64,000 nucleotides of DNA from Sphingorhabdus contaminans (lineage in GTDB: Bacteria > Pseudomonadota > Alphaproteobacteria > Sphingomonadales > Sphingomonadaceae), in contig NZ_VKKU01000001.1 in NCBI RefSeq assembly GCF_007280415.1, forward strand, positions 806,001-870,000, given 5' to 3'. This document shows, piece by piece, positions 1 through 64,000 of the stretch; position 1 is the first letter of the stretch; each line of letters begins with the position of its first letter. A program made the translations under genes and the position numbers. Under the pieces are notes generated by a model, which ran no database searches, was not told the DNA's origin, and was given only the letters and a program-made list of their open reading frames with translations.

Positions 1-898
1 GTCGCAAGAATGGGAAGCGGTAAAATCCTGTTGTAAAAGGATAAATTCTGCCGCTACCGTCGGTTACGGTGCTTCCCGTCACGATTGTGTTGGGGAAGGA
101 GGAGACGCCATCGTCCCCGAAAACAGATGCAGGTGCACCTGTGGCTGCATCGACAATTGTCACTGTCGTGCCATCGACAGGCGCGCCATCGCCACTGTCG
201 AATGTCAATCCAAAGGGATCGACCAGAATTTCCACCTCGGCATCGCCCAAGCGATTGCCGGTCGTCGTATCGTCGAATTCGACGTTGACGGTATCACCCG
301 GATTCACCGAAAGGACGCAATCGCCCTGCACGGGAACCGGCGGGATTGCGCGTGTATTGATGAAACCGAGGAAACGGCCGCTATTTGCAGCCGATTCGGT
401 GAGCGTAATGCGCTCCCGATCGCCCGCAGGCGTCACTACGACCACTTCAAAGCTGTCGATGGCCGCAGCATTCAGATTTTTTGCCGCTGACTCCATCTGT
501 ATGACCAGTGGTTCGCCGGCGCGGATCGCCGTTGCGGGCACCAGGCTGGCCGGTGACGTGCTCAAACCTGCATAAACGCCTTCAAAACGGACGGGCGATG
601 GCCCGTTGCTGCCCGTACAGATCGTTGTGGGCAGATTTGCGCTTGATGCGTCGGGCGCATTGGAAAATCGCAACAAAGTGAGCGATGTTGTTGGCACAGG
701 TGCGGGTTCAACCGCAAATTGCACCGTATTTGATGTCCGTGACAGCCGCTGTGCACCTGCATCCCACTCGACAGTGGCGGTGTTGGTGATGATTTGCGGC
801 GTCGTTTGCGCGGACGCGGGTAGGCTGGCGACAGGAAGAGCAAATCCTGTCGCCAGCACACCGGCGGCTTGCATAATGAAGTTGGTTAATGGTCGCAT
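1..898 (-). CDS. Exported DUF11-type repeat protein, C-terminus cut off by the window edge
   Basis: About 299 residues are visible and the frame is still open at base 1. It begins at an ATG (898-896) with a Sec signal peptide (charged MRPLTNF, hydrophobic core, LPASA then QTT). The mature start 'NTATVEWDAG' and the beta-rich, Asp/Thr/Gly-rich sequence resemble secreted proteins with conserved-repeat (DUF11-like) domains. A later part (PVPVQGDCVLSVNPGDTVNV) looks like another Ig-like sandwich. It is the fourth and last gene visible in an operon of similar proteins, 51 bp after the previous stop. Probably located in the periplasm, outer membrane or cell surface; function unknown. The family assignment rests on pattern only, because the diagnostic C-terminal region is outside the window. 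Confidence 0.75.
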   Translation of the reverse strand, partial: MRPLTNFIMQAAGVLATGFALPVASLPASAQTTPQIITNTATVEWDAGAQRLSRTSNTVQFAVEPAPVPTTSLTLLRFSNAPDASSANLPTTICTGSNGPSPVRFEGVYAGLSTSPASLVPATAIRAGEPLVIQMESAAKNLNAAAIDSFEVVVVTPAGDRERITLTESAANSGRFLGFINTRAIPPVPVQGDCVLSVNPGDTVNVEFDDTTTGNRLGDAEVEILVDPFGLTFDSGDGAPVDGTTVTIVDAATGAPASVFGDDGVSSFPNTIVTGSTVTDGSGRIYPFTTGFYRFPFLR

Positions 899-949
899 TG
901 GGGAAAAGGGCGACGCCGACAAAAGCCGCACGCCGCCCTCCTCTTTCTC

Positions 950-2050
950 TTAGTTGATGATGGCGCGGAAAATAAGCGCGCTGGAGCTGCCTCCACTGAG
1001 GTTATTCAACGTGCCTGCCACTGTCTTGGATACTGAATCAAAGCTGCCCGCATCTGTGTCTACGGCATCGGACACACCGGTTCCCCCAGAACAGGTTTGG
1101 TTGATACCAGGGTTTGTCACCGTACCGTTTACGCGCAGCGAACCGGTCTTAAACGCCATAGTGGCCGGGACGACGTCCGAAATATTGATGTTGGTCGCCT
1201 GTGCACCGCCAACCGCGTTCGCCACAGAGATACAGTATTCGACCTCTGCTCCGGGAACCGACTTAAAATTGCTGGAGCTGACGCCGTCGTCGACGACCAC
1301 GCTAGATTTGAAGACGCTGAGGACGGCAGCAGAAACAGTGTAATCGTCCGTTGCGACGTCGATACCATCACGAGCAATCGAAGTGCCGCCGTTTCCAGTT
1401 TTTGCGGTGTCGGCGAAGATGGTTTCCATCGTCAACGCAGCGTTTACCGTCGCGTCGGTTGCCGGAGTTATTAATGTTGTGCCAACGGATTCACGTACTT
1501 CTGCGGACAATGATATGCCAGCGACTTGACCGTTCGTAGCGGTCAACGGTATGTCACCAACAACCAAAATCGTCGTCGATTGGTCCACCCCGAGATCGTC
1601 GATAGTTAGCGTTCCCGTTGCGGCGCTATCACAGACGTTGTCGGTGTTGTTGTCGCGGCATACTAATAAGTTGGTCACATCGAATGCATCCGTCCCACCA
1701 TGAGCTGCAGTGCCGCCAGCCAACTGCGATGGTGTAACAACAAAATCAAACACGGCGTTTGAGTTATTGGTCAAAATAAAGGTTGTATTTCTAGCGGTTT
1801 GTCCAGGACTCACCGTTGTCGTTCCAGTCGGCGCCTTTTCTTCGAGCGTGAATAGGACTTTACGGTCTACTCGAAACTCGTCGAAAGCGGTCTGCTGCGA
1901 TTGCGACACGCCGCCGACTTGGAAATTGACGTTTACTGTATTGGTAATCAAGGTATTTGATGCCGTACCACCAGCAAATGCGGGTGCAGCGCACAGCATT
2001 GCCAAAGATACGCCAGATGATGTGACGAGCAGTTTAAGCTTACTGGTCAT
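950..2050 (-). CDS. Exported DUF11-domain protein (366 aa)
   Basis: Signal peptide MTSKLKLLVTSSGVSLAMLC...APAFA followed by a beta-sandwich protein. The C-terminal third carries the DUF11 / conserved-repeat signature: 'SVPGAEVEYCISVAN' followed by 'NISDVVPATMAFKTGSL'. An Asp/Asn-rich loop in the middle (CRDNNTDNVCDSAATG) resembles a calcium-binding loop, and 'SDAVDTDAGSF' has a counterpart in the operon's first gene. The protein ends in the strand LIFRAIIN, nearly the same ending as its two upstream neighbours. Third gene of the minus-strand operon, about 66 bp after the stop of the 158-aa gene. Likely secreted or surface-exposed; role unknown. Family call is fairly secure, function is not. 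Confidence 0.85.
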   Translation of the reverse strand: MTSKLKLLVTSSGVSLAMLCAAPAFAGGTASNTLITNTVNVNFQVGGVSQSQQTAFDEFRVDRKVLFTLEEKAPTGTTTVSPGQTARNTTFILTNNSNAVFDFVVTPSQLAGGTAAHGGTDAFDVTNLLVCRDNNTDNVCDSAATGTLTIDDLGVDQSTTILVVGDIPLTATNGQVAGISLSAEVRESVGTTLITPATDATVNAALTMETIFADTAKTGNGGTSIARDGIDVATDDYTVSAAVLSVFKSSVVVDDGVSSSNFKSVPGAEVEYCISVANAVGGAQATNINISDVVPATMAFKTGSLRVNGTVTNPGINQTCSGGTGVSDAVDTDAGSFDSVSKTVAGTLNNLSGGSSSALIFRAIIN

Positions 2051-2116
2051 GGCTTTTACTCCTGTTGCAATTTATGGACCGCGCCCACTCCGCCGCGGTC
2101 GAAACGGTTTCGGGTG

Positions 2117-2593
2117 TCACTTGACGACTCCCCGAAATATCAATTTGCCTTCCGCCCCAACGGTCAGCGGTTGATTCAGATTCCACTTCAAGTGGGTGAC
2201 ATCGCTGCGCAGCGCGGGACGGGTCGTTCCGTCCGCCTTCGCCACGCGCAGATTGCCGAGAATTCCCCAGTTCTTGCCGCCGTCGACCGAAACAATTTCC
2301 AGTCCGTCCGACGTGCCATCAAATTTGACGGCAGCGGGCAGGGGGTTGGTGACCACAAAATTGCTCGCGGTCTCGGTACCGACATTTTTATACTTTACGA
2401 CAAACACCAGACTATCGCCCGGTGTGACGAGGGTCGGCTTTTCCAGCGTTACTTTCTTGGTCCCGTCCGCACGCTCGGTCTGGCGTTCGACATAAACGTC
2501 GCTCGTCAGTTGAAGGGGCGTTGCCGCAAATGCAGAACTCGCGCCGGTAAGCGCGAGCAATGCAGTGAAGTTGGTTTTGAGAGATTTCATCAT
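2117..2593 (-). CDS. Small exported DUF11-like protein (158 aa)
   Basis: Signal peptide MMKSLKTNFTALLALTGASSAFA, then a single beta-sandwich domain. 'TPGDSLVFVVKYKNVGTETA' and 'FVVTNPLPAAVKFDG' match the DUF11 pattern (a PGD/PGA strand, then 'N.G...A.N..V.d.LP'). It ends in LIFRGVVK. The ATG overlaps the stop of the upstream gene by 4 bp (ATGA), which implies translational coupling with the 339-aa protein. As a one-domain unit beside multi-domain relatives it could be a subunit or cap of the same extracellular structure; that is inference. A second ATG lies one codon downstream. Confidence 0.85.
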   Translation of the reverse strand: MMKSLKTNFTALLALTGASSAFAATPLQLTSDVYVERQTERADGTKKVTLEKPTLVTPGDSLVFVVKYKNVGTETASNFVVTNPLPAAVKFDGTSDGLEIVSVDGGKNWGILGNLRVAKADGTTRPALRSDVTHLKWNLNQPLTVGAEGKLIFRGVVK

Positions 2594-3609
2594 GGAATCA
2601 GAACCCTGAAGGTGACTGTGCGTGTCTGGCCCGCCGGGACATTGCCCGCCGCGACCGTAATGCTTGTGCCGGTAAAGGCGCCTGCGTCGGCGTCGGCGGC
2701 GTCAGTCAATGCTGCCGCCTCCAACGTGATCGTGCCGGTCTGGTATTGCGATCCGACCGGAATGGGGTCGGTGATGACCAGATTGTTCATGGTACCCGTG
2801 CCCGATACCGTTGCGACCAGGCTGTAGGTGACAACAGCGCCTGGAACAGGACGGTTGCCACCAAAGGGATCCAGGATCGTTGCGGATTTCAGCAATACAA
2901 CCGAGGTGGCGCGCACTGCGAGGAAACCGTTGGCCGTGGCTTGTGCGGTGGTCGAACCTACAACGGCATTGCCGCCGCCCTGACCTGCACCTGCAAAGCT
3001 GGTGCCGGGGGTGCCGGTACCGGTGCGTGCAACGGCATTCAGGCTGACATTGGCGCGGTTGGTGTCAACAACGCCCGCAGGGGTCGTCGTGATCACGAAT
3101 ACCGTCACGCTCTGGTCCGGAGCGATGACGGGATCGTTGACGCCAGAGGTATAGACCGTGTCCACACCTGCATCGAAGACACCGTTATTGTTCGTATCGA
3201 TAACGATCTGCTGCAATGTGGGGTCAAAGTCATCGCCGCCATTTGCAACATTGGCGGTCAGGCCAAATGCTTCATCGCCATTGCCGGTATTGGTGATCCG
3301 GAATGTCTGCACATTTCCGGTTGCACCAGGTGACGTGGTGACGTCGCCGGGGTCGGTCGAGGCAACCGTGACGTCAAGCAGTTCGTCGACCTTGATCACG
3401 ACCGTGTTCGACTGGATCGTGACAGGTCCACCTGCTGTATCGAATGTTGCCGAAGCAATATTCTGGATGTCGGTTCCAGCCAACGTACCTGCCGCATGGG
3501 CAGGGTTGGCCGACAAAGTGGCGGCGAGGATGCATGACGTCAGCAGCGCGGTTGCGATGCTGTGACGTCCCGTATCAAGGCGATGCCGAAGGAGTTTTCT
3601 GGTCTTCAT
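2590..3609 (-). CDS. Exported DUF11-domain protein (339 aa), first gene of the operon
   Basis: Long signal peptide (basic first 16 residues, hydrophobic stretch, cleavage near PAHA-AGT around residue 40). The mature protein has an N-terminal beta domain with the calcium-loop-like DTNNNGVFDAGVDT and a C-terminal DUF11 domain ('PVPGAVVTYSLVATVSGTG', 'LVITDPIPVGSQYQTGTI'). The tail 'TDAADADAGAF' parallels the 366-aa neighbour, and the protein ends in VTFRVLIP. The two larger proteins are clearly paralogous in layout. It opens a minus-strand operon of four genes, so control is probably from the AT-rich region above 3610. The substrate or partner is not apparent from sequence. Confidence 0.85.
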   Translation of the reverse strand: MKTRKLLRHRLDTGRHSIATALLTSCILAATLSANPAHAAGTLAGTDIQNIASATFDTAGGPVTIQSNTVVIKVDELLDVTVASTDPGDVTTSPGATGNVQTFRITNTGNGDEAFGLTANVANGGDDFDPTLQQIVIDTNNNGVFDAGVDTVYTSGVNDPVIAPDQSVTVFVITTTPAGVVDTNRANVSLNAVARTGTGTPGTSFAGAGQGGGNAVVGSTTAQATANGFLAVRATSVVLLKSATILDPFGGNRPVPGAVVTYSLVATVSGTGTMNNLVITDPIPVGSQYQTGTITLEAAALTDAADADAGAFTGTSITVAAGNVPAGQTRTVTFRVLIP

Positions 3610-3739
3610 CGCGCACCTTATGCCGCAATAACGTCAAGAAACCGTTAATTGCGAGTCCCTCGGTTAACCACCTTAATATATTGAAAAACATAGATAAACG
3701 CTTGCTGCAAACGGTAACAATTTGTAAAATCGTAAAAAA

Positions 3740-3757
3740 CTATAACTATAGTTATAG
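3740..3757. promoter_or_regulatory. 18-bp perfect palindrome, possible operator
   Basis: CTATAACTATAGTTATAG equals its own reverse complement over all 18 bases. It lies about 130 bp upstream of the DUF11 operon start and just upstream of its suggested promoter. There is no loop and no T-tract, so a protein-binding site is likelier than a terminator. The cognate regulator is unknown. Confidence 0.4.
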
Positions 3758-3851
3758 CACAGGACGTCGTGACGTCAAATACCCTTGCAAAGGGGCGGTA
3801 ATCTCAGGTTTCAGGACGTTGCGGGCAGGGGTGTTTTGACCGGAAATAGGG

Positions 3852-3867
3852 TGTCAAAATTTTGACA
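3852..3867. promoter_or_regulatory. 16-bp perfect palindrome, possible operator
   Basis: TGTCAAAATTTTGACA is perfectly self-complementary. It lies between the DUF11 operon and tRNA-Asp. Such an even, AT-centred palindrome fits a dimeric repressor site; no regulator gene is adjacent. Confidence 0.4.
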
Positions 3868-3934
3868 TCTGGCCCGCGATCAAAGCCATTTTTGTTTCAA
3901 TCGGCAGCAATTTTCAGAATAGCTACAAAGGGCG

Positions 3935-3963
3935 TTGACAGAATCTGTCCCCGCTTCTAGTGC
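3935..3963 (+). promoter_or_regulatory. Probable tRNA-Asp promoter
   Basis: A perfect -35 hexamer TTGACA (3935-3940) is followed after 17 bp by a weak -10 (TAGTGC, 3958-3963), 17 bp before the mature tRNA 5' end. Position and the consensus -35 make it the likely housekeeping promoter. Confidence 0.5.
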
Positions 3964-3980
3964 GCCTCCACCGCAAGTTA

Positions 3981-4057
<77 letters not shown>

Positions 4058-4070
4058 CTTCCCTTGTTTG

Positions 4071-4307
4071 TTAAACCTCGGGAGGTGCGCTGAACGACCC
4101 TGTCTCGATCCAGATGAGCAGCGGCCTTAGCGGCGCAATCCACACAATTCCCGCAATCAGATAGATGATCGCCTGCGCCAATATGTGCAATTGGCCGATA
4201 TATTCCGACGCGCTGACGACAAGCACGGCCCAGATCAGTATGATTGCCAATATGGCGAACATTCCGACAGGTTTGCGCCACGATGGCGGGTTTGCGGGCT
4301 TGGTCAT
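4071..4307 (-). CDS. DUF2842 small membrane protein (78 aa)
   Basis: Starts at ATG 4307, whose ATGA overlaps the stop of the upstream cyclo-ligase gene, so I reject the longer open frame. Two predicted membrane helices (about residues 15-34 and 41-62) end in 'WIAPLRPLLIWIETG', the pattern of the alphaproteobacterial DUF2842 family (short two-TM proteins of unknown function). Co-translation with the folate enzyme appears to be synteny and says little about function. Confidence 0.8.
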   Translation of the reverse strand: MTKPANPPSWRKPVGMFAILAIILIWAVLVVSASEYIGQLHILAQAIIYLIAGIVWIAPLRPLLIWIETGSFSAPPEV

Positions 4308-4873
4308 GCGCTTATCCAGGATTTTTCGGTCAAAACGGCGTTCAGCGGCATGTCCCACGGATCGTGAGGCAGGGCCGGTGCATGTTGTATGGACCATGCC
4401 AGGCCGACGGCAAAGCTGTTTTCGAGCAGGCTCAGCGCGCGGTCATAATGGCCGGCACCCTGTCCCAGCCGCATCAGATGGTCGTCAAACGCCACCAAGG
4501 GGACCAGCAAGACATCCGGCCGAAGCGATTCCGCCTCGGCAACCGGTTGCATCAGGCCAAAAGGTCCTTCGATCAGCGGATCGCCCGGCGCCCAGCGTAA
4601 AAAGCGCATAGGCGCGGCTTTGGAAACAATATGGGGCAGGGCGATGATGCATCCCTGTTCATGCGCCTGCACGAGCAAACGTGACGGATCGGCTTCCGAG
4701 CCCAGGGCGACATAGCCCGCCAGAATCACATTCGGCTTTAAATGTGCATTCAAAAGGCCGGGGATACGGGAAAAGGACAGGTCACGGTCATTATCGGTCA
4801 GCTGCCCGACATAATCGTCCCTCAATTTCCGGAAATGTGCGCGCTGTGTCTTTTTGCCGTCTACCATGTCCAC
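4304..4873 (-). CDS. 5-formyltetrahydrofolate cyclo-ligase (189 aa)
   Basis: ATP-dependent conversion of 5-formyl-THF to 5,10-methenyl-THF in cytosolic one-carbon metabolism. Family marks are the N-terminal basic region for ATP binding (KKTQRAHFRKLR), the central 'LLVPLVAFDD...RLGQGAGHYDRAL' loop corresponding to the conserved G-x-G-x-GYYDR signature (here GHYDR), and normal length. It lies directly downstream of the 6S RNA gene, the classic ssrS-cyclo-ligase arrangement of proteobacteria, and is probably transcribed from the 6S promoter or by read-through from zapA. An alternative start two codons downstream (MVDGKK) is possible. Confidence 0.92.
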   Translation of the reverse strand: MDMVDGKKTQRAHFRKLRDDYVGQLTDNDRDLSFSRIPGLLNAHLKPNVILAGYVALGSEADPSRLLVQAHEQGCIIALPHIVSKAAPMRFLRWAPGDPLIEGPFGLMQPVAEAESLRPDVLLVPLVAFDDHLMRLGQGAGHYDRALSLLENSFAVGLAWSIQHAPALPHDPWDMPLNAVLTEKSWISA

Positions 4874-4910
4874 AGCATCATTGTCCCTTCAAAGGGGTTA
4901 GCGGAACCAC

Positions 4911-5067
4911 AATGGGTCGTTTCCCGGAATATCCTCTGACGCCAAAACGTCAGGTGGGCGCCGTTTAGTCCGGACCAGGGCCCGGACAGGGACAGCTCCC
5001 TTAGATAATGAATCGCCTCAGGGATGTTCTCATCAGTTCGTGCCGTGCAGTCCCGCCACGACCCATA
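4911..5067 (-). ncRNA. ssrS: 6S RNA
   Basis: It lies on the minus strand between zapA and the cyclo-ligase gene, the conserved 6S location. The transcript closes with an 8-bp terminal stem (5058-5065 pairs with 4913-4920: TGGGTCGT / ACGACCCA). Inside are the 6S hallmarks GAACATCCCTGAGGCG on the 5' side and a CCTGGTCCGGAC-type segment on the 3' side bordering a large central bubble. 6S RNA mimics an open promoter and sequesters the sigma-70 holoenzyme in stationary phase. Ends are approximate, about 157 nt; the call rests on position, motif and pairing, not on a covariance model. Confidence 0.82.
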
Positions 5068-5081
5068 TAGGCGCTGTGCAC

Positions 5082-5408
5082 CTATACCTCAAGCCTATCC
5101 GCAAGCGCCTCAAGCCGGTCGGCAAGTTTATCCAGCGTGGCAAGCGCCTGTTCATAGCTGTTGCTGTCATTGGCGTCGGCATGTGATGCGCCGCCAGATC
5201 CCGCGGCCCTGCTGTCCTGCAGCTTATCGGCGAGCAGCAAGGCGGAAAATAAAAGCAGCCGGCTTTCGTTCAGGCCGCCCGAAGCGCCGCCCGCCTCGCG
5301 CGCCATTTCATCGACCATATTACCCAATGTCTGCAGGCGCGGTTCTTCGCCATCTTTACAGGTTACGATATATTCGCGGCCAGCGACCATCAAACGTACG
5401 TCGGCCAT
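5082..5408 (-). CDS. zapA: Cell division protein ZapA (108 aa)
   Basis: A cytoplasmic FtsZ-ring stabiliser. The N-terminal ZapA domain 'VRLMVAGREYIVTCKDGEEPRL', then 'LGNMVDEMARE', then a helix with 'LLLFSALLLADKL', and a C-terminal coiled coil (LATLDKLADRLEALADRLEV) are all typical. A Gly/Ala/Ser-rich linker sits between helix and coiled coil. The ATG overlaps the stop of the 63-aa gene upstream by one base (TGATG), so the two are co-translated. 6S RNA follows. Confidence 0.93.
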   Translation of the reverse strand: MADVRLMVAGREYIVTCKDGEEPRLQTLGNMVDEMAREAGGASGGLNESRLLLFSALLLADKLQDSRAAGSGGASHADANDSNSYEQALATLDKLADRLEALADRLEV

Positions 5409-5599
5409 CAGCTCGTGCGCCCTGCAAGAATATCTTCGATCGCGCCAATTGCGGCGCGTGTCTCTGCTTTCAGCTTCTCATGCCGTTCCAGCAAGTCGGA
5501 ATCGGGTGCCGCGGACGGACCGCCGGACGGAATCCGTTCCAGCCGCGAAAGAGCCCGCTCAATCCGGCCTATGGTCAAAATTAGTTGTTGCTGGGGCAT
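5408..5599 (-). CDS. Small ZauP-like coiled-coil protein (63 aa)
   Basis: A short, entirely helical protein: IGRIERALSRLERI, a Gly/Pro break, then 'LLERHEKLKAETRAAIGAIEDILAG', with heptad-like spacing of hydrophobics. It is translationally coupled to zapA. In Caulobacter a small coiled-coil partner of ZapA, ZauP, is encoded with zapA; position, size and coiled-coil nature suggest this is the counterpart. That assignment is by context, as sequence similarity could not be tested. Confidence 0.7.
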   Translation of the reverse strand: MPQQQLILTIGRIERALSRLERIPSGGPSAAPDSDLLERHEKLKAETRAAIGAIEDILAGRTS

Positions 5600-5825
5600 A
5601 TGTTACTCCCGTTACCTACTGCAATTTAGCAAATTAAAACTATTTGGCAAATGCGCTTCCAATTGAGACAACCTGCTTATGCGAGTGCAAATCAGCCGCC
5701 AATGGCTTGACGCCTGCACCTTCGCTCCGCAAAGGGTGCCCACGAGCGACTCGGAACAGCACGGCCTGCTTCAATATCCGTCGATTTTTTGGAGGCAATC
5801 AGGTCGTTAAAGGGGAATGAGATAG

Positions 5826-7793
5826 ATGACTGTCAACCAACGGCAGATGGCCAATGCAATTCGCGCACTGGCTATGGATGCTATTCAGGCCGCCAACAGC
5901 GGGCATCCCGGAATGCCGATGGGCATGGCAGATGTTGCGACAGTTCTTTATACCGATTTTCTGAAATTTGATCCCAGTGATCCCAAATGGCATGACCGTG
6001 ACCGCTTTGTCCTGTCTGCCGGACATGGTTCGATGCTGGCTTATGCCACGCTGCACCTGACAGGTTATGCGCGGCCCACAATGGATAATATCCGCAATTT
6101 CCGCCAGTTACACAGCCCTTGCGCCGGCCATCCCGAAAATTTCGAGCTGGAAGGTGTGGAGGCAACGACGGGTCCCCTTGGCCAAGGCCTGGCGATGGCC
6201 GTCGGCATGGCGATTGCCGAGCGCCATTTGAACGCTGTCTTCGGGGACGAACTGGTCGACCATAAGACCTGGGTCATTGCCGGTGACGGATGCCTGATGG
6301 AAGGCATTAATCACGAAGCCATCGGCCTTGCCGGGCATCTTGGCCTTGGTCGTTTAAACGTACTTTGGGACGACAACCGCATTACGATCGATGGCGCGGT
6401 AGATTTGTCATCAAGTGAAGATATCGCGGCCCGCTATGCCGCCACAGGATGGCATGTGGTCAAATGTGACGGGCATGATTTCGACGATATCAGGCGGGCC
6501 ATGGCCGAAGCCGTCGCGGACCCGCGGCCTTCGTTGATCGCTTGCCACACCATTATCGGCTATGGAGCCCCCAACAAGCAGGGCAGTTCAAAAGTGCACG
6601 GTTCGCCGCTGGGTGACGAGGAAATCGCCGCCACGCGCCAGCAACTTGGCTGGGATAGCGCACCTTTTGAAGTCCCCGGAGATATTCTCGATGCCTGGCG
6701 CGCACTGGGCGGCAAGGGTGCATCTGCAAAGACCGCTTGGCAGGAACGGCTTGCAAATAGTTTACATAAAACAGAATTTTTACGTCGTATGGCGGGCGAT
6801 ATCGATGCGACAGCGGCGATGTCGGCCTATAAGGCGCAACTGGCTACCGACTTGCCAAAGGCGGCAACCCGCAAGTCATCCGAAATGGCTTTGGGTCCAT
6901 TGACAGAGGCGTTTCCGGAATTGCTGGGCGGATCGGCCGACCTGACCGGTTCAAACAATACCAAAACATCGTTCACCAAACCCCTGAATAAAGACGATTA
7001 TTCGGGTCGTTACATTTATTACGGCATCCGCGAGTTTGGAATGGCCGCGGCCATGAATGGCATGGCGTTGCACGGGGGCGTTGTGCCCTTTGGTGGCACC
7101 TTCCTGATCTTTTCGGACTATGCCCGTCCCGCAATCCGCCTTTCGGCACTGCAGGGTTTGCGTGTGGTCTACGTGTTGACCCATGACAGTATCGGGCAGG
7201 GCGAAGACGGCCCAACGCACCAGCCGATCGAGCAGCTTCAGAGCCTGCGGATGATCCCGAATCTGGAGCTTTTCCGCCCGTGCGATGCGATTGAGGTTGC
7301 CGAATGCTGGCAACTGGCGCTGGAACGCAAGGAAGGGCCATCGGTACTCGCATTGTCCCGTCAGGATCTGGCGATGGTGCGTACTTCGGTGGACAGCAAT
7401 CTGTCCGCCAAAGGCGCGTACCGCATTCAATCTGCGGCAAACGCGCGGAAAGTTGTCCTCATCGCCACAGGATCGGAAGTTGCCCTCGCAACCGAGGTTG
7501 CGGCGCAGCTGGAAGCAAAGGGTATCGGCGCGGATGTCATCTCCATGCCCAGCATGACCCGTTTTCTTGCGCAGGACGCCGCCTACCGGGACGAATTGCT
7601 GCCCGACGACGGCACATTGCGTGTCTCGATTGAGGCCGGCACTACCTTTGGATGGAGCGATGTGACCGGCGCCAATGGCCTTCACATTGGTCTGGACCGC
7701 TTCGGCGCATCGGCCCCGGGCAAGGTTCTTATGGAATATTTTGGTTTCTCTGCCGACAAAATCACCCCTCAAATCATCGCCAAATTAGGCTGA
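5826..7793 (+). CDS. tkt: Transketolase (655 aa)
   Basis: Thiamine-diphosphate enzyme of the non-oxidative pentose phosphate pathway. Visible: substrate/TPP histidines H27 (SGHPGMPMG) and H67 (SAGHGSML), TPP motif GDGCLMEG (153-160) with the downstream N-x-I pattern (DDNRITIDG), and catalytic Glu403 in '[11 protein letters not shown]' of the pyrimidine domain, followed by '[16 protein letters not shown]'. Length is normal. A purine-rich AAAGGGG precedes the ATG. It heads a plus-strand run tkt-gap-pgk, with gap starting 11 bp after the stop. Confidence 0.97.
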
Positions 7794-7804
7794 TAGGAGC
7801 ATAT

Positions 7805-8812
7805 ATGACTGTCAAAGTAGCTATTAACGGATTTGGCCGCATCGGCCGTCTCGTCGCCCGCGCCATTTTGGAGCGTGACGATCATGATCTGGAACTGGTC
7901 GCGATCAACGATCTGGCACCGGCAAAGGCCAACGCGCTGCTGTTCAAGCGCGACAGCGTACATGGCGCGTTCCCCGGTTCTGTCGAGGCGGATGGCAACG
8001 ACATCATCGTCAATGGCAAGCGTATCCATGTGACGGCCGAGCGTGACCCTGCGAACCTGCCGCATGCCGCCAATGGGGTGGATATCGCGCTGGAATGCAC
8101 CGGTTTCTTCACCGATCGCGCAAGCGCTGAAAAGCATCTGGCCGCCGGCGCCAAGCGCGTGCTGATTTCGGCACCGGGCAAAAATGTCGACAAGACGGTG
8201 GTGTATGGCGTCAACCATGACGTGCTGACCGCAGCCGATGTGATCGTATCCAACGCAAGCTGCACCACCAACTGCCTTGCACCGTTGGCCAAGGTTCTGC
8301 ACGATGCAATCGGCATCGAGCGTGGCCTGATGACCACCATCCACAGCTACACCAATGACCAGAAAATTCTGGACCAGATCCATGACGATATGCGCCGCGC
8401 ACGTGCAGCCGCTATGTCGATGATCCCGACGACCACCGGTGCCGCGCGCGCTGTGGGCGAGGTTTTGCCCGAGTTGAAGGGCAAGCTGGACGGTTCGGCA
8501 ATCCGCGTGCCGACTCCCAATGTCAGCATTGTTGACCTGACCTTCACGCCCAAGCGTGACACGACAAAGGAAGAGGTCAATGATCTGCTCAAGGCGGCTT
8601 CGGAAGGCGCTTTGAAGGGCGTTTTGGCCTATTCCGACGAACCATTGGTATCGATCGACTATAACCACTGCCCGGCCAGCTCGACCATCGACAGCTTGGA
8701 AACCGCGGTTATCGACGGTAAACTGGTCCGCGTTCTCAGCTGGTACGACAATGAATGGGGTTTCTCCAACCGCATGGTCGACACCGCCGGCGTCATCGGC
8801 AAGCTGATCTAA
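7805..8812 (+). CDS. gap: Glyceraldehyde-3-phosphate dehydrogenase, type I (335 aa)
   Basis: Converts glyceraldehyde-3-phosphate to 1,3-bisphosphoglycerate with NAD(P). Shows the Rossmann start '[15 protein letters not shown]', active-site Cys153 in [12 protein letters not shown], base His180 (TTIHSYTND) and the C-terminal '[15 protein letters not shown]'. The frame is open for 51 codons upstream into tkt, but the start at 7805 has GGAG 5 bases upstream and gives the family's normal N-terminus. Located between tkt and pgk as one glycolytic transcription unit. Confidence 0.97.
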
Positions 8813-8824
8813 GGGCTGAAAAAC

Positions 8825-10021
8825 ATGGCATTTCGCACTCTCGACGATCTGGGTGATATTAAGGGGAAGCGCGCTTTGGTGCGCGTGGATTTGAATGTCC
8901 CCATGGCCGACGGGCGTGTGACCGACGATATGCGCCTGCGCGCCCTTTTACCGACAGTTTTGGAACTGAGCGACAAGGGCGCAAAGGTGTTGTTGCTGGC
9001 GCATTATGGCCGTCCAAAGGGCGCCAAGCATAGCGAAATGTCGGTATCCATGGTGCTTGATGCGCTGCAAGAAGTTGTCGGTCGCGAGATCATGTTCGTT
9101 CCGGAAATTGCGGGCGATGTGGTAACCCAGTCGGTGGGGATATTGGCAGACGGCGATATCGCCCTGCTTGAAAATACCCGCTTCTGGCCGGGCGAAGAGA
9201 AAAATGATCCCGAACTTGCCAAGGCCGTTGCGGCCAATGGAGATTTCTACGTCAACGACGCCTTTTCAGCCGCGCACCGTGCGCATATGTCGACAGAAGG
9301 TCTTGCCCATCTGCTTCCCGCCTATGCCGGTCGTTCGATGGAGGCCGAGCTTAAGGCACTGGAAGCGGCGCTGGGTAATCCGCAGCACCCTGTCGCTGCG
9401 GTTGTCGGTGGCGCGAAGGTTTCTACGAAACTCGATGTTCTCAACAATCTGGTGAAACAGGTGGACCATCTGATCATCGGGGGCGGCATGGCCAATACCT
9501 TTTTGGCGGCGCGCGGGATCGATGTGGGCAAGTCGCTCTGCGAACATGACCTTGCGGACACGGCCAATGCCATATTGGAGACCGCCGATGCGTCCGGTTG
9601 CACGGTCCATCTGCCATATGACGTCGTGACGTCAGTCGAATTCCGCAGTAATCCGCCAATCCGGACGGTCAACGTGCACGAAGTTGCAAAAGACGAGATG
9701 ATCCTGGATGTCGGCCCTGCGGCTGTTGAAGCGTTGGGCGATGTATTGAAAACCTGCCGTACGCTCGTCTGGAACGGCCCGTTGGGCGCGTTCGAGATCG
9801 AACCGTTCGATGCCGCGACTGTGGCATTGGCACGGACGGCGGCTGCGCTGACCAAAGAGGGTTCTCTTGTATCGGTCGCTGGCGGCGGTGACACCGTGGC
9901 GGCACTGGCCCATGCGGGTGTAACCGACGACTTCTCCTTCATCTCGACCGCCGGTGGCGCGTTTCTCGAATGGATGGAAGGCAAGCCCTTGCCAGGCGTC
10001 GATGCGCTTCAAACGGATTAA
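8825..10021 (+). CDS. pgk: Phosphoglycerate kinase (398 aa)
   Basis: Transfers phosphate from 1,3-bisphosphoglycerate to ADP. The N-terminal domain has '[13 protein letters not shown]' and 'HYGRPKG' for substrate binding and '[17 protein letters not shown]'. The C-terminal nucleotide domain has 'GGAKVSTKL', 'WNGPLGAFE' and GGGDTVAAL. Full length, 12 bp downstream of gap. A strong intrinsic terminator follows immediately (10027-10051), closing the tkt-gap-pgk unit. Confidence 0.97.
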
Positions 10022-10026
10022 CCCCA

Positions 10027-10051
10027 CGGGGCGCATTGCCCCGTTTTTTTT
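10027..10051 (+). terminator. Rho-independent terminator after pgk
   Basis: Stem CGGGGC (10027-10032) / GCCCCG (10038-10043) with a 5-nt loop, followed by an uninterrupted run of eight T (10044-10051). It starts 5 bp after the pgk stop codon. Confidence 0.9.
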
Positions 10052-10058
10052 AATGTGC

Positions 10059-10078
10059 TTTTGCATACGTATGCAAAA
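10059..10078. promoter_or_regulatory. 20-bp perfect palindrome upstream of the aldolase gene, likely operator
   Basis: TTTTGCATACGTATGCAAAA is perfectly self-complementary with a central CG, and ends 21 bp before the aldolase ATG, just after the pgk terminator. An even palindrome with central CG is typical of LacI-family operators; MarR-type sites can look similar. It would overlap the core promoter or the start of the transcript, suggesting repression of the aldolase gene. Confidence 0.6.
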
Positions 10079-10099
10079 TGGATAGATTAGGAATTGAAT

Positions 10100-10987
10100 A
10101 TGCACGATCCCAAAATGCTCGAAAAGATCGCGACAGGCGCGGGCTTCATTGCCGCACTTGACCAGAGCGGTGGCTCCACCCCCAAGGCACTTCGCGGCTA
10201 TGGCATTATGGAAGACGCCTACAGCAATGACGAGGAAATGTTTGGCCTTATCCACGATATGCGTACCCGCATCATCACATCGCCAAGCTTTTCGAACGGC
10301 AAGGTCATCGGGGCGATTTTGTTTGAACGGACCATGGACGGCACTGCAGACGGCAAGCCTGTACCGACGGCATTGTGGGAACGCGGCGTTGTGCCGTTCC
10401 TGAAAGTCGACAAGGGACTGGAGGATGAAGCCGACGGCGTGCAGATGATGAAGCCGATGCCCGATCTTGATGCGCTGCTGACCCGCGCAAGGGAAAAGGG
10501 CGTGTTCGGAACCAAGAAACGTTCGGTGATCAACAGCGCGTCGCCATCGGGTATCGCCGCGATCGTCAAGCAGCAGTTTGAAGTTGCCGAACAGATTTTG
10601 GCGCATGGCCTGATGCCAATCATCGAACCCGAGGTGAACATCAAAAGCGCCGACCGCGCCCAGAGCGATGCAATCCTTCGCGACGAAATCCTGAAGGCGC
10701 TGGATACCGTTTCGGGTGACCACAAGGTTATGTTGAAACTGTCGATCCCGGCGGAAGCCGGACTTTTCGATCCGCTGGTGCAGCACCCCCGGGTATTGCG
10801 GGTGGTCGCCCTTTCGGGTGGATTTGCCCGTCCCGAGGCTTGTGTAGAACTTGCAAAGAACAAGGGCATGATCGCAAGCTTCTCCCGCGCCTTGCTGGAG
10901 GACCTGCGGCACCAGATGACCGATGCCGAATTTGACGCGTCGCTGGGCAGTGCCATTGACGAAATTGCCGCTGCTTCGGCAACCTGA
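10100..10987 (+). CDS. Class I fructose-bisphosphate aldolase (295 aa)
   Basis: Schiff-base aldolase cleaving fructose-1,6-bisphosphate in lower glycolysis. Marks: 'GFIAALDQSGGSTPKAL' at the N-terminus, 'GAILFERTMD', 'VPFLKVDKGL', 'GLMPIIEPEVNI' and the presumed Schiff-base lysine in 'HKVMLKLSIPAEAGLF'. It has the short form of the class I bacterial family (about 295 residues). I chose ATG 10100, preceded by TAGGAA, over an in-frame TTG two codons earlier. It has its own promoter region with a strong palindrome between it and the pgk terminator, so it is probably controlled separately from tkt-gap-pgk. Confidence 0.92.
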   Translation: MHDPKMLEKIATGAGFIAALDQSGGSTPKALRGYGIMEDAYSNDEEMFGLIHDMRTRIITSPSFSNGKVIGAILFERTMDGTADGKPVPTALWERGVVPFLKVDKGLEDEADGVQMMKPMPDLDALLTRAREKGVFGTKKRSVINSASPSGIAAIVKQQFEVAEQILAHGLMPIIEPEVNIKSADRAQSDAILRDEILKALDTVSGDHKVMLKLSIPAEAGLFDPLVQHPRVLRVVALSGGFARPEACVELAKNKGMIASFSRALLEDLRHQMTDAEFDASLGSAIDEIAAASAT

Positions 10988-10998
10988 GGTTGGAGAGG

Positions 10999-11034
10999 GG
11001 CTGGCGGCGATGCGCAAGACATTTGCCGCCAGCC
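10999..11034. terminator. Hairpin between aldolase and thiE genes
   Basis: A perfect 10-bp stem (GGCTGGCGGC 10999-11008 with GCCGCCAGCC 11025-11034) around a 16-nt loop, 11 bp after the aldolase stop. There is no T-tract, so it is at best a weak terminator or a processing / mRNA-stabilising structure. Confidence 0.45.
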
Positions 11035-11057
11035 TAAACCCCCGCTAAAGGCGCGGC

Positions 11058-11681
11058 ATGACCGATATTGGATGCCAGCTTTATCTCATCTCCCCGCTCG
11101 ACGTAGGTGGGGCTTTTCCCGAAAAACTCGAACAGGCCTTGTCCGCTGGACCCGTCGCGGCGTTCCAGTTCCGCGTGAAAGGCATGGATCAGCACGAGGC
11201 GGCGTCTCTGGCTGTCCCCTTGCAGGAAATATGTGCGCGGCATGATGTCGCCTTCATCGTCAACGACAGCATATCCCTTGCAAAAAGACTGAAGGCCGAT
11301 GGTGTGCATTTGGGGCAGGGCGATGGCGATGTGCGCGATGCCCGGGCACAACTTGGCCGTGACGCGCAGATTGGCGTCACCTGTCACAACAGCCGTCATC
11401 TGGCGATGGAAGCGGCCGAGGCGGGTGCAGACTATGTTGCCTTTGGCGCTTTTTTTTCCACCAGTACAAAAGAGGTCGAGCATATTGCCGAACTGGATAC
11501 CGTGGAAAAATGGGTGCTGGTGACCGAAATCCCCTGTGTCGCGATTGGCGGCATCACCCCCGATAATGCAAAGCCCCTGATTGATGCGGGCGCGGATTTC
11601 CTCGCCGTGTCCGGCGCTGTGTGGAATCATCCCCAGGGTCCGGCTGAAGCGGTAAAAGCGTTTAACGCCCTGCTTGCCTAA
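11058..11681 (+). CDS. thiE: Thiamine-phosphate synthase (207 aa)
   Basis: Joins HMP-PP and thiazole phosphate to give thiamine phosphate. TIM-barrel family features: 'FQFRVKGMDQHEA', 'FIVNDSISLAKRLKADGVHLGQGD', 'GVTCHN', 'DYVAFGAFFSTSTKE' and the phosphate-binding 'VAIGGITPDNAKPLIDAGADFLAVSGAVW'. Length is typical. No TPP riboswitch is evident in the 70-bp gap upstream. Its product is the precursor of the transketolase cofactor, but the clustering may simply be lineage synteny. Confidence 0.93.
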   Translation: MTDIGCQLYLISPLDVGGAFPEKLEQALSAGPVAAFQFRVKGMDQHEAASLAVPLQEICARHDVAFIVNDSISLAKRLKADGVHLGQGDGDVRDARAQLGRDAQIGVTCHNSRHLAMEAAEAGADYVAFGAFFSTSTKEVEHIAELDTVEKWVLVTEIPCVAIGGITPDNAKPLIDAGADFLAVSGAVWNHPQGPAEAVKAFNALLA

Positions 11682-11761
11682 TTCGGTCGCGCCCGTTAAA
11701 GGCCGCGACCAACGGCACGCAGCGCGTGTCTGCTCTTTCCATTTGTTAGCGAGTTCGTTCC

Positions 11762-12325
11762 ATGAAAATCAACGCGGTTGAAATCAAGCCGGGTAACATC
11801 CTTGAATATGAAAACGGTCTGTGGCGCACGGTAAAGACCGCGCATACCCAACCAGGCAAGGGCGGTGCCTATATGCAGGTCGAACTCAAAAACCTGCGTG
11901 ATGGTCGCAAGAACAATGTCCGTTTCCGTTCGGCGGAAAGCGTGGAGCGTGTTCGTCTTGACCAGAAGGATTTCCAGTTCCTCTATGCCGAAGGCGAGAA
12001 TCTCGTTTTCATGGACAAGGAAACCTATGACCAGGTGACCCTGCCGGTTGATTTGCTGGGCGATGCCGCTGCCTTTTTACAGGACGGCATGGACGTCGTT
12101 ATGGAGATGTATGAAGACGAGGCGCTTTCGGTAGCCTTGCCCGACCAGATTGAAGCCACTGTGGTTGAGGCCGATGCCGTGGTCAAAGGCCAGACTGCTT
12201 CGTCCAGCTATAAACCTGCCATTCTCGACAATGGTGTGCGCGTCATGGTGCCTCCCTTTATCAGCTCGGGCACGCGGATCGTCGTTGACGTTTACGAACG
12301 GGAATATGTCCGGAAGGCCGATTAA
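11762..12325 (+). CDS. efp: Elongation factor P (187 aa)
   Basis: Relieves ribosome stalling at polyproline. Three-domain protein of standard length. Domain I has the loop [18 protein letters not shown] with the tip lysine Lys33, the position modified in EF-P systems using EpmA or similar; the modifying enzyme is not in this window. Domains II/III show '[15 protein letters not shown]' and end '[24 protein letters not shown]'. The stop overlaps the suhB start by one base (TAATG). Confidence 0.96.
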
Positions 12326-13143
12326 TGCCAGCACTGACCGGTCTTTTAACCATCATGGAGAAGGCGGCCCGTAAGGCGGGTGGCAAGCTCCGTCGCGATT
12401 TCGGTGAGATTGAGCATCTGCAGGTCTCGCAAAAGGGACCGGCCGACTTTGTTTCAAAGGCTGATGAGCGCGCCGAAGATACTATCTTCCGCGAGCTTGA
12501 AGCGGCCCGTCCCGATTGGGGCTTCCTTCTGGAAGAAGGCGGCGAGATTGCGGGCGCTGAAGGTAAACCGCGTTTCATCGTCGATCCGCTCGACGGGACG
12601 AGCAACTTTTTGCACGGCATTCCGCATTTCGCGATTTCGATTGCGGTGCAGGATCCCAAACCCGATCGTTCGGGATGGGGCGATATTTTTGCAGGGCTGG
12701 TTTACAACCCGATTACCGATGAAAGCTTTTGGGCAGAGCGAGGCAAGGGCGCCTGGCTTGGCCACCGTCGTCTGCGCGTTTCGGCACGCCGGCAATTGAA
12801 CGAAGCCCTGATTGCCACCGGCACGCCCTATAAGGGCCATGGCGATTTTGACGAGTGGGGCAAGATTTACGCCGCAGTCGGACCGCAAGTTGCGGGGATC
12901 CGCCGCTTTGGTGCCGCCAGTCTGGATCTCGCCTGGCTCGCCGCCGGCCGTTATGACGGCTTCTGGGAAAGCGGACTTTCGGCGTGGGATACGGCTGCGG
13001 GTTGCCTGCTGGTGCGCGAAGCGGGAGGCTTTGTTACCGACTATCGCGGACGTAGCCCGCATATTGCGGACACACAGGTTCTGGCCGCAAATGACATTTT
13101 GCACAGCAAGCTTCACAAACTGCTTGTAGGTGCTTTGAAATAA
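12325..13143 (+). CDS. suhB: Inositol-1-monophosphatase family protein (272 aa)
   Basis: Mg-dependent phosphatase of the IMPase/SuhB family. Metal motifs: 'EEGGEIAG' (first Glu), 'IVDPLDGTSNFLHGIPHFAISIAVQD' (DPLDGT core) and 'SGLSAWDTAAGCLLVREAGG' (WD). It is translationally coupled to efp, an association seen in other alphaproteobacteria. E. coli SuhB also acts in rRNA antitermination; whether that applies here cannot be seen from sequence. Confidence 0.93.
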   Translation: MPALTGLLTIMEKAARKAGGKLRRDFGEIEHLQVSQKGPADFVSKADERAEDTIFRELEAARPDWGFLLEEGGEIAGAEGKPRFIVDPLDGTSNFLHGIPHFAISIAVQDPKPDRSGWGDIFAGLVYNPITDESFWAERGKGAWLGHRRLRVSARRQLNEALIATGTPYKGHGDFDEWGKIYAAVGPQVAGIRRFGAASLDLAWLAAGRYDGFWESGLSAWDTAAGCLLVREAGGFVTDYRGRSPHIADTQVLAANDILHSKLHKLLVGALK

Positions 13144-13241
13144 ACACCTAAAATGGCTTTAAAAGCGGGTTGCAGGCCTTGCAGGCGGGGATACTTCTGC
13201 CTAAAAGCGCGGCACGTTTACGGGGCCAAAGCGAGTCTGTT

Positions 13242-13616
13242 ATGACTGATTTATCGCAGTATCTGCCGATCTTACTATTCCTGTTTGTGGCGCTTGCCCT
13301 GTCGTCGGCCTTTGTGTTTTTACCCATGGGGGTGTCGCGCCTGACCGGGGCGCACCAGCCGACCGAGGCAAAGCTGGCGGAATATGAATGCGGATTTCCC
13401 GCATTCGAAGATTCGCGCAGCCAGTTTGACGTACGCTTTTACCTTGTCGCCATCCTGTTCATCATCTTCGATCTCGAAGCAGCATTTCTGTTTCCATGGG
13501 CAGTAAGCCTGGGTGAAACAGGCTGGGTAGGTTGGGGCACCATGATGCTGTTCCTTTTCGAACTGGTCATTGGCTTTATTTATGCGTGGAAAGTGGGAGC
13601 CCTCGAATGGGAGTAA
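13242..13616 (+). CDS. nuoA: NADH-quinone oxidoreductase subunit A (124 aa)
   Basis: Membrane subunit of respiratory complex I with three helices. The conserved '[41 protein letters not shown]' loop and helix fix identity. The frame is open 24 codons further upstream, but ATG 13242 gives the family N-terminus ([14 protein letters not shown]). First gene of the nuo operon; the 98-bp gap after suhB presumably holds the promoter, though I cannot point to a clear one. Overlaps nuoB by 10 bp. Confidence 0.95.
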
Positions 13617-14143
13617 TCACACAGACACCGGCGGACGCGTCCGTTCCCGATTCCGGTTTCTTTAAGGATATTGAAAGCGAAGTGAGCGACAAGGGTTTTG
13701 TCGTCACCTCGACCGAGGATCTGTTCAACTGGGCACGTACGGGTTCGTTGTGGCCGATGACCTTTGGTCTTGCCTGCTGCGCGGTCGAGATGATCCACGG
13801 CTATATGCCGCGTTACGACTTTGAACGTTTCGGCATCGCCCCGCGCGCATCCCCGCGCCAGTCGGACGTGATGATCGTCGCCGGGACATTGTGCAACAAA
13901 ATGGCACCCGCGCTGCGCAAGGTGTACGACCAGATGTCCGAACCCAAATATGTCATCTCCATGGGAAGCTGCGCCAATGGTGGTGGCTATTATCATTACA
14001 GCTATAGCGTCGTGCGCGGTTGCGACCGGATTGTTCCTGTCGACATTTATGTCCCGGGCTGCCCGCCGACCGCCGAGGCGCTGCTTTATGGCATCATGCA
14101 ATTGCAACGGAAAATCCGTCGGACAGGGACGTTGGAACGGTGA
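13607..14143 (+). CDS. nuoB: NADH-quinone oxidoreductase subunit B (178 aa)
   Basis: Carries the terminal iron-sulfur cluster N2 that reduces quinone. Ligand cysteines lie in '[11 protein letters not shown]', '[21 protein letters not shown]' and '[14 protein letters not shown]'. ATG 13607 lies inside the end of nuoA and gives normal length; a longer frame upstream is not used. The nuoC start (GTG) overlaps its stop. Confidence 0.96.
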
Positions 14144-14895
14144 CACATCCAGCCCCCCATATTGAAAAGCCCAAGGGCACGGTTGCCGCAATCAAAAAGC
14201 TGCTGGGCAAGGACTTGCTTGGCGTCGATGAAGCCAATGGCGAACTCGCGCTGCATGTGAAGCGGGATGCGCTCGTCAGTGTTTTGACGCGGTTGCGTGA
14301 TGAGTGCGAATATCAGCAGCTCATGGAAATCGCCGGTGTCGATTGGCCCGACCGCGACCCGCGTTTTGAAGTTGTGTATTTCCTGCTCAGCCTGACCAAG
14401 AACCATCGTATCCGCGTACATGTGACAACCAATGAGGACGTTGCTGTACCATCGGTGACCGGTATCTGGCCTGTCGCAGGCTGGTTGGAACGCGAAGTGT
14501 TCGACATGTATGGCGTCCTGTTCTCGGGCAACGACGATTTGCGGCGTATCCTAACGGACTATGGCTTTACCGGCCATCCGCAGCGCAAGGATTTCCCGCT
14601 GACCGGTTATGTCGAGCTTCGTTATTCCGAAGAGGAAAAGCGCGTGAAATATGAGCCGGTGCAACTGGCACAGGATTTCCGCAGCTTCGATTTCCTGTCG
14701 CCATGGGAAGGTGCCGATTATGTGCTGCCCGGCGATGAGAAGGTGATCAAGTCCAACGAACCGCCCCGTGGCACGCCGCCGCGGGTAAATGATCCCAAGA
14801 CGACGGAAAAACCGTCGCAGACCGGCGCGGGTGCGGCGGCCAATGCGGAAGCCAAAAAGCGCACGGTGCGGAAACCGAAGGCGGTGAAAGAATGA
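14140..14895 (+). CDS. nuoC: NADH-quinone oxidoreductase subunit C, with a basic low-complexity tail (251 aa)
   Basis: Peripheral-arm 30-kDa subunit. Core signatures are '[29 protein letters not shown]' and '[18 protein letters not shown]'. It starts at a GTG whose GTGA overlaps the nuoB stop. After the usual end of the domain (YVLPGDEK), about 45 residues rich in Pro, Ala, Lys and Arg follow (205-251), an extension likely to be disordered. Separate from nuoD, not the fused CD form. Confidence 0.95.
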
Positions 14896-16103
14896 ACCTT
14901 CAGCAGGACCTGGCCCCCACCACCGGTGATGAGGTCATCGAAAATTACACGATCAACTTTGGTCCGCAGCATCCGGCGGCGCACGGCGTTTTGCGTCTGG
15001 TCATGGAACTGGACGGTGAAATCGTGGAGCGGCTCGATCCGCATATCGGCCTGCTGCACCGCGGCACGGAAAAGCTGATCGAGTATAAAACCTATTTGCA
15101 GGCGCTGCCTTATTTCGACCGTCTCGATTATGCTTCACCGCTGGCGATGGAGCATAGCTATGTGCTGGCGATCGAAAAGCTTCTGAACCTCGATGTTCCA
15201 TTGCGGGCGCAATATCTTCGCGTGTTGTTCGCGGAAATGACCCGCATTTCGAACCATTTGCTCAACATCGCGCACCATGCGCTCGACGTAGGTGCGATGA
15301 CCCCCGGCCTGTGGCTGTATGAAGCGCGCGAAGATTGCATGGGCTTTTTTGAACGGGCCAGCGGTGCACGTATGCACACCGCCTGGTTCCGCCCCGGCGG
15401 CGTGCATCAGGATGTACCGTTGAAGCTGCTGACCGATATCGGCGAATGGCTCGACGACCGTCTGCCGCGCTTGTTCGAAGACGCGATGAAGCTTGTCGTC
15501 GACAACCGCATCTTCAAACAGCGCAATGTCGATATCGCGATTGTTTCCAGAGAAGACTCGATCAAATGGGGCTTTTCCGGTCCGATGATCCGTGCAGCGG
15601 GCATCCCGTGGGATATCCGCAAAAGCCAGCCTTATGACGTCTATGCCAAGATGGACTTCGACATTCCTGTCGGCACGCGCGGCGATTGCTACGACCGGTT
15701 CATGGTCCGTGTTGAAGAGGTGCGCCAGTCGATCCGCATCATGAAGCAATGCCTCAGCCAGATGCCTGAAGGCCCTGTGTGCAGCGACGACCGTAAAGTG
15801 GTTCCGCCCAAACGCGCCGAAATGAAGCAGAGTATGGAAGCGCTGATCCACCATTTCAAACTCTACACCGAAGGCTTCAAGGTGCCCGCGGGCAGCGTCT
15901 ATGTCGCGACCGAAAGCCCTAAGGGCGAGTTTGGCGTTTATCTGGTGTCGGATGGCACCAACAAACCCTATCGCTGCAAAATCCGTCCGACAGCCTTCTC
16001 CCATCTGCAGGCCATGGACTTCATGTCGCGCGGCCACATGCTTGCCGACACGACCGCCATTCTGGGCGCACTCGACATTGTGTTCGGGGAGTGTGACCGG
16101 TGA
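14892..16103 (+). CDS. nuoD: NADH-quinone oxidoreductase subunit D (403 aa)
   Basis: 49-kDa subunit forming the quinone pocket with NuoB. Signatures: '[22 protein letters not shown]', '[14 protein letters not shown]', '[11 protein letters not shown]', 'PGGVHQD' and the C-terminal '[13 protein letters not shown]'. It overlaps nuoC by 4 bp (ATGA). Normal length. Confidence 0.97.
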
Positions 16104-16282
16104 TTTTGAGGGAAGCCCTATTCCTGGCGGCGGCCCTTTTCGGGTCATTTGCCTTGGTGGCGACCTATCTCTGGCTGTTTCACAGCCACGTAAATGTGAA
16201 AGAACTCGGTTCGACCGGGGCGGCAATGGCCTTTGGCGCTTATGCCGGACGAATTTGGGGACGTAAGGAACGACATGGCTGA
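16100..16282 (+). CDS. Small single-pass membrane protein inside the nuo operon (60 aa)
   Basis: Starts at GTG 16100 with a GTGA overlap on the nuoD stop, and its end overlaps the nuoE start by 8 bp, so it sits in the operon with the same coupling as the true subunits. One hydrophobic helix (residues 5-27, [21 protein letters not shown]) is followed by a short basic tail ([10 protein letters not shown]). I recognise no family. Position suggests an accessory or assembly factor of complex I, or a small supernumerary subunit; this is inference from context. Confidence 0.7.
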
Positions 16283-16943
16283 CGCAGCACATATCCCTGA
16301 CGAAGCAGAAACCCGCGCAAAGTGGGGCAATTTTGCCTTTTCGCCGGAATATAAGAAAAAGGCTGATATCTATATCGGCCGCTACCCAGCCGGACGTCAG
16401 CAATCGGCGGTGATGGCGCTGCTCGACCTTGCTCAGCGGCAGGTCGGGGAAGAAACGAAGACGCAGGGCTGGCTGCCGGTCCCGGTCATCGAATATGTCG
16501 CCCAATATCTCGGCATGCCCTATATGCGCGCCTATGAGGTTGCGACCTTTTACACCATGTACAACCTCGCGCCCGTCGGCCGCTATCATGTGCAGGTGTG
16601 CGGAACGACGCCATGCATGCTGCGCGGTTCGGACGATATCATGGCGGCATGCAAAAACCGTGGCCTTTTCAAAGGTGCGACCACGCCGGACGGTTTGTTC
16701 ACGCTGACCGAAGTCGAGTGCATGGGCAATTGTTCCTCTGCACCGATGGTCCAGATCAACGACGATAATTATGAAGATCTGGACTATGACAGCATGACCG
16801 CAATCCTCGGCGATCTGGCCGACGGAAAGCAGCCCAAGATCGGCACGCAATTACCCGGGCGGCACACGGTGGAGCCTTATGGTGGGCCGACAACATTGAA
16901 GGCCATGGTCGACAAGAACCATGATTATCGGGGTGAGTGGTAA
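16275..16943 (+). CDS. nuoE: NADH-quinone oxidoreductase subunit E (222 aa)
   Basis: 24-kDa subunit with a [2Fe-2S] cluster (N1a). Ligands lie in 'VCGTTPCML' and 'VECMGNCSSAPM'. N-terminal helical domain 'LLDLAQRQVGEE...LPVPVIEYVAQYLGMP'. I chose ATG 16275 ([10 protein letters not shown]) although the frame stays open 14 codons upstream. The C-terminal part (YGGPTTLKAMVDKNHDYRGEW) is the alphaproteobacterial/mitochondrial type. Confidence 0.95.
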   Translation: MADAAHIPDEAETRAKWGNFAFSPEYKKKADIYIGRYPAGRQQSAVMALLDLAQRQVGEETKTQGWLPVPVIEYVAQYLGMPYMRAYEVATFYTMYNLAPVGRYHVQVCGTTPCMLRGSDDIMAACKNRGLFKGATTPDGLFTLTEVECMGNCSSAPMVQINDDNYEDLDYDSMTAILGDLADGKQPKIGTQLPGRHTVEPYGGPTTLKAMVDKNHDYRGEW

Positions 16944-17080
16944 TGGAATGGCTCCCCTTGGCCGGCGTTCTGGTCGCCGCATTTGTCGCTTGGAAATTGC
17001 TGACCGGCATTATTAAGCTCGCGGTAATCGGAATGATTATCGCAGGCGGTGCCTGGTTCATGCTGGGAGGATTGGGTTGA
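16943..17080 (+). CDS. Tiny membrane protein between nuoE and nuoF (45 aa)
   Basis: The ATG overlaps the nuoE stop (TAATG) and the stop overlaps the nuoF ATG (TGATG), leaving no untranslated base on either side. The product begins [17 protein letters not shown] and is almost wholly hydrophobic, with two possible short helices (4-18 and 23-42) and a Gly-rich end. It is short enough to be missed by automatic gene callers. Perfect coupling on both sides argues for a real gene. Function unknown; possibly a complex I accessory peptide. Confidence 0.65.
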
Positions 17081-18375
17081 TGCTCCAGGATAAAGACCGT
17101 ATTTTTACCAACCTTTATGGCTATCAGGATTTCGGCCTGAAAGCCGCGCAGAAGCGTGGGGATTGGGACAAGACAGCGGCCCTGATGAAAGTCGGGCAGG
17201 ATGCTATTATCGAGGAAGTGAAAGCTTCCGGCCTGCGCGGGCGCGGCGGGGCAGGGTTCCCGACTGGGATGAAGTGGAGCTTCATGCCCAAAAATCCGAC
17301 GCCCGAACGGCCCAACTTCCTTGTCATCAATGCCGACGAATCCGAACCCGGTTCGTGCAAGGACCGCGAGATTATCCGCCATGATCCGCACAAGCTGATC
17401 GAAGGTGCGCTGATCGCCGGTTTCGCCATGCGCGCCCGGGCCGCTTATATCTATATCCGCGGCGAGTATATCTTTGAGGCCAAGGTCCTCGAAAAAGCTG
17501 TTGCCGAAGCTTATGCCGCCGGTCTTCTTGGCAAGAATGCCGCGAAATCGGGCTATGATTTCGACGTCTTCGTCCATCGCGGTGCAGGGGCCTATATTTG
17601 CGGCGAAGAAACCGCGATGATCGAAAGCCTGGAAGGCAAAAAGGGACAGCCGCGCCTGAAACCGCCATTCCCGGCGGGCGCTGGCCTTTATGGCTGCCCG
17701 ACGACCGTCAACAATGTCGAAAGTATCGCCGTTGTTCCGACGATCCTGCGGCGTGGTGCCGCATGGTTCAAAAGCTTCGGCCGGGAAAACAACCATGGCA
17801 CAAAGTTGTTCCAGATCTCCGGTCATGTCGAAAAACCCTGCGTTGTCGAGGAATCGATGAGCATTCCGTTCCGCGAGCTGATCGAAAAGCATTGCGGCGG
17901 TGTGCGTGGCGGGTGGGACAATCTGCTTGCCGTCATTCCCGGCGGTTCGTCGGTCCCGCTGGTCCCGGCGGCCATGATGATGGACGTTCCCATGGACTTC
18001 GACGGCTGCAAGGAAGTGGGCTCCGGCCTGGGCACCGCAGCGGTGATCGTGATGGACAAGTCCACCGACATCGTCCGCGCCATTTCGCGCTTGTCCTATT
18101 TTTACAAGCATGAAAGCTGCGGCCAGTGTACGCCTTGCCGTGAAGGCACGGGCTGGATGTGGCGCGTGATGGAGCGCATGCGCACCGGTGATGCCGCCGC
18201 GTCCGAGATCGACATGCTGTTCGAGGTTACCAAACAGGTTGAAGGCCACACAATCTGCGCGCTCGGCGATGCCGCAGCCTGGCCGATCCAGGGCCTCATC
18301 AAGCATTTCCGTCCAGAGATGGAGCGCCGGATCGCGGAGAAGCATGGGGACAATATGTTGGAGGCGGCGGAATAA
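17080..18375 (+). CDS. nuoF: NADH-quinone oxidoreductase subunit F (431 aa)
   Basis: 51-kDa subunit holding FMN, the NADH site and [4Fe-4S] N3. NADH/FMN glycine motif '[18 protein letters not shown]', FMN-binding '[16 protein letters not shown]' and 'AYIYIRGEY', cluster ligands '[15 protein letters not shown]' plus the later Cys in '[13 protein letters not shown]'. I use ATG 17080, not the in-frame TTG one codon earlier. Confidence 0.97.
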
Positions 18376-18377
18376 TT

Positions 18378-20378
18378 ATGCCTAAAGTCACTGTAGACGG
18401 CCTCGAAATCGAAGTTCCCGCCGGCGCAACCGTGCTGCAGGCCTGTGAGCTTGCAGGTAAGGAAATACCGCGCTTTTGCTATCATGAGCGGCTGTCCATT
18501 GCGGGCAATTGCCGTATGTGCCTTGTAGAGGTTGCCCCTGGGCCACCCAAGCCGCAGGCGAGCTGCGCACTGCCCGCGACCGAGGGACAGATCATCAAGA
18601 CCGACAGCCCGATGGTCAAAAAGGCACGGGAAGGGGTGATGGAGTTCCTCCTGATCAACCACCCGCTTGATTGCCCCATCTGCGACCAGGGCGGCGAATG
18701 CGATCTGCAGGACCAGTCCGTAGCCTATGGCCGGGGCGCGTCGCGCTATGATGAAAACAAGCGGGCTGTGACCGAGAAATATATGGGTCCCATCGTCAAA
18801 ACGGTGATGACCCGCTGCATCCAGTGCACGCGCTGTGTCCGTTTTGCGGAAGAAGTTGCAGGCATCGAAGAAATCGGCGCGATTGGCCGTGGCGAGAATA
18901 TGCAGATCACCAGCTATCTGGAACGTGCGGTGACCAGCGAATTGTCCGGCAATGTGGTCGACCTGTGCCCCGTGGGCGCGCTGACGTCGAAACCCTATGC
19001 TTTTGAAGCCCGTCCCTGGGAACTCAAGAAGACCCCAAGCATCGACGTTATGGATGCCGTTGGCACCAACATCCGTCTCGACAGCCGCGGCCGTGCCGTG
19101 TTGCGCGCTTTGCCGCGGATCAACGATGATGTGAACGAAGAATGGGCGTCGGATAAAACCCGTCACGCTGTTGATGGCCTGACCCATCGTCGGCTCGACA
19201 AGCCTTATGTCCGCAAGGACGGCAAGCTGGTTGCCGTAAGCTGGGCCGAGGCGTTTGACGCCGTGAAGGCACATTGGACGGGCGAAGCCGCGGTACTTGC
19301 CGGTGATCAGGTTGATTGCGAAACCATGTTCGCCGCGCGCGAACTTGCCGGTTCGGCGATGCTGGAAGGACGCCAGACAGGTCTCGCGTATGACACATCG
19401 TCGCTGAGCGCGGTCAATTTCAACACCACCATCGCCGGCATCGAAAACGCCGATGTCATCCTGCTCGTCGGCAGCGATCTGCGCCGCGAGGCTGCGCTGG
19501 TGAACACCCGCGTGCAAAAGGCTGTCCGCAAAAAAGGCGCGAAGGTTTTTGCCATCGGTCCTGTGACGGACCTGACTTATAAGGTCGAATGGCTGGGTGA
19601 TGATCTTTCGGCCCTGACCAAGGCACCCAAGGCGTTGGCAGACGCCCTGAAAACCGCCGAACGTCCTGCAATCATCGTGGGTGGCGGTGCCTTGCGTTAT
19701 GAAGGTGTGCACGGCGCAGCGCTCGCCTTTGCGAAGAAGTACAAGCTGGTGCGCGATGGCTGGAATGGCTTCAATATTCTCCATTTCGCGGCAGCCCGTA
19801 TGGGTGGCCTGATGCTGGGTTATGCCTATGACGGCGGTATCAAGGCGCTGGCCGCTAAAAAGCCGAAGCTGGCCTTCTTCCTCGGTGCGGACGAGGTCGA
19901 TTACGGTCTCTTTGCCAAAACGTTCAAAGTCTATGTGGGCCATCATGGTGACCAGGGCGCGCGGCATGCCGACGTTATCCTGCCGGGTGCAGCCTATAGC
20001 GAAAAATCCGGCACCTATGTAAATCTCGAAGGCCGCGTCCAGCGTGGCGAACGCGCGGTGTTCCCGCCCGGGGACGCACGGGAGGATTGGGCAATTTTCC
20101 GGGCACTATCGGATGTGCTCGGTAAACGTCTGCCATTTGACAGCCTTGATGCATTGCGCGCCGAAATGGCGAAGGCTGTACCTGCGTTAGGGGTTGAAGG
20201 TCTGGCCAATTATGGCTGGAGCGAACCCAAGCTGTCTGCGACGGTCAGCGGCAAGATCGCCGACTATCCGATCAAGGATTTCTACCTGACCAACGCCATC
20301 TGCCGCGCGTCGGAGACGATGCAACGCTGCTCGGCCGAACTGGTGCATGGTGAAGAGTTTCTGGAGGCAGCGGAATGA
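18378..20378 (+). CDS. nuoG: NADH-quinone oxidoreductase subunit G (666 aa)
   Basis: 75-kDa subunit. N-terminal [2Fe-2S] ferredoxin domain ([19 protein letters not shown]), His/Cys cluster N5 region '[20 protein letters not shown]', N4 region '[11 protein letters not shown]' and '[16 protein letters not shown]', then a molybdopterin-oxidoreductase-like domain without visible cofactor function. 666 residues is the short alphaproteobacterial/mitochondrial form. It begins 2 bp after nuoF and overlaps nuoH by 4 bp. Confidence 0.96.
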
Positions 20379-21556
20379 CCTCATTCTTCCAATCGCTCGG
20401 CATGACCTATGAAGCCGCATGGTTCACCGCAACCATTGCGGGAATTCTGCTGATTGCCTTTCCGCTCATGCTGGCGGTTGCCCTTATCATTTACGCCGAG
20501 CGTAAATTGTGGGCGGCTTTTGCGCTGCGTAAGGGACCCAATGTGGTTGGTCCCTTCGGTGTCCTGCAGTCCTTTGCGGATGGTTTGAAGGTTTTCCTTC
20601 AGGAAACCATCATTCCCAGCGCCTCGAACCGCGGTCTGTTCCTTATTGCGCCGATTATCACCTTCACTGTGGCGTTAATGGCCTGGGCGGTTATTCCCTT
20701 TGGCGATGGCATGGTGCTTGCCGATATCAATGTCGGTCTGCTCTACATCCTCGCGATCAGCAGCCTTGGCGTCTACGGCGTTGTTATTTCGGGTTGGGCA
20801 TCCAACTCTAAATATCCGTTCTATTCCGCCATGCGCGCCGCCGCGCAGATGATTTCCTATGAAGTCTCCATCGGTTTCATCCTGATCTGCGTCGTCCTGT
20901 GGGCGGGCACATTCAACATGGGCGGCATCATTGCCGGGCAGAAGGGCCATGTTCTGGGCTTAATCAACGCTTATGCGCTGAACCCGCTCCTGTTCCCGAT
21001 TGCGGTCATGTTCCTCATCAGCGCGATGGCCGAAACAGCACGCGCGCCGTTCGACCTGACCGAGGCGGAAAGCGAATTGGTCGCGGGTTACCAGACCGAA
21101 TATTCGTCCATGGCGTTCGCACTTTTCTGGCTCGGCGAATATGCCAATGTGCTGTTGATGTGCGCGCTGAACGCGATCCTTTTCTGGGGCGGATGGCTGC
21201 CACCGGTGGATTGGGCACCGCTCTATATGGTCCCGGGAATCTTCTGGCTCTTTGCCAAGATCCTCGTGATGTTCTTCATCTTCGCCTGGGTAAAGGCCAC
21301 CGTGCCGCGTTACCGTTATGACCAGTTGATGCGTCTGGGTTGGAAGGTCTTCCTGCCAATCTCGCTTTTCTGGGTGTTTCTGGTGAGCGGATACCTGATG
21401 CTGACGCGCTACGAATGCAAAAACAGTGAACGGATGTATATTAGCCAAGTCACAGACGTGGAACGAGGTAAAACCTTCACTGCAGACAAGCCTACAAACA
21501 ATTGGGATGGCATCTGCAGAAGTGACCTGAATGTGGCTGGAAAGGCCAGCAAATGA
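20375..21556 (+). CDS. nuoH: NADH-quinone oxidoreductase subunit H with an extended C-terminus (393 aa)
   Basis: Membrane subunit next to the quinone site. Conserved '[26 protein letters not shown]', '[23 protein letters not shown]', '[26 protein letters not shown]' and '[24 protein letters not shown]' are present. The usual protein ends shortly after the last helix (SGYLMLTRY, about residue 346). Here a further 47 hydrophilic residues follow (347-393) with three cysteines (348, 381 and the Asp/Asn-rich surroundings). The tail appears lineage-specific or acquired. It overlaps nuoI by 4 bp. Confidence 0.95.
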
Positions 21557-22041
21557 CCACCATCGCCCATCTCATCAAATCCTTCACCCTGTGGGAATTC
21601 GTCAAGGCGCACTGGCTGACCTTGCAATATTTCTTCAAGCCCAAGGCGACGGTGAACTATCCGTTTGAAAAGAATCCGCTTAGCCCACGTTTCCGGGGCG
21701 AACATGCATTGCGGCGTTATCCCAATGGCGAGGAACGCTGCATTGCGTGCAAATTGTGCGAGGCCGTTTGCCCAGCGCAAGCGATCACGATCGAGGCGGA
21801 ACCGCGCGAGGACGGCAGCCGTCGGACCACCCGCTACGACATCGACATGACGAAGTGCATCTATTGCGGTTTCTGTCAGGAAGCCTGTCCGGTGGATGCC
21901 ATCGTCGAAGGGCCGAATTTCGAATATGCAACCGAAACGCGGGAAGAGCTTCTTTATGACAAGAACAAGCTGCTCGCCAATGGCGACAAATGGGAACGCG
22001 CGATTGCCGCGAACCTTGCCGCCGATGCGGCCTATCGGTAA
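21553..22041 (+). CDS. nuoI: NADH-quinone oxidoreductase subunit I (162 aa)
   Basis: 23-kDa (TYKY) subunit with two [4Fe-4S] clusters N6a/N6b. Ligand sets are '[16 protein letters not shown]' and '[16 protein letters not shown]'. The N-terminal amphipathic helix '[39 protein letters not shown]' is the alphaproteobacterial form. ATGA overlap with nuoH. Confidence 0.97.
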
Positions 22042-22053
22042 GGGGCGCGGATT

Positions 22054-22674
22054 GTGATTCAGGTCATCTCTTTTTACCTTTTCGCCAGCATCCTGATCGC
22101 GTCGGCCGCGATGGTGATCTTTGCGCGTAACCCCGTGCACAGCGTGCTTTGGCTGATCGTTGCCTTTTTCAATGCGGCGGGCCTGATGGTCCTCATCGGT
22201 GCTGAATTCATCGCGATGTTGCTGGTCATTGTCTATGTCGGTGCGGTTGCGGTGCTTTTCCTCTTTGTCGTGATGATGCTCGACATTGATTTTGCCGAAT
22301 TGCGTGCCGGCTTCGTCAAGAATGTGCCGCTGGGGCTATTACTGGCGGTCGTGCTTGTGGCGGAACTCATTCTGGGCGTCGGCGCCTATCGCGCCGGTGC
22401 CGTGAAACTCGGAACGCCGGAGGCCGGAGCTGCCACGGTTTCCAATACGGTGCCGAATATCGAAGCCATCGGGAACCTGCTCTACAGCAAATATATCTTC
22501 CTGTTTGAAAGCGCTGGCCTGATCTTGCTTGTCGCCATGGTTGGCGCGATAGTTCTAACCCACCGCCGCAGCCACGGCAGCAAGGGGCAGAATATCAACA
22601 GCCAGAATATGCGCCGTCCGCAGGATGCGACGCGCAATGTGAATCAGCCAGTCGGGCAGGGGGTCGAACTGTGA
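22054..22674 (+). CDS. nuoJ: NADH-quinone oxidoreductase subunit J (206 aa)
   Basis: Five-helix membrane subunit; GTG start 12 bp after nuoI. Conserved '[55 protein letters not shown]' including the Glu in helix 2 and the pi-bulge region. The C-terminal tail after the last helix ([10 protein letters not shown] onward) is hydrophilic. Its stop overlaps the nuoK GTG. Confidence 0.95.
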
Positions 22675-22976
22675 TAGGCATCGAACATTATCTGGTGGTC
22701 AGTTCCATCCTGTTTGTGATGGGCGTGCTGGGCATTTTCCTGAACCGCAAGAATGTCATCATTATTCTGATGGCGATCGAGCTGATCCTGCTTGCCGTGA
22801 ACATCAATCTTGTGGCTTTCAGCGCTTTCCTGGGCGATCTGACCGGGCAGATCTTTGCGATGTTCGTGCTGACCGTCGCAGCCAGTGAGGCAGCCATCGG
22901 GCTTGCCATATTGGTTATCTATTTCCGTGGTCGCGGCACCATTGCCGTTGACGATGTCAACCGGATGAAGGGGTAA
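22671..22976 (+). CDS. nuoK: NADH-quinone oxidoreductase subunit K (101 aa)
   Basis: Three-helix antiporter-like subunit with the two conserved membrane glutamates in '[18 protein letters not shown]' and '[19 protein letters not shown]'. GTG start with a GTGA overlap on nuoJ. Length is exactly typical. Confidence 0.97.
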
Positions 22977-22982
22977 CATCCA

Positions 22983-25022
22983 GTGACTTCGATACATATC
23001 ATCGTTTTCCTGCCGCTTCTGGCAGCGTTGATCGCAGGCCTTGGCCAGCGGTTCATCGGTGCGGTTGCGGCCAAGACGATCACGACCGCCGGTCTGTTCA
23101 CCGCCTGTCTTTTAAGCTGGCCGATCTTCATCAGTTTCCTGACCGGTGATGAAAAGGCTTATGTCCAGCCGGTCATGACATGGGTGCAGTCCGGTGCGCT
23201 TTCCTTTAACTGGGAATTGCGCGTCGATGCCCTGACCGCGGTGATGCTGGTGGTTATCACCACCGTCTCGGCGCTCGTCCATCTGTATAGCTGGGGCTAT
23301 ATGGAGGAAGATCCCGACCAGCCCCGCTTTTTCGCCTATCTGTCGCTGTTCACCTTCGCCATGCTGATGCTGGTGACCGCCAACAATCTGGTGCAGATGT
23401 TCTTTGGCTGGGAAGGCGTCGGGCTTGCATCCTATCTGTTGATCGGTTTCTGGTACAAAAAGCCCAGCGCAAATGCCGCAGCGATCAAGGCTTTTGTCGT
23501 CAACCGCGTCGGCGACCTGGGCTTCATGCTGGGTATCTTTGGCGTATTCTGGCTATTTGGTACCGTTTCAATTCCCGACATCCTTGCCGCTGCGCCGGAC
23601 AAGGTTGGGTCGAGCATCGGCTTCCTTGGCTATCGTGTCGATACGATGAGCCTGCTTTGCGTCCTTCTCTTCATTGGCGCGATGGGCAAGTCGGCGCAGC
23701 TTGGCCTGCACACTTGGCTTCCCGACGCGATGGAAGGCCCGACACCTGTGTCGGCCCTGATCCACGCGGCAACGATGGTGACCGCCGGTGTCTTCATGGT
23801 TTGCCGTCTGTCACCGCTGTTCGAAACTAGCCAGTTTGCTCTGGATGTCGTCACCATTGTCGGCGCGACGACCGCAATCTTCGCGGCGACGGTCGGATTG
23901 GTGCAGACCGACATCAAGCGCGTCATCGCCTATTCAACCTGCTCGCAACTTGGCTACATGTTCTTCGCCGCCGGAACCGGTGCCTATGGCGCCGCGATGT
24001 TCCATCTTTTCACCCATGCCTTCTTCAAGGCGCTGTTGTTCCTTGGCGCTGGTTCGGTGATCCATGCGATGCATCACGAACAGGATATGCGCTATTATGG
24101 GGGCTTGCGGAAACATATCCCGCTTACCTTCTGGGCAATGATGGCAGGTACATTGGCCATCACCGGTGTCGGCATCGTCGGTGTCGGTGGTTTTGCGGGC
24201 TTCTATTCCAAGGACGCCATTATCGAGGCGGCCTTCGCCAGCAGCTCGACCTACCATATGTACGGTTTTGCCATTGGTGTCGTCGCCGCGTTGCTGACCA
24301 GTTTCTACAGTTGGCGCCTGATGTTCCTGACATTCTTTGGAAAGCCCCGCTGGGCCGGTTCGGAGCATATCCAGCACGCTGTTCATGATGACCACCATCA
24401 TGGTGACGACCACGCTCATCATGGTGGGCATGCTGATCATGGCGACGGTACCGCAGGCTATCATCCTCATGAAAGCCCGCTCCCGATGCTCATTCCGCTT
24501 GCGGTGCTTACCTTGGGCGCCGTGTTTGCCGGGTTCCTGTTCCATGGCGCATTTATCGAAGCCGAAACGGGTAAAGAGTTCTGGGCCAACAGCACGCTCT
24601 ACTTCAACGAGCATCTGATGCATGCCATGCATGAAGTGCCGCTATGGGTGAAATTGTCGTCAACCGTCGCCATGCTGGTTGGCCTCAGCGTAGCTTATCT
24701 GATGTACCAGCGTTCGGAAGATGCGCCGCAAAAGCTGGCGACCATGTTCGCACCGCTTTACCGGTTCTTCCTCAACAAATGGTATTTTGATGAGCTTTAC
24801 AACCTGATTTTCGTCCGTCCGGCCTTTTGGTTCGGTCGCCTTTTCTGGCAGCAGGGGGACATTGGTATCATCGACAGATTTGGTCCCAATGGTTCCGCCG
24901 CGGTAGTGAGCTTCACCAGCCGGATGGCTGTGCGGCTGCAGTCGGGATATCTTTACACCTATGCGCTGGTCATGCTTCTCGGCCTGGTCGCGGCGGTTAG
25001 CTGGATGATGGTGAAAGCATAA
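22983..25022 (+). CDS. nuoL: NADH-quinone oxidoreductase subunit L with a histidine-rich loop (679 aa)
   Basis: The largest proton-pumping antiporter-like subunit, with a long lateral helix at the C-terminus. Key segments are '[19 protein letters not shown]', '[30 protein letters not shown]' (pumping Lys/His region) and '[16 protein letters not shown]'. GTG start 6 bp after nuoK. A loop at residues 468-486 holds nine His with Asp and Gly, plus a further YHPH; it lies between late helices and could bind divalent metal. The TAATG end couples it to nuoM. Confidence 0.96.
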
Positions 25023-26587
25023 TGAACGCCGCAGCACTTCCCATAATTTCGATCATGCTGGCCATCCCGATGGTGGCCGCAATCGCCTGTCTGTTTGTCC
25101 GCGCCGAAACAGCACGTGTGCTGGCGCTCGGTGCGACGCTGCTCAATCTTCTGTTGGGGGCCTGGCTGTGGGTCAGCTACGATCCCGCAGGGGCGCAGTG
25201 GCAATTTGTGGAAAGCCTCCAGTTGTTTGGCCCCATTGGCTGGAAACTAGGCATTGATGGCATATCCCTGACACTGATCATGCTGTCTGTATTCCTGATG
25301 CCGATCTGCATCGGGGCAAGCTGGCACGCCATCGACAAGCGGGTCGGTGAATATATGGCCGCTTTCCTGCTGATGGAAACGCTGATGATCGGTGTTTTTG
25401 CCGCGCAGGATCTGCTGTTGTTCTACATCTTCTTCGAAGCCGGCCTGATCCCCATGTATCTGATCATCGGTATCTGGGGCGGGGCAGAGCGGATCTACGC
25501 TTCCTACAAATTCTTCCTCTACACGCTGCTTGGCTCGGTCGTAATGCTGATCGCCATGCTGTGGATGATACAGACCGCTGGTACGGCCGATATCCCCACA
25601 TTGCTCAACACCGACTTCCCAGTCGAGGCGCAGAAATGGCTGTGGCTTGCTTTCTTCGCGAGCTTCGCTGTTAAAATGCCGATGTGGCCGGTCCACACCT
25701 GGTTACCGGATGCCCACGTTCAGGCTCCTACTGCCGGTTCGGTCATATTGGCGGGCGTGCTGTTGAAAATGGGCGGATACGGCTTCCTGCGCTTCTCGCT
25801 GCCGATGTTCCCTGAAGCCAGCGCGGATTTCATCCCTCTGGTATTTGGCCTGTCGATGGTCGCCGTTGTCTATACCTCGCTCGTCGCGCTGGTGCAGAGC
25901 GATATGAAAAAGCTGATCGCTTATTCGTCGGTGGCGCATATGGCGATTGTCACCGTCGGCCTGTTCACCTTCAACCAGCAGGGGATCGAAGGCGCAATCA
26001 TCGTGATGCTTAGCCATGGTCTGGTTTCAGGCGCGCTGTTCCTATGCGTAGGCGTAATCTACGATCGGCTGCATACCCGCGAGATCAGCCGCTATGGCGG
26101 ATTGAGCATTAACATGCCCAAATATGCGCTGTTGTTCATGCTCTTTACCATGGCGAGCGTCGGGCTTCCCGGGACCAGCGGTTTTGTCGGCGAATTCCTG
26201 TCGTTGGCAGGGGCGTATAAGGTTTCGACCTGGGCTACCCTGATCGCAACCACCGGCATCATTTTGGGCGCAGGCTATATGCTTTATCTCTATCTCCGCA
26301 TCGCCTTTGGCGAACAAAAAAATGCCGATGCGGCCGCTATGTCGGATATAGATGGCCGTGAAATGTGGCTACTCGCTCCGATTGCGGCGGCGGTGCTCTG
26401 GATGGGTGTCTATCCGGAAAGCTTCCTCGCGCCGATCCGTCGTGACGTTGCTACCATCGTCGAACGTATTGAACGTGCTGCACCTGCAGGGGACAGCAAA
26501 TTAAAGGCCAATGATCCCACCACCGCCAAATATCGGGTTGGGGGACATGGCGAAGAAAAGAACAAGGCTGAGGGGAGCCACCACTAA
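25022..26587 (+). CDS. nuoM: NADH-quinone oxidoreductase subunit M (521 aa)
   Basis: Antiporter-like proton-pumping subunit. Conserved '[21 protein letters not shown]' (key Glu), '[49 protein letters not shown]' and '[15 protein letters not shown]'. One-base overlaps with nuoL and nuoN. The hydrophilic C-terminal tail (about residue 475 on) is rich in charged residues. Confidence 0.96.
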
Positions 26588-28029
26588 TGGACCTTAATGC
26601 TTCACTTTTCCTCGTTCGTCCCGAGGTTATTCTCAGCTTTTCCGCGCTCGCTCTGCTGCTGCTCGCAGCATGGCGGAGTGATTCAGGGCGTCTGGCAAGC
26701 ATATTGGCGGTAACTGCGCTATTCGGCGCAGGCGCCTTTGTGGTGGATTTCATGGCGACGGGCACCGATGCAACCGCGTTTGACGGCCTGATCGGCAACG
26801 ATGCATTCGGCAATTTTGCAAAGCTGTTGATCTATTTCGCTGCCGCCATTTCGTTGATGATTGCCCCGCGCTTCCTTGAAAATGCGGGCGCCATGCGCGC
26901 CGAATATCCAGTTCTTATCCTGCTTGCCGCCATCGGCATGGGAATCATGGTATCGGCAACGGATCTGGTAACGCTTTATATCGGCCTCGAACTGAACAGT
27001 TTGGCGGCTTATGTCTTGGCAAGCTTTGCGCGCTACGACGGACGCTCTGCGGAAGCTGGTCTGAAATATTTCGTGCTGGGTGCCCTTGCGAGCGGAATTC
27101 TGCTTTTTGGTATGTCGCTGCTGTACGGTTTTGCCGGTTCCACCAGCTTTAGTGCGATTGGTACGGCCTTGAACGGTGACATTAGTCTTGGGATGATATT
27201 CGGCATTGTCTTCGTTCTGTCGGGTCTTGCGTTTAAGATCAGCGCCGCGCCTTTCCATATGTGGACGCCGGACGTATATGAAGGTGCGCCTACTCCGGTA
27301 ACGGCCTTTTTCGCCAGCGCCCCAAAGGTGGCAGCCAGCGTTTTGCTGATACGTGTGGTCATCGAGGCTTTTGGAAACGAAGCCATGGTCTGGCAGCAAA
27401 TTGTCATCGTTGTCGCACTGATGTCGATTATCATCGGCGCCGTGGGTGCCATCGGGCAGCAGAATTTGAAACGTCTGCTGGCATATAGCTCGATCAACAA
27501 TATCGGCTTCATTCTGATAGGCCTTGCCGCAGGGACTGAGCAGGGCGTTGCGGCGATGCTGGTCTATCTTGCCATTTATGTCGCCATGACGCTGGGCAGC
27601 TTCATCGTATTGATGCAGCTGAAGGCACGTGATGGCTCCTATCGCGAGACATTTGCCGACATTGCCGGCTTGTCGAAAACCCGTCCTGCACTGGCGGCGA
27701 TCTTTGCGATCTTCATGTTCAGCCTCGCCGGTATCCCGCCCTTGTTCGGTTTCTGGGGCAAATTGGTGGTATTCCAGGCTGCTGTAGCTGCAAATCTGCT
27801 TCCGCTGGCCGTCATCGGGATTGCGGCGTCGGTAATCGGGGCCTTCTATTATCTGAAGGTTGTCAAGGTCATGTACTTCGACGAACCGGCAGATGTGATT
27901 GCGCCTGCCGATGATGCGGTCCTAAGCTGGACCGGCGGTATATTGGCAATTACCCAGTCACCGCTGGGTTATCTTGCCATACCGGTTCTGGCCGCACTTT
28001 CTGCACAAGCGGCAAGGGCGCTGTTCTGA
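26587..28029 (+). CDS. nuoN: NADH-quinone oxidoreductase subunit N (480 aa)
   Basis: Third antiporter-like subunit and last of the 14. Conserved 'LVTLYIGLELNSLAAYVLASF', 'GLAFKISAAPFHMWTPDVYEGAPTPVTAFFASAPKVAA' and 'LLAYSSINNIGFILIGLA'. Its stop overlaps the proposed CTG start of birA, so the operon appears to continue into cofactor genes. Confidence 0.96.
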   Translation: MDLNASLFLVRPEVILSFSALALLLLAAWRSDSGRLASILAVTALFGAGAFVVDFMATGTDATAFDGLIGNDAFGNFAKLLIYFAAAISLMIAPRFLENAGAMRAEYPVLILLAAIGMGIMVSATDLVTLYIGLELNSLAAYVLASFARYDGRSAEAGLKYFVLGALASGILLFGMSLLYGFAGSTSFSAIGTALNGDISLGMIFGIVFVLSGLAFKISAAPFHMWTPDVYEGAPTPVTAFFASAPKVAASVLLIRVVIEAFGNEAMVWQQIVIVVALMSIIIGAVGAIGQQNLKRLLAYSSINNIGFILIGLAAGTEQGVAAMLVYLAIYVAMTLGSFIVLMQLKARDGSYRETFADIAGLSKTRPALAAIFAIFMFSLAGIPPLFGFWGKLVVFQAAVAANLLPLAVIGIAASVIGAFYYLKVVKVMYFDEPADVIAPADDAVLSWTGGILAITQSPLGYLAIPVLAALSAQAARALF

Positions 28030-28742
28030 ACCCTGTTTTTGAAGAAGTTGCATTAACAGGGTCGACCAACGCCGACCTGCTGCAACGCGCGGCTGTTGGC
28101 GCGCCGGAAGGACTCTGGCTTCGCGCCGATGCGCAGGACGGCGGCCGCGGCCGCTTGGGGCGCAGTTGGGAAAGCCCGGGCGGCAATCTTTTTGCAAGCA
28201 CCATTGTGCGTTTGCAGCCGTCCGATCCACAAGCGCCAACGCTTGCATTCGTCGCGGCTTTGGCCGTGCGCGATACGCTGCATCAAATCGCGCCGGAATG
28301 TGCCGTCCAGATCAAATGGCCCAATGACATCCTGTCTGCCGATGGGTCCAAAATCTGTGGTATCCTGCTGGAACGGACCGGCGAGGCGGTCGTCATCGGG
28401 ATCGGTATCAATCTGACATCGTCGCCCGACATTCCCGGGCGTGCGACAACCGATCTGCATAAGCTCGGCATTCTCCCGCCGCATCCACAGGCAGTTACAG
28501 AAATTCTCGCTGCCAATATGGCAAGCTGGTTGATGCGTTGGCGCCAATATGGATTGCAGGCGTTGACGAGCGAATGGCAAAAGTTTGCCCATCCGGTCGG
28601 TACTGCATTATCGGTGCAGTTGCCCGACGGCACGCGGGAAGATGGACTTTACGCCGGACTGACTGCAGAGGGCGCACTTCAGCTTCGCTTGGCGGATGGG
28701 ACGATCCATGCCATTCATGCCGCCGATGTTTTTCTCGTTTAG
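28026..28742 (+). CDS. birA: Biotin--[acetyl-CoA-carboxylase] ligase, probable CTG start (238 aa)
   Basis: Attaches biotin to the carrier protein of acetyl-CoA carboxylase. Visible: '[10 protein letters not shown]', the biotinyl-AMP loop '[11 protein letters not shown]', 'QIKWPNDIL' and 'SKICGILLE'. No DNA-binding domain, so it is the monofunctional type. No ATG, GTG or TTG exists before the essential GSTN and GRGRLG motifs; a CTG at 28026 overlapping the nuoN stop as CTGA gives a full-length protein and mirrors the ATGA/GTGA overlaps in this operon. The first ordinary start (TTG 28155) would delete the active-site loop. Confidence 0.88.
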
Positions 28743-28756
28743 GCAGAGGACCGACT

Positions 28757-29536
28757 ATGCTGCTCGCAATTGATACCGGCAACACCAACGTTAAATTTGC
28801 GCTGGTCGATGACAGCGGGGAAATCGTTAAACGCTGGCGCATTGCCACCGATGCACGCCGCACGGCCGATGAATATGCGGTATGGCTGGACCAGCTTATA
28901 CAGATGGCAGGATTCCGCCGGAGTGATGTCAAAGCCGTCATAATCGCAACCGTTGTTCCCCGGGCGCTGCACAATCTGCAATTGCTTGCCTCGCACTATT
29001 TCGATTGCGAAGCACTTGTTGCCGGTCGGGGGAGCGTGGGCTGGGGCATCCAACTCAAGGTCGATGAGCCCCAATCGGTCGGCGCCGACCGCGCTGTAAA
29101 TGCGATTGCTGCCCAATCCATGGCCGATGGTGACAAGCTTGTGATCAGTTTCGGCACGGCAACGACATTCGACTATATCGGCCCGGACGGATCCTATCGG
29201 GGCGGCAGTATTGCCCCTGGCGTGAACCTCAGTCTGGATGCGCTCTACGCTGCGGCTGCGATGCTGCCGCGAATTGCAATCGAGCCACCGCCAAATGAAA
29301 GCGTAATTGGTACGACAACAGTTGGACAAATGCAGATAGGTATCTATTGGGGCTATGTGGCGATGATCGAAGGGATGATCGCGCGAATGAAAGCTGAAAT
29401 CGGCAAGCCAGTCACGGTTATCGCGACCGGCGGTCTCGCCATCCTGTTTCAGCAACATGGCCATTTATTTGACCGGGTAGAACCGGATTTGACGCTGCGG
29501 GGGCTGGCGCATTTGTACAGGAATCGAGAAACATAA
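28757..29536 (+). CDS. coaX: Type III pantothenate kinase (259 aa)
   Basis: First step of CoA synthesis, ASKHA-fold enzyme needing a monovalent cation. Phosphate-binding '[16 protein letters not shown]' at the N-terminus, '[11 protein letters not shown]', '[13 protein letters not shown]' and '[15 protein letters not shown]' are all present. I chose ATG 28757 because the preceding in-frame extension lies inside birA. The birA-coaX pairing places two cofactor genes behind nuoN. Confidence 0.95.
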
Positions 29537-29538
29537 TC

Positions 29539-31182
29539 ATGACTACCCCAAAGAATGAGTTACTTTTCCTCGCGCTGGGCGGGTCGAACGAGATTGGCAT
29601 GAACGTCAATCTTTACGGCTGCCAGGGCAAATGGGTCATGGTGGATCTCGGACTGACATTCGCGAATGCCGAATATCCCGGGGTCGAATTGATCCTGCCG
29701 GATTTGGAATTTATCGAACAGCGCAAGGATGACCTGCTGGGTATCGTGCTGACCCATGGTCATGAGGATCATATCGGCGCGGTCGCCTATTTCGCCGCTG
29801 ATCTTGGCGTGCCACTCTATGCGACACCTTTTACAGCGACCCTGATACGCGGAAAGCTGGAAGAAGAAGGCATTGCCGATAGCGTCGAGCTGAACATTAT
29901 TCCGATGGAGGGGCGCTTTGATCTGGGGCCATTCGGTTTCCAGCTCGTGACGCTTGCCCACTCTATTCTTGAAATGAGCGCCTGCCTTATCTCAACCCCC
30001 TATGGCAAGATTTTCCACACCGGTGACTGGAAGCTGGATGAACGTCCCGTAATCGGCTCACCATCTACGGCCGAGCAGTTAAAGGCTATAGGCGATGAGG
30101 GCGTGCTGGCTCTGGTGTGTGATTCCACCAACGCCTTCAATCCCGATGATAGCGGTAGCGAGGGCAGCGTGAAGGCTGACCTTCTGAAATCCGTCAAGGA
30201 AGCAAAGGGCAGGGTGCTCCTGACAACTTTCGCCTCCAATGCTGCCCGTCTGCAGACAATGGGTGAAGTCGCCCGGGAAACCGGCCGCACGCTTTGTTTT
30301 GCCGGCCGCTCGCTGCACCGGATTATCGAGGCAGCGCAGGCTAATGGCTATTTGAAAGATATGCCGAAGACGGTCGATATGGAGGCCGTAGACGGCCTTC
30401 CGCGTCATGAGGTTATGGTCGTTGCAACCGGTGGCCAGGGTGAGGCGCGGGCTGCTCTCGCACGGATTGCCGAGGGTAACCATCCGGTAAAGCTGGAGGA
30501 AGGCGATACGGTCATCTTCTCGTCAAAGCAGATCCCGGGGAACGAGATTGCAATCGGCGTCATCATGAACAAGCTTGCGGAGCGCAATATCCTGACCGTC
30601 ACCGAAAAGCAGGCGCATGTCCATGTATCTGGGCATCCCGGTCAGCCGGAGCTGGCCTTGCTGTATGACTGGATCAGACCTGACGTACTCGTGCCTGTTC
30701 ACGGTGAACGGCGGCATATGGCGGAGCAGGCGCGATTTGCTTTAGCGCACGGCGTGAAAAACGCTCTCGTTCAGTCCAATGGGGATGTGGTGCGCTTGGC
30801 ACCGGGGCAGCCGGAAATAATCGGTCAGGAACGAACAGGCCGCTTAATTCTGGATGGCGACACTATCATTTCCGCAGATGGGGCCACAATGAACGAGCGC
30901 CGCCGTTTGTCCTGGTACGGTCTGATTAGCGTTGCCTTCGCTCTCGATGAGCGTGACCATCTTCTCGGCGAGCCCCAAATCCGACTGCATGGTGTGCCCA
31001 TCGAAGAAGATCTGGAAGAATTTCTGGAAGAGGCAACGCAAGCCGCCGTAAAGGCGATTCGCGAAAATAAAGGTGATTTTGAAAAACTGAGGGAGTCAGT
31101 TCGCCTCGCCGTTCGGCGCGTTGCGACCAGTTGGACAGGCAAGAAACCAATTGTAGACGTCATGATAGTGGAAACCGCATGA
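29539..31182 (+). CDS. rnj: Ribonuclease J family protein (547 aa)
   Basis: Metallo-beta-lactamase/beta-CASP nuclease for mRNA decay and RNA 5'-end maturation. Metal motif 'THGHEDHIGA' (H73, H75, D77, H78), 'HTGDWKLDE', beta-CASP segment 'GRVLLTTFASNAARLQTMGEVARETGRTLCFAGRSLHR', and 'HVSGHPGQPEL' and 'VPVHGERRHM' in motif C. Starts 2 bp after coaX. RNase J in place of or beside RNase E is common in alphaproteobacteria. Confidence 0.94.
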   Translation: MTTPKNELLFLALGGSNEIGMNVNLYGCQGKWVMVDLGLTFANAEYPGVELILPDLEFIEQRKDDLLGIVLTHGHEDHIGAVAYFAADLGVPLYATPFTATLIRGKLEEEGIADSVELNIIPMEGRFDLGPFGFQLVTLAHSILEMSACLISTPYGKIFHTGDWKLDERPVIGSPSTAEQLKAIGDEGVLALVCDSTNAFNPDDSGSEGSVKADLLKSVKEAKGRVLLTTFASNAARLQTMGEVARETGRTLCFAGRSLHRIIEAAQANGYLKDMPKTVDMEAVDGLPRHEVMVVATGGQGEARAALARIAEGNHPVKLEEGDTVIFSSKQIPGNEIAIGVIMNKLAERNILTVTEKQAHVHVSGHPGQPELALLYDWIRPDVLVPVHGERRHMAEQARFALAHGVKNALVQSNGDVVRLAPGQPEIIGQERTGRLILDGDTIISADGATMNERRRLSWYGLISVAFALDERDHLLGEPQIRLHGVPIEEDLEEFLEEATQAAVKAIRENKGDFEKLRESVRLAVRRVATSWTGKKPIVDVMIVETA

Positions 31183-31457
31183 ACTGGACATCAATTATCG
31201 CGATTTACGTGCTGTTCTGGGTCCTTTGCGCCTTTGTCATTTTGCCCATCGGCGTAAAGACACATGAAGAACTGGGGCTAGAGAAAACGCTTGGTCAAGC
31301 CGATAGCGCGCCAGGTAACTTTCGGCCCGGAATCATCATATTGCGGACGACATTGCTGTCTGCTGCATTATTCGGACTCTATTATGTCAACTACACCCAA
31401 GGGTGGATCGACCGGCACAGCTTCGATTTTCTGGTGACGCCACCAACGTCCAATTAG
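31179..31457 (+). CDS. DUF1467 small membrane protein (92 aa)
   Basis: ATGA overlap with the RNase J stop sets the start at 31179. Two helices (about 4-25 and 55-76) with the conserved 'VLPIGVKTHEE'-like turn after helix 1 (here ILPIGVKTHEELGLE) and 'GNFRPGIIILRTTLLS' before helix 2 fit the alphaproteobacterial DUF1467 family. Function unknown. Its end overlaps the convergent coiled-coil gene by 4 bp. Confidence 0.8.
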   Translation: MNWTSIIAIYVLFWVLCAFVILPIGVKTHEELGLEKTLGQADSAPGNFRPGIIILRTTLLSAALFGLYYVNYTQGWIDRHSFDFLVTPPTSN

Positions 31458-33766
31458 TTGCGCAGACGCTCAATCGCCTGCGCCAGCGCGACGTACAATT
31501 TGCCGACGTCGGAAGAGAGCAGCGTAACGCATATTGCGTTGCCGTCCCGCGTGGACAGAAGAACCCGCATCATCGCTTCGAAATCGTGGATGTAGCGGTT
31601 TACATGCTCCCGGAATTCGGGATCCTGCGCGTAATGCGTCGCGATTGCGCGGGACTCTCCTGCATCGAGCAGGCGTACAGCACGGCGGGTGAAGACGCCG
31701 CGGTCGCCTTTCAAATAGGCGGCCCAGGCTGTGTCGGTGACTTCGTTCGACAGAATCTTTGCCACATCGATCGACGTTGAATTCAAAGATTCGGTGAGCA
31801 GGACCATGCGCCGTGCAAAGCTGTCGTCGTCGATGCCGTCGAAGCTGTTCCGGCTTTCGGCGATCCGCTTTTCGAGATTGTCGGCGAGTTCGTCCAACTC
31901 CTTCAATTGGTTCTTTAACTGCGCAGTAGAATTTTCGGACAGGCTGATATTCCGTTCGATCGCATTCTGGACCTGTTCGTTCATTGCCTTTAGCTGGTTC
32001 TCGACGGCACCTTCCAAGGCCAGCCGGTTCTGGTCGGCAAGCCGGTCTGCAACATGCGTCAATTCGTCCTCAACAATTTTCCGGCTGTCCTGAACGGCGC
32101 CTTCGGTAACTTCACGAACACGCAAAAGGGACGATACAAGCGCGCCTTCGGTCACGTGCGTAATTGATTCAATCAATGCGCGGGTTTCATTCAAAGTTGC
32201 GGACAAGGCATCGGCCTGCTCATGGCGCGCGGCGAAATGTTCGTCGCTATCCGTCATGATCTTGTCGATCTTGGCGCTTTGCTCGTCAATCAACGCGCTA
32301 AGCGACGACGCAACCTTCAGCAATTCGGCGCTTTGTGCGTTCAGGTCGCGGGCATTCACGGTCGCAGCCGATAGCTGTTGTGCTGTGCCCGAAATCTGTG
32401 AGTCGATCTGGCCAATGGATGCCGGGATATTTTCGGCAATCTCGCCATTGATCCTGTTGAGAGCAGCCAAAAGTCCGTCCGCTTTCTCAAGCAATTGCTC
32501 TGTCCGGTTATGGCTTCCATCCAGTTCGGTGTTCACATCCTTCGCACTCACGCCCAGTGCGGACACAGCAAAGGCAAGCTTCGCTGTCTGGTCGGTTGCT
32601 GCCTTGTCTATCTCGGAAATTGTGGCAGCACTGGCGCTCAAATGGTTCTCTATGTCGGCAATGATCGACGCAATGCGGCTCTTTTCCTCCTGCGATTGCA
32701 AGGCGATTTCGCCCATGGCCTGTTTCAGAAGGCCAACATTTTCTTCAATTTTCGCCCGATTATCGGAAAGAAGCTGACTCAGCTCTGATGTCACATTGCC
32801 GACCTGCGAGGACATATTCTGGGCCGCTACGTCCAGCAGTTTCGCGGCTGCCGCTGCACGCTTCTCGGCGAGCAAGCTCGCCTCGTTCAACGAATCTGCG
32901 GTTTCACGCGAAATGCTGCCCAGTTGTTCCGACACCGCCTCGGCACGGCTTCCGACTTCGTCGATATAGGTGCGGGTCGAGGTGCCGACTTCGCCAATGC
33001 GCGCAAGACCGGCAATCAGCGACTTGATCTGCAGCTGCGCGTTGTTTCCGGCGCTGCCGATCTGGTTGGTCACATCCTTGGCTGCGCTTGTCACAACAGG
33101 CAGATGCTTGCGCAATTGCTCAAGATTGCTGGTCGCGGCATTGCTGACGGTCTCGAGCGTCTTTGCCTTTTCGTCGCTATCGATCAACGCGGCTGTCAGA
33201 ACCTGTGCAGCTTCCATTAAATGTTGCGATGATTGCTTGCCTACCGTTTCCAGTTCGCGTGCATTCTCTGCGAGAAAGCTGCGTGCCATCGATATTTCTT
33301 CGTTGACCGTGCGCATTCTGGCTTCAAGCGCTTCGCTTTCTTTGCGCAAAGACAGAGCTACATCACGAAAACGCAAGGCTTCTGCGCGAGAGGAACGCAT
33401 GGCGAGCAGCCACAATATGGCCAAAAACATCGCGGGCGTTGCCCAGATGCTGATTAATGTGATCAGATATTCGCCCTTAAGCCCGTCCTTGATGAGCGGC
33501 AGATAGGTCCAGATAAAATATCCGGTCCAGCCTAGCGTCAGCATGACGATGATGACCGGCGTTATGTAGCTTTTCCACTTGCCCGAAGTGGCAGACGAAT
33601 CCTCGTCGGTATAGTCGGACTCGGCGTAGTCAAACACTTCGGTCTCGGCCGTGAACTGTTCAACACCGGCGTCCAGATCGTGATCCCGGATATGGTTGTC
33701 CATATCCTCAACCGAGCCGTTTTCTATATGCCGTGTCAGGCCAACAATTTTCGAGCGTGCAGTCAT
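31454..33766 (-). CDS. Large two-TM coiled-coil protein (770 aa), possible polarity/scaffold factor
   Basis: Acidic cytoplasmic N-terminus (1-62), two membrane helices (about 67-90 and 100-123), then roughly 520 residues of almost unbroken heptad-patterned coiled coil rich in Ala, Gln, Ser and Glu, and a compact C-terminal domain (about 645-770, 'EVTDTAWAAYLKGDRGVFTRRAVRLLDAGES'). No enzymatic motif. The layout (two N-terminal TM helices plus a long cytosolic coiled coil) is that of Caulobacter TipN, a polarity marker, and also of chemoreceptor-like proteins, but no HAMP or MA signature is seen. I cannot claim homology. It faces away from the plus-strand HPt-like cluster and shares its upstream region. 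Confidence 0.85.
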   Translation of the reverse strand: MTARSKIVGLTRHIENGSVEDMDNHIRDHDLDAGVEQFTAETEVFDYAESDYTDEDSSATSGKWKSYITPVIIVMLTLGWTGYFIWTYLPLIKDGLKGEYLITLISIWATPAMFLAILWLLAMRSSRAEALRFRDVALSLRKESEALEARMRTVNEEISMARSFLAENARELETVGKQSSQHLMEAAQVLTAALIDSDEKAKTLETVSNAATSNLEQLRKHLPVVTSAAKDVTNQIGSAGNNAQLQIKSLIAGLARIGEVGTSTRTYIDEVGSRAEAVSEQLGSISRETADSLNEASLLAEKRAAAAAKLLDVAAQNMSSQVGNVTSELSQLLSDNRAKIEENVGLLKQAMGEIALQSQEEKSRIASIIADIENHLSASAATISEIDKAATDQTAKLAFAVSALGVSAKDVNTELDGSHNRTEQLLEKADGLLAALNRINGEIAENIPASIGQIDSQISGTAQQLSAATVNARDLNAQSAELLKVASSLSALIDEQSAKIDKIMTDSDEHFAARHEQADALSATLNETRALIESITHVTEGALVSSLLRVREVTEGAVQDSRKIVEDELTHVADRLADQNRLALEGAVENQLKAMNEQVQNAIERNISLSENSTAQLKNQLKELDELADNLEKRIAESRNSFDGIDDDSFARRMVLLTESLNSTSIDVAKILSNEVTDTAWAAYLKGDRGVFTRRAVRLLDAGESRAIATHYAQDPEFREHVNRYIHDFEAMMRVLLSTRDGNAICVTLLSSDVGKLYVALAQAIERLRN

Positions 33767-33775
33767 AGCACTTTG

Positions 33776-33790
33776 TTAACCATATTTTAT
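33776..33790. promoter_or_regulatory. CtrA-like site in a divergent promoter region
   Basis: TTAACCATATTTTAT (TTAA-N7-TTAT) lies between the divergent coiled-coil and HPt-like genes. It differs by one base from the alphaproteobacterial CtrA motif TTAA-N7-TTAA and contains the common TTAACCAT half. Position between genes that look related to polarity and phosphorelay makes it plausible. Confidence 0.35.
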
Positions 33791-33843
33791 CCACAGGGGA
33801 AACGCAAACTTAACACTAAATGGCGTATGCATGTGGAATGTCT

Positions 33844-34149
33844 ATGGATTATGGCTCTTTTGACACAGCGATAAAGGCTGCTTCGGGCGAAGATTACGCC
33901 CTGATGGCCGAATTGCGCCATTCTTTCGTCGAAAGTGCACGTCGCCAGCTAAGCTTGCTGTCCCGGTCACGTTGTGACGCCAATTGGCAGTATACAAGCT
34001 GGCGATTAAAGGGACTCGCCGCAAGTTTTGGCGCGACCCGCCTTATGGAATTGGCGGATATGGCAAGTGTAGGCGCGCCAGGAGACCCTGTGGTTATTCG
34101 CGATATTGAGGCCGCAATCCTTGAAATAGAGGCGCACGAAATCAGTTAG
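33844..34149 (+). CDS. HPt-like protein lacking the phospho-acceptor histidine (101 aa)
   Basis: A short all-helical protein. The segment 'YTSWRLKGLAASFGATRLMELADMA' aligns with the HPt signature 'AHxLKGxAxxxGA..L', but the histidine position is Trp53, so it cannot carry the phosphoryl group in the usual way. The N-terminus (FDTAIKAASGEDYALMAELRHSFVESARRQLSLL) matches the first HPt helices. I prefer ATG 33844, with GTGGA about 7 bases upstream, over in-frame ATGs at 33820 and 33838. It probably binds receiver or kinase partners as a non-catalytic adaptor. Confidence 0.75.
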   Translation: MDYGSFDTAIKAASGEDYALMAELRHSFVESARRQLSLLSRSRCDANWQYTSWRLKGLAASFGATRLMELADMASVGAPGDPVVIRDIEAAILEIEAHEIS

Positions 34150-34208
34150 AGACCGATTTCGGCCAATAAAAGTGTTGGAAATGAGGTAATATCGTCCATA
34201 TCGGGCGC

Positions 34209-35429
34209 ATGTTATCCGTCGAGAATGTTCAAGAACCACCTGCGGCGCTTCTCTCGGTTGTTTCGACAGCCGATGCGCCCCACTTTCCCGGCCCTGCGTC
34301 TTCGCCGCTGACGATAGCGGGACAGTCTGTTCTCGAATGGCAATTACGGGCGTTGCAAAAGTCGGGAATCACGACCTGTTTTATCGAAGTCGACAATGTT
34401 TCCGGCGCCTTGCTCAAATTGTCTGATGCGGGTGAACACTACGGGTTGAAGATCCATTTTGTGCGGACGTTGGAAGATCTTCAAAACTCTGCCGACTTAA
34501 AATCCCGTCTCGTCATTTTGGCAGAGGGGCAGTATTTCGCCGAAGATGTTGTGCATCGCCTGATAGGGGCAGGGACGCCCTGCGTCGCCACCTGTGAAAT
34601 TGGAAACGAGAGTGCCGCATTTGAACGCATAGATTTAACCCGTTGCTGGGCCGGATTTACCTTGCTGGATACAGAAAAGCTGGGCTCGATTCAGGATATT
34701 CCGGAAGGCTGGAGTATTGCATCGACCTTGCTGCGGTTTGCGATCCAGATTGGCACGCCGTTCCATCCTTTGCCGCAAACCATTATTCAAAATGCTGAAA
34801 TAGCAAAGATTTCGGTTCCCGCGGACGCTGCGGCGATCGGTCAGAAAAAGATGCAGGCACGGGTCGATGGCGTTAAGGGGTGGATAGAACGAAATATATT
34901 CGGCGCAATCGCGGAACGCCTCGCCCCGGTGGCTTGGTCGCATGAAGGCCATGCGAAATATGCGCAACTGCCGCCGGCGCTGGCCCTTATTCTGAGCCTC
35001 GCTTTAACAGCGATGAACCAACCCATCTTTGCGTTGTTGTTCCTTTTTCTCGGAATGATGTCCAACCAGATCCAGGCATTAATTGATGTGAAGTCGCCTG
35101 CACGCCGCAGCCGGGCGCATGTTGCGATTTTCTGGGTTATTTCAGCGATATCGGTCCTGTACATTGCTATTGACCAGTCCGATGTTGCCTCAAATACGGT
35201 GGAGTTCACCGTCATCATGCTGGCATTGGTGGCATTGGCCTCCAAAATTCCCGCGACGCGCTGGACATCGAACTTATTATGCTCGCCCGCATTGCTTGTT
35301 CTCGCGTTGTGCGCTTCTGCCTATTTTTCGGGTTATGCATTCGGCCTAAAAATTATTGTTTTTGCGCAACTTGCGCTTCTTCTGACGGAACAGTATCTTG
35401 CCAGGCGCGGGGTTGGTGCTCAGAAATAG
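34209..35429 (+). CDS. Degenerate nucleotidyltransferase plus membrane domain protein (406 aa)
   Basis: Residues 13-200 look like a sugar-nucleotidyltransferase fold ('PLTIAGQSVLEWQLRALQKSGI', then beta strands), but the Gly-rich nucleotide loop and the catalytic Asp are not recognisable ('VVSTADAPHFPGPASS', 'VILAEGQYF'). Residues 219-300 recall CDP-alcohol phosphotransferases ('DGVKGWIERNIFGAIAERLAPVAW') without the DG-x2-AR-x8-G-x3-D-x3-D signature. About five membrane helices follow. The architecture resembles bifunctional IPC transferase/DIPP synthase enzymes with both active sites lost. Inner membrane; function unknown. 59 bp after the HPt-like gene. Confidence 0.7.
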   Translation: MLSVENVQEPPAALLSVVSTADAPHFPGPASSPLTIAGQSVLEWQLRALQKSGITTCFIEVDNVSGALLKLSDAGEHYGLKIHFVRTLEDLQNSADLKSRLVILAEGQYFAEDVVHRLIGAGTPCVATCEIGNESAAFERIDLTRCWAGFTLLDTEKLGSIQDIPEGWSIASTLLRFAIQIGTPFHPLPQTIIQNAEIAKISVPADAAAIGQKKMQARVDGVKGWIERNIFGAIAERLAPVAWSHEGHAKYAQLPPALALILSLALTAMNQPIFALLFLFLGMMSNQIQALIDVKSPARRSRAHVAIFWVISAISVLYIAIDQSDVASNTVEFTVIMLALVALASKIPATRWTSNLLCSPALLVLALCASAYFSGYAFGLKIIVFAQLALLLTEQYLARRGVGAQK

Positions 35430-35479
35430 CCTTAAAGCCGTGTAAACCTTTTTTTGTTAGGCTAATCGCTGTTCTCAGC

Positions 35480-36451
35480 ATGGAATTTCCGTTGGATCAC
35501 GGTGTCGACGATAATAATGTTTTGATGAAAGTCGGCGCCGAGCATGCGCACGATATCGATGCGCTGTGCACGGATATCGCTTCGGTCATTTTCCCGTCGG
35601 CCATCAACCCGCCAACCGAAGCCATGATAAGTGCGGTATCGGCAAAGCTTATCCAACTCGTTTCCGATCTTGAAGCGCGGCTTCTTTCGAAAAGAAACCC
35701 CCATTTCCCGCTAACTTGGGAAACATTGTCGAAATCGGGATTTCTGCGTGAACCCGACCTGATCGACTTTGCACTGGCGCGCGTGGCAGAAGACCGGCTT
35801 GGCTCTTGCATTGCTCAGGACAAGGTGAAGTCCGCTTCGGCCTATCTGGACCATCAGAACGGGACGCTGGCCGATGCGGCGCAGACATTGTTGGCTGCGG
35901 AAAGTCTGCACCGTAGCGGTGCTGGCAGCACCTATTTGGGGCTGACTTCCGAACTGCTGTACAAGCTAACATGGCAGATTGTTGCCGCCATCGAGATATG
36001 TGAAGGCGCCCGCCAGCCTGAGGTAATCGCGGCGGCGAAGTCCCTTTTATCCAGTTTCTGTGAAGCCGATCGCGCCCAGGATGCGGCACGGAAAATCGTC
36101 CACTTTTCCGATGATCCAACACAGACATTGGTCGGTAATCCCGAGATTTACGGGCTGCATTTGCATGTGGCGGCGTTATCGGCCGATCTTGAGCTTGACC
36201 ACGACCATATCTTGCGGCTGATCGATGCATCTTCTTCGGCACCTTATGCCGTCATGCTGGCGGCGTGCGGAGTATCCAAGACACATGCACTCAAGAATAT
36301 CTTCCTGTTTCGCGGTGATCTGATTACCCCGAGAGAAGCAGGCATTTTCGAGTCCGGATATGCAAGCATATCGCCCGATGAAGCGCTTGTCCAAATCGGT
36401 TATTGGGCATCTGCGCGGGCGCAGTTCCTTTCCGGCGGTAAACTGCCATGA
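35480..36451 (+). CDS. Helical protein of unknown function upstream of a kinase-like gene (323 aa)
   Basis: Start chosen at ATG 35480 (MEFPLDHGVDD); the frame is open further upstream but runs into the previous gene. No signal peptide or membrane helix. It is a string of amphipathic helices with Ala/Leu-rich repeats ('TLADAAQTLLAAESLHRSG', 'VIAAAKSLLSSFCEADRAQDAARKIV', 'LELDHDHILRLIDASSSAPYAVMLAACG'), loosely like the HEAT-like alphaproteobacterial DUF2336 group. I do not recognise it with certainty. Its stop overlaps the kinase-like gene by 4 bp (ATGA), so the two are co-translated and likely act together. Confidence 0.75.
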   Translation: MEFPLDHGVDDNNVLMKVGAEHAHDIDALCTDIASVIFPSAINPPTEAMISAVSAKLIQLVSDLEARLLSKRNPHFPLTWETLSKSGFLREPDLIDFALARVAEDRLGSCIAQDKVKSASAYLDHQNGTLADAAQTLLAAESLHRSGAGSTYLGLTSELLYKLTWQIVAAIEICEGARQPEVIAAAKSLLSSFCEADRAQDAARKIVHFSDDPTQTLVGNPEIYGLHLHVAALSADLELDHDHILRLIDASSSAPYAVMLAACGVSKTHALKNIFLFRGDLITPREAGIFESGYASISPDEALVQIGYWASARAQFLSGGKLP

Positions 36452-37779
36452 CCGGAACACAACTTCTCAACCCCATTTCGGGTGAAGTGGATGCCGATGG
36501 CCGTCTTGTTTCCGCCGATGATGCGCTCGCGCGGCTCCATGAACGCGCTGGCGGCCGCAAGGACGAATTGCTGGCGGTTCCGGCTATCAAAACCTTGGCG
36601 TTGCTATCGATTAAACTTCAGATGAAGCTATCACGCGCCGTTCGGGTCGCCGATGATAACGAAAATCTCGAGCTGTGGATCGAAATCGATCCAACACCCG
36701 ACAAAGCAAAATTATCAATCATCAGCTGGCGCGTCCTGCCCGATGTCAGGCGTGCGGGATATGCCGATAATCCGGTTCAAATTGCGCATGATAATGTGAT
36801 GAAATTTGACCCGGTCGGCCGTTTGGTCCGGGCCACCGGCGATGCCGCCCACGGATTGGTCCCGCCCGACTTTGGCCGGGATGGCAGAGCACTTCTTGCA
36901 ACCTTGTTTGAGGCTGGCGAGGGCTTGGATATGCTGCTTTCGTCGTTGTCTGCGCGAAAAGCGACATCGGCATGTACTTTGAAGCGGATAAGTGATGCAG
37001 GGCTTTTCCATGTCCGCGGGCGGTCTGTTGCCAATGGCTATGAACTTTTGTTCGAACGGTTGGAAACACCCGGCCATCCGGCCGAACCACCGAAAGAAAG
37101 CCCGGCTGCAGGCGCTTTGTTCGGGAAAAATCTCGCCCCTGTTTTGCGGCAACCCTTGGGCCGTATCATTGCCAATGCGGAGACAATTGGAAGTGAGTTG
37201 CAGGGGCCGATCCGCGAAAATTACGCGCTCTATGCACGCGATATCGCCAATGCGGCCCGCCATTTGTCCGCTTTGGTCGATGATCTGGGCGATCTGGAAG
37301 CTGTGGAACGTCCTGACTTCAAGGCGGCAAGGGACAATATCGAACTGGGCGATGTTGCGAGGCGCGTAGCGGGCCTTCTTGCGTTGAAAGCGGCCGACCA
37401 CCGCATAACGGTTCATACGCCTTCCGAGGACATATTGGTGCCCGCCGTGGCGGAGTTTCGCCGCACCCTCCAGATAATTCTAAACCTGGTCAACAATGCC
37501 ATCCGCTACTCACCCGACGGCACGCATATTTTTATAGATATCGCGACAGTCGATTCCGAAGCCGTCATTACGGTGCGGGACCAGGGGAAGGGCATTGACC
37601 CTGCAGACCAGGAAAAGATTTTTGAAAAGTTCGAACGTCTTGGACGTTCAGGCGATGGAGGTAGCGGCCTTGGCCTTTACATTTCCCGCCGTCTTGCCCG
37701 TGCTATGGGCGGAGAGTTACACGTCGAAAACGCGGAAGACGGAGGGGCAGTTTTCACCCTCCGCCTTCCCAATAACTGA
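36448..37779 (+). CDS. Histidine-kinase-like protein without the H-box histidine (443 aa)
   Basis: C-terminal HATPase domain is intact: N-box 'NLVNNAIRY' (346-354), G1 'DQGKGI' (378-383), F-box 'IFEKFERLG' (391-399), G2 'GGSGLGLYISRRLA' (404-417). The preceding dimerisation helix reads 'LAPVLRQPLGRIIANAETIG'; compared with the H-box 'SHELRTPL' the histidine is Pro231. It therefore should not autophosphorylate by the standard route, like the Tyr-bearing DivL of Caulobacter. The N-terminus (1-215) is soluble, with a PAS-like part around 150-205, and no TM helix. Coupled to the helical protein upstream. Confidence 0.8.
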   Translation: MTGTQLLNPISGEVDADGRLVSADDALARLHERAGGRKDELLAVPAIKTLALLSIKLQMKLSRAVRVADDNENLELWIEIDPTPDKAKLSIISWRVLPDVRRAGYADNPVQIAHDNVMKFDPVGRLVRATGDAAHGLVPPDFGRDGRALLATLFEAGEGLDMLLSSLSARKATSACTLKRISDAGLFHVRGRSVANGYELLFERLETPGHPAEPPKESPAAGALFGKNLAPVLRQPLGRIIANAETIGSELQGPIRENYALYARDIANAARHLSALVDDLGDLEAVERPDFKAARDNIELGDVARRVAGLLALKAADHRITVHTPSEDILVPAVAEFRRTLQIILNLVNNAIRYSPDGTHIFIDIATVDSEAVITVRDQGKGIDPADQEKIFEKFERLGRSGDGGSGLGLYISRRLARAMGGELHVENAEDGGAVFTLRLPNN

Positions 37780-37790
37780 ACGAGCCGCGA

Positions 37791-39077
37791 TTAACGCTGA
37801 TCGAGGCTGGGGTAGGGCCGGTGCTTCGGTCCGGTGTAAAGTTGACGCGGGCGGCCGATTTTCTGGCCGGGATCCGAAATCATTTCGTTCCATTGCGCTA
37901 CCCAACCTACGGTACGGGACAGGGCAAACAATACGGTGAACATTTCGGTCGGGAAGCCGATGGCCGACAAAATGATACCTGAATAGAAGTCAACGTTGGG
38001 GAAGAGCTTCTTTTCAATGAAATAAGGATCGTTCAGCGCCATATCCTCCAACTGGAGGGCAACGTCGAAAATGGGGTCGTTGACCTTCAGTTCGCTCAGA
38101 ACTTCACGGACGGTTTTCTGCATAACCGTGGCGCGTGGGTCGTAATTTTTATAAACACGGTGGCCGAAGCCCATCAGGCGGAAAGGATCGTTCTTGTCCT
38201 TTGCACGCTCGATATAGTGCGGAATTTTATCGGGTGTGCCGATTTCCCGAAGCATGTTGAGTGCCGCTTCATTGGCACCGCCATGGGCCGGACCCCACAA
38301 GCAAGCGATGCCTGCCGCGATACATGCAAAGGGATTGGCACCCGACGAACCGGCAAGGCGTACTGTCGATGTCGATGCATTTTGCTCGTGATCCGCATGC
38401 AGGATAAAAATGCGATCCATCGCCCGTTCGATTACGGGGTTAACGACATAGGGTTCGGCGGGCACGCCGAAGGTCATGCGCAGGAAGTTGCCGGTGTAGG
38501 ACAGGCTGTTGTCCGGATACAGGAAAGGCTGACCGATTGAATATTTGTAGGCCATTGCTGCAATGGTCGGCATCTTTGCAATCAGCCTGTGGCTGGAAAT
38601 CATGCGATGGGTCGGATCGCTGATATCGGTGGAGTCATGGTAAAATGCCGACAGGGCACCAACGACGCCGCACATGATTGCCATGGGATGCGCATCCCGG
38701 CGGAAACCGCGGTAAAAAGTGGCCAGTTGTTCGTGCAACATGGTGTGTCGCGAAATCGTCTGGCTGAATTCGGCCAATTGGGTTTTGGATGGCAATTCGC
38801 CGTTCAAAAGCAAATAGGACACTTCCATAAAGCTCGATTTTTCAGAGAGCTCTTCAATGGAATAGCCACGGTGCAACAGGATCCCTTCATCACCGTCAAT
38901 GAAGGTCAGGGCCGACTCGCAACTGGCGGTGGAAGTAAAGCCCGGATCGAATGTGAAATGGTCGGATGCGCCATAAAGTTTACGGATATCCAAAACATCG
39001 GGACCTTCATTGCCCTTCATGATTGGCAAATCGTAGCTGGTATCTCCGATTGTCAGCGTTGCATTATTTTCTGCCAT
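37791..39077 (-). CDS. gltA: Citrate synthase (428 aa)
   Basis: Condenses acetyl-CoA and oxaloacetate, entry to the TCA cycle. Type I bacterial form: catalytic His in '[15 protein letters not shown]', second His in '[16 protein letters not shown]', Asp in '[16 protein letters not shown]'. Normal length. GGAG lies 8 bases before the ATG. Single gene with its own promoter in the 250-bp gap to comEC; its 3' end lies 11 bp from the kinase-like gene on the other strand, with no room for a terminator between. Confidence 0.97.
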
Positions 39078-39327
39078 TTTTACACTCCATCACTTCGAAC
39101 CCTATAAATGGGCGCCCCTTTTTCAGGCTATGTTCCATGTCCGACAAAAGGCGCCAAAACGCCAGATGCGTTTGCTTTAGGCTCCTCAACTGCCACTATT
39201 TCTTGGGGAGAAGTTGGCATTATCGTTTTGTCGGCAATGGTGCGAAAATACACGGTCGTCAAGGCAAAGCATTTAGATTGAACGATGATATAATTGTTAT
39301 TTGTGGCAAAGATGCTACACCACTGAC

Positions 39328-41496
39328 ATGATTGGTTTTTTTGGAAGTTTGCTGCGGCGGAACGTGCGGCCAAATTTCCGGCCTAATTTCCAGCCAAACT
39401 TCCGGAAAGTCCCGATAGCCCCTGTGTTAGACCAATGGCTGGAGCGTGAACGTGAGCAGCTGCCTCTTTGGGTGCCCGTCGGGATCGGCTCAGGCATAGG
39501 TGTTTGGCAGGTAGCAGGTGACTCTGCCCTTTTTCCCATGCTCATCATTTCCGCATCCATTGCGCTTCTTGGGTTCGCAATCGGCTTTCACCAACGCATC
39601 GCAAGAGTGCTGGGCGTTGCGGCACTGAGCTTATTGTTGGGTTTTGCAGCAATATCGGTGAAGTCTGCAATCGTAGCCGCGCCGGTTTTGCAGAAAGTTT
39701 GGACTGGTTCTCTCTACGGTCGCATCGACAAGATCGAATATGTGGGAGCGCGTGATGTGGTCCGCGTCGAACTGGCTACAAAGGAAAGCCAAGGCCTGCC
39801 TCCGAAAGTGCGGCTCAATCTGACGCACGATCAGATCGGAAAGCTTTCACTAAATGTTGGAACCATCATACAGGTGCGGGCGCGGTTGATGCCGCCCAAT
39901 GGTCCGATCTTGCCGGGCAGCTATGATTTCGCGCGTCGTGCATGGTTTCAGCAGATAGGCGCTACAGGACGTGCATTGGGGCCGGTGGTCGTTTATGGGG
40001 CCACAGGATCTTCTAGCCGCATGCCCGACATCCGCAATTCCCTTACGCGGCATATCATATCTGCAATGCCTCAGGGAACCGGCGAAATCGGTGCCGCACT
40101 GGTTACGGGAGATCAGGCAAATATAGACCCGCAAGATGCGCAGGCAATGCGCGACAGCGGTATGGCGCACCTGCTGTCGATCAGCGGATTGCATGTGACC
40201 GCCGTCGTCGGTTTCCTGTTCCTGTTGGCGAGCCGGGCCATAGCATTGTTTCCCGTCGTTGCACTTCGTTATCCGGTGCCCCTGTTGGCCGGAGGTTTCG
40301 CGGCGTTGGGGGCAGTTGCCTACACATTATTAGCCGGCGCAGAAGTGCCTACGGTCAGATCCTGCATTGCGGCATTGTTGGTGTTGCTGGCCTTGGCGAT
40401 CGGCCGTGAAGCCCTGACGTTGCGCCTTGTTGCAGCCGGAGCAATCATTGTTCTGCTGTTCTGGCCGGAAGCGATGGCGGGACCCAGTTTTCAGCTCAGC
40501 TTCGCAGCTGTGGCGACCATTGTAATCCTGCATGAATCGCGGTGGATGAAACGCTGGACGGAGCGCAGAGACGAAACATGGATGGCACGCGCTATGCGAG
40601 GGGGCGTCGCGCTCATCGTTACGGGGCTGGCGATTGAAGTCATTCTGGCACCGATCACTTTGTACCATTTTCACCGGACCGGAATGTACAGCGCCTTTGC
40701 AAATGTTCTGGCAATTCCGCTGACGACCTTTGTCATCATGCCAGCTCAAGCCGCTGCGTTGATGCTGGACATAGTTGGTGTAGGTGGGCCTGCCTGGTGG
40801 ATAGCGGGTCAGGGGATAAATACCATTCTGGCTCTCGCACACTCGGTCAGTCGGTTGCCGGGCGCCGTCACGATGATGCCAGCCATGCCTGTTTGGGCGT
40901 TTGTCATGATGATTTTCGGCGGTTTATGGTTTGGCCTGCTAAAAAGCCGAATATGCATTGCAGGACTTTTGCCAGTCGCGATCGGTTTTGGAGCGATGCT
41001 ATCCGCTCCCAGGCCGGATATATTGGTAACTGCCGATGGCAAGCATGTGGCATTATCCGGGCAAGATGGCCGCGTTACATTGCTGCGGGGCCGGACGGGC
41101 GACTATATCCGGGACATGATGCTTGAAAGCATGGGTGCGCTCGTCGACCCGATCGACATCGAGCAATGGCCGGATGCCAATTGTTCGCCGGATATATGCG
41201 TTATACAGATACGCAATGGGAACAGGATTTGGAGCCTTATGGCCACGCGAACGGTCTATCCTATTCCCGAACTCGAAATGGCGGCTGCGTGCCGGAGAGC
41301 AGATATTGTGGTCAGTGACCGACGATTGCCCGCGTCCTGCCAGCCGCAATGGCTAAAGGCGGATCGTAATATGCTGTCGGAAAGCGGCGGTCTCGCATTC
41401 TATCTTGCAAACGGCGTCGTGCACAGTGTCGAGGACGAAAGCGCCAATCGTCCCTGGGCTAACGCCGCCCGCATCTATCCGCAGGAAAGTCAGTGA
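39328..41496 (+). CDS. comEC: ComEC/Rec2-family DNA uptake channel (722 aa)
   Basis: Inner-membrane protein predicted to translocate single-stranded DNA during transformation. N-terminal two-helix/OB-like region (DUF4131 type), then the Competence domain with '[30 protein letters not shown]' and about eight further helices, and a C-terminal soluble part ('[30 protein letters not shown]') in which the metallo-beta-lactamase motifs are not recognisable. I use ATG 39328, not the TTG nine codons upstream. Residues near the start carry a triple RPNF-type repeat. The 3' end overlaps convergent lexA by 7 bp. Confidence 0.9.
39369..39404 (+). repeat. Three tandem 12-bp repeats at the comEC 5' end
   Basis: Three imperfect 12-bp units (consensus GCCAAATTTCCG) encode [12 protein letters not shown] near residues 14-26 of ComEC. 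Being a multiple of three bases, copy-number change would keep the frame. Confidence 0.7.
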
Positions 41497-42176
41497 TAAC
41501 GGCGTAACAATCCCGCCAGCTTGCCCTGCACCTCGACCTCATGTGACTCAAAATATTGCGGTTCATAAAGCGAGTTTGCCGGATCAAGGCGGATACGCTG
41601 TCCTTCACGACGCAGATATTTCAATGTCGCTTCTTCACCACGCACCAGAGCAACGACGATTTCACCGTCACGCGCCGTGTTAGCCTTTTTGATCAGCGCA
41701 TAATCGCCATCCAAAATACCGGCTTCGACCATGGAATCCCCGGATACCTCCAGCGCATAATGTTCGCCGCTTCCGAGCAAGGCCATTGGAACAGAGAGTG
41801 AGCTTTGCCCCTCAAGTGCCTCGATGGGAACACCGGCGGCAATCTTGCCATGCAAAGGAATTTCCAGAACATCATTCGCAGCAACGGGCAAGTTAACCTG
41901 GGCCTTGTTCGAAGCGATGGCAGGGGTCAACTTTGTGACGTTGGAAGGACGGCTCGTGCCGCCTTCGGGCATTTTAACAACCTCTAGCGCACGTGCGCGG
42001 TTGACGAGGCGGCGAATGAAACCGCGTTCTTCAAGGGCGCCGATCAGCCTGTGCACACCCGATTTGCTTTTCAGATCGAGAGCCTCCTTCATTTCTTCGA
42101 ATGAAGGCGAAATACCGCTTTCTTCCAGATGTTTATGGATGAAAAGTAGCAACTCATGTTGTTTTGCGGTGAGCAT
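41490..42176 (-). CDS. lexA: LexA SOS repressor (228 aa)
   Basis: Represses DNA-damage genes until RecA-stimulated self-cleavage. N-terminal winged helix ('[43 protein letters not shown]'), cleavage site Ala114-Gly115 (KIAAGVP), catalytic Ser148 ([10 protein letters not shown]) and Lys186 (EEATLKYL). Two overlapping SOS boxes lie just upstream, indicating autoregulation. Last gene of the trp-moa chain on this strand, 89 bp after moeA. Confidence 0.97.
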
Positions 42177-42195
42177 AGGACGTTCCCGATAGGTT

Positions 42196-42221
42196 GAACA
42201 TGAAAGGAACGATTAGAGAAC
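42196..42221 (-). promoter_or_regulatory. Two overlapping LexA (SOS) boxes upstream of lexA
   Basis: On the plus strand three GAAC elements at 42196, 42207 and 42218 are each separated by exactly 7 bases; on the minus strand this reads GTTC-N7-GTTC-N7-GTTC. GTTC-N7-GTTC is the established alphaproteobacterial LexA site. The array lies 20-45 bp upstream of the lexA start codon. Confidence 0.92.
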
Positions 42222-42265
42222 AAATGCGGTTAAGTCAACTCCCGCTGCCTTGGTGGCGGGCTTCG

Positions 42266-43444
42266 TTAGTCGATCCTTAAAAACTGGGCCGGTTCGCCGG
42301 CATTGCGTGCGGGCGCGTCGACCGGGTTGACCAGAAGAGCATTCGCCTTTGATAGAGGTGTAAGCATTCCGCTATCTTGCCGCGAAAATATTGAAATGAG
42401 GCCATTTTCTTCAAATGCTCGGTAGAATTCGACCCGTTTGCCACCCGCGGCAGTAGCTTGAGCCAAGGTGCCGTTAATGTATCTGGGAAGGGGGTCCGCA
42501 CAGCCAGCCAAATGCCGCACCAATGGAAGTAAAAACAATGTTGCGGTTACATAGGCGGAGGAGGGGTTTCCGGGCAATCCCACTATGATTGTCTTGCCGA
42601 TTCGGCCGACGATCAGGGGTTTTCCAGGCCGGATCGCCACTTTCCAGAAATCGATCTGCGCGCCCAATCTGCGCAATACGGGCTCCACAAGATCGTGATC
42701 GCCCACCGAAGCGCCGCCTGTCGTCACAATAATGTCAGTGTGCAGGCAATTCCGGATTGCTGTTTCGAGTGAATCCATCTGGTCCTCGACTATACCGCAA
42801 TCTTCGATGTCGCAGGGCAACGCCGACAGCATGGCAGCCAACATCGGGCTGTTGCTGGAGGGGATATGGGCGTCGTCGCATGCTTCGCCCGGTGCACGCA
42901 ATTCGTCGCCCGAGGCAAGAATGCTGACCTTTGGGCGTCCGCCCACAGACAAAATGCCATAGCCCGCCATAGCGGCCACCGCGACGGCGCCGGGCGTCAG
43001 TTTGATGCCTGATTCCAGCAATGTGGAACCTTTGTTGAAGTCACCCCCGGCGCGTCGGATATGCGCAGATGGGCGAAGTGTTTCCGAACCGTGGAGAGAT
43101 AAAATGTCGCCATCCCGTGTGGCGTCTTCCTGAATCAGCACAGTGTCGCAACCGTCTGGCACATGGGCGCCGGTGAATATCCGTACGGCTTCGCCGGGGC
43201 CGACCGCATTATTGAAAGGTCGTCCTGCCGCACTTTCACCAATGACCCGCCACGGACCGGGTTGTGTCGCACTGTGCAACGCATATCCATCCATGGCCGA
43301 AAGATCAGCCGCAGGTTGTGTGCGTTTTGCTACCACAGGCTCCGCCAGATAATGACCAATGCATCTGGACAGCGGATAGTGCTGAGACGGCAGGCGCGGA
43401 GCCATTGCGAGTAATTGCGAATGCGCTTCTTCGAGGCTCAGCAT
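42266..43444 (-). CDS. moeA: Molybdopterin molybdenumtransferase (392 aa)
   Basis: Inserts molybdate into adenylated molybdopterin. N-terminal '[12 protein letters not shown]', central 'GDELRAPGE...[13 protein letters not shown]', MoCF-type '[13 protein letters not shown]' and '[28 protein letters not shown]', and the C-terminal beta-barrel domain. The start overlaps the end of moaC by 7 bp. Confidence 0.95.
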
Positions 43445-43914
43445 TCGGGGCGCACCCAGTCTCCGGACTTGCCTCCACTTTTCGTAAGAAGGCGAATATC
43501 GGAAATCGTCATGGCCTTATCCAAGGCCTTTGCCATGTCGTAAATGGTCAAAAGCGCCACAGAAACGGCGGTCATCGCTTCCATTTCCACACCGGTCTGA
43601 CCGGTCAGACGTATGCGGGCTGTCGCCCGGATGGCGTCTGGTTCGAAACTGAAATCCACTGCAATTTTGGAAAGCAGCAACGGATGGCACAAGGGGATAA
43701 GTTCGCTCGTCTTCTTCGCGGCCATGATACCCGCGATGCGTGCCGTAGCGAGGACGTCGCCTTTTTTGGCGCTGCCATCCACGATTGCCTGCAATGCCTC
43801 GGCCGACATTTCAATGCGGCCTTCGGCCACAGCCTCACGAACGGTGTCCGTTTTGGCTGAAACATCAACCATATGTGCGGCGCCGCTTTCGTCGAGATGC
43901 GTCAGTTTCGTCAT
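43438..43914 (-). CDS. moaC: Cyclic pyranopterin monophosphate synthase (158 aa)
   Basis: Second step of molybdopterin synthesis. Conserved '[20 protein letters not shown]', '[39 protein letters not shown]' and '[29 protein letters not shown]'. ATGA overlap with the trpC stop fixes the start at 43914; an upstream extension in the same frame is rejected. The trpC-moaC-moeA-lexA order is a known alphaproteobacterial synteny. Confidence 0.96.
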
Positions 43915-44690
43915 GCGCCGGTCAATAGCATATGCGTGGCGCTTTCGACATCCTTCTGCCGCATCAAACTCTCGCCAACCAAGAAGGTTCGAACGCCGAC
44001 CTGAGACATCCGAGCACAATCGGCATGGGTGGAAATACCACTTTCACAAACCAAGAGCACATCAGACGGAACCATTTTTGCCAAACGTTCCGTGGTTGAC
44101 AGGTCAACATCGAACGTTTTCAAATTCCGATTGTTCACGCCGATCAGTTTAGACTTCAGATGACGGAGCGCGCGTTCCATTTCGCCTTCGTCATGCACTT
44201 CAACCAGAACGTCCAGATTTTGTGCGACAGCTGCCAGTTCGATTTCGCGCATCTGGTTGTCATCCAAGGCAGCAACAATGATCAGAATTGCGTCGGCACC
44301 CATCGCTCTTGCTTCATCACATTGCCACGGATCGACCATGAAATCCTTGCGGATGACGGGCAAATCACAAGCGGCCCGTGCCGCGATCAGATAATCTTCA
44401 TGTCCCTGAAAATAGGGGGCGTCTGTCAAGACCGACAGGCACGCCGCACCGCCCGCTTGATAGGACTTTGCATGGGCCGCCGGATTGAAATCCTCGCGGA
44501 TCAGGCCTTTGGAGGGACTCGCCTTTTTAATCTCCGCGATCAGGGCAAATCCGGTCTGTGCACGCGCCCGCAACGCTGCTTCAAAACCGCGAACGGGCGA
44601 GGGCAAAGGCCAGTGTCCCAATCCCTTGGGCTTCCGCGCGGCGACTTCGCCAACTTTTGTGGCGCAGATTTCGGCAAGTTTATCGGACAT
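43911..44690 (-). CDS. trpC: Indole-3-glycerol-phosphate synthase (259 aa)
   Basis: Closes the indole ring in tryptophan synthesis, TIM barrel. '[28 protein letters not shown]', '[32 protein letters not shown]', '[13 protein letters not shown]' and '[15 protein letters not shown]' include the catalytic Lys/Glu set. Monofunctional (no fused TrpF). TGATG overlap with trpD sets the start. Confidence 0.96.
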
Positions 44691-45667
44691 CAGTAGGCAA
44701 TCCAGCAGTCTAAAAGTGCCTTGGCCAGCCCTTTGTCGATGGCCTCGGCCGCTTCTTCGACGCCGGATTGCCAATCATGCGCATGCCCTGCCACCATGAG
44801 AGCGGCGGACGCGTTCAACAATACCGCGTCGCGATAGGCACCGGCTTCGCCGTCAAGCAAACGCATCAGTGCAGCAGCATTAAAGGCCGCATCACCGCCA
44901 CGCAGATCTTCCATAGGATGATATGCCAACCCCGCGCTTTCCGGCGTAATTCGCTCTACATACTGGCCAATCCGATGGACGCTGCTGGGGCCTGAAATGG
45001 ACAGTTCATCCAAGGGTTCGTCGCCCGCAACCAGCATCGCATCATCATAGTCAAGCAATTCGAGTGCACCGGCATAGACCGGCAAAAAATCGGGCCGGGC
45101 CACACCGATCAACTGCCGTTTTACTCTTGCGGGATTCGCCGCAGGGCCGGTCAGATTAAATATGGTGCGCTTACCGATGGCTTTGCGGATTGGCGCAAGG
45201 GGCGCGAGCGCAGGATGGTGCTTTTGCGCAAACAGAAAGCAAATACCCAGATCGGCGAGTGTGGCCTCTGCGGTATCGCTCGCCCGGTCGAGATTTAACC
45301 CTAAAGCTTCCAATGTATCCGCGGCGCCTGCCTTGGAAGAAGCTGCACGATTGCCATGTTTTGCAACAGGAACCTCGCACGACGCAACCACGATCGCGAC
45401 AGCGGTTGATATATTCAAACTATGGCTACCATCACCCCCGGTGCCGCATACATCAATGACCCCTTCGGGAGCGGAAATTGCCTTCATTCTTTTGCGCATC
45501 TCGCGCACGGCAGCAGCAATTTCGATGCTGGTCTCATCGCGGTCCGACATAATGGTCAGGAAATTCTGGATGTCCGGCGCGGCGACCTCGCCATCCAGGA
45601 TCGCCGCAAAGGCTTCAGCAGCCAGTTCGGCGGTAAGCGGCCGAGACGCGTCGGGCAGGGTCTTCAT
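44690..45667 (-). CDS. trpD: Anthranilate phosphoribosyltransferase (325 aa)
   Basis: Transfers phosphoribose from PRPP to anthranilate. PRPP motif '[17 protein letters not shown]', '[23 protein letters not shown]' and '[23 protein letters not shown]' are diagnostic. Normal length. ATGA overlap with trpG and one-base overlap with trpC give a fully coupled trpG-trpD-trpC block. Confidence 0.96.
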
Positions 45668-46248
45668 ACCCGTTCCTTTACCGCAATTCCCGCAATACGC
45701 ATAAAATTGGACAGCATTGCATGGCCATGCTCCGTTGCTATACTTTCCGGATGGAATTGCACGCCGTGGATCGGCAAGGTTTCGTGCCGGAATCCCATTA
45801 CATGGCCATCGTCGCTGGTCGCGTTAACGACAAGCTGGGCAGGTATGTTTTCAACAATCAATGAGTGGTACCGCGTCGCGGTGAAGGGTGATGGCAAGCC
45901 GGTAAACAAGCCGGAGCCGTCATGGGTAACAGGCGATGTCTTGCCATGCATCAGACCGCCGCGGGAAACAGTGCCGCCAAAGTGCTGGCCGATAGTCTGA
46001 TGGCCAAGACATACCCCGAGCAAGGGCTTGCCTGCGTCGGCACACGCTGCGACGAGATCCAGACTGACCCCCGCCTCGTTGGGCGTTTTTGGCCCAGGTG
46101 AAATAAGAAATGCCTGCGCACCCGATGACAACGCCTGACCTGCCGACATGGCGTCATTACGGACGACCTCAACCTCAGCACCAAGTTCCATTAGATAATG
46201 GACGAGATTCCACGTGAAGCTGTCATAATTGTCGATAACAAGGATCAT
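45664..46248 (-). CDS. trpG: Anthranilate synthase component II, glutamine amidotransferase (194 aa)
   Basis: Supplies ammonia to TrpE. Class I amidotransferase triad: Cys80 in '[12 protein letters not shown]' and the His/Glu pair in '[13 protein letters not shown]'. N-terminal '[19 protein letters not shown]'. May also serve p-aminobenzoate synthesis, as TrpG/PabA enzymes often do. Separated from trpE by a hydrolase gene. Confidence 0.95.
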
Positions 46249-46290
46249 GCGCGTGGCCCTAGCGCCTTTATATCGTGGGTGGAAGAGGCA

Positions 46291-47355
46291 CTATTGCGCT
46301 AATAATCGAGCCAAATCGTCTTTCCAGAATTTGGCCCATGTATGGGTGCCATGCCCCTTCGTTTCCGGGCTCGCCGGGATGAGTATGAATTTGGCGGTCG
46401 GCATCCTCTTCATCGCCTGTTCGGTGATGCCATAGTTGAAGGGATTAATGAAATCGTCCGCCGAATTGATCCAGAGCATGGGTGTCCGGATCTTTTCCAG
46501 ATGTGGCCAGGGATTGTAGGTTCGCGAGGAATCGAGCTGGTAAATGATGTCATTGGCATCGTTACGAAAAACGGTTCGTTGAAACGCCTCCTCCAGATAT
46601 TTCTCTGCTGCGTCGCGGGTCGGATATTGTGCCTGCAAAGCAAGCGGATTTGCACCGGCGATGATCGAAAGCGACGCTGCTGTGCGCAATCCTGCCATGG
46701 GAGGAGTCGTATAGTTGCCGCCCTGCCATGCCGGGTCCGTCTTGATCGCTTCCATCGACAATTTGCGCCACATGCGGTTTTGGCCGGCAATTTCCACGGG
46801 CAGGCACGCAAATGGTGCCAGTTTTTCAACGGCATCCGGATATCGCGTTGCCCATACAAAGCCGTGCATGCAGCCCATAGAGGTGCCCAATATCAGCTTA
46901 AGCTTTTTGATACCGAGATTTTCCGTGACCAGCCTGTACTGGGCAGTGACCATGTCATCATAATCATATTTCGGAAAAGCCATCCGCAATCCGTCACTGG
47001 GTTTGGACGATTGGCCATGGCCAATATTGTCGGGCAGGATGATAAAGTAGCGGGCCGTATCAAGCACCTGTCCCGGGCCAAATAATTCATTGGCGAACTG
47101 GGGCTGGAAAAACTGCTTTCCCGTGCCTCCGGTACCGTGCAGGATCATCACCGCATTGGTGATATTCCCGTCCTTGTCGCGTTTGGGCGTACCAAGGCTT
47201 GTATAATGGATTTTTAGTTCGGACAGCTTTTCCCCGGTGCCGAAGGCGAAATCACTGAAGACCGCATCGTTCTCGGTCGAGGCCGGTATTTGGGCCTGGG
47301 CGGGCGAAGAGAGCATTGTAAAAATGCCAAGCGAGGAAAGTAGTAATTTGCGCAT
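46291..47355 (-). CDS. Exported alpha/beta hydrolase, MetX-like (354 aa), inside the trp cluster
   Basis: Signal peptide MRKLLLSSLGIFTMLSSPAQA, then an alpha/beta-hydrolase fold of the homoserine-acetyltransferase-like group. Oxyanion region 'MILHGTGGTGKQF', nucleophile Ser159 in 'LGTSMGCMHG', 'DNIGHGQSSKP', late Asp in 'INSADDFINP' and His in 'KGHGTHTW'. The export signal argues against methionine biosynthesis; it may be a periplasmic esterase or acylase of unknown substrate. It lies between trpE and trpG with gaps of 35 and 42 bp, on the same strand, so it is probably co-transcribed. Confidence 0.85.
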   Translation of the reverse strand: MRKLLLSSLGIFTMLSSPAQAQIPASTENDAVFSDFAFGTGEKLSELKIHYTSLGTPKRDKDGNITNAVMILHGTGGTGKQFFQPQFANELFGPGQVLDTARYFIILPDNIGHGQSSKPSDGLRMAFPKYDYDDMVTAQYRLVTENLGIKKLKLILGTSMGCMHGFVWATRYPDAVEKLAPFACLPVEIAGQNRMWRKLSMEAIKTDPAWQGGNYTTPPMAGLRTAASLSIIAGANPLALQAQYPTRDAAEKYLEEAFQRTVFRNDANDIIYQLDSSRTYNPWPHLEKIRTPMLWINSADDFINPFNYGITEQAMKRMPTAKFILIPASPETKGHGTHTWAKFWKDDLARLLAQ

Positions 47356-47390
47356 CCGGTTATGCTAACGGGCTATCCCGAGAGGTCAAG

Positions 47391-48866
47391 CTATTGCCCG
47401 AACTGGGCTTCTCCTGCGACGCGGATGGCCTCGCGCGCGGCGGCGATCAAGGCGCCTGCCTTCGCTTCACACTCCCGCTGTTCATATTCCGGGTTGCTAT
47501 CGGCAACGATACCGGCTCCCGCCTGCATATGCATGATGCCGTCTTTGACCACCGCCGTTCGCAGAACGATGCAACTGTCCATATCGCCATTAGGTGAAAA
47601 ATAGCCAACGCCCCCTGCATAGGCACCGCGCGTTTCGGGTTCCAGTTCGGCGATAATTTCACACGCCCGCACTTTGGGTGCACCACTGACAGTGCCTGCG
47701 GGGAAGCCGGCAAACAGTGCGTCGATGGCGTCCTTGTCGTCCGCAAGCTCGCCTACGACATTGGACACGATGTGCATAACATGGCTGTAAAACTCGACCA
47801 TATAGCTATCGGTGACCGTTACGCTGCCCCCCTTAGTAACGCGGCCGACGTCGTTGCGTCCCAAATCAAGTAACATCAGATGTTCGGCCCGCTCTTTCGG
47901 GTCGGCAAGCAAAGAGGCCTTGTTTTCCGCATCCTCGATGCTGTTCTTACCCCTCGGTCTTGTGCCCGCAATAGGCCGGATAGTGACTTCACCGCCACGG
48001 GCACGCACGAGTATTTCCGGACTTGAGCCAATCAGCGCAAAACCGGGAAGGTCGATGAAATAGAGGAAGGGGGACGGATTAATACGACGCAGCGCGCGAT
48101 AGAGGTCGATTGGGGGCAGGGCAAAAGGCGCCGTAAAACGCTGGGCCAGAACAACCTGAAAGATATCACCCGCTTCGATATAATCCTTGGCCTTTGCAAC
48201 CATTGTTCCGTATTTTCCGGCGGGCAACACCGGATTAAGCTGGACCGATTGCGGATCAAATTGTTCGGAGCCGGACAGATTTTTTACGATGGCCGCATCC
48301 AGTTGCCGTTCGGTTTCATCCAGACGCTCATGCGCCAAAGCGACAGCTTTTGCGTCATCAGCGCCTGTCCACACCGGCGACACCAGAAACATTTCATCCT
48401 TCAAACGGTCGAACACCAGTATGACTGTCGGCCGCACAAAGAGCATATCAGGCAATTCCAGCGAGGACTGGACCGCACGTGGCAGTTTTTCCACAAGGCC
48501 TATGGTTTCATAACCAAAATAGCCGACCAGGCAGGCGAGCGCAGGTGGCAGTTCCGGTGGTACATCCATGCGGCACCGGGTTGCCAGCGCGCGCAACGCA
48601 TCCAGCGCCGGCAAAGGATCGGGTTCGAAAGCGTCCCGTTTGCTTAACCAATTCCGATTGATTTCGGCATTCTGGCCTTGCGCACGAAACACCAGGTCAG
48701 GAGCCAGTCCAATCAGGCTATGGCGGCCACGCGTTTCTCCGCCTTCAACCGATTCCAGGATAAAATCACCGCGCTCGGGCTCGAATAGCTTAAGTGCTGC
48801 AGATACCGGCGTTTCGGTATCTGCAATACGCTTACGCCAGACAAGAGCGGGTTTAGTTGTTGTCAC
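47391..48866 (-). CDS. trpE: Anthranilate synthase component I (491 aa)
   Basis: Makes anthranilate from chorismate. Chorismate-binding domain with 'FLYFIDLPGFALIGSSPEILVR', 'TIRPIAGTRPRGKN', 'EHLMLLDLGRNDVGRV' and 'FPAGTVSGAPKVRA...YAGGVGYF'. The N-terminal segment 'ILES' followed ten residues later by Ser fits the tryptophan feedback-inhibition motif, so allosteric control is expected. It overlaps ppiD by 14 bp; no leader-peptide attenuator is possible directly upstream. Confidence 0.96.
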   Translation of the reverse strand: MTTTKPALVWRKRIADTETPVSAALKLFEPERGDFILESVEGGETRGRHSLIGLAPDLVFRAQGQNAEINRNWLSKRDAFEPDPLPALDALRALATRCRMDVPPELPPALACLVGYFGYETIGLVEKLPRAVQSSLELPDMLFVRPTVILVFDRLKDEMFLVSPVWTGADDAKAVALAHERLDETERQLDAAIVKNLSGSEQFDPQSVQLNPVLPAGKYGTMVAKAKDYIEAGDIFQVVLAQRFTAPFALPPIDLYRALRRINPSPFLYFIDLPGFALIGSSPEILVRARGGEVTIRPIAGTRPRGKNSIEDAENKASLLADPKERAEHLMLLDLGRNDVGRVTKGGSVTVTDSYMVEFYSHVMHIVSNVVGELADDKDAIDALFAGFPAGTVSGAPKVRACEIIAELEPETRGAYAGGVGYFSPNGDMDSCIVLRTAVVKDGIMHMQAGAGIVADSNPEYEQRECEAKAGALIAAAREAIRVAGEAQFGQ

Positions 48867-50793
48867 GGTTGGTCAGGCGCGCCCGAAGTTCGGCGATGCC
48901 GTCGTCATTTTTCTTGACGCCCACATCCTTGGCAGCGGCCGCAATCAATTGTGCACCATATTCGGTCTGTAGCAGACCCGAAATTTCCTGTTTGCGTGCA
49001 CGCAACATTTCGGCATTCCCGCTGGCGTCGCCTTTTACGACATCGGTCAGGTGCACGACATACCAACCACGGTTGCCGCCACCCTGCAATATTTTCGCTG
49101 TTCCCTTTTTCATCGCGAACATCATCGATAGCGGCGGTGCGATAGGCTGTCCCTGGCGCGAGAGATCGGCGCGGGTTCCCTTAATGGATTCGACCTGGGC
49201 ACCCTGAATATTGGCGGCAGCCAAGGCCGCCTGAAGTGGTTGCCCGCCGTCAACGGCTTTGCGGATCCGGTCGGCGGCAGCGCGTGCGCTCTTTGCCCCT
49301 TCGGCAAGTGCCCATTGCTGCTGCACGATGGGACGCACGTCGGCGAGGGGGGGAGGGGCCGCTTCGTCAAAATCGGCCACGGCGATCATTGCAAATTTTT
49401 CGCCCGGCACAATTTCAACTAGCTGCGCTTCCCCATTGGTATCCAGTTGGAAAGCCGCCGGTAAAATCACCTGCATTTCAGGTATCGGTTTGTAGCCGGG
49501 GTTGGCGGTATTCTGCCCATTGGCCAGCAGTTTGGGCGATGTTTCAACCTTCAGGCCATTTTGCTTTGCCATATCGGTGATCGTCGCACCGTCGGCGAAG
49601 GAATCTTCGATTTCGGCCGTCATTTCCGTCAGCATCTCTTCGCTGCGCGTTTTAGTAAGCTCGGTCTCGATTTCTGCTCGGGCGGCAGCAAGCGATTTTG
49701 CAGCCACCTGATTGATCGCATCGACCCGAACGACCGTCCAGCCCAGCTTACCGCGTGCCGGTTTCGCAATGGTGCCTTTCGCGGCAGCGAAGACAGCGTC
49801 GGCAACAGCGGGAGATGCCGTTCCTGCCAGATTTGCTTTTGCAACATTGTTGGATGTGGTTACGGCAAGGCCAAGTCCATTTGCTACCTCGGCAAGCGAT
49901 TTTCCGGCATTTACTTGCGCAACAACCGATTTTGCAGCCGCTTCTGTAGGTACGATGACCTGGCTGATATTTCGCGTTTGGGATGCGGCGTATTTGGCGG
50001 CATTTGCCTTATAATATGCCGCAATGTCTGCCTCGGATGGTTTTGCACGCGTGGCGATAATGGATTTGTCAAAAATCGCATAACTGATCGCCCGCTTTTC
50101 CGGGATCGTGAACTTGGCAGCATTGTCGTTATAATATTTCACCAAAACCGCTTCGCTAGGCGGATTTTGCGGAAAAAATGCCGTTGACGGAATGGATGCG
50201 ACCTGACCCGAACGCTGCTCCAAAACAAGCGACGCATAGGGCAAAACCATGCCGTCGGGTGCTGGCGGGCCGCTGGCTGCTGTCGGAATGATCTGCTGCG
50301 CAAACAGATTTTGCGTAATATCATCACGGATCGCTTGCTCACTTACACCGATTTGCTGCGCAAAGGCGCGAAAAGCCTCGGCACTGAACTTGCCATCCAG
50401 CCCCATAGCGCCCGGGAGTTTCCGGATTTCCGAACCCACCAGACGATCACTGACCGCTACTCCATATCGCGATGCGAATTCGGCGAGGGCATAACGGTTG
50501 ATAAGCTGCTCCAGAGTGGAATCGAGCCCGCCTCCTTCAACGAAATTGGCCATATCCAAAGTTGGGTTATTCTGACGCTCGGCCCGCAATCTATTGTCGA
50601 GCGCATCGTTCAATTCGCCCAAGGTGATATTGCGGTCGCCAACACGGGCAACATTTCCGCCACTAAGTCCGCCAAAGCTGCTTGATCCCGTTACATCCCC
50701 CAATGCGAATGCAATGGCGATCATCCCTACAAAGAGGAGTGCAATCACTGCCCCGAATTTAGAATTGATTAGCGAACGGATGGAACTGATCAT
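48853..50793 (-). CDS. ppiD: PpiD-type periplasmic folding factor / SurA_N domain protein (646 aa)
   Basis: One N-terminal membrane anchor (about residues 13-32, 'FGAVIALLFVGMIAIAFALG'), then a SurA-like N domain with 'GDRNITLGELNDALDNRLRAERQ', a parvulin-type region around 240-360 ('ISQVIVPTEAAAKSVVAQVNAGKSLAEVA...GKLGWTVVRVD') and a second repeat-like part. Acts on proteins leaving the Sec translocon. Parvulin active-site residues are not clearly kept, as in many PpiD proteins. First gene of the minus-strand chain leading into trpE. Confidence 0.88.
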   Translation of the reverse strand: MISSIRSLINSKFGAVIALLFVGMIAIAFALGDVTGSSSFGGLSGGNVARVGDRNITLGELNDALDNRLRAERQNNPTLDMANFVEGGGLDSTLEQLINRYALAEFASRYGVAVSDRLVGSEIRKLPGAMGLDGKFSAEAFRAFAQQIGVSEQAIRDDITQNLFAQQIIPTAASGPPAPDGMVLPYASLVLEQRSGQVASIPSTAFFPQNPPSEAVLVKYYNDNAAKFTIPEKRAISYAIFDKSIIATRAKPSEADIAAYYKANAAKYAASQTRNISQVIVPTEAAAKSVVAQVNAGKSLAEVANGLGLAVTTSNNVAKANLAGTASPAVADAVFAAAKGTIAKPARGKLGWTVVRVDAINQVAAKSLAAARAEIETELTKTRSEEMLTEMTAEIEDSFADGATITDMAKQNGLKVETSPKLLANGQNTANPGYKPIPEMQVILPAAFQLDTNGEAQLVEIVPGEKFAMIAVADFDEAAPPPLADVRPIVQQQWALAEGAKSARAAADRIRKAVDGGQPLQAALAAANIQGAQVESIKGTRADLSRQGQPIAPPLSMMFAMKKGTAKILQGGGNRGWYVVHLTDVVKGDASGNAEMLRARKQEISGLLQTEYGAQLIAAAAKDVGVKKNDDGIAELRARLTNRDNN

Positions 50794-50948
50794 GAACTGC
50801 GATTTCCCGACAAGTGGCGCGGATGCGTTGAATTTCGTGTCGCTTTAGGCGGCAAGGCACCGGCAATCAAGGGATAGACTTGCAGGAAATGCGGAAACGA
50901 GGGCATAGCGCGCTCAGAATCGGGATTATGCCAAACAGGAGCGGGATT

Positions 50949-51695
50949 ATGCGCAAGTTTATTGTCGGTAATTGGAAGATGAACGGGACATCGTCAGACC
51001 TCTCCGAAATTGAGGCGATTGCGACAATGTCGGCCAACTATAAGACTTCAGTCGACAGTGCTTTATGTCTACCGGCGACATTAATTGATCGCGCAACCTC
51101 GCTTTTGCCTGCGTTTACTTTGGGAGGGCAGGACTGTCATATGCAGGTGTCCGGGGCCCATACCGGTTGCGTGTCGGCGGCAATGCTGGCCGATGCGGGC
51201 GCTACGCTGACACTGGTCGGACATAGTGAACGTCGCGCCGGACAGAATGAGAGCGATGCAGATATCCGTGGTAAAGCGGCTGCAGCGCATGTTGCCGGGT
51301 TGAAGGTCATTATTTGCGTGGGCGAAACACTGGAAGAACGTGACGCCGGCAAGGCCTTGGACATCGTTCTGGACCAGGTGCAGAAATCGGTGCCGGATAA
51401 TGCGGCATCTGATTGGCTCAGCATTGCTTACGAACCTGTTTGGGCAATTGGTACGGGGCGCATACCCGAAGACTCGGATGTTGCCGAAATGCACGGAGCG
51501 ATAAGGGAACAGCTTGTTGCCCGCTTTGGCATTGATGGCGAGAGCATGTCGATACTTTATGGCGGTTCAATGAATGGCGACAATGCCGCGATGCTTATGG
51601 CTATTCCAAATGTCGATGGCGGGCTGATCGGAGGTGCGAGCCTGACAGCTGCAAAATTCGAACCTATTTTGGCAGCAGCCGCAAAATCCGCTTAA
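50949..51695 (+). CDS. tpiA: Triose-phosphate isomerase (248 aa)
   Basis: Interconverts DHAP and glyceraldehyde-3-phosphate. 'MRKFIVGNWKMNGT' (substrate Lys), catalytic His in 'LVGHSERR', catalytic Glu in 'IAYEPVWAIGTGRIP' and phosphate loop 'ILYGGSMNGDN...GGLIGGASL'. ATG 50949 gives the standard N-terminus; an in-frame ATG at 50928 sits in an identical sequence context. Followed by secG, as in many proteobacteria. Confidence 0.96.
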   Translation: MRKFIVGNWKMNGTSSDLSEIEAIATMSANYKTSVDSALCLPATLIDRATSLLPAFTLGGQDCHMQVSGAHTGCVSAAMLADAGATLTLVGHSERRAGQNESDADIRGKAAAAHVAGLKVIICVGETLEERDAGKALDIVLDQVQKSVPDNAASDWLSIAYEPVWAIGTGRIPEDSDVAEMHGAIREQLVARFGIDGESMSILYGGSMNGDNAAMLMAIPNVDGGLIGGASLTAAKFEPILAAAAKSA

Positions 51696-51776
51696 GAGCA
51701 TTGAAGATTGCAGGTGCGGTCGCTATGTGGGCCGCATCAACGGCAGACCGCCACATTTAACTGTTCGGAATTATTC

Positions 51777-52151
51777 ATGGGTATTTTCCATTTCCTCATC
51801 GTCGTGCAGGCAATCATTGCAGCCTCTCTGGTCGGTGTAATCCTGATGCAGCGTTCCGAAGGTGGCGGTCTTGGCATGGGTGGTAGCCCGTCCGGCCTGA
51901 TGTCGGCACGTGGTGCTGCCGATTTTATGACGCGTTTGACGACCATTTTGGCAACTTTGTTCATCCTGCTGTCTATCTCGCTCGCTTTTGTGGCAGCGCG
52001 TGAAGGTGGCACCGCAAAGATCGATACCTCGCTTGAGCGTACCGAAGTTCCCGCAGTGCCGACGGCGCCTTCGACCGCTGCTCCCGCTGCAGGCACCCCT
52101 GCACCTGCGGAACAGACGGCACCTGCAACTGAGGTTCCTCTCGACAAATAA
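51777..52151 (+). CDS. secG: SecG translocase subunit (124 aa)
   Basis: Small SecYEG subunit. Two helices (about 2-24 and 52-72) around the conserved cytosolic loop 'ILMQRSEGGGLGMGGSPSGLMSARGAADFMTRLT'. A Thr/Ala/Pro-rich periplasmic tail follows (about 85-124), common in alphaproteobacterial SecG. I reject an in-frame TTG 23 codons upstream. Lies between tpiA and pyrG. Confidence 0.95.
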   Translation: MGIFHFLIVVQAIIAASLVGVILMQRSEGGGLGMGGSPSGLMSARGAADFMTRLTTILATLFILLSISLAFVAAREGGTAKIDTSLERTEVPAVPTAPSTAAPAAGTPAPAEQTAPATEVPLDK

Positions 52152-52253
52152 TCCGGTCGAACGCCTAAAATCGTTTTTTGCACATATTTATTTACGCAGG
52201 ATAGATTCGCCCGCTTGTCTTTTTCGCTAAAGGCGGCTTAGGCCTTTACCCCC

Positions 52254-53888
52254 ATGGCACGGTTCATTTTCATCACCGGTGGCGTGGTCTCCTCGCTTGG
52301 CAAAGGTCTTATGGCGGCATCGCTCGCGGCCCTTTTGCAGGCGCGTGGATACCGCGTACGCATCCGCAAATTCGATCCCTATCTCAATGTCGATCCGGGC
52401 ACGATGTCGCCCTATCAACATGGCGAAGTCTACGTCACCGATGATGGTGCGGAAACTGACCTCGATTTGGGGCATTATGAACGTTTCACAGGCGTGTCCG
52501 CACGCCAGTCGGACAACATCACTTCTGGCCGCATTTACCAGACAATCATCCAGAAAGAACGGCGCGGAGACTATCTGGGCGCAACGGTGCAGGTGATCCC
52601 GCATGTGACCGACGCCATCAAAGAATTTGCAAAAGCCGAGACCGATGATCTGGATTTCGTCCTATGCGAAATTGGGGGCACTGTAGGCGATATCGAATCG
52701 CTGCCCTTTATTGAGGCTATCCGGCAATTGCGTAACGAATTGGGGCGGGAACGGACATTATCGGTCCATGTCACACTGGTCCCCTACATTGCCGCAGCAG
52801 GCGAGCTGAAAACCAAACCTACGCAGCATAGCGTCCGCGAGTTGACGTCGTTGGGGATTCAGCCGGATATTCTTCTTTGCCGGTGCGAGCATCCGCTACC
52901 CGATAATGAGCGCGCAAAGATTGCTGCCTTTTGTAACGTCCGAAAAGAGGCGGTTATCCCGGCGCTCGATGCGAAGAGCATCTATGCCGTTCCTCTGCAA
53001 TATCATGCCGAAGGTCTTGATAACGAAGTCTTGCACGCCTTTGGCCTGGATTATTCGGGTGAGCCGGACCTGTCTCGCTGGGAAGATATCATAGAGCGCC
53101 AGTCAAACCCGGAAGGCGAGGTTACCATTGGCGTTGTGGGCAAATATGTTGGCCTGGCCGACGCCTACAAATCGTTGAACGAGGCGCTTGTCCATGGCGG
53201 ATTGGCCAATCGGGTCAAGGTCAACATAAAATGGATAGATGCCGAGTTATTCGCGCAGTCCGAAGCCGAAATTGCGGCCGCGCTTGAACCCATGCACGCT
53301 ATTCTGGTGCCGGGCGGATTTGGCGAACGCGGATCGGAAGGCAAAATCGCATCGGTTAAATTTGCGCGTGAACGGCAAGTGCCGTTTTTCGGCATCTGTC
53401 TGGGCATGCAAATGGCCTGTATCGAAGGCGCGCGCAACACAGCCGGAATTGCCAAAGCATCAAGCACGGAATTTGGCCCGACGGACGAACCTGTTGTGGG
53501 GATAATTACCGAATGGATGGCCGAAGAAGGTCTGCAGAAGCGAGAGGCTGGGGGCGATCTAGGCGGCACCATGCGGCTTGGCGCCTATGATGCAAAGCTG
53601 AGCGGCAACAGCCATGTGGCCAACATTTACGGCGCAAATGAAATTTCGGAACGCCATCGTCATCGTTATGAAGTAAACGTCCATTACAAGGACGCTCTGG
53701 AATCGGGGGGACTGGTTTTCAGCGGCATGTCGCCAGACGGAGAACTGCCTGAAATTGTCGAACGTCCGGAACATCCCTGGTTCATCGGGGTTCAGTTTCA
53801 TCCGGAGCTGAAGTCGAAGCCTTTCGCTCCACATCCTTTATTCGCAAGCTTTGTCGAAGCTGCGGTCAAGCAAAGTCGTTTGGTTTGA
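52254..53888 (+). CDS. pyrG: CTP synthase (544 aa)
   Basis: Makes CTP from UTP with glutamine. N-terminal synthetase domain ('[26 protein letters not shown]', '[40 protein letters not shown]') and C-terminal amidotransferase domain with Cys in '[14 protein letters not shown]' and His/Glu in '[11 protein letters not shown]'. Normal length. A 102-bp gap separates it from secG. Confidence 0.97.
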
Positions 53889-54010
53889 TAAGAAAATATT
53901 GACACATTGGCGTTAACGCATGTTGTTGTAACGGGGTGTCAATTCAGTTTCATATCCAGTGGGCCCAATTGCGACCCGGGCTGATTGGATGGGAAGGGCG
54001 CATATGTGCC

Positions 54011-54038
54011 CGGGGCGGTCGAGAAGTCGACCGCCCCG
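54011..54038. terminator. Hairpin between convergent pyrG and hsp20
   Basis: A perfect 12-bp GC-rich stem (CGGGGCGGTCGA / TCGACCGCCCCG) with loop GAAG, placed between two convergent stops. T content after it is modest on the plus strand (AACCATTTTCC) and similar on the minus, so it probably serves both directions weakly. Confidence 0.65.
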
Positions 54039-54053
54039 AACCATTTTCCTAAA

Positions 54054-54536
54054 TCAGGCGACCTTGGAGCCCTTTTTCTTCGAATCATCATGTTCGATGA
54101 CGGTGGGGATCGTCTGCTTGCCGATCTCGATCTTGCGCGGCTTCAATGCTTCCGGGACTTCACGGACCAAGGAAATCAACAACAGACCGTCGGCCATGTC
54201 GGCGTTGGTCACGTGGATATGGTCAGCCAGTTGGAAACGCCGTTCAAAATTTCGGCTCGCAATTCCCATGTGCAGGAAGTCACGATTGTCGTTGCTATCG
54301 GCATGCTTGCTGCCGGTCACGACAAGCAGGTTCTGCTGCGCGGTGATTTCGATTTCGTCGGGCTTGAAACCGGCGACAGCTACGGTGACTTGATAGTCGT
54401 TTTCGCCGGTCCGTTCGATATTGAACGGCGGATAATTTTCATTCTGGGCGATGCGTCCTGTGTTCTCAAGCAGCTCAAACAGGCGATCAAAGCCAACGGT
54501 GTTGCGACGGTAGGGGGTAAAATCAAAACGGTTCAT
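54054..54536 (-). CDS. Small heat-shock protein, Hsp20/IbpA family (160 aa)
   Basis: ATP-independent holdase. Short N-terminal arm (MNRFDFTPYRRNTVGFDRLFELLE, IbpA-like), alpha-crystallin domain from about 38 to 130 ('NIERTGENDYQVTVAVAGFKPDEIEITAQQNLLVV...GIASRNFERRFQLADHIHV...GLLLISLVREVPE') and a C-terminal tail with 'PRKIEI'. Start at ATG 54536, with GGAG 9 bases upstream; the longer frame upstream crosses the promoter. A sigma-32-type promoter lies about 90 bp upstream. Confidence 0.93.
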   Translation of the reverse strand: MNRFDFTPYRRNTVGFDRLFELLENTGRIAQNENYPPFNIERTGENDYQVTVAVAGFKPDEIEITAQQNLLVVTGSKHADSNDNRDFLHMGIASRNFERRFQLADHIHVTNADMADGLLLISLVREVPEALKPRKIEIGKQTIPTVIEHDDSKKKGSKVA

Positions 54537-54626
54537 GTCAAATTCTCCATCAAGCAATTTGGTTTTTTGCAGGCCCATAGCGGCACCTGCGGTCATGTCC
54601 GGACCCTTTTGGGCGTCCGAATGACA

Positions 54627-54654
54627 AGATGGTAAAGTCGGGAAATATTTCAAG
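54627..54654 (-). promoter_or_regulatory. Sigma-32 (RpoH) type promoter of hsp20
   Basis: Minus strand: CTTGAA (54654-54649), 16-bp spacer, CCATCT (54632-54627). Close to the CTTGAA / CCATNT heat-shock consensus and correctly oriented for hsp20. Confidence 0.6.
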
Positions 54655-54659
54655 AGGTC

Positions 54660-54693
54660 AAAAAACAAGGCCGCCCGAAAAATCGGACGGCCT
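54660..54693 (-). terminator. Rho-independent terminator on the minus strand, no assigned gene
   Basis: An 11-bp stem (54683-54693 with 54668-54678), 4-nt loop and a U-run TGTTTTTT in the minus-strand sense. The one non-Watson-Crick pair is G-U in the minus transcript but C-A in the plus transcript, which supports minus-strand use. It ends a transcript coming from the 54.7-54.95 kb region. Confidence 0.75.
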
Positions 54694-54956
54694 CGCTCTG
54701 CAGCTTTGCTAGCGCAATATTTTCAGTCCTCTACCGATCCCCATCGGCGGGTCTGATTTTTCCCCCTGAACCCTCGGCCACATTGCGGTCGACGAATTCA
54801 ACCGCCTTTTCCGCTCTAGACCGATTCTTTGCAAATGGAACCGGAGGTGAGACAGCGCTTTTTCAAAAGCTGTTGCAAGGCTGCAACAACGCTTGCCAGC
54901 GGCTTTGGCGACTCCTAAGAGCGCAACATGCCTGAAATGCTGAATAAAGACGCCTT
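54694..54956 (-). other. Region upstream of the orphan terminator: possible small RNA or micro-gene
   Basis: About 260 bases with no established gene lie between lolC (plus) and the minus-strand terminator. A minus-strand frame is open across most of it and ends at 54709, but the only ATG leaves 24 codons (54783-54709) and has no ribosome-binding site. Either a regulatory RNA or a very small protein could be encoded. I cannot identify a convincing promoter. Confidence 0.35.
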
Positions 54957-56207
54957 ATGATCCTCTCGCGTTACGAACGGATGGTCGCCCGCCGGTATCT
55001 CTTGCCGAACAAGGGCGAGGGATTCATTTTCCTGGTTGCGAGCATCAGTCTGGTTGCCGTCGCTTTGGGGGTTGCCGCCCTCATCATCGTCATGAGTGTG
55101 ATGAACGGGTTCCGCGCGGAGCTTTTTGACAAAATTGTTGGCTTGAACGGGCACGCTGTTGTTCAGGGATATGGCGGACGCTTACAGGATTGGCGCCAGG
55201 TTTTGAAAGATGTACGCGCTACGCCTGGCGTTACCAGTGCGACGGCCCTGATCGAGCAGCCATTGCTGACGACCTACGAAGGACGGGTGGAGGCCATCCT
55301 TGCCCGCGGGATGTCGGTGCAGGATATCCAGAATAACGAAACCCTTGGCGGTAAAACCGTAGCCGGTGAACTTGGCGCGCTGCGCGCTGACGAAGACAAG
55401 GTCGCCATTGGTTCCCGCCTTGCCCAAAATTTGGGTGTTCAGGTTGGCCAGAGCATCACAATCATCAATCCGGCGGGACGAACGACGCCATTCGGTACTG
55501 TCCCGCGCGAGATTTCCTATGAAGTCGCAGCCATTTTCGAAGTTGGTGTCTATGATTATGACAAGGCCTTTGTCATCATGCCGATCGAACGCGCGCAGAT
55601 TTTGATGCTGCTGGGTGACGAAGTCGGCATGATCGAGATCAAGACAAATGACCCGGACAAGGTGAATGAAATTCTGCGTCCGCTGTTGCACAAGATCGAG
55701 AATAAGGCGCTGATCGTCGACTGGAAAAGTATGAACGCATCCCTGTTCGAGGCGCTGGCGGTCGAACGGGTTGCCATGTTCGTGGTTTTGTCGATCATCG
55801 TGCTTGTGGCGGTGTTCAATATCCTGTCATCGCTCATCATGCTTGTACGCGCAAAGACGCGGGATATCGCGATATTGCGGACGATGGGTGCGTCGCGGAA
55901 ATCCTTGTTGCGTATCTTCATGATGGTTGGGCTACTCATCGGGTCGGCGGGTATCGTGCTGGGCTTGATATTGGGGGCGGTGTTTCTGTATTTCCGGCAG
56001 TCGGTGGTCAATTTTGTGCAATTTGTCACGGGTCAGAATCTGTGGGATCCATCCATACGCTTTCTGACCGAATTGCCTTCCCGGACGGATCCGATGGAGG
56101 TTCTCGCAATTTGTGGACTGGCCCTGCTTTTCAGCTTCTTGGCTACCCTATACCCGGCTTTGAAAGCCGCCAGCACCGATCCGGTCCAGGTTTTGCGCTA
56201 TGAGTAA
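54957..56207 (+). CDS. lolC: Lipoprotein-releasing system permease LolC/LolE family (416 aa)
   Basis: Inner-membrane subunit of the LolCDE ABC transporter that hands lipoproteins to LolA. One N-terminal helix (about 21-46, '[32 protein letters not shown]'), a large periplasmic domain, then three C-terminal helices. 'YRARNSFIL'-type start is here '[17 protein letters not shown]'. A single LolC/E-type permease beside lolD, as in organisms using a LolF-like homodimer; other copies may lie outside the window. Confidence 0.92.
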
Positions 56208-56871
56208 AATTGTCGAAATATCCGATCTTCGCCGCGAATTCGTTCAGGGCGACGTTACTATTGAGGTCCTTCGGGGAATCAATCTGTCCGTGGGCGATGG
56301 AGAGCTTGTCGCACTTCTGGGTCCTTCCGGATCAGGGAAATCAACCTTGTTGCAAGCGATCGGGCTGCTGGAAGGCGGCTTTGAAGGTTCAATCCGACTC
56401 GACAATGAAGAGGTCAGTGCGAGCAGCGTGGACCGGCAGACCGAAATCCGGCGCGAGAAGCTGGGGTTTGTGTACCAGTTTCACCATTTGCTTCCCGATT
56501 TCGACGCCTTGGAAAATGTCGTTCTGCCGCAGTTGATTGCAGACGCGGCACCCGATCAAGCCGAGGATCGGGCAAAGCATCTTCTCGGGAAATTGGGTCT
56601 GGCTGAACGCTTGCACCATCGACCGGCAAAGCTGTCAGGCGGGGAACAGCAACGCGTGGCGGTTGCTCGCGCACTGGCGAACCGCCCCAAACTGGTTCTC
56701 GCCGACGAACCGACCGGTAATCTGGACGAGCATACCGCCGATATTGTTCTGGGCGAATTTATGGAACTTGTTCGGGGTGAAGGTTCGGCAGCGATCGTTG
56801 CGACACATAATGAGCGGTTGGCCGCCAAGATGGATCGTGTGTTCCGGTTGCACGAAGGTGTGCTAACATAG
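56200..56871 (+). CDS. lolD: Lipoprotein-releasing system ATPase (223 aa)
   Basis: ABC ATPase: Walker A '[22 protein letters not shown]', LolD-type '[26 protein letters not shown]', signature '[17 protein letters not shown]', Walker B '[12 protein letters not shown]' and H-loop '[10 protein letters not shown]'. It overlaps lolC by 8 bp, so both are produced together. Confidence 0.95.
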
Positions 56872-56910
56872 GCAACGTCTTGGACGAGTTATTCAGCAGG
56901 AGGAATGGAA

Positions 56911-57399
56911 ATGGGTGTTTATGATTTCACGGTAAAGATGCCGGGAGGCCGTTCCGAGGCGATGTCCGAACATGCCGGAAAAGTCCTGCTCATCGTAAAC
57001 ACCGCATCCAAATGCGGCTTCACACCGCAATATGCAGGTCTTGAGGCGCTATATAAGAAATATGGCGTGCAAGGCTTTGAAGTGCTCGCATTTCCCTGCA
57101 ATCAATTTGGTGCGCAGGAGCCGGGTGACGAAGAGGAAATCAAGAATTTCTGTTCCTTGACTTATGACGTGTCCTTTCCGCTCGCTGCGAAAATTGATGT
57201 GAACGGAAAGGATGAAGATCCGCTTTGGCATTATCTGAAGCAACAGCAAGCGGGCCTGATGGGGTCGCGTGGAATCAAATGGAATTTCACCAAATTTCTT
57301 GTTGATCGCAAAGGCAATGTCGTCGCGCGGCATGGTCCTCAGGTCAAGCCGGAGGCGTTGGCAAAGGATATTGAGCGGCTGTTGAAAGAGCCTGCCTGA
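56911..57399 (+). CDS. Glutathione peroxidase-like thiol peroxidase (162 aa)
   Basis: Reduces peroxides using a cysteine (not selenocysteine). Peroxidatic Cys35 in 'VNTASKCGFTPQY', Gln in 'FPCNQFGAQEPG', Trp in 'IKWNFTKFLVDRKG'. A second Cys in FPCNQ and one in 'NFCSLTYDV' could be resolving. ATG 56911 has AGGAGG at ideal spacing; the in-frame ATG two codons upstream is too close to it. Cytosolic; in the plus-strand run after lolD. Confidence 0.93.
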   Translation: MGVYDFTVKMPGGRSEAMSEHAGKVLLIVNTASKCGFTPQYAGLEALYKKYGVQGFEVLAFPCNQFGAQEPGDEEEIKNFCSLTYDVSFPLAAKIDVNGKDEDPLWHYLKQQQAGLMGSRGIKWNFTKFLVDRKGNVVARHGPQVKPEALAKDIERLLKEPA

Positions 57400-57495
57400 A
57401 TATCTCAAAAGCCGTCCTGTAAATGGCGGTTTGTCCACAGCGAACCGCCGGTCTGAATTTGCAAAAAGAGACATGTCCATATTAAGCTCTTCGCT

Positions 57496-60400
57496 ATGAG
57501 CTATGTCCCCTTTGTCCCTCTGCGCGTTTTTTCTGCATACACGATGCTGGAAGGCGCCATTGAGCCAAAAGCCATAGGTGAAGCTGCCAAAAAGCTGGGA
57601 TTCCCGGCAATTGCGATTTGTGATCGCAACGGACTTTATGGTGTCATGCCTTTTCAGGATGGGGCCAAGTCCAAGGGCGTTCAGCCGGTCATAGGAACAT
57701 TGCTGGGTGTACGACGGCCCAGCAGTGACGGGCACTTCATTCGCGACTGGTTGGCGCTCTATGCACAGGATGAGCGCGGCTATCATAATTTGTGCCGACT
57801 GGTTTCGATGGCGCATCTGGATCGCCCGGAGGATTTCGACGCCCATGTAACTTTGGAGCAAATGGCCGAGTTTACCGGCGGGCTGATCGCCCTGACAGCC
57901 GGAGGCGAAGGCGGTTTGGCCAAACTTTTGGCCGATGGGCAGAATGATGCGGCCGCCCATTATCTCGAACATCTGCAGAGTCTTTTTCCCGACAGGCTTT
58001 ATATCGAGCTTTCACGGCGGAACGATCCCGTCGAAGAGGCCGCCGAGAACGGCTTGATCGACCTTGCCTACCAACATGACATCCCTTTGGTCGCAACCAA
58101 CCCTGCCTTCTTTGCCGAACCGGAGTTCTTTGACGCGCATGATGCGATGTTGTGCATTTCGGACGGTGAATATGTTGAGAATGCGGATCGCAGGCGGAGC
58201 ATCCGCGATACGTGGATAAAAACCGGAAAACAGATGGGGGAACTCTTCGCCGATATCCCCGAAGCAATCGCGAACACTCTGGTTATCGCGCAGAGATGCG
58301 CTGTTTTGGCACCCTATCGCAGCCCAATTCTGCCCAGCCTTGCAGGGGACAGGGAGGCTGAGGAAGAACAACTGCGGGAAGATTCGCGTGTTGGTCTAGA
58401 AAAGCGTCTCGAGACCGCAGGCATAACCGACGAGGCGGCACGGAAAGTCTATTTTGACCGGCTGAAATTCGAAGCAGATGTCATCTGTTCAATGGGCTTT
58501 TCAGGCTATTTCCTAATCGTTGCCGACTTTATCAAATGGGCGAAAGAGCAGGACATCGCGGTTGGCCCCGGCCGTGGTTCGGGCGCGGGTTCGCTGGTTG
58601 CATGGGCGCTTACGATCACCGATCTTGACCCTATCAAGCTTGGCCTGCTGTTCGAACGCTTTCTGAACCCGGACCGTGTGTCGATGCCGGACTTCGATAT
58701 CGACTTTTGTGAAACGCGTCGCGGCGAAGTCATTCGCTATGTCCAGAAAAAATATGGCCACCGGCAGGTTGCGCAGATCATTACCTTCGGAAAGCTGAAG
58801 GCGCGTGCGGTATTGCGGGACACCGGACGTGTGCTCCAGATGAGCTATGGCCAGGTAGACCGGCTGTGCAAGCAAGTGCCCAACCATCCGACCGATCCTT
58901 GGGATCTCAAGCGTGCATTGAGCGGGGTTGCTGAACTGCGCGAAGAATACAGGCGCGACGACCAGGTCAAAAGGTTGTTCGACCTCGCCATGAAATTGGA
59001 GGGTTTGCCAAGGCATAGTTCAACGCACGCGGCAGGTGTTGTCATTGGCGATCGCGAGCTGTCCGAACTGGCGCCGCTTTACCGTGATCCGCGGTCCGAC
59101 ATGCCCGTCACGCAGTTCGACATGAAATATGTCGAAAGTGCGGGATTGGTCAAATTCGACTTTCTGGGACTGAAGACGCTTTCTGTCTTGCAAAAGGCGA
59201 GCAAAATGCTGGCGAAGCGGGGTGTGCATATCAACCTCGACTTGCTGCCGCATGACGATCCCGAAGTGTACGAGTTGTTACAACGCGGCGACACGGTTGG
59301 TGTCTTCCAGCTGGAATCGGAGGGCATGCGCCGTACGCTGGCGGCCGTTAAACCAACGAATTTTGGCGACATTATCGCCCTCGTGTCCTTGTACCGACCT
59401 GGTCCTATGGACAATATTCCCATGTTCGGCCGCCGGAAAAATGGCGAAGAAGTAATCGAATATCCGCATCCTTTGCTCGAACCCGTTCTGAAGGAAACCT
59501 ACGGGATTTTCGTCTATCAGGAACAGGTTATGCAGGCGGCCCAGATTCTGGCCGGATACAGTCTGGGCGAAGCAGATTTGCTTCGCCGGGCCATGGGTAA
59601 AAAGATCCAGGCAGAGATGGATGCCCAGCGGCAGAGATTTGTCACCGGCTGCGCCACACATGAGATTCCACCCAATCGCGCAAATGAACTGTTCGACTTG
59701 ATCGACAAATTTGCGGGCTACGGCTTCAATAAAAGCCATGCTGCCGCTTATGCGGTTCTCGCCTACCAGACGGCTTGGCTGAAGACGCATCACCCGCAGG
59801 AGTTTTTTGCTGCGTCTATGTGCTTCGATATGCACCAGACCGACAAGCTGGGCATTTTCATTGACGATATGCGGCGTCTGGAGGTCACGTGTTTGCCGCC
59901 CGACATCAACCATAGCGAAGCCGAATATACGGTTGAAAGCGACCAAGAAGGCAGTCTCGCCGTCCGTTACGCACTGGGTGGTATCAAGAATGTAGGTGAG
60001 AAGGCGATGGAAGCGATCGTCGCCGAGCGCGAAAAGGGCGGGCTATTTGCCAATCTGGACGATTTTGCAAATCGTGCCGATCCCGGGCAGTTAAACCGGC
60101 GCAGTCTTGAAAATCTTGCCGCCGCTGGGGCCTTTGATTGCCTGGAACCAAATCGTGCGGCTGTGCACGCTTCTGCAGAAATACTTCTCGCCGCTGCTCA
60201 ATCAGCGCGGGATTCCCGCGAAAGCGGGCAGGGTGGACTTTTTGGCGAAGGCGGTTCGGATATTGCAAAGCTCCGTATCGACAAGAATATTGAATGGTCT
60301 TTGGGCGAAAAAATGAACCGCGAAAAGGAAGCCTTTGGCTTTTATTTTTCCGCGCATCCTTGCTCGCAATATGATGCAATTGCCGCCAGCCACGGCGCAA

Positions 60401-60972
60401 AAAGTTATGCGACATGGCTGGATAGCGGTCCAATACCTGAAGGGGTGCGGCGCGCTGCAACAATCTCGGCATTGATCGAAGGCGTGCGGTGGCGGGAATC
60501 ACGGAAAGGCAAGCGCTTCATGGTGGCTGATTTTTCGGATCAAAGCGGCCAATTTTCGGTGCGCTGTTTTGATGAGGCAGTAGGCGCAATGCTTTCCGAA
60601 TGGGCGAAAGAGGCGGCTTGCCTGTTACTGCATTGCGAGATGGATCAACGCCCGGGGGACGAGGTTCCCAGCTTTACGGTCAAAAGCGCTAAGTTGTTGA
60701 GCAGCCTGACCAGTGTTTCCCGATTGAAAATGCAGCTCGACGTCACAAGCGAGCAAGCATTTGCAGAGCTGGCGGAGATTGTAGCGCCACTTCAGGGCGG
60801 CAAAAGCGAACTGGTCATCAGGACAAGGACGACCGATGGGCGCTGGACACATATAGTTTTGGGTCGACGATACCAGCTTGATGCATCGTTGCTGGACAAA
60901 TTCAAGGCAATTGACGGCATCGCAAATGTAGAGCTTGCGCCCTTAGGTCCAGTTTTGGCATTGGTGCACTGA
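57496..60972 (+). CDS. dnaE: DNA polymerase III subunit alpha (1158 aa)
   Basis: Replicative polymerase. N-terminal PHP domain, palm catalytic aspartates D401 and D403 in 'MPDFDIDFCE' with 'VGPGRGSGAGSLVAWAL' just before, finger and helix-hairpin-helix regions ('KSHAAAYAVLAYQTAWLKTHHPQEFFAA'), and an OB fold ('RFMVADFSDQSGQFSVRCFDE'). The first PHP metal motif reads 'LRVFSAYTMLEGA', with Phe where a His is usual, so PHP activity is probably lost; proofreading would come from DnaQ. Confidence 0.97.
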   Translation: MSYVPFVPLRVFSAYTMLEGAIEPKAIGEAAKKLGFPAIAICDRNGLYGVMPFQDGAKSKGVQPVIGTLLGVRRPSSDGHFIRDWLALYAQDERGYHNLCRLVSMAHLDRPEDFDAHVTLEQMAEFTGGLIALTAGGEGGLAKLLADGQNDAAAHYLEHLQSLFPDRLYIELSRRNDPVEEAAENGLIDLAYQHDIPLVATNPAFFAEPEFFDAHDAMLCISDGEYVENADRRRSIRDTWIKTGKQMGELFADIPEAIANTLVIAQRCAVLAPYRSPILPSLAGDREAEEEQLREDSRVGLEKRLETAGITDEAARKVYFDRLKFEADVICSMGFSGYFLIVADFIKWAKEQDIAVGPGRGSGAGSLVAWALTITDLDPIKLGLLFERFLNPDRVSMPDFDIDFCETRRGEVIRYVQKKYGHRQVAQIITFGKLKARAVLRDTGRVLQMSYGQVDRLCKQVPNHPTDPWDLKRALSGVAELREEYRRDDQVKRLFDLAMKLEGLPRHSSTHAAGVVIGDRELSELAPLYRDPRSDMPVTQFDMKYVESAGLVKFDFLGLKTLSVLQKASKMLAKRGVHINLDLLPHDDPEVYELLQRGDTVGVFQLESEGMRRTLAAVKPTNFGDIIALVSLYRPGPMDNIPMFGRRKNGEEVIEYPHPLLEPVLKETYGIFVYQEQVMQAAQILAGYSLGEADLLRRAMGKKIQAEMDAQRQRFVTGCATHEIPPNRANELFDLIDKFAGYGFNKSHAAAYAVLAYQTAWLKTHHPQEFFAASMCFDMHQTDKLGIFIDDMRRLEVTCLPPDINHSEAEYTVESDQEGSLAVRYALGGIKNVGEKAMEAIVAEREKGGLFANLDDFANRADPGQLNRRSLENLAAAGAFDCLEPNRAAVHASAEILLAAAQSARDSRESGQGGLFGEGGSDIAKLRIDKNIEWSLGEKMNREKEAFGFYFSAHPCSQYDAIAASHGAKSYATWLDSGPIPEGVRRAATISALIEGVRWRESRKGKRFMVADFSDQSGQFSVRCFDEAVGAMLSEWAKEAACLLLHCEMDQRPGDEVPSFTVKSAKLLSSLTSVSRLKMQLDVTSEQAFAELAEIVAPLQGGKSELVIRTRTTDGRWTHIVLGRRYQLDASLLDKFKAIDGIANVELAPLGPVLALVH

Positions 60973-60999
60973 GAGCCTAAAAAAACAGAGGAGAGAGTG

Positions 61000-62598
61000 A
61001 TGCGCGGCACCATGCAGGATTGGGATTTAAGGGTTACGCACCTGATCGATTATGCGGCGCGGGAGCATGGAACACGGGAAATCATTACCCGCTGGGCCAA
61101 TGGAACGATTGAGCGGTCCAACTGGGCAAATGTCGCTGCGGAGGCACGGAAGTTATCGCAAGCCTTTGCCGGCTTTGGGCTTCAAAAAGGTGACCGTATC
61201 GCAACATTTGCGATGAACCATCACAGGCATCTGGCCGCTTGGTACGGGGCAATCGGATTCGGCGGTGTCATTCATACCGTGAACATCCGGTTATTCGATG
61301 AAGACCTGATCTACATCATGAACCATGCCGAAGACAAAGTGCTGATGTATGATGCGGCGTTTCAGCCGATCATTGACCGGCTAAAGCCGTATTTGAAAAC
61401 GGTCGAGCACTATATCGTGTTCGATGACGCATCGAGCTACGATGCTTTGCTGGCGGCACAAGACGGCAATTATGAATGGGCAACGGGCGACGAACGCGAC
61501 CCGTGCATGCTGTGCTACACCAGTGGCACAACAGGAAATCCGAAAGGGGTCTTGTACCAACATCGCTCAACCATGCTGCACGCAATGGCCGAAATAGCGC
61601 CGTCGATCTTCGACCTTAGCCCTCAAGCGACACTGCTTCCCATTGTGCCCATGTTCCATGCGGCCAGTTGGGGTCTGCCTTTTGCGGGTGCTGCGGCAGG
61701 GGTCAAATTTGTATTTTCGACCACCAACGAGGCCCCCATCCTTCATAAACTGATGCTGGATGAAGGTGTAACGCACAGCGCCGGCGTACCCACCGTGTGG
61801 CTGGCGATGTTCGGTCATCTTGATGCAGAAATCGCCGCAGGACGCTCCGGTTCATTGGGCAAATTGCGTCTTGTCACCATTGGCGGCTCTGCTGCACCGC
61901 GTGCGATGATTGAACGTCTAATGAAGTCGGGTGTTCGTGTTAGCCATGCCTGGGGCATGACCGAAACCTCACCCATCGGCACAATGGGCTCTCCCACGCC
62001 CAATTGGGATGAGCTTACGCTGGACGAGCAGATAGATGTGGTCTGCAAGCAGGGAAGGGTGCCTTTCGGCGTTGAGCTCCGTGTGATTGACAAGGATGGT
62101 AATGTTGCCCCGCGCGATGGTGTCACCTCAGGTGCGCTGCAAATTCGCGGTCCTTGGGTCATCAAACGCTATTTCAAGGCCGAAGAAGATGCGGTCGATC
62201 CGGATCAGTGGTTTGATACAGGCGACGTATCAGTCCTGCATCCCGATGGCACCATGCAAATTACCGACCGGGTTAAAGATGTGATCAAGTCCGGTGGTGA
62301 ATGGATCAGTTCGGTGGAACTGGAAAATATCGCCGTAGGATGCCCGGGCATTGCCGAGGCAGGAGCCATTGGTGTTCCGCATCCTAAGTGGGATGAGCGC
62401 CCTGTTCTGATTGCCGTCAAAAAGCCGGGGGCCGAGGTGGATGAGGAGATGGTGAAATCCTATCTCGCCGAACGCATCGTGAAATGGTGGATGCCCGACC
62501 GCGTTTTGTTTGTCGATGAACTGCCCCATACCGGAACCGGTAAAATCCAAAAGGTTGCCTTGCGCCAGCAATTCAAAGATTTTGTGCTGGAGGGATGA
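61000..62598 (+). CDS. Medium/long-chain fatty acyl-CoA ligase (532 aa)
   Basis: AMP-forming ligase activating a fatty acid. Core motifs: P-loop-like '[13 protein letters not shown]', '[11 protein letters not shown]', 'WFDTGDV', '[21 protein letters not shown]' and the C-terminal catalytic Lys in '[14 protein letters not shown]'. The N-terminus ('[15 protein letters not shown]') and length fit the AlkK/FadD-like branch. ATG 61000 has a GAGGAGAG site; the adjacent GTG is not needed. Coupled to a DUF1330 gene. Chain-length preference cannot be read from sequence. Confidence 0.9.
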
Positions 62599-63038
62599 GC
62601 ATGAACGAGAGCTACATCGATCCGACACGTGAATCCTTTGACCTGTTCAAGCAGTTGCCGCGGGATGAGCCCATCAATATGCTCAACCTTCTGCGTTTTA
62701 ACGTCAACGCCGCCTATCCTGAAGGTCACCCCAATGCGGCGCATGGATGGAGTGGTGCGCGCGCCTATGAAGAATATGGCAAGACGAGCGGACCGATCTT
62801 TCAACGCGTCGGGGGAAAGATTATCTGGCGCGGGAAAATGGAGGTCATGGTTACAGGACCGCAAGAAAACCAGTGGGATTCAGCATTTATAGCTTACTAT
62901 CCCAACAGCGCGGCATTTCTGGAGATGGTAACGGACCCCGAATACCGCAAAGCTGTCGTGAACCGGCAGGCTGCGGTGCAGACAAGCCGGTTAATCCGGT
63001 TCAAACCGCTCGAGGGGAATGATACGACATTCGGTTAA
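62595..63038 (+). CDS. DUF1330-like dimeric alpha/beta-barrel protein (147 aa)
   Basis: ATGA overlap with the acyl-CoA ligase. 'EPINMLNLLRFN...AYEEYGKTSGPIFQRVGGKIIWRGKMEVMVTGPQENQWDSAFIAYYPNSAAFLEMVTDPEYRKAVVNRQAAVQTSRLI' follows the ferredoxin-like ligand/antioxidant barrel pattern of DUF1330. No enzymatic role is assigned to the family. Translational coupling suggests a link to the same lipid or xenobiotic substrate, by inference. Its end overlaps the convergent radical SAM gene by 4 bp. Confidence 0.8.
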   Translation: MSMNESYIDPTRESFDLFKQLPRDEPINMLNLLRFNVNAAYPEGHPNAAHGWSGARAYEEYGKTSGPIFQRVGGKIIWRGKMEVMVTGPQENQWDSAFIAYYPNSAAFLEMVTDPEYRKAVVNRQAAVQTSRLIRFKPLEGNDTTFG

Positions 63039-64000
63039 AAGAGGTTGAGTTGCCCGCTGACATTGGGCGGCACAAAAAGATCGCTACGTACCGACCATTT
63101 GGATGAACCCAGGCCGTATCTGTTTTTGGCAATCCGCATACGGGTGCGGATCAATTCGGCCCAGGAACCTGTTCCACGCATACGGCTGAAAAAAGCGGGG
63201 TCATTATCCTTACCACCACGCAGGTCCCGGATGATATTCATGACCTTGGCCGCACGGTCCGGAAAATGGGTGTACAGCCACTCCCGAAAGAGTGGCGCTA
63301 CTTCGTGCGGCAGGCGTATGGGAATCCAGGATACACTCTGTGCGCCAAATTCGGCCGCCGCAGCGACAAGATCCTCTATTTCGGTGTCTGTAATTGCTGG
63401 AATGATCGGTGCAATGTTCACATGTACGTAAACACCTGCATCTGCCAGTAACCGAACGGCTTCGAGGCGCTTATGGGGGCTTGATGCCCTGGGTTCCAAT
63501 ATTCGGGCCAATTTGCCGTCAAGTGTTGTAACCGACAAAGCAACGCCGGTCAGATTATCCTTGGCCAAATCGGCAAGCAGCAAAACGTCGTCGACGACCT
63601 TTGCCGATTTGGTCGTAATGACGATTGGATGTCGCGTTTCGACCATGACCTCTAAGATCTGGCGCGTGATCCTATATGTCCGTTCAATGGGCTGATAGGG
63701 GTCCGTGTTGGTGCCAATGGCGATTGGTTCCGGCTGATAGCCCTTTTTTGCCAGGGTTTTGCGGAGCAATGCCGCCGCCTGCGGCTTTGCGAAAAGTCGG
63801 CTTTCAAAATCCAGTCCCGGCGACAGGTCATGAAATGCATGGCTGGGACGTGCGTAACAATAAATGCAGCCATGCTCGCAACCCCGGTAGGCATTTACCG
63901 ATCGATCAAAAGGCAGGTCGGGCGATGCGTTGAAACTGAGAATAGATTTAGGATGCTCTTCGGTAACAGTTGTCCGCAGGCGCGGCGCACCACCATCTTG
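63035..64000 (-). CDS. PA0069-type radical SAM protein, N-terminus beyond the window (322 aa visible)
   Basis: The frame is open to the right edge. The [4Fe-4S] cluster motif C-x3-C-x2-C is in 'RGCEHGCIYCYARPSHAF', followed by 'GTNTDPYQPIERTYRITRQILE' and 'PIVITTKSAKVVDDVLLLADLAK'. This pattern is that of the PA0069/Rv2578c radical SAM group related to spore photoproduct lyase; the reaction is not known. The C-terminus lies in the window (SDLFVPPNVSGQLNLF). A start around residue 1 cannot be determined here. Confidence 0.9.
   Translation of the reverse strand, partial: QDGGAPRLRTTVTEEHPKSILSFNASPDLPFDRSVNAYRGCEHGCIYCYARPSHAFHDLSPGLDFESRLFAKPQAAALLRKTLAKKGYQPEPIAIGTNTDPYQPIERTYRITRQILEVMVETRHPIVITTKSAKVVDDVLLLADLAKDNLTGVALSVTTLDGKLARILEPRASSPHKRLEAVRLLADAGVYVHVNIAPIIPAITDTEIEDLVAAAAEFGAQSVSWIPIRLPHEVAPLFREWLYTHFPDRAAKVMNIIRDLRGGKDNDPAFFSRMRGTGSWAELIRTRMRIAKNRYGLGSSKWSVRSDLFVPPNVSGQLNLF

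Follow-up and report, generated by a model that had tools for sequence, protein, structure and literature searches.

The kinase-like protein HK and a second protein, P1, encoded elsewhere in the same genome, may well make up one HisKA-type kinase split into two halves, with an HPt-like protein (HPt) and a helical protein (HEL) as probable accessories. We give this reading a probability of about 0.52. HK and P1 are mostly inherited and lost together, and thus they may be a single enzyme split over two proteins. The observations behind this reading are the reciprocal motif losses, the shared occurrence and joint decay of the genes, the signs of selection on them, and gene linkage seen in two further genera. 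The broader proposal, a natural split HisKA kinase found across the family, with complementary active-site losses, a His-less HPt regulator and perhaps a cell-surface output, is more tentative, and we would place it below even odds.

HK lies in the window, i.e., the whole 64,000-nt stretch of DNA that was analysed, from the freshwater bacterium Sphingorhabdus contaminans (Table 1). All five ORFs reported by the initial annotation between 31454 and 37779 were found and all are open, and the sequence agrees with the loss of histidine noted there in the HPt-like and kinase-like proteins. The translational coupling is also borne out, as HEL and HK overlap by 4 nt (36448-36451). An alignment of 31 rows, in which the Met is invariant, makes 33838 the likely start of HPt (MSMDYG). 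The HEL ORF most likely starts at 35480.

Table 1. Positions of the genes and substituted codons in the window, and of P1 in the same genome.
Feature	Position	Strand	Remarks
CC, two-TM coiled-coil protein	31454..33766	minus	divergent to HPt
HPt-like helical-bundle protein	33838..34149	plus	103 aa from conserved Met; listed ORF from 33820
Trp codon at the HPt histidine position (SWRLKG)	34000-34002	plus	residue 61 of listed ORF; from sequence and alignments
Membrane protein, degenerate nucleotidyltransferase-like N-terminus	34209..35429	plus	same orientation as HPt, HEL and HK
HEL, helical protein of about 323 aa	35480..36451	plus	all-alpha model; 4-nt overlap with HK
HK, kinase-like protein of 443 aa	36448..37779	plus	DHp without phospho-acceptor His, intact HATPase_c
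Pro codon at the phosphorylatable His position	37138-37140	plus	LAPVLRQPL versus usual MSHELRTPL; from alignments
P1	C1:981555-983195, same genome		547 codons between stops; about 112 kb past window end

Complementary residues in HK and P1

HK matched the Pfam family HATPase_c with E=7.4e-29, and HisKA only under the cut-off of that family (E=1.3e-4). The N-box N and the G1 D and G of the ATP site were present in 85/85 distinct sequences, while none of the 85 had a His at the H-box site, which was occupied by P (43), R (29), A (4), S (3), N (3), K (2) or T (1). By sequence alone, HK has a competent ATP-binding domain and no acceptor His. It also matched the DivL structure 4q20 (E=3.5e-13, among 59 PDB sequences). 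Nevertheless, the identification of HK as DivL was rejected, because a separate DivL-like kinase (L144) with Tyr for His (MSYEFRTPL) is encoded elsewhere in the same genome. PAS gave no Pfam match in HK, and none of the 85 distinct sequences had Tyr at the H site.

P1 presents the opposite pattern. Pfam recognized HisKA (E=1.6e-12) and no HATPase at E <= 1, and Asn was missing from the positions aligned with the N-box. The H, E, R, T and P of the motif HELRTP were found in 51/51 readable rows of 52 (56 rows before L259-L262 and identical rows were removed); the P1 of G102 has Ser in place of Thr (HELRSPL). Judged in the same way as HK, P1 is an acceptor-His protein without a competent ATP-binding domain. 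The nearest NCBIfam models were the kinases DivJ and PdhS, far under their cut-offs. The profiles of HK and P1 align across DHp plus CA (hhalign probability 99.4, 333 columns). A CheA-type assignment was discarded for both proteins, whose Pfam matches are to the HisKA and HATPase families only.

The third protein of this set with an altered site is HPt. No His was present at its H site in 89 distinct sequences (W 61, L 11, M 6, Y 4, F 2, Q 2, S 1, V 1, E 1). The truncated copy L077 was left out of these counts and L078 yielded none. As the rows repeat some genomes in places, the main HK and HPt counts are of distinct sequences; HPt matches below 100 bits and HK matches below 300 bits were left out of the alignments. 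The initial annotation had suggested checking whether the substituted residues are themselves conserved. The Trp and the Pro vary, and it is the absence of His that is constant. Simple decay in the window lineage would have predicted orthologues with His at these sites; none was found at either site in these two sets, and the alignments indicate that the loss of histidine in HK and HPt is ancient.

Pfam Hpt matched the HPt-like protein under its cut-off (E=0.023), and a profile search of PDB gave chance-level matches only. Its AlphaFold model (pLDDT 88.7) had HPt as top structural matches: 31 of the 35 best Foldseek rows were, by their descriptions, HPt proteins or HPt/CheA-P1 domains, with a probability up to 1.00, yet a best E of only 0.035. 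On this model, the protein is predicted to have the helical-bundle HPt fold, without the phosphorylatable His. In profile alignment it was unrelated to the DHp domain of either HK or P1. HEL was modelled as all-alpha (pLDDT 87.4), with no PDB fold match at E <= 0.001, no profile match and no homology to P1 (hhalign probability 0.5%).

The remaining two proteins contribute less to the argument. CC has the two hydrophobic stretches (residues 68-86 and 104-122) expected of the two-TM long coiled-coil protein described on the minus strand. Its C-terminal domain (about 125 aa) was found in 59/61 relatives, 37/37 genomes of the genus and 101/289 of the class, and is common to many Alphaproteobacteria. 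The membrane protein has five hydrophobic stretches. It had been described as a nucleotidyltransferase/CDP-alcohol-transferase-like protein with a lost active site, which is unsupported, since the match to MurU (residues 34-109) was weak (E=2.1e-4) and Pfam and other profile searches gave no match to a CDP-alcohol transferase.

Co-inheritance, linkage and selection

The HPt-HEL-HK trio travels with P1 as a fourth gene. Among the 37 genomes of the genus, 25 have HK and P1, 11 have neither, and one has P1 in part without HK. HK is disrupted in 4 of the 25 copies (G008, G015, G023, G030). Congeners that have no HK gene were read at 12 loci: at each of them HPt, HEL and HK are gone or relics, and the CC and membrane genes are near full length in the same 12/12. 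The five genes are therefore not one module, as had been suggested. In 249 genomes of the family, HK and P1 occur together in 193 and are both missing in 40, HK alone is found in 8 and P1 alone in 8, so that presence agrees in 233/249; as five or six first-look candidates were scored per genome, some of the negatives may be false, and paralogues are possible among those HK matches that lie at E about 1e-60 to 1e-86. The single-half genomes are 16/249 at the thresholds used, and 6 of these have a completeness below 90%. HPt without either half at the cut-offs occurs in G158 and G240.

Within the genus, the exceptions to co-inheritance of HK and P1 are G250 and perhaps G027. G250, a congener outside the 37, has lost HK and HEL and kept HPt and P1, and its HK/HEL remnant is 95% identical to G014. 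G027 has no HK, and its P1 runs off the contig end and may be whole. In G008, P1 is intact, HK is stopped and HPt is broken. G026 has no HPt, yet retains HK, HEL and P1, in a clade of the genus tree whose other members are without them; provided that there was no regain, this placement implies about five independent events of joint loss. Because of G250, we dropped the idea of an ordered loss in which the deacetylase went first, HPt next and HK last. Much of the co-loss signal in the genus comes from streamlined genomes, which shed many genes in parallel. The controls for co-loss were few, namely flagellin and the accessory kinase L141, which has close orthologues in only 4/37 genomes of the genus and two further weak matches and is uninformative. 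Flagellin (PF00669) is absent from eleven HK-positive genomes of the genus and present without HK in G007, G010, G020 and G021; a link to motility was rejected, as its distribution does not track the trio.

The conserved neighbourhood anticipated by the initial annotation was found: CC, HPt and HK lie within one 16-kb stretch in 35/40 loci across Sphingomonadaceae, these loci having been chosen for holding HPt or HK and HPt being truncated in two of the 35. HPt adjoins a TPR-P1-deacetylase cluster in five genomes belonging to two other genera. In G102, the sole one of the five whose HK locus was read, HK stays with gltA. HPt and the CC gene remain neighbours in the two genera, where the rest of the genes lie elsewhere. 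The gene beside P1 is one that we take, from its motifs, to be deacetylase-like; Pfam, NCBIfam and PDB named no family for its product (one chance-level match). In the genus, 20/37 genomes have it, all of which also have HK and P1; the 11 double negatives lack it, as do G008, G014, G015, G023, G026 and G027. In other families, it occurs without P1 at the cut-off in 14/24 genomes, and at P1 loci elsewhere in the family it is often not nearby. These data point weakly to this gene as an output.

In the window lineage (G000 versus G031 and G019), the dN/dS of HK, HPt, HEL and P1 was 0.02-0.07, at dS 1.0-2.2. For G014 versus G008, G015 and G023, in which HPt is broken, we obtained 0.32-0.39 for HK, 0.40-0.57 for HPt, 0.30-0.32 for HEL and 0.15-0.20 for P1, the values for HPt and part of HEL coming from 54-143 codons in damaged copies. 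Within that clade, the intact pair G014-G024 gave 0.19, 0.12, 0.13 and 0.11, respectively. Relaxation of P1 relative to this pair (0.11 to 0.15-0.20) is modest. Values stay low for CC (0.07-0.11), the membrane protein (0.08-0.11) and gltA (0.01-0.02). Distance-matrix co-evolution, computed without the absent HPt of G026, gave 0.52 for HK-P1, 0.75 for P1-CC and 0.57 for HK-membrane protein. As nearly all pairs correlate highly and HK-P1 is not singled out, this analysis was not retained as evidence.

Proposed mechanism and alternative explanations

We hypothesize that HK supplies a CA domain with the key ATP residues, and that P1, whose CA domain appears degenerate, supplies the acceptor His and the Glu and Thr next to it (HELRTP). 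The related DHp domains of the two proteins would pair into a heterodimer, and the CA domain of HK would phosphorylate the His of P1 in trans. P1 would then hand the phosphate to a response regulator, or strip it from one. The His-less HPt may dock on a partner without carrying phosphate, as an adaptor or a brake, and HEL would be an accessory of HK and P1.

Another reading, rather unlikely in our opinion, is that P1 is a phosphotransferase of the ChpT/Spo0B kind fed by a receiver domain and HK a DivL-like allosteric pseudokinase, both acting in a shared pathway and not as one enzyme. This would predict the co-loss equally, and it accommodates the match of HK to 4q20 as well as the architecture of P1 (a DHp with acceptor His and a degenerate CA), which we take to be like that of ChpT and Spo0B. 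However, the DHp of P1 is an ordinary HisKA domain with kinases as nearest models, and the N, D and G kept throughout HK seem more than pure allostery needs. The initial annotation had favoured a polarity or cell-cycle module working by binding, in which HPt and HK, unable to carry phosphate, would serve as platforms for docking around a TipN-like scaffold. Both proteins are indeed predicted to be unable to take phosphate at the usual site, and the persistent HPt-CC neighbourhood would suit such a module. This is nevertheless improbable, as it overlooks the kept ATP site of HK and the co-inherited P1 bearing the missing histidine, and the supposed scaffold survives in all 12 loci in which the trio is gone or reduced to relics. 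The polarity or cell-cycle role itself is unsupported, L144 being the DivL-like kinase of this genome.

Simple streamlining, in which small genomes shed HK/HEL/HPt together with P1 as signalling genes that are separate and dispensable, was judged more improbable still. All 11 genomes of the genus without both genes are of 2.0-2.4 Mb and have 8-15 first-look kinase candidates versus 22-34 in the larger G000, G019 and G031, and in G250 and G027 the loss of HK was separate from P1. Such shedding does not account for the reciprocal motif loss or the agreement across the family, nor for the position of HPt, which sits in the HK operon at the majority of the loci read and, in two genera, next to the P1 cluster.

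Comparison with known systems

Mutant kinases complement each other in the laboratory. If the split-kinase reading is true, HK and P1 would be a natural case of such complementation, which might give switch-like or bistable control, and two 'dead' kinases would preserve each other, a caution against annotating such proteins as inactive. With the pair present across Sphingomonadaceae, the idea is testable with two purified proteins. Also, the co-loss of a His-less HPt with HK and P1 suggests the existence of docking-only HPt regulators.

TipN has two N-terminal hydrophobic stretches and a long coiled coil; CC resembles it in this architecture only and stands outside the co-lost unit. DivL of Caulobacter carries Tyr in place of His, and PAS sensor domains. 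HK shares with DivL the nature of a kinase-like protein without acceptor His (PMC7200025), and differs from it in having no PAS match and no Tyr at the H site; the DivL-like protein here is L144, with Tyr.

In Rhodobacter sphaeroides, the kinase-domain protein and the phosphorylatable-His protein of the CheA3/CheA4 pair act jointly as one histidine kinase, and the His half also has phosphatase activity (PMC3591291, PMC6829392). HK and P1 are similar in the predicted distribution of a kinase half and a His half over two proteins. However, CheA3 and CheA4 are chemotaxis proteins of the CheA type from which whole domains are missing, whereas HK and P1 are of the HisKA type, with DHp and CA regions in which complementary residues are lost. 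Hik36/Hik43 (PilL-N/PilL-C) of Synechocystis is a kinase split over two genes and tied to aggregation and exopolysaccharide genes but, unlike HK/P1, it is a split CheA homologue inside a pilus chemosensory cluster (PMC7656254). In SMART, 1556 of 42417 HisKA proteins were predicted without HATPase, 711 of them with the phosphatase motif HE/DxxN/T, and up to 1.7% of HisKA proteins were suggested to belong to split histidine kinases (PMC3591291). P1, with HELRT, is such a HATPase-less HisKA protein; no partner half is named for these proteins in the parts of that source consulted, whereas a co-inherited ATP-side half is proposed here for P1. We found no description of this gene set in the parts of the open-licence literature consulted. 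The experimentally supported split-kinase pairs found there are of the CheA type.

Sequence features of HK, HPt and the distant protein P1

The window covers positions 806001-870000 of contig C1 in a Sphingorhabdus-like genome (Sphingomonadaceae). The locus lies between rnj/DUF1467 and gltA/comEC (rnj, gltA and comEC being presumed names). It comprises four plus-strand genes, encoding an HPt-like protein (HPt), a membrane protein with a nucleotidyltransferase-like start, a helical protein (HEL) and a kinase-like protein (HK), as well as a coiled-coil gene on the minus strand. The HEL and HK genes overlap by 4 bases. In Pfam, HK gave a strong HATPase_c match (7.4e-29) and a HisKA domain below the cut-off, and its acceptor His is replaced by Pro in the window sequence. 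The AlphaFold model of the HPt-like protein showed a confident fold (pLDDT 88.7), whose top Foldseek matches, at modest E-values, were HPt proteins such as HptB and ShpA of Caulobacter. The predicted model of HEL was confident and all-alpha, and profile and fold searches of the PDB gave no significant relative.

The initial annotation considered that the substituted residues could be conserved as such. This is the case for the absence of His and not for the residue replacing it. Among 85 distinct HK sequences (100 alignment rows), none carried His (Pro 43, Arg 29, others 13), and the Asn, Asp and Gly of the ATP site were kept in all 85. Similarly, none of the 89 distinct HPt sequences (102 rows) presented His (Trp 61, Leu 11, others 17), and both the Arg next to the site and the tryptophan of RCDANW were found in 89/89. 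In one locus (L082, genome G030), the C-terminus of HK is apparently frameshifted past the G1 box, and HPt is intact there.

When the HK profile was run against the own genome, 13 places matched, one of them being P1, a distant HisKA-type protein. Its acceptor motif HELRTP kept H, E, R, T and P in 51/51 readable rows (52 rows), with Ser instead of Thr in one further orthologue (G102). The Thr four residues past the His is of the phosphatase type. At the N-box positions of the alignment, P1 has no Asn, and Pfam gave no HATPase match for it. The HK and P1 profiles aligned across both DHp and CA (probability 99.4, 333 columns). HK and P1 are therefore each missing the part of a single active site that the other has kept. 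The closest NCBIfam models of P1 were DivJ and PdhS, with scores far below their cut-offs, and because these models are the nearest, the HK/P1 pair may stem from the DivJ/PdhS kinase group. In Sphingomonadales, DivJ-PleC-DivK is reported to be degenerate or lost (PMC2877005). Another of the 13 places, L144, is a second His-less kinase of the own genome, DivL-like and distinct from HK.

Coordinates of the features discussed (C1, own contig NZ_VKKU01000001.1)
Feature	Location	Strand	Remark
P1	C1:981555-983195		own-genome HK-profile match, aligned over the DHp part only
L144, DivL-like PAS kinase	C1:636822-637517	+	Tyr at the H-box, MSYEFRTPL
DUF1467 gene	window 31179-31457	+	4-nt overlaps with the upstream gene and with the convergent coiled-coil gene
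Coiled-coil C-terminal domain (~125 aa)	window 31454-31834	-	
Gene adjoining HK	window 37791-39077	-	presumably citrate synthase
Deacetylase-like gene	L308:8017-9114 (own genome)		overlaps the end of P1
Coiled-coil and HPt genes beside the TPR-P1-deacetylase cluster	L350, L351, L352, L353, L099		

Gene neighbourhood and linkage

The gene neighbourhood, whose lack of conservation would have refuted the initial annotation, is conserved: the coiled-coil, HPt and HK genes occur within one 16-kb stretch in 35 of 40 loci (20 of the genus and 20 of other genera, all picked for holding HPt or HK), with a truncated HPt in two. Among the best 80 loci around the coiled-coil gene, some of which are short, HPt was matched at 100 bits or more in 64 and HK at 300 bits or more in 63. 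The module is kept together in L096 and L108, although their flanking genes differ. Four loci (L187, L188, L190 and L219, three titled Sphingobium) showed no HEL match between the membrane protein and HK.

The five genes do not constitute the single module initially proposed. In all twelve loci read in genus genomes without an HK gene, the coiled-coil gene had its full length and the membrane gene nearly so, and HPt, HEL and HK were absent or relic (relics of HK in G021 and G027, of HPt and HEL in G027). Therefore, loss can remove HPt, HEL and HK as one block, and the coiled-coil and membrane genes serve something that is retained. The coiled-coil C-terminal domain was found in 37/37 genus genomes and in 101 of 289 alphaproteobacterial genomes, where the open frames that contain it range from 266 to 2752 aa. 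Its GKLYVALAQAI stretch is invariant in 12 aligned rows, and searches of Pfam, NCBIfam and the PDB gave no convincing match. A paper on how citrate synthase takes part in controlling the Caulobacter cell cycle contains 138 mentions of TipN (PMC7083601), and the parallel with the gene beside HK is possibly a coincidence.

P1 is linked with other genes. A TPR protein adjoins it in 50 of 56 P1 loci (4 genomes counted twice). A deacetylase-like gene does so in 36 of these loci, and 3 others hold remnants of it. This gene, named from its motifs, encodes a protein that matched no Pfam or NCBIfam model and had a sole, chance-level PDB match. Within the genus it occurs in 20 of 37 genomes, each of which also has HK and P1; it is present in 34 of 61 relatives, and occurs without P1 in other families. 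Five genomes from two genera (G102, G181, G282; G104, G183) have the coiled-coil and HPt genes adjoining the TPR-P1-deacetylase cluster; the HK locus was read in one of them, G102, and lies elsewhere, with the membrane protein and gltA.

Co-inheritance and joint decay

Within the genus (37 genomes, own included), 25 genomes had both HK and P1 and 11 had neither; the last one, G027, had no HK, and its P1 runs off the contig end. Four of the 25 HK copies were disrupted (G008, G015, G023, and G030 at the C-terminus). Across 249 family genomes, with only five or six candidates scored per genome, both were found in 193, HK only in 8, P1 only in 8 and neither in 40 (Fisher p 3e-30, relatedness ignored). 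In the genus tree, built from six linked proteins, G026 sits within a clade in which it alone has HK, HEL and P1. This indicates about five separate joint losses if there was no regain (one node with 42% support). Such co-loss counts include streamlined genomes, which shed many genes at once. The two control genes were of limited use. Mirror-tree analysis did not discriminate among gene pairs.

Joint decay was observed in the clade of G008, G015, G023 and G027, where HPt is truncated or relic in 4/4, HK has a stop in three and is relic in G027, and P1 has stops in G015 and G023, is whole in G008 and is only partly seen in G027. Compared with its intact member G014, dN/dS in this clade reached 0.40-0.57 for HPt (based on few codons), 0.32-0.39 for HK, 0.30-0.32 for HEL and 0.15-0.20 for P1, a modest increase, against 0.12, 0.19, 0.13 and 0.11, respectively, for the intact pair G014-G024. 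No shift was detected for the coiled-coil gene (0.07-0.11), the membrane protein (0.08-0.11) or gltA (0.01-0.02). In the window lineage, HPt, HK, HEL and P1 had dN/dS of 0.02-0.07 (dS 1.0-2.2). Nevertheless, co-inheritance of the four genes is not a strict rule, as it is contradicted by the congener G250, freshly without HK and HEL yet keeping HPt and P1, and by G026, which is without HPt.

Proposed mechanism and known split kinases

The sequences show reciprocal motifs, co-inheritance, joint decay and gene linkage. We infer a complex of HK and P1, in which HK would bind ATP and then phosphorylate the P1 histidine in trans inside the heterodimer; as output, P1 would phosphorylate or dephosphorylate a regulator. 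HPt, without phosphate-carrying ability, would act through docking, and HEL would also have a function in this system. In the literature searched, mostly at title and abstract level, no description of the HPt/HEL/HK/P1 gene set was found. For EnvZ and NtrB, it is known that a kinase mutant without the His and one without the ATP site can make up for each other within a dimer. In the passages covered, the experimentally supported split kinases are CheA3/CheA4 (PMC3591291, PMC6829392) and Hik36/Hik43 (PMC7656254), both pairs being of the CheA type. Among 42417 HisKA proteins, 1556 are noted to lack HATPase and to be potential split kinases (PMC3591291).
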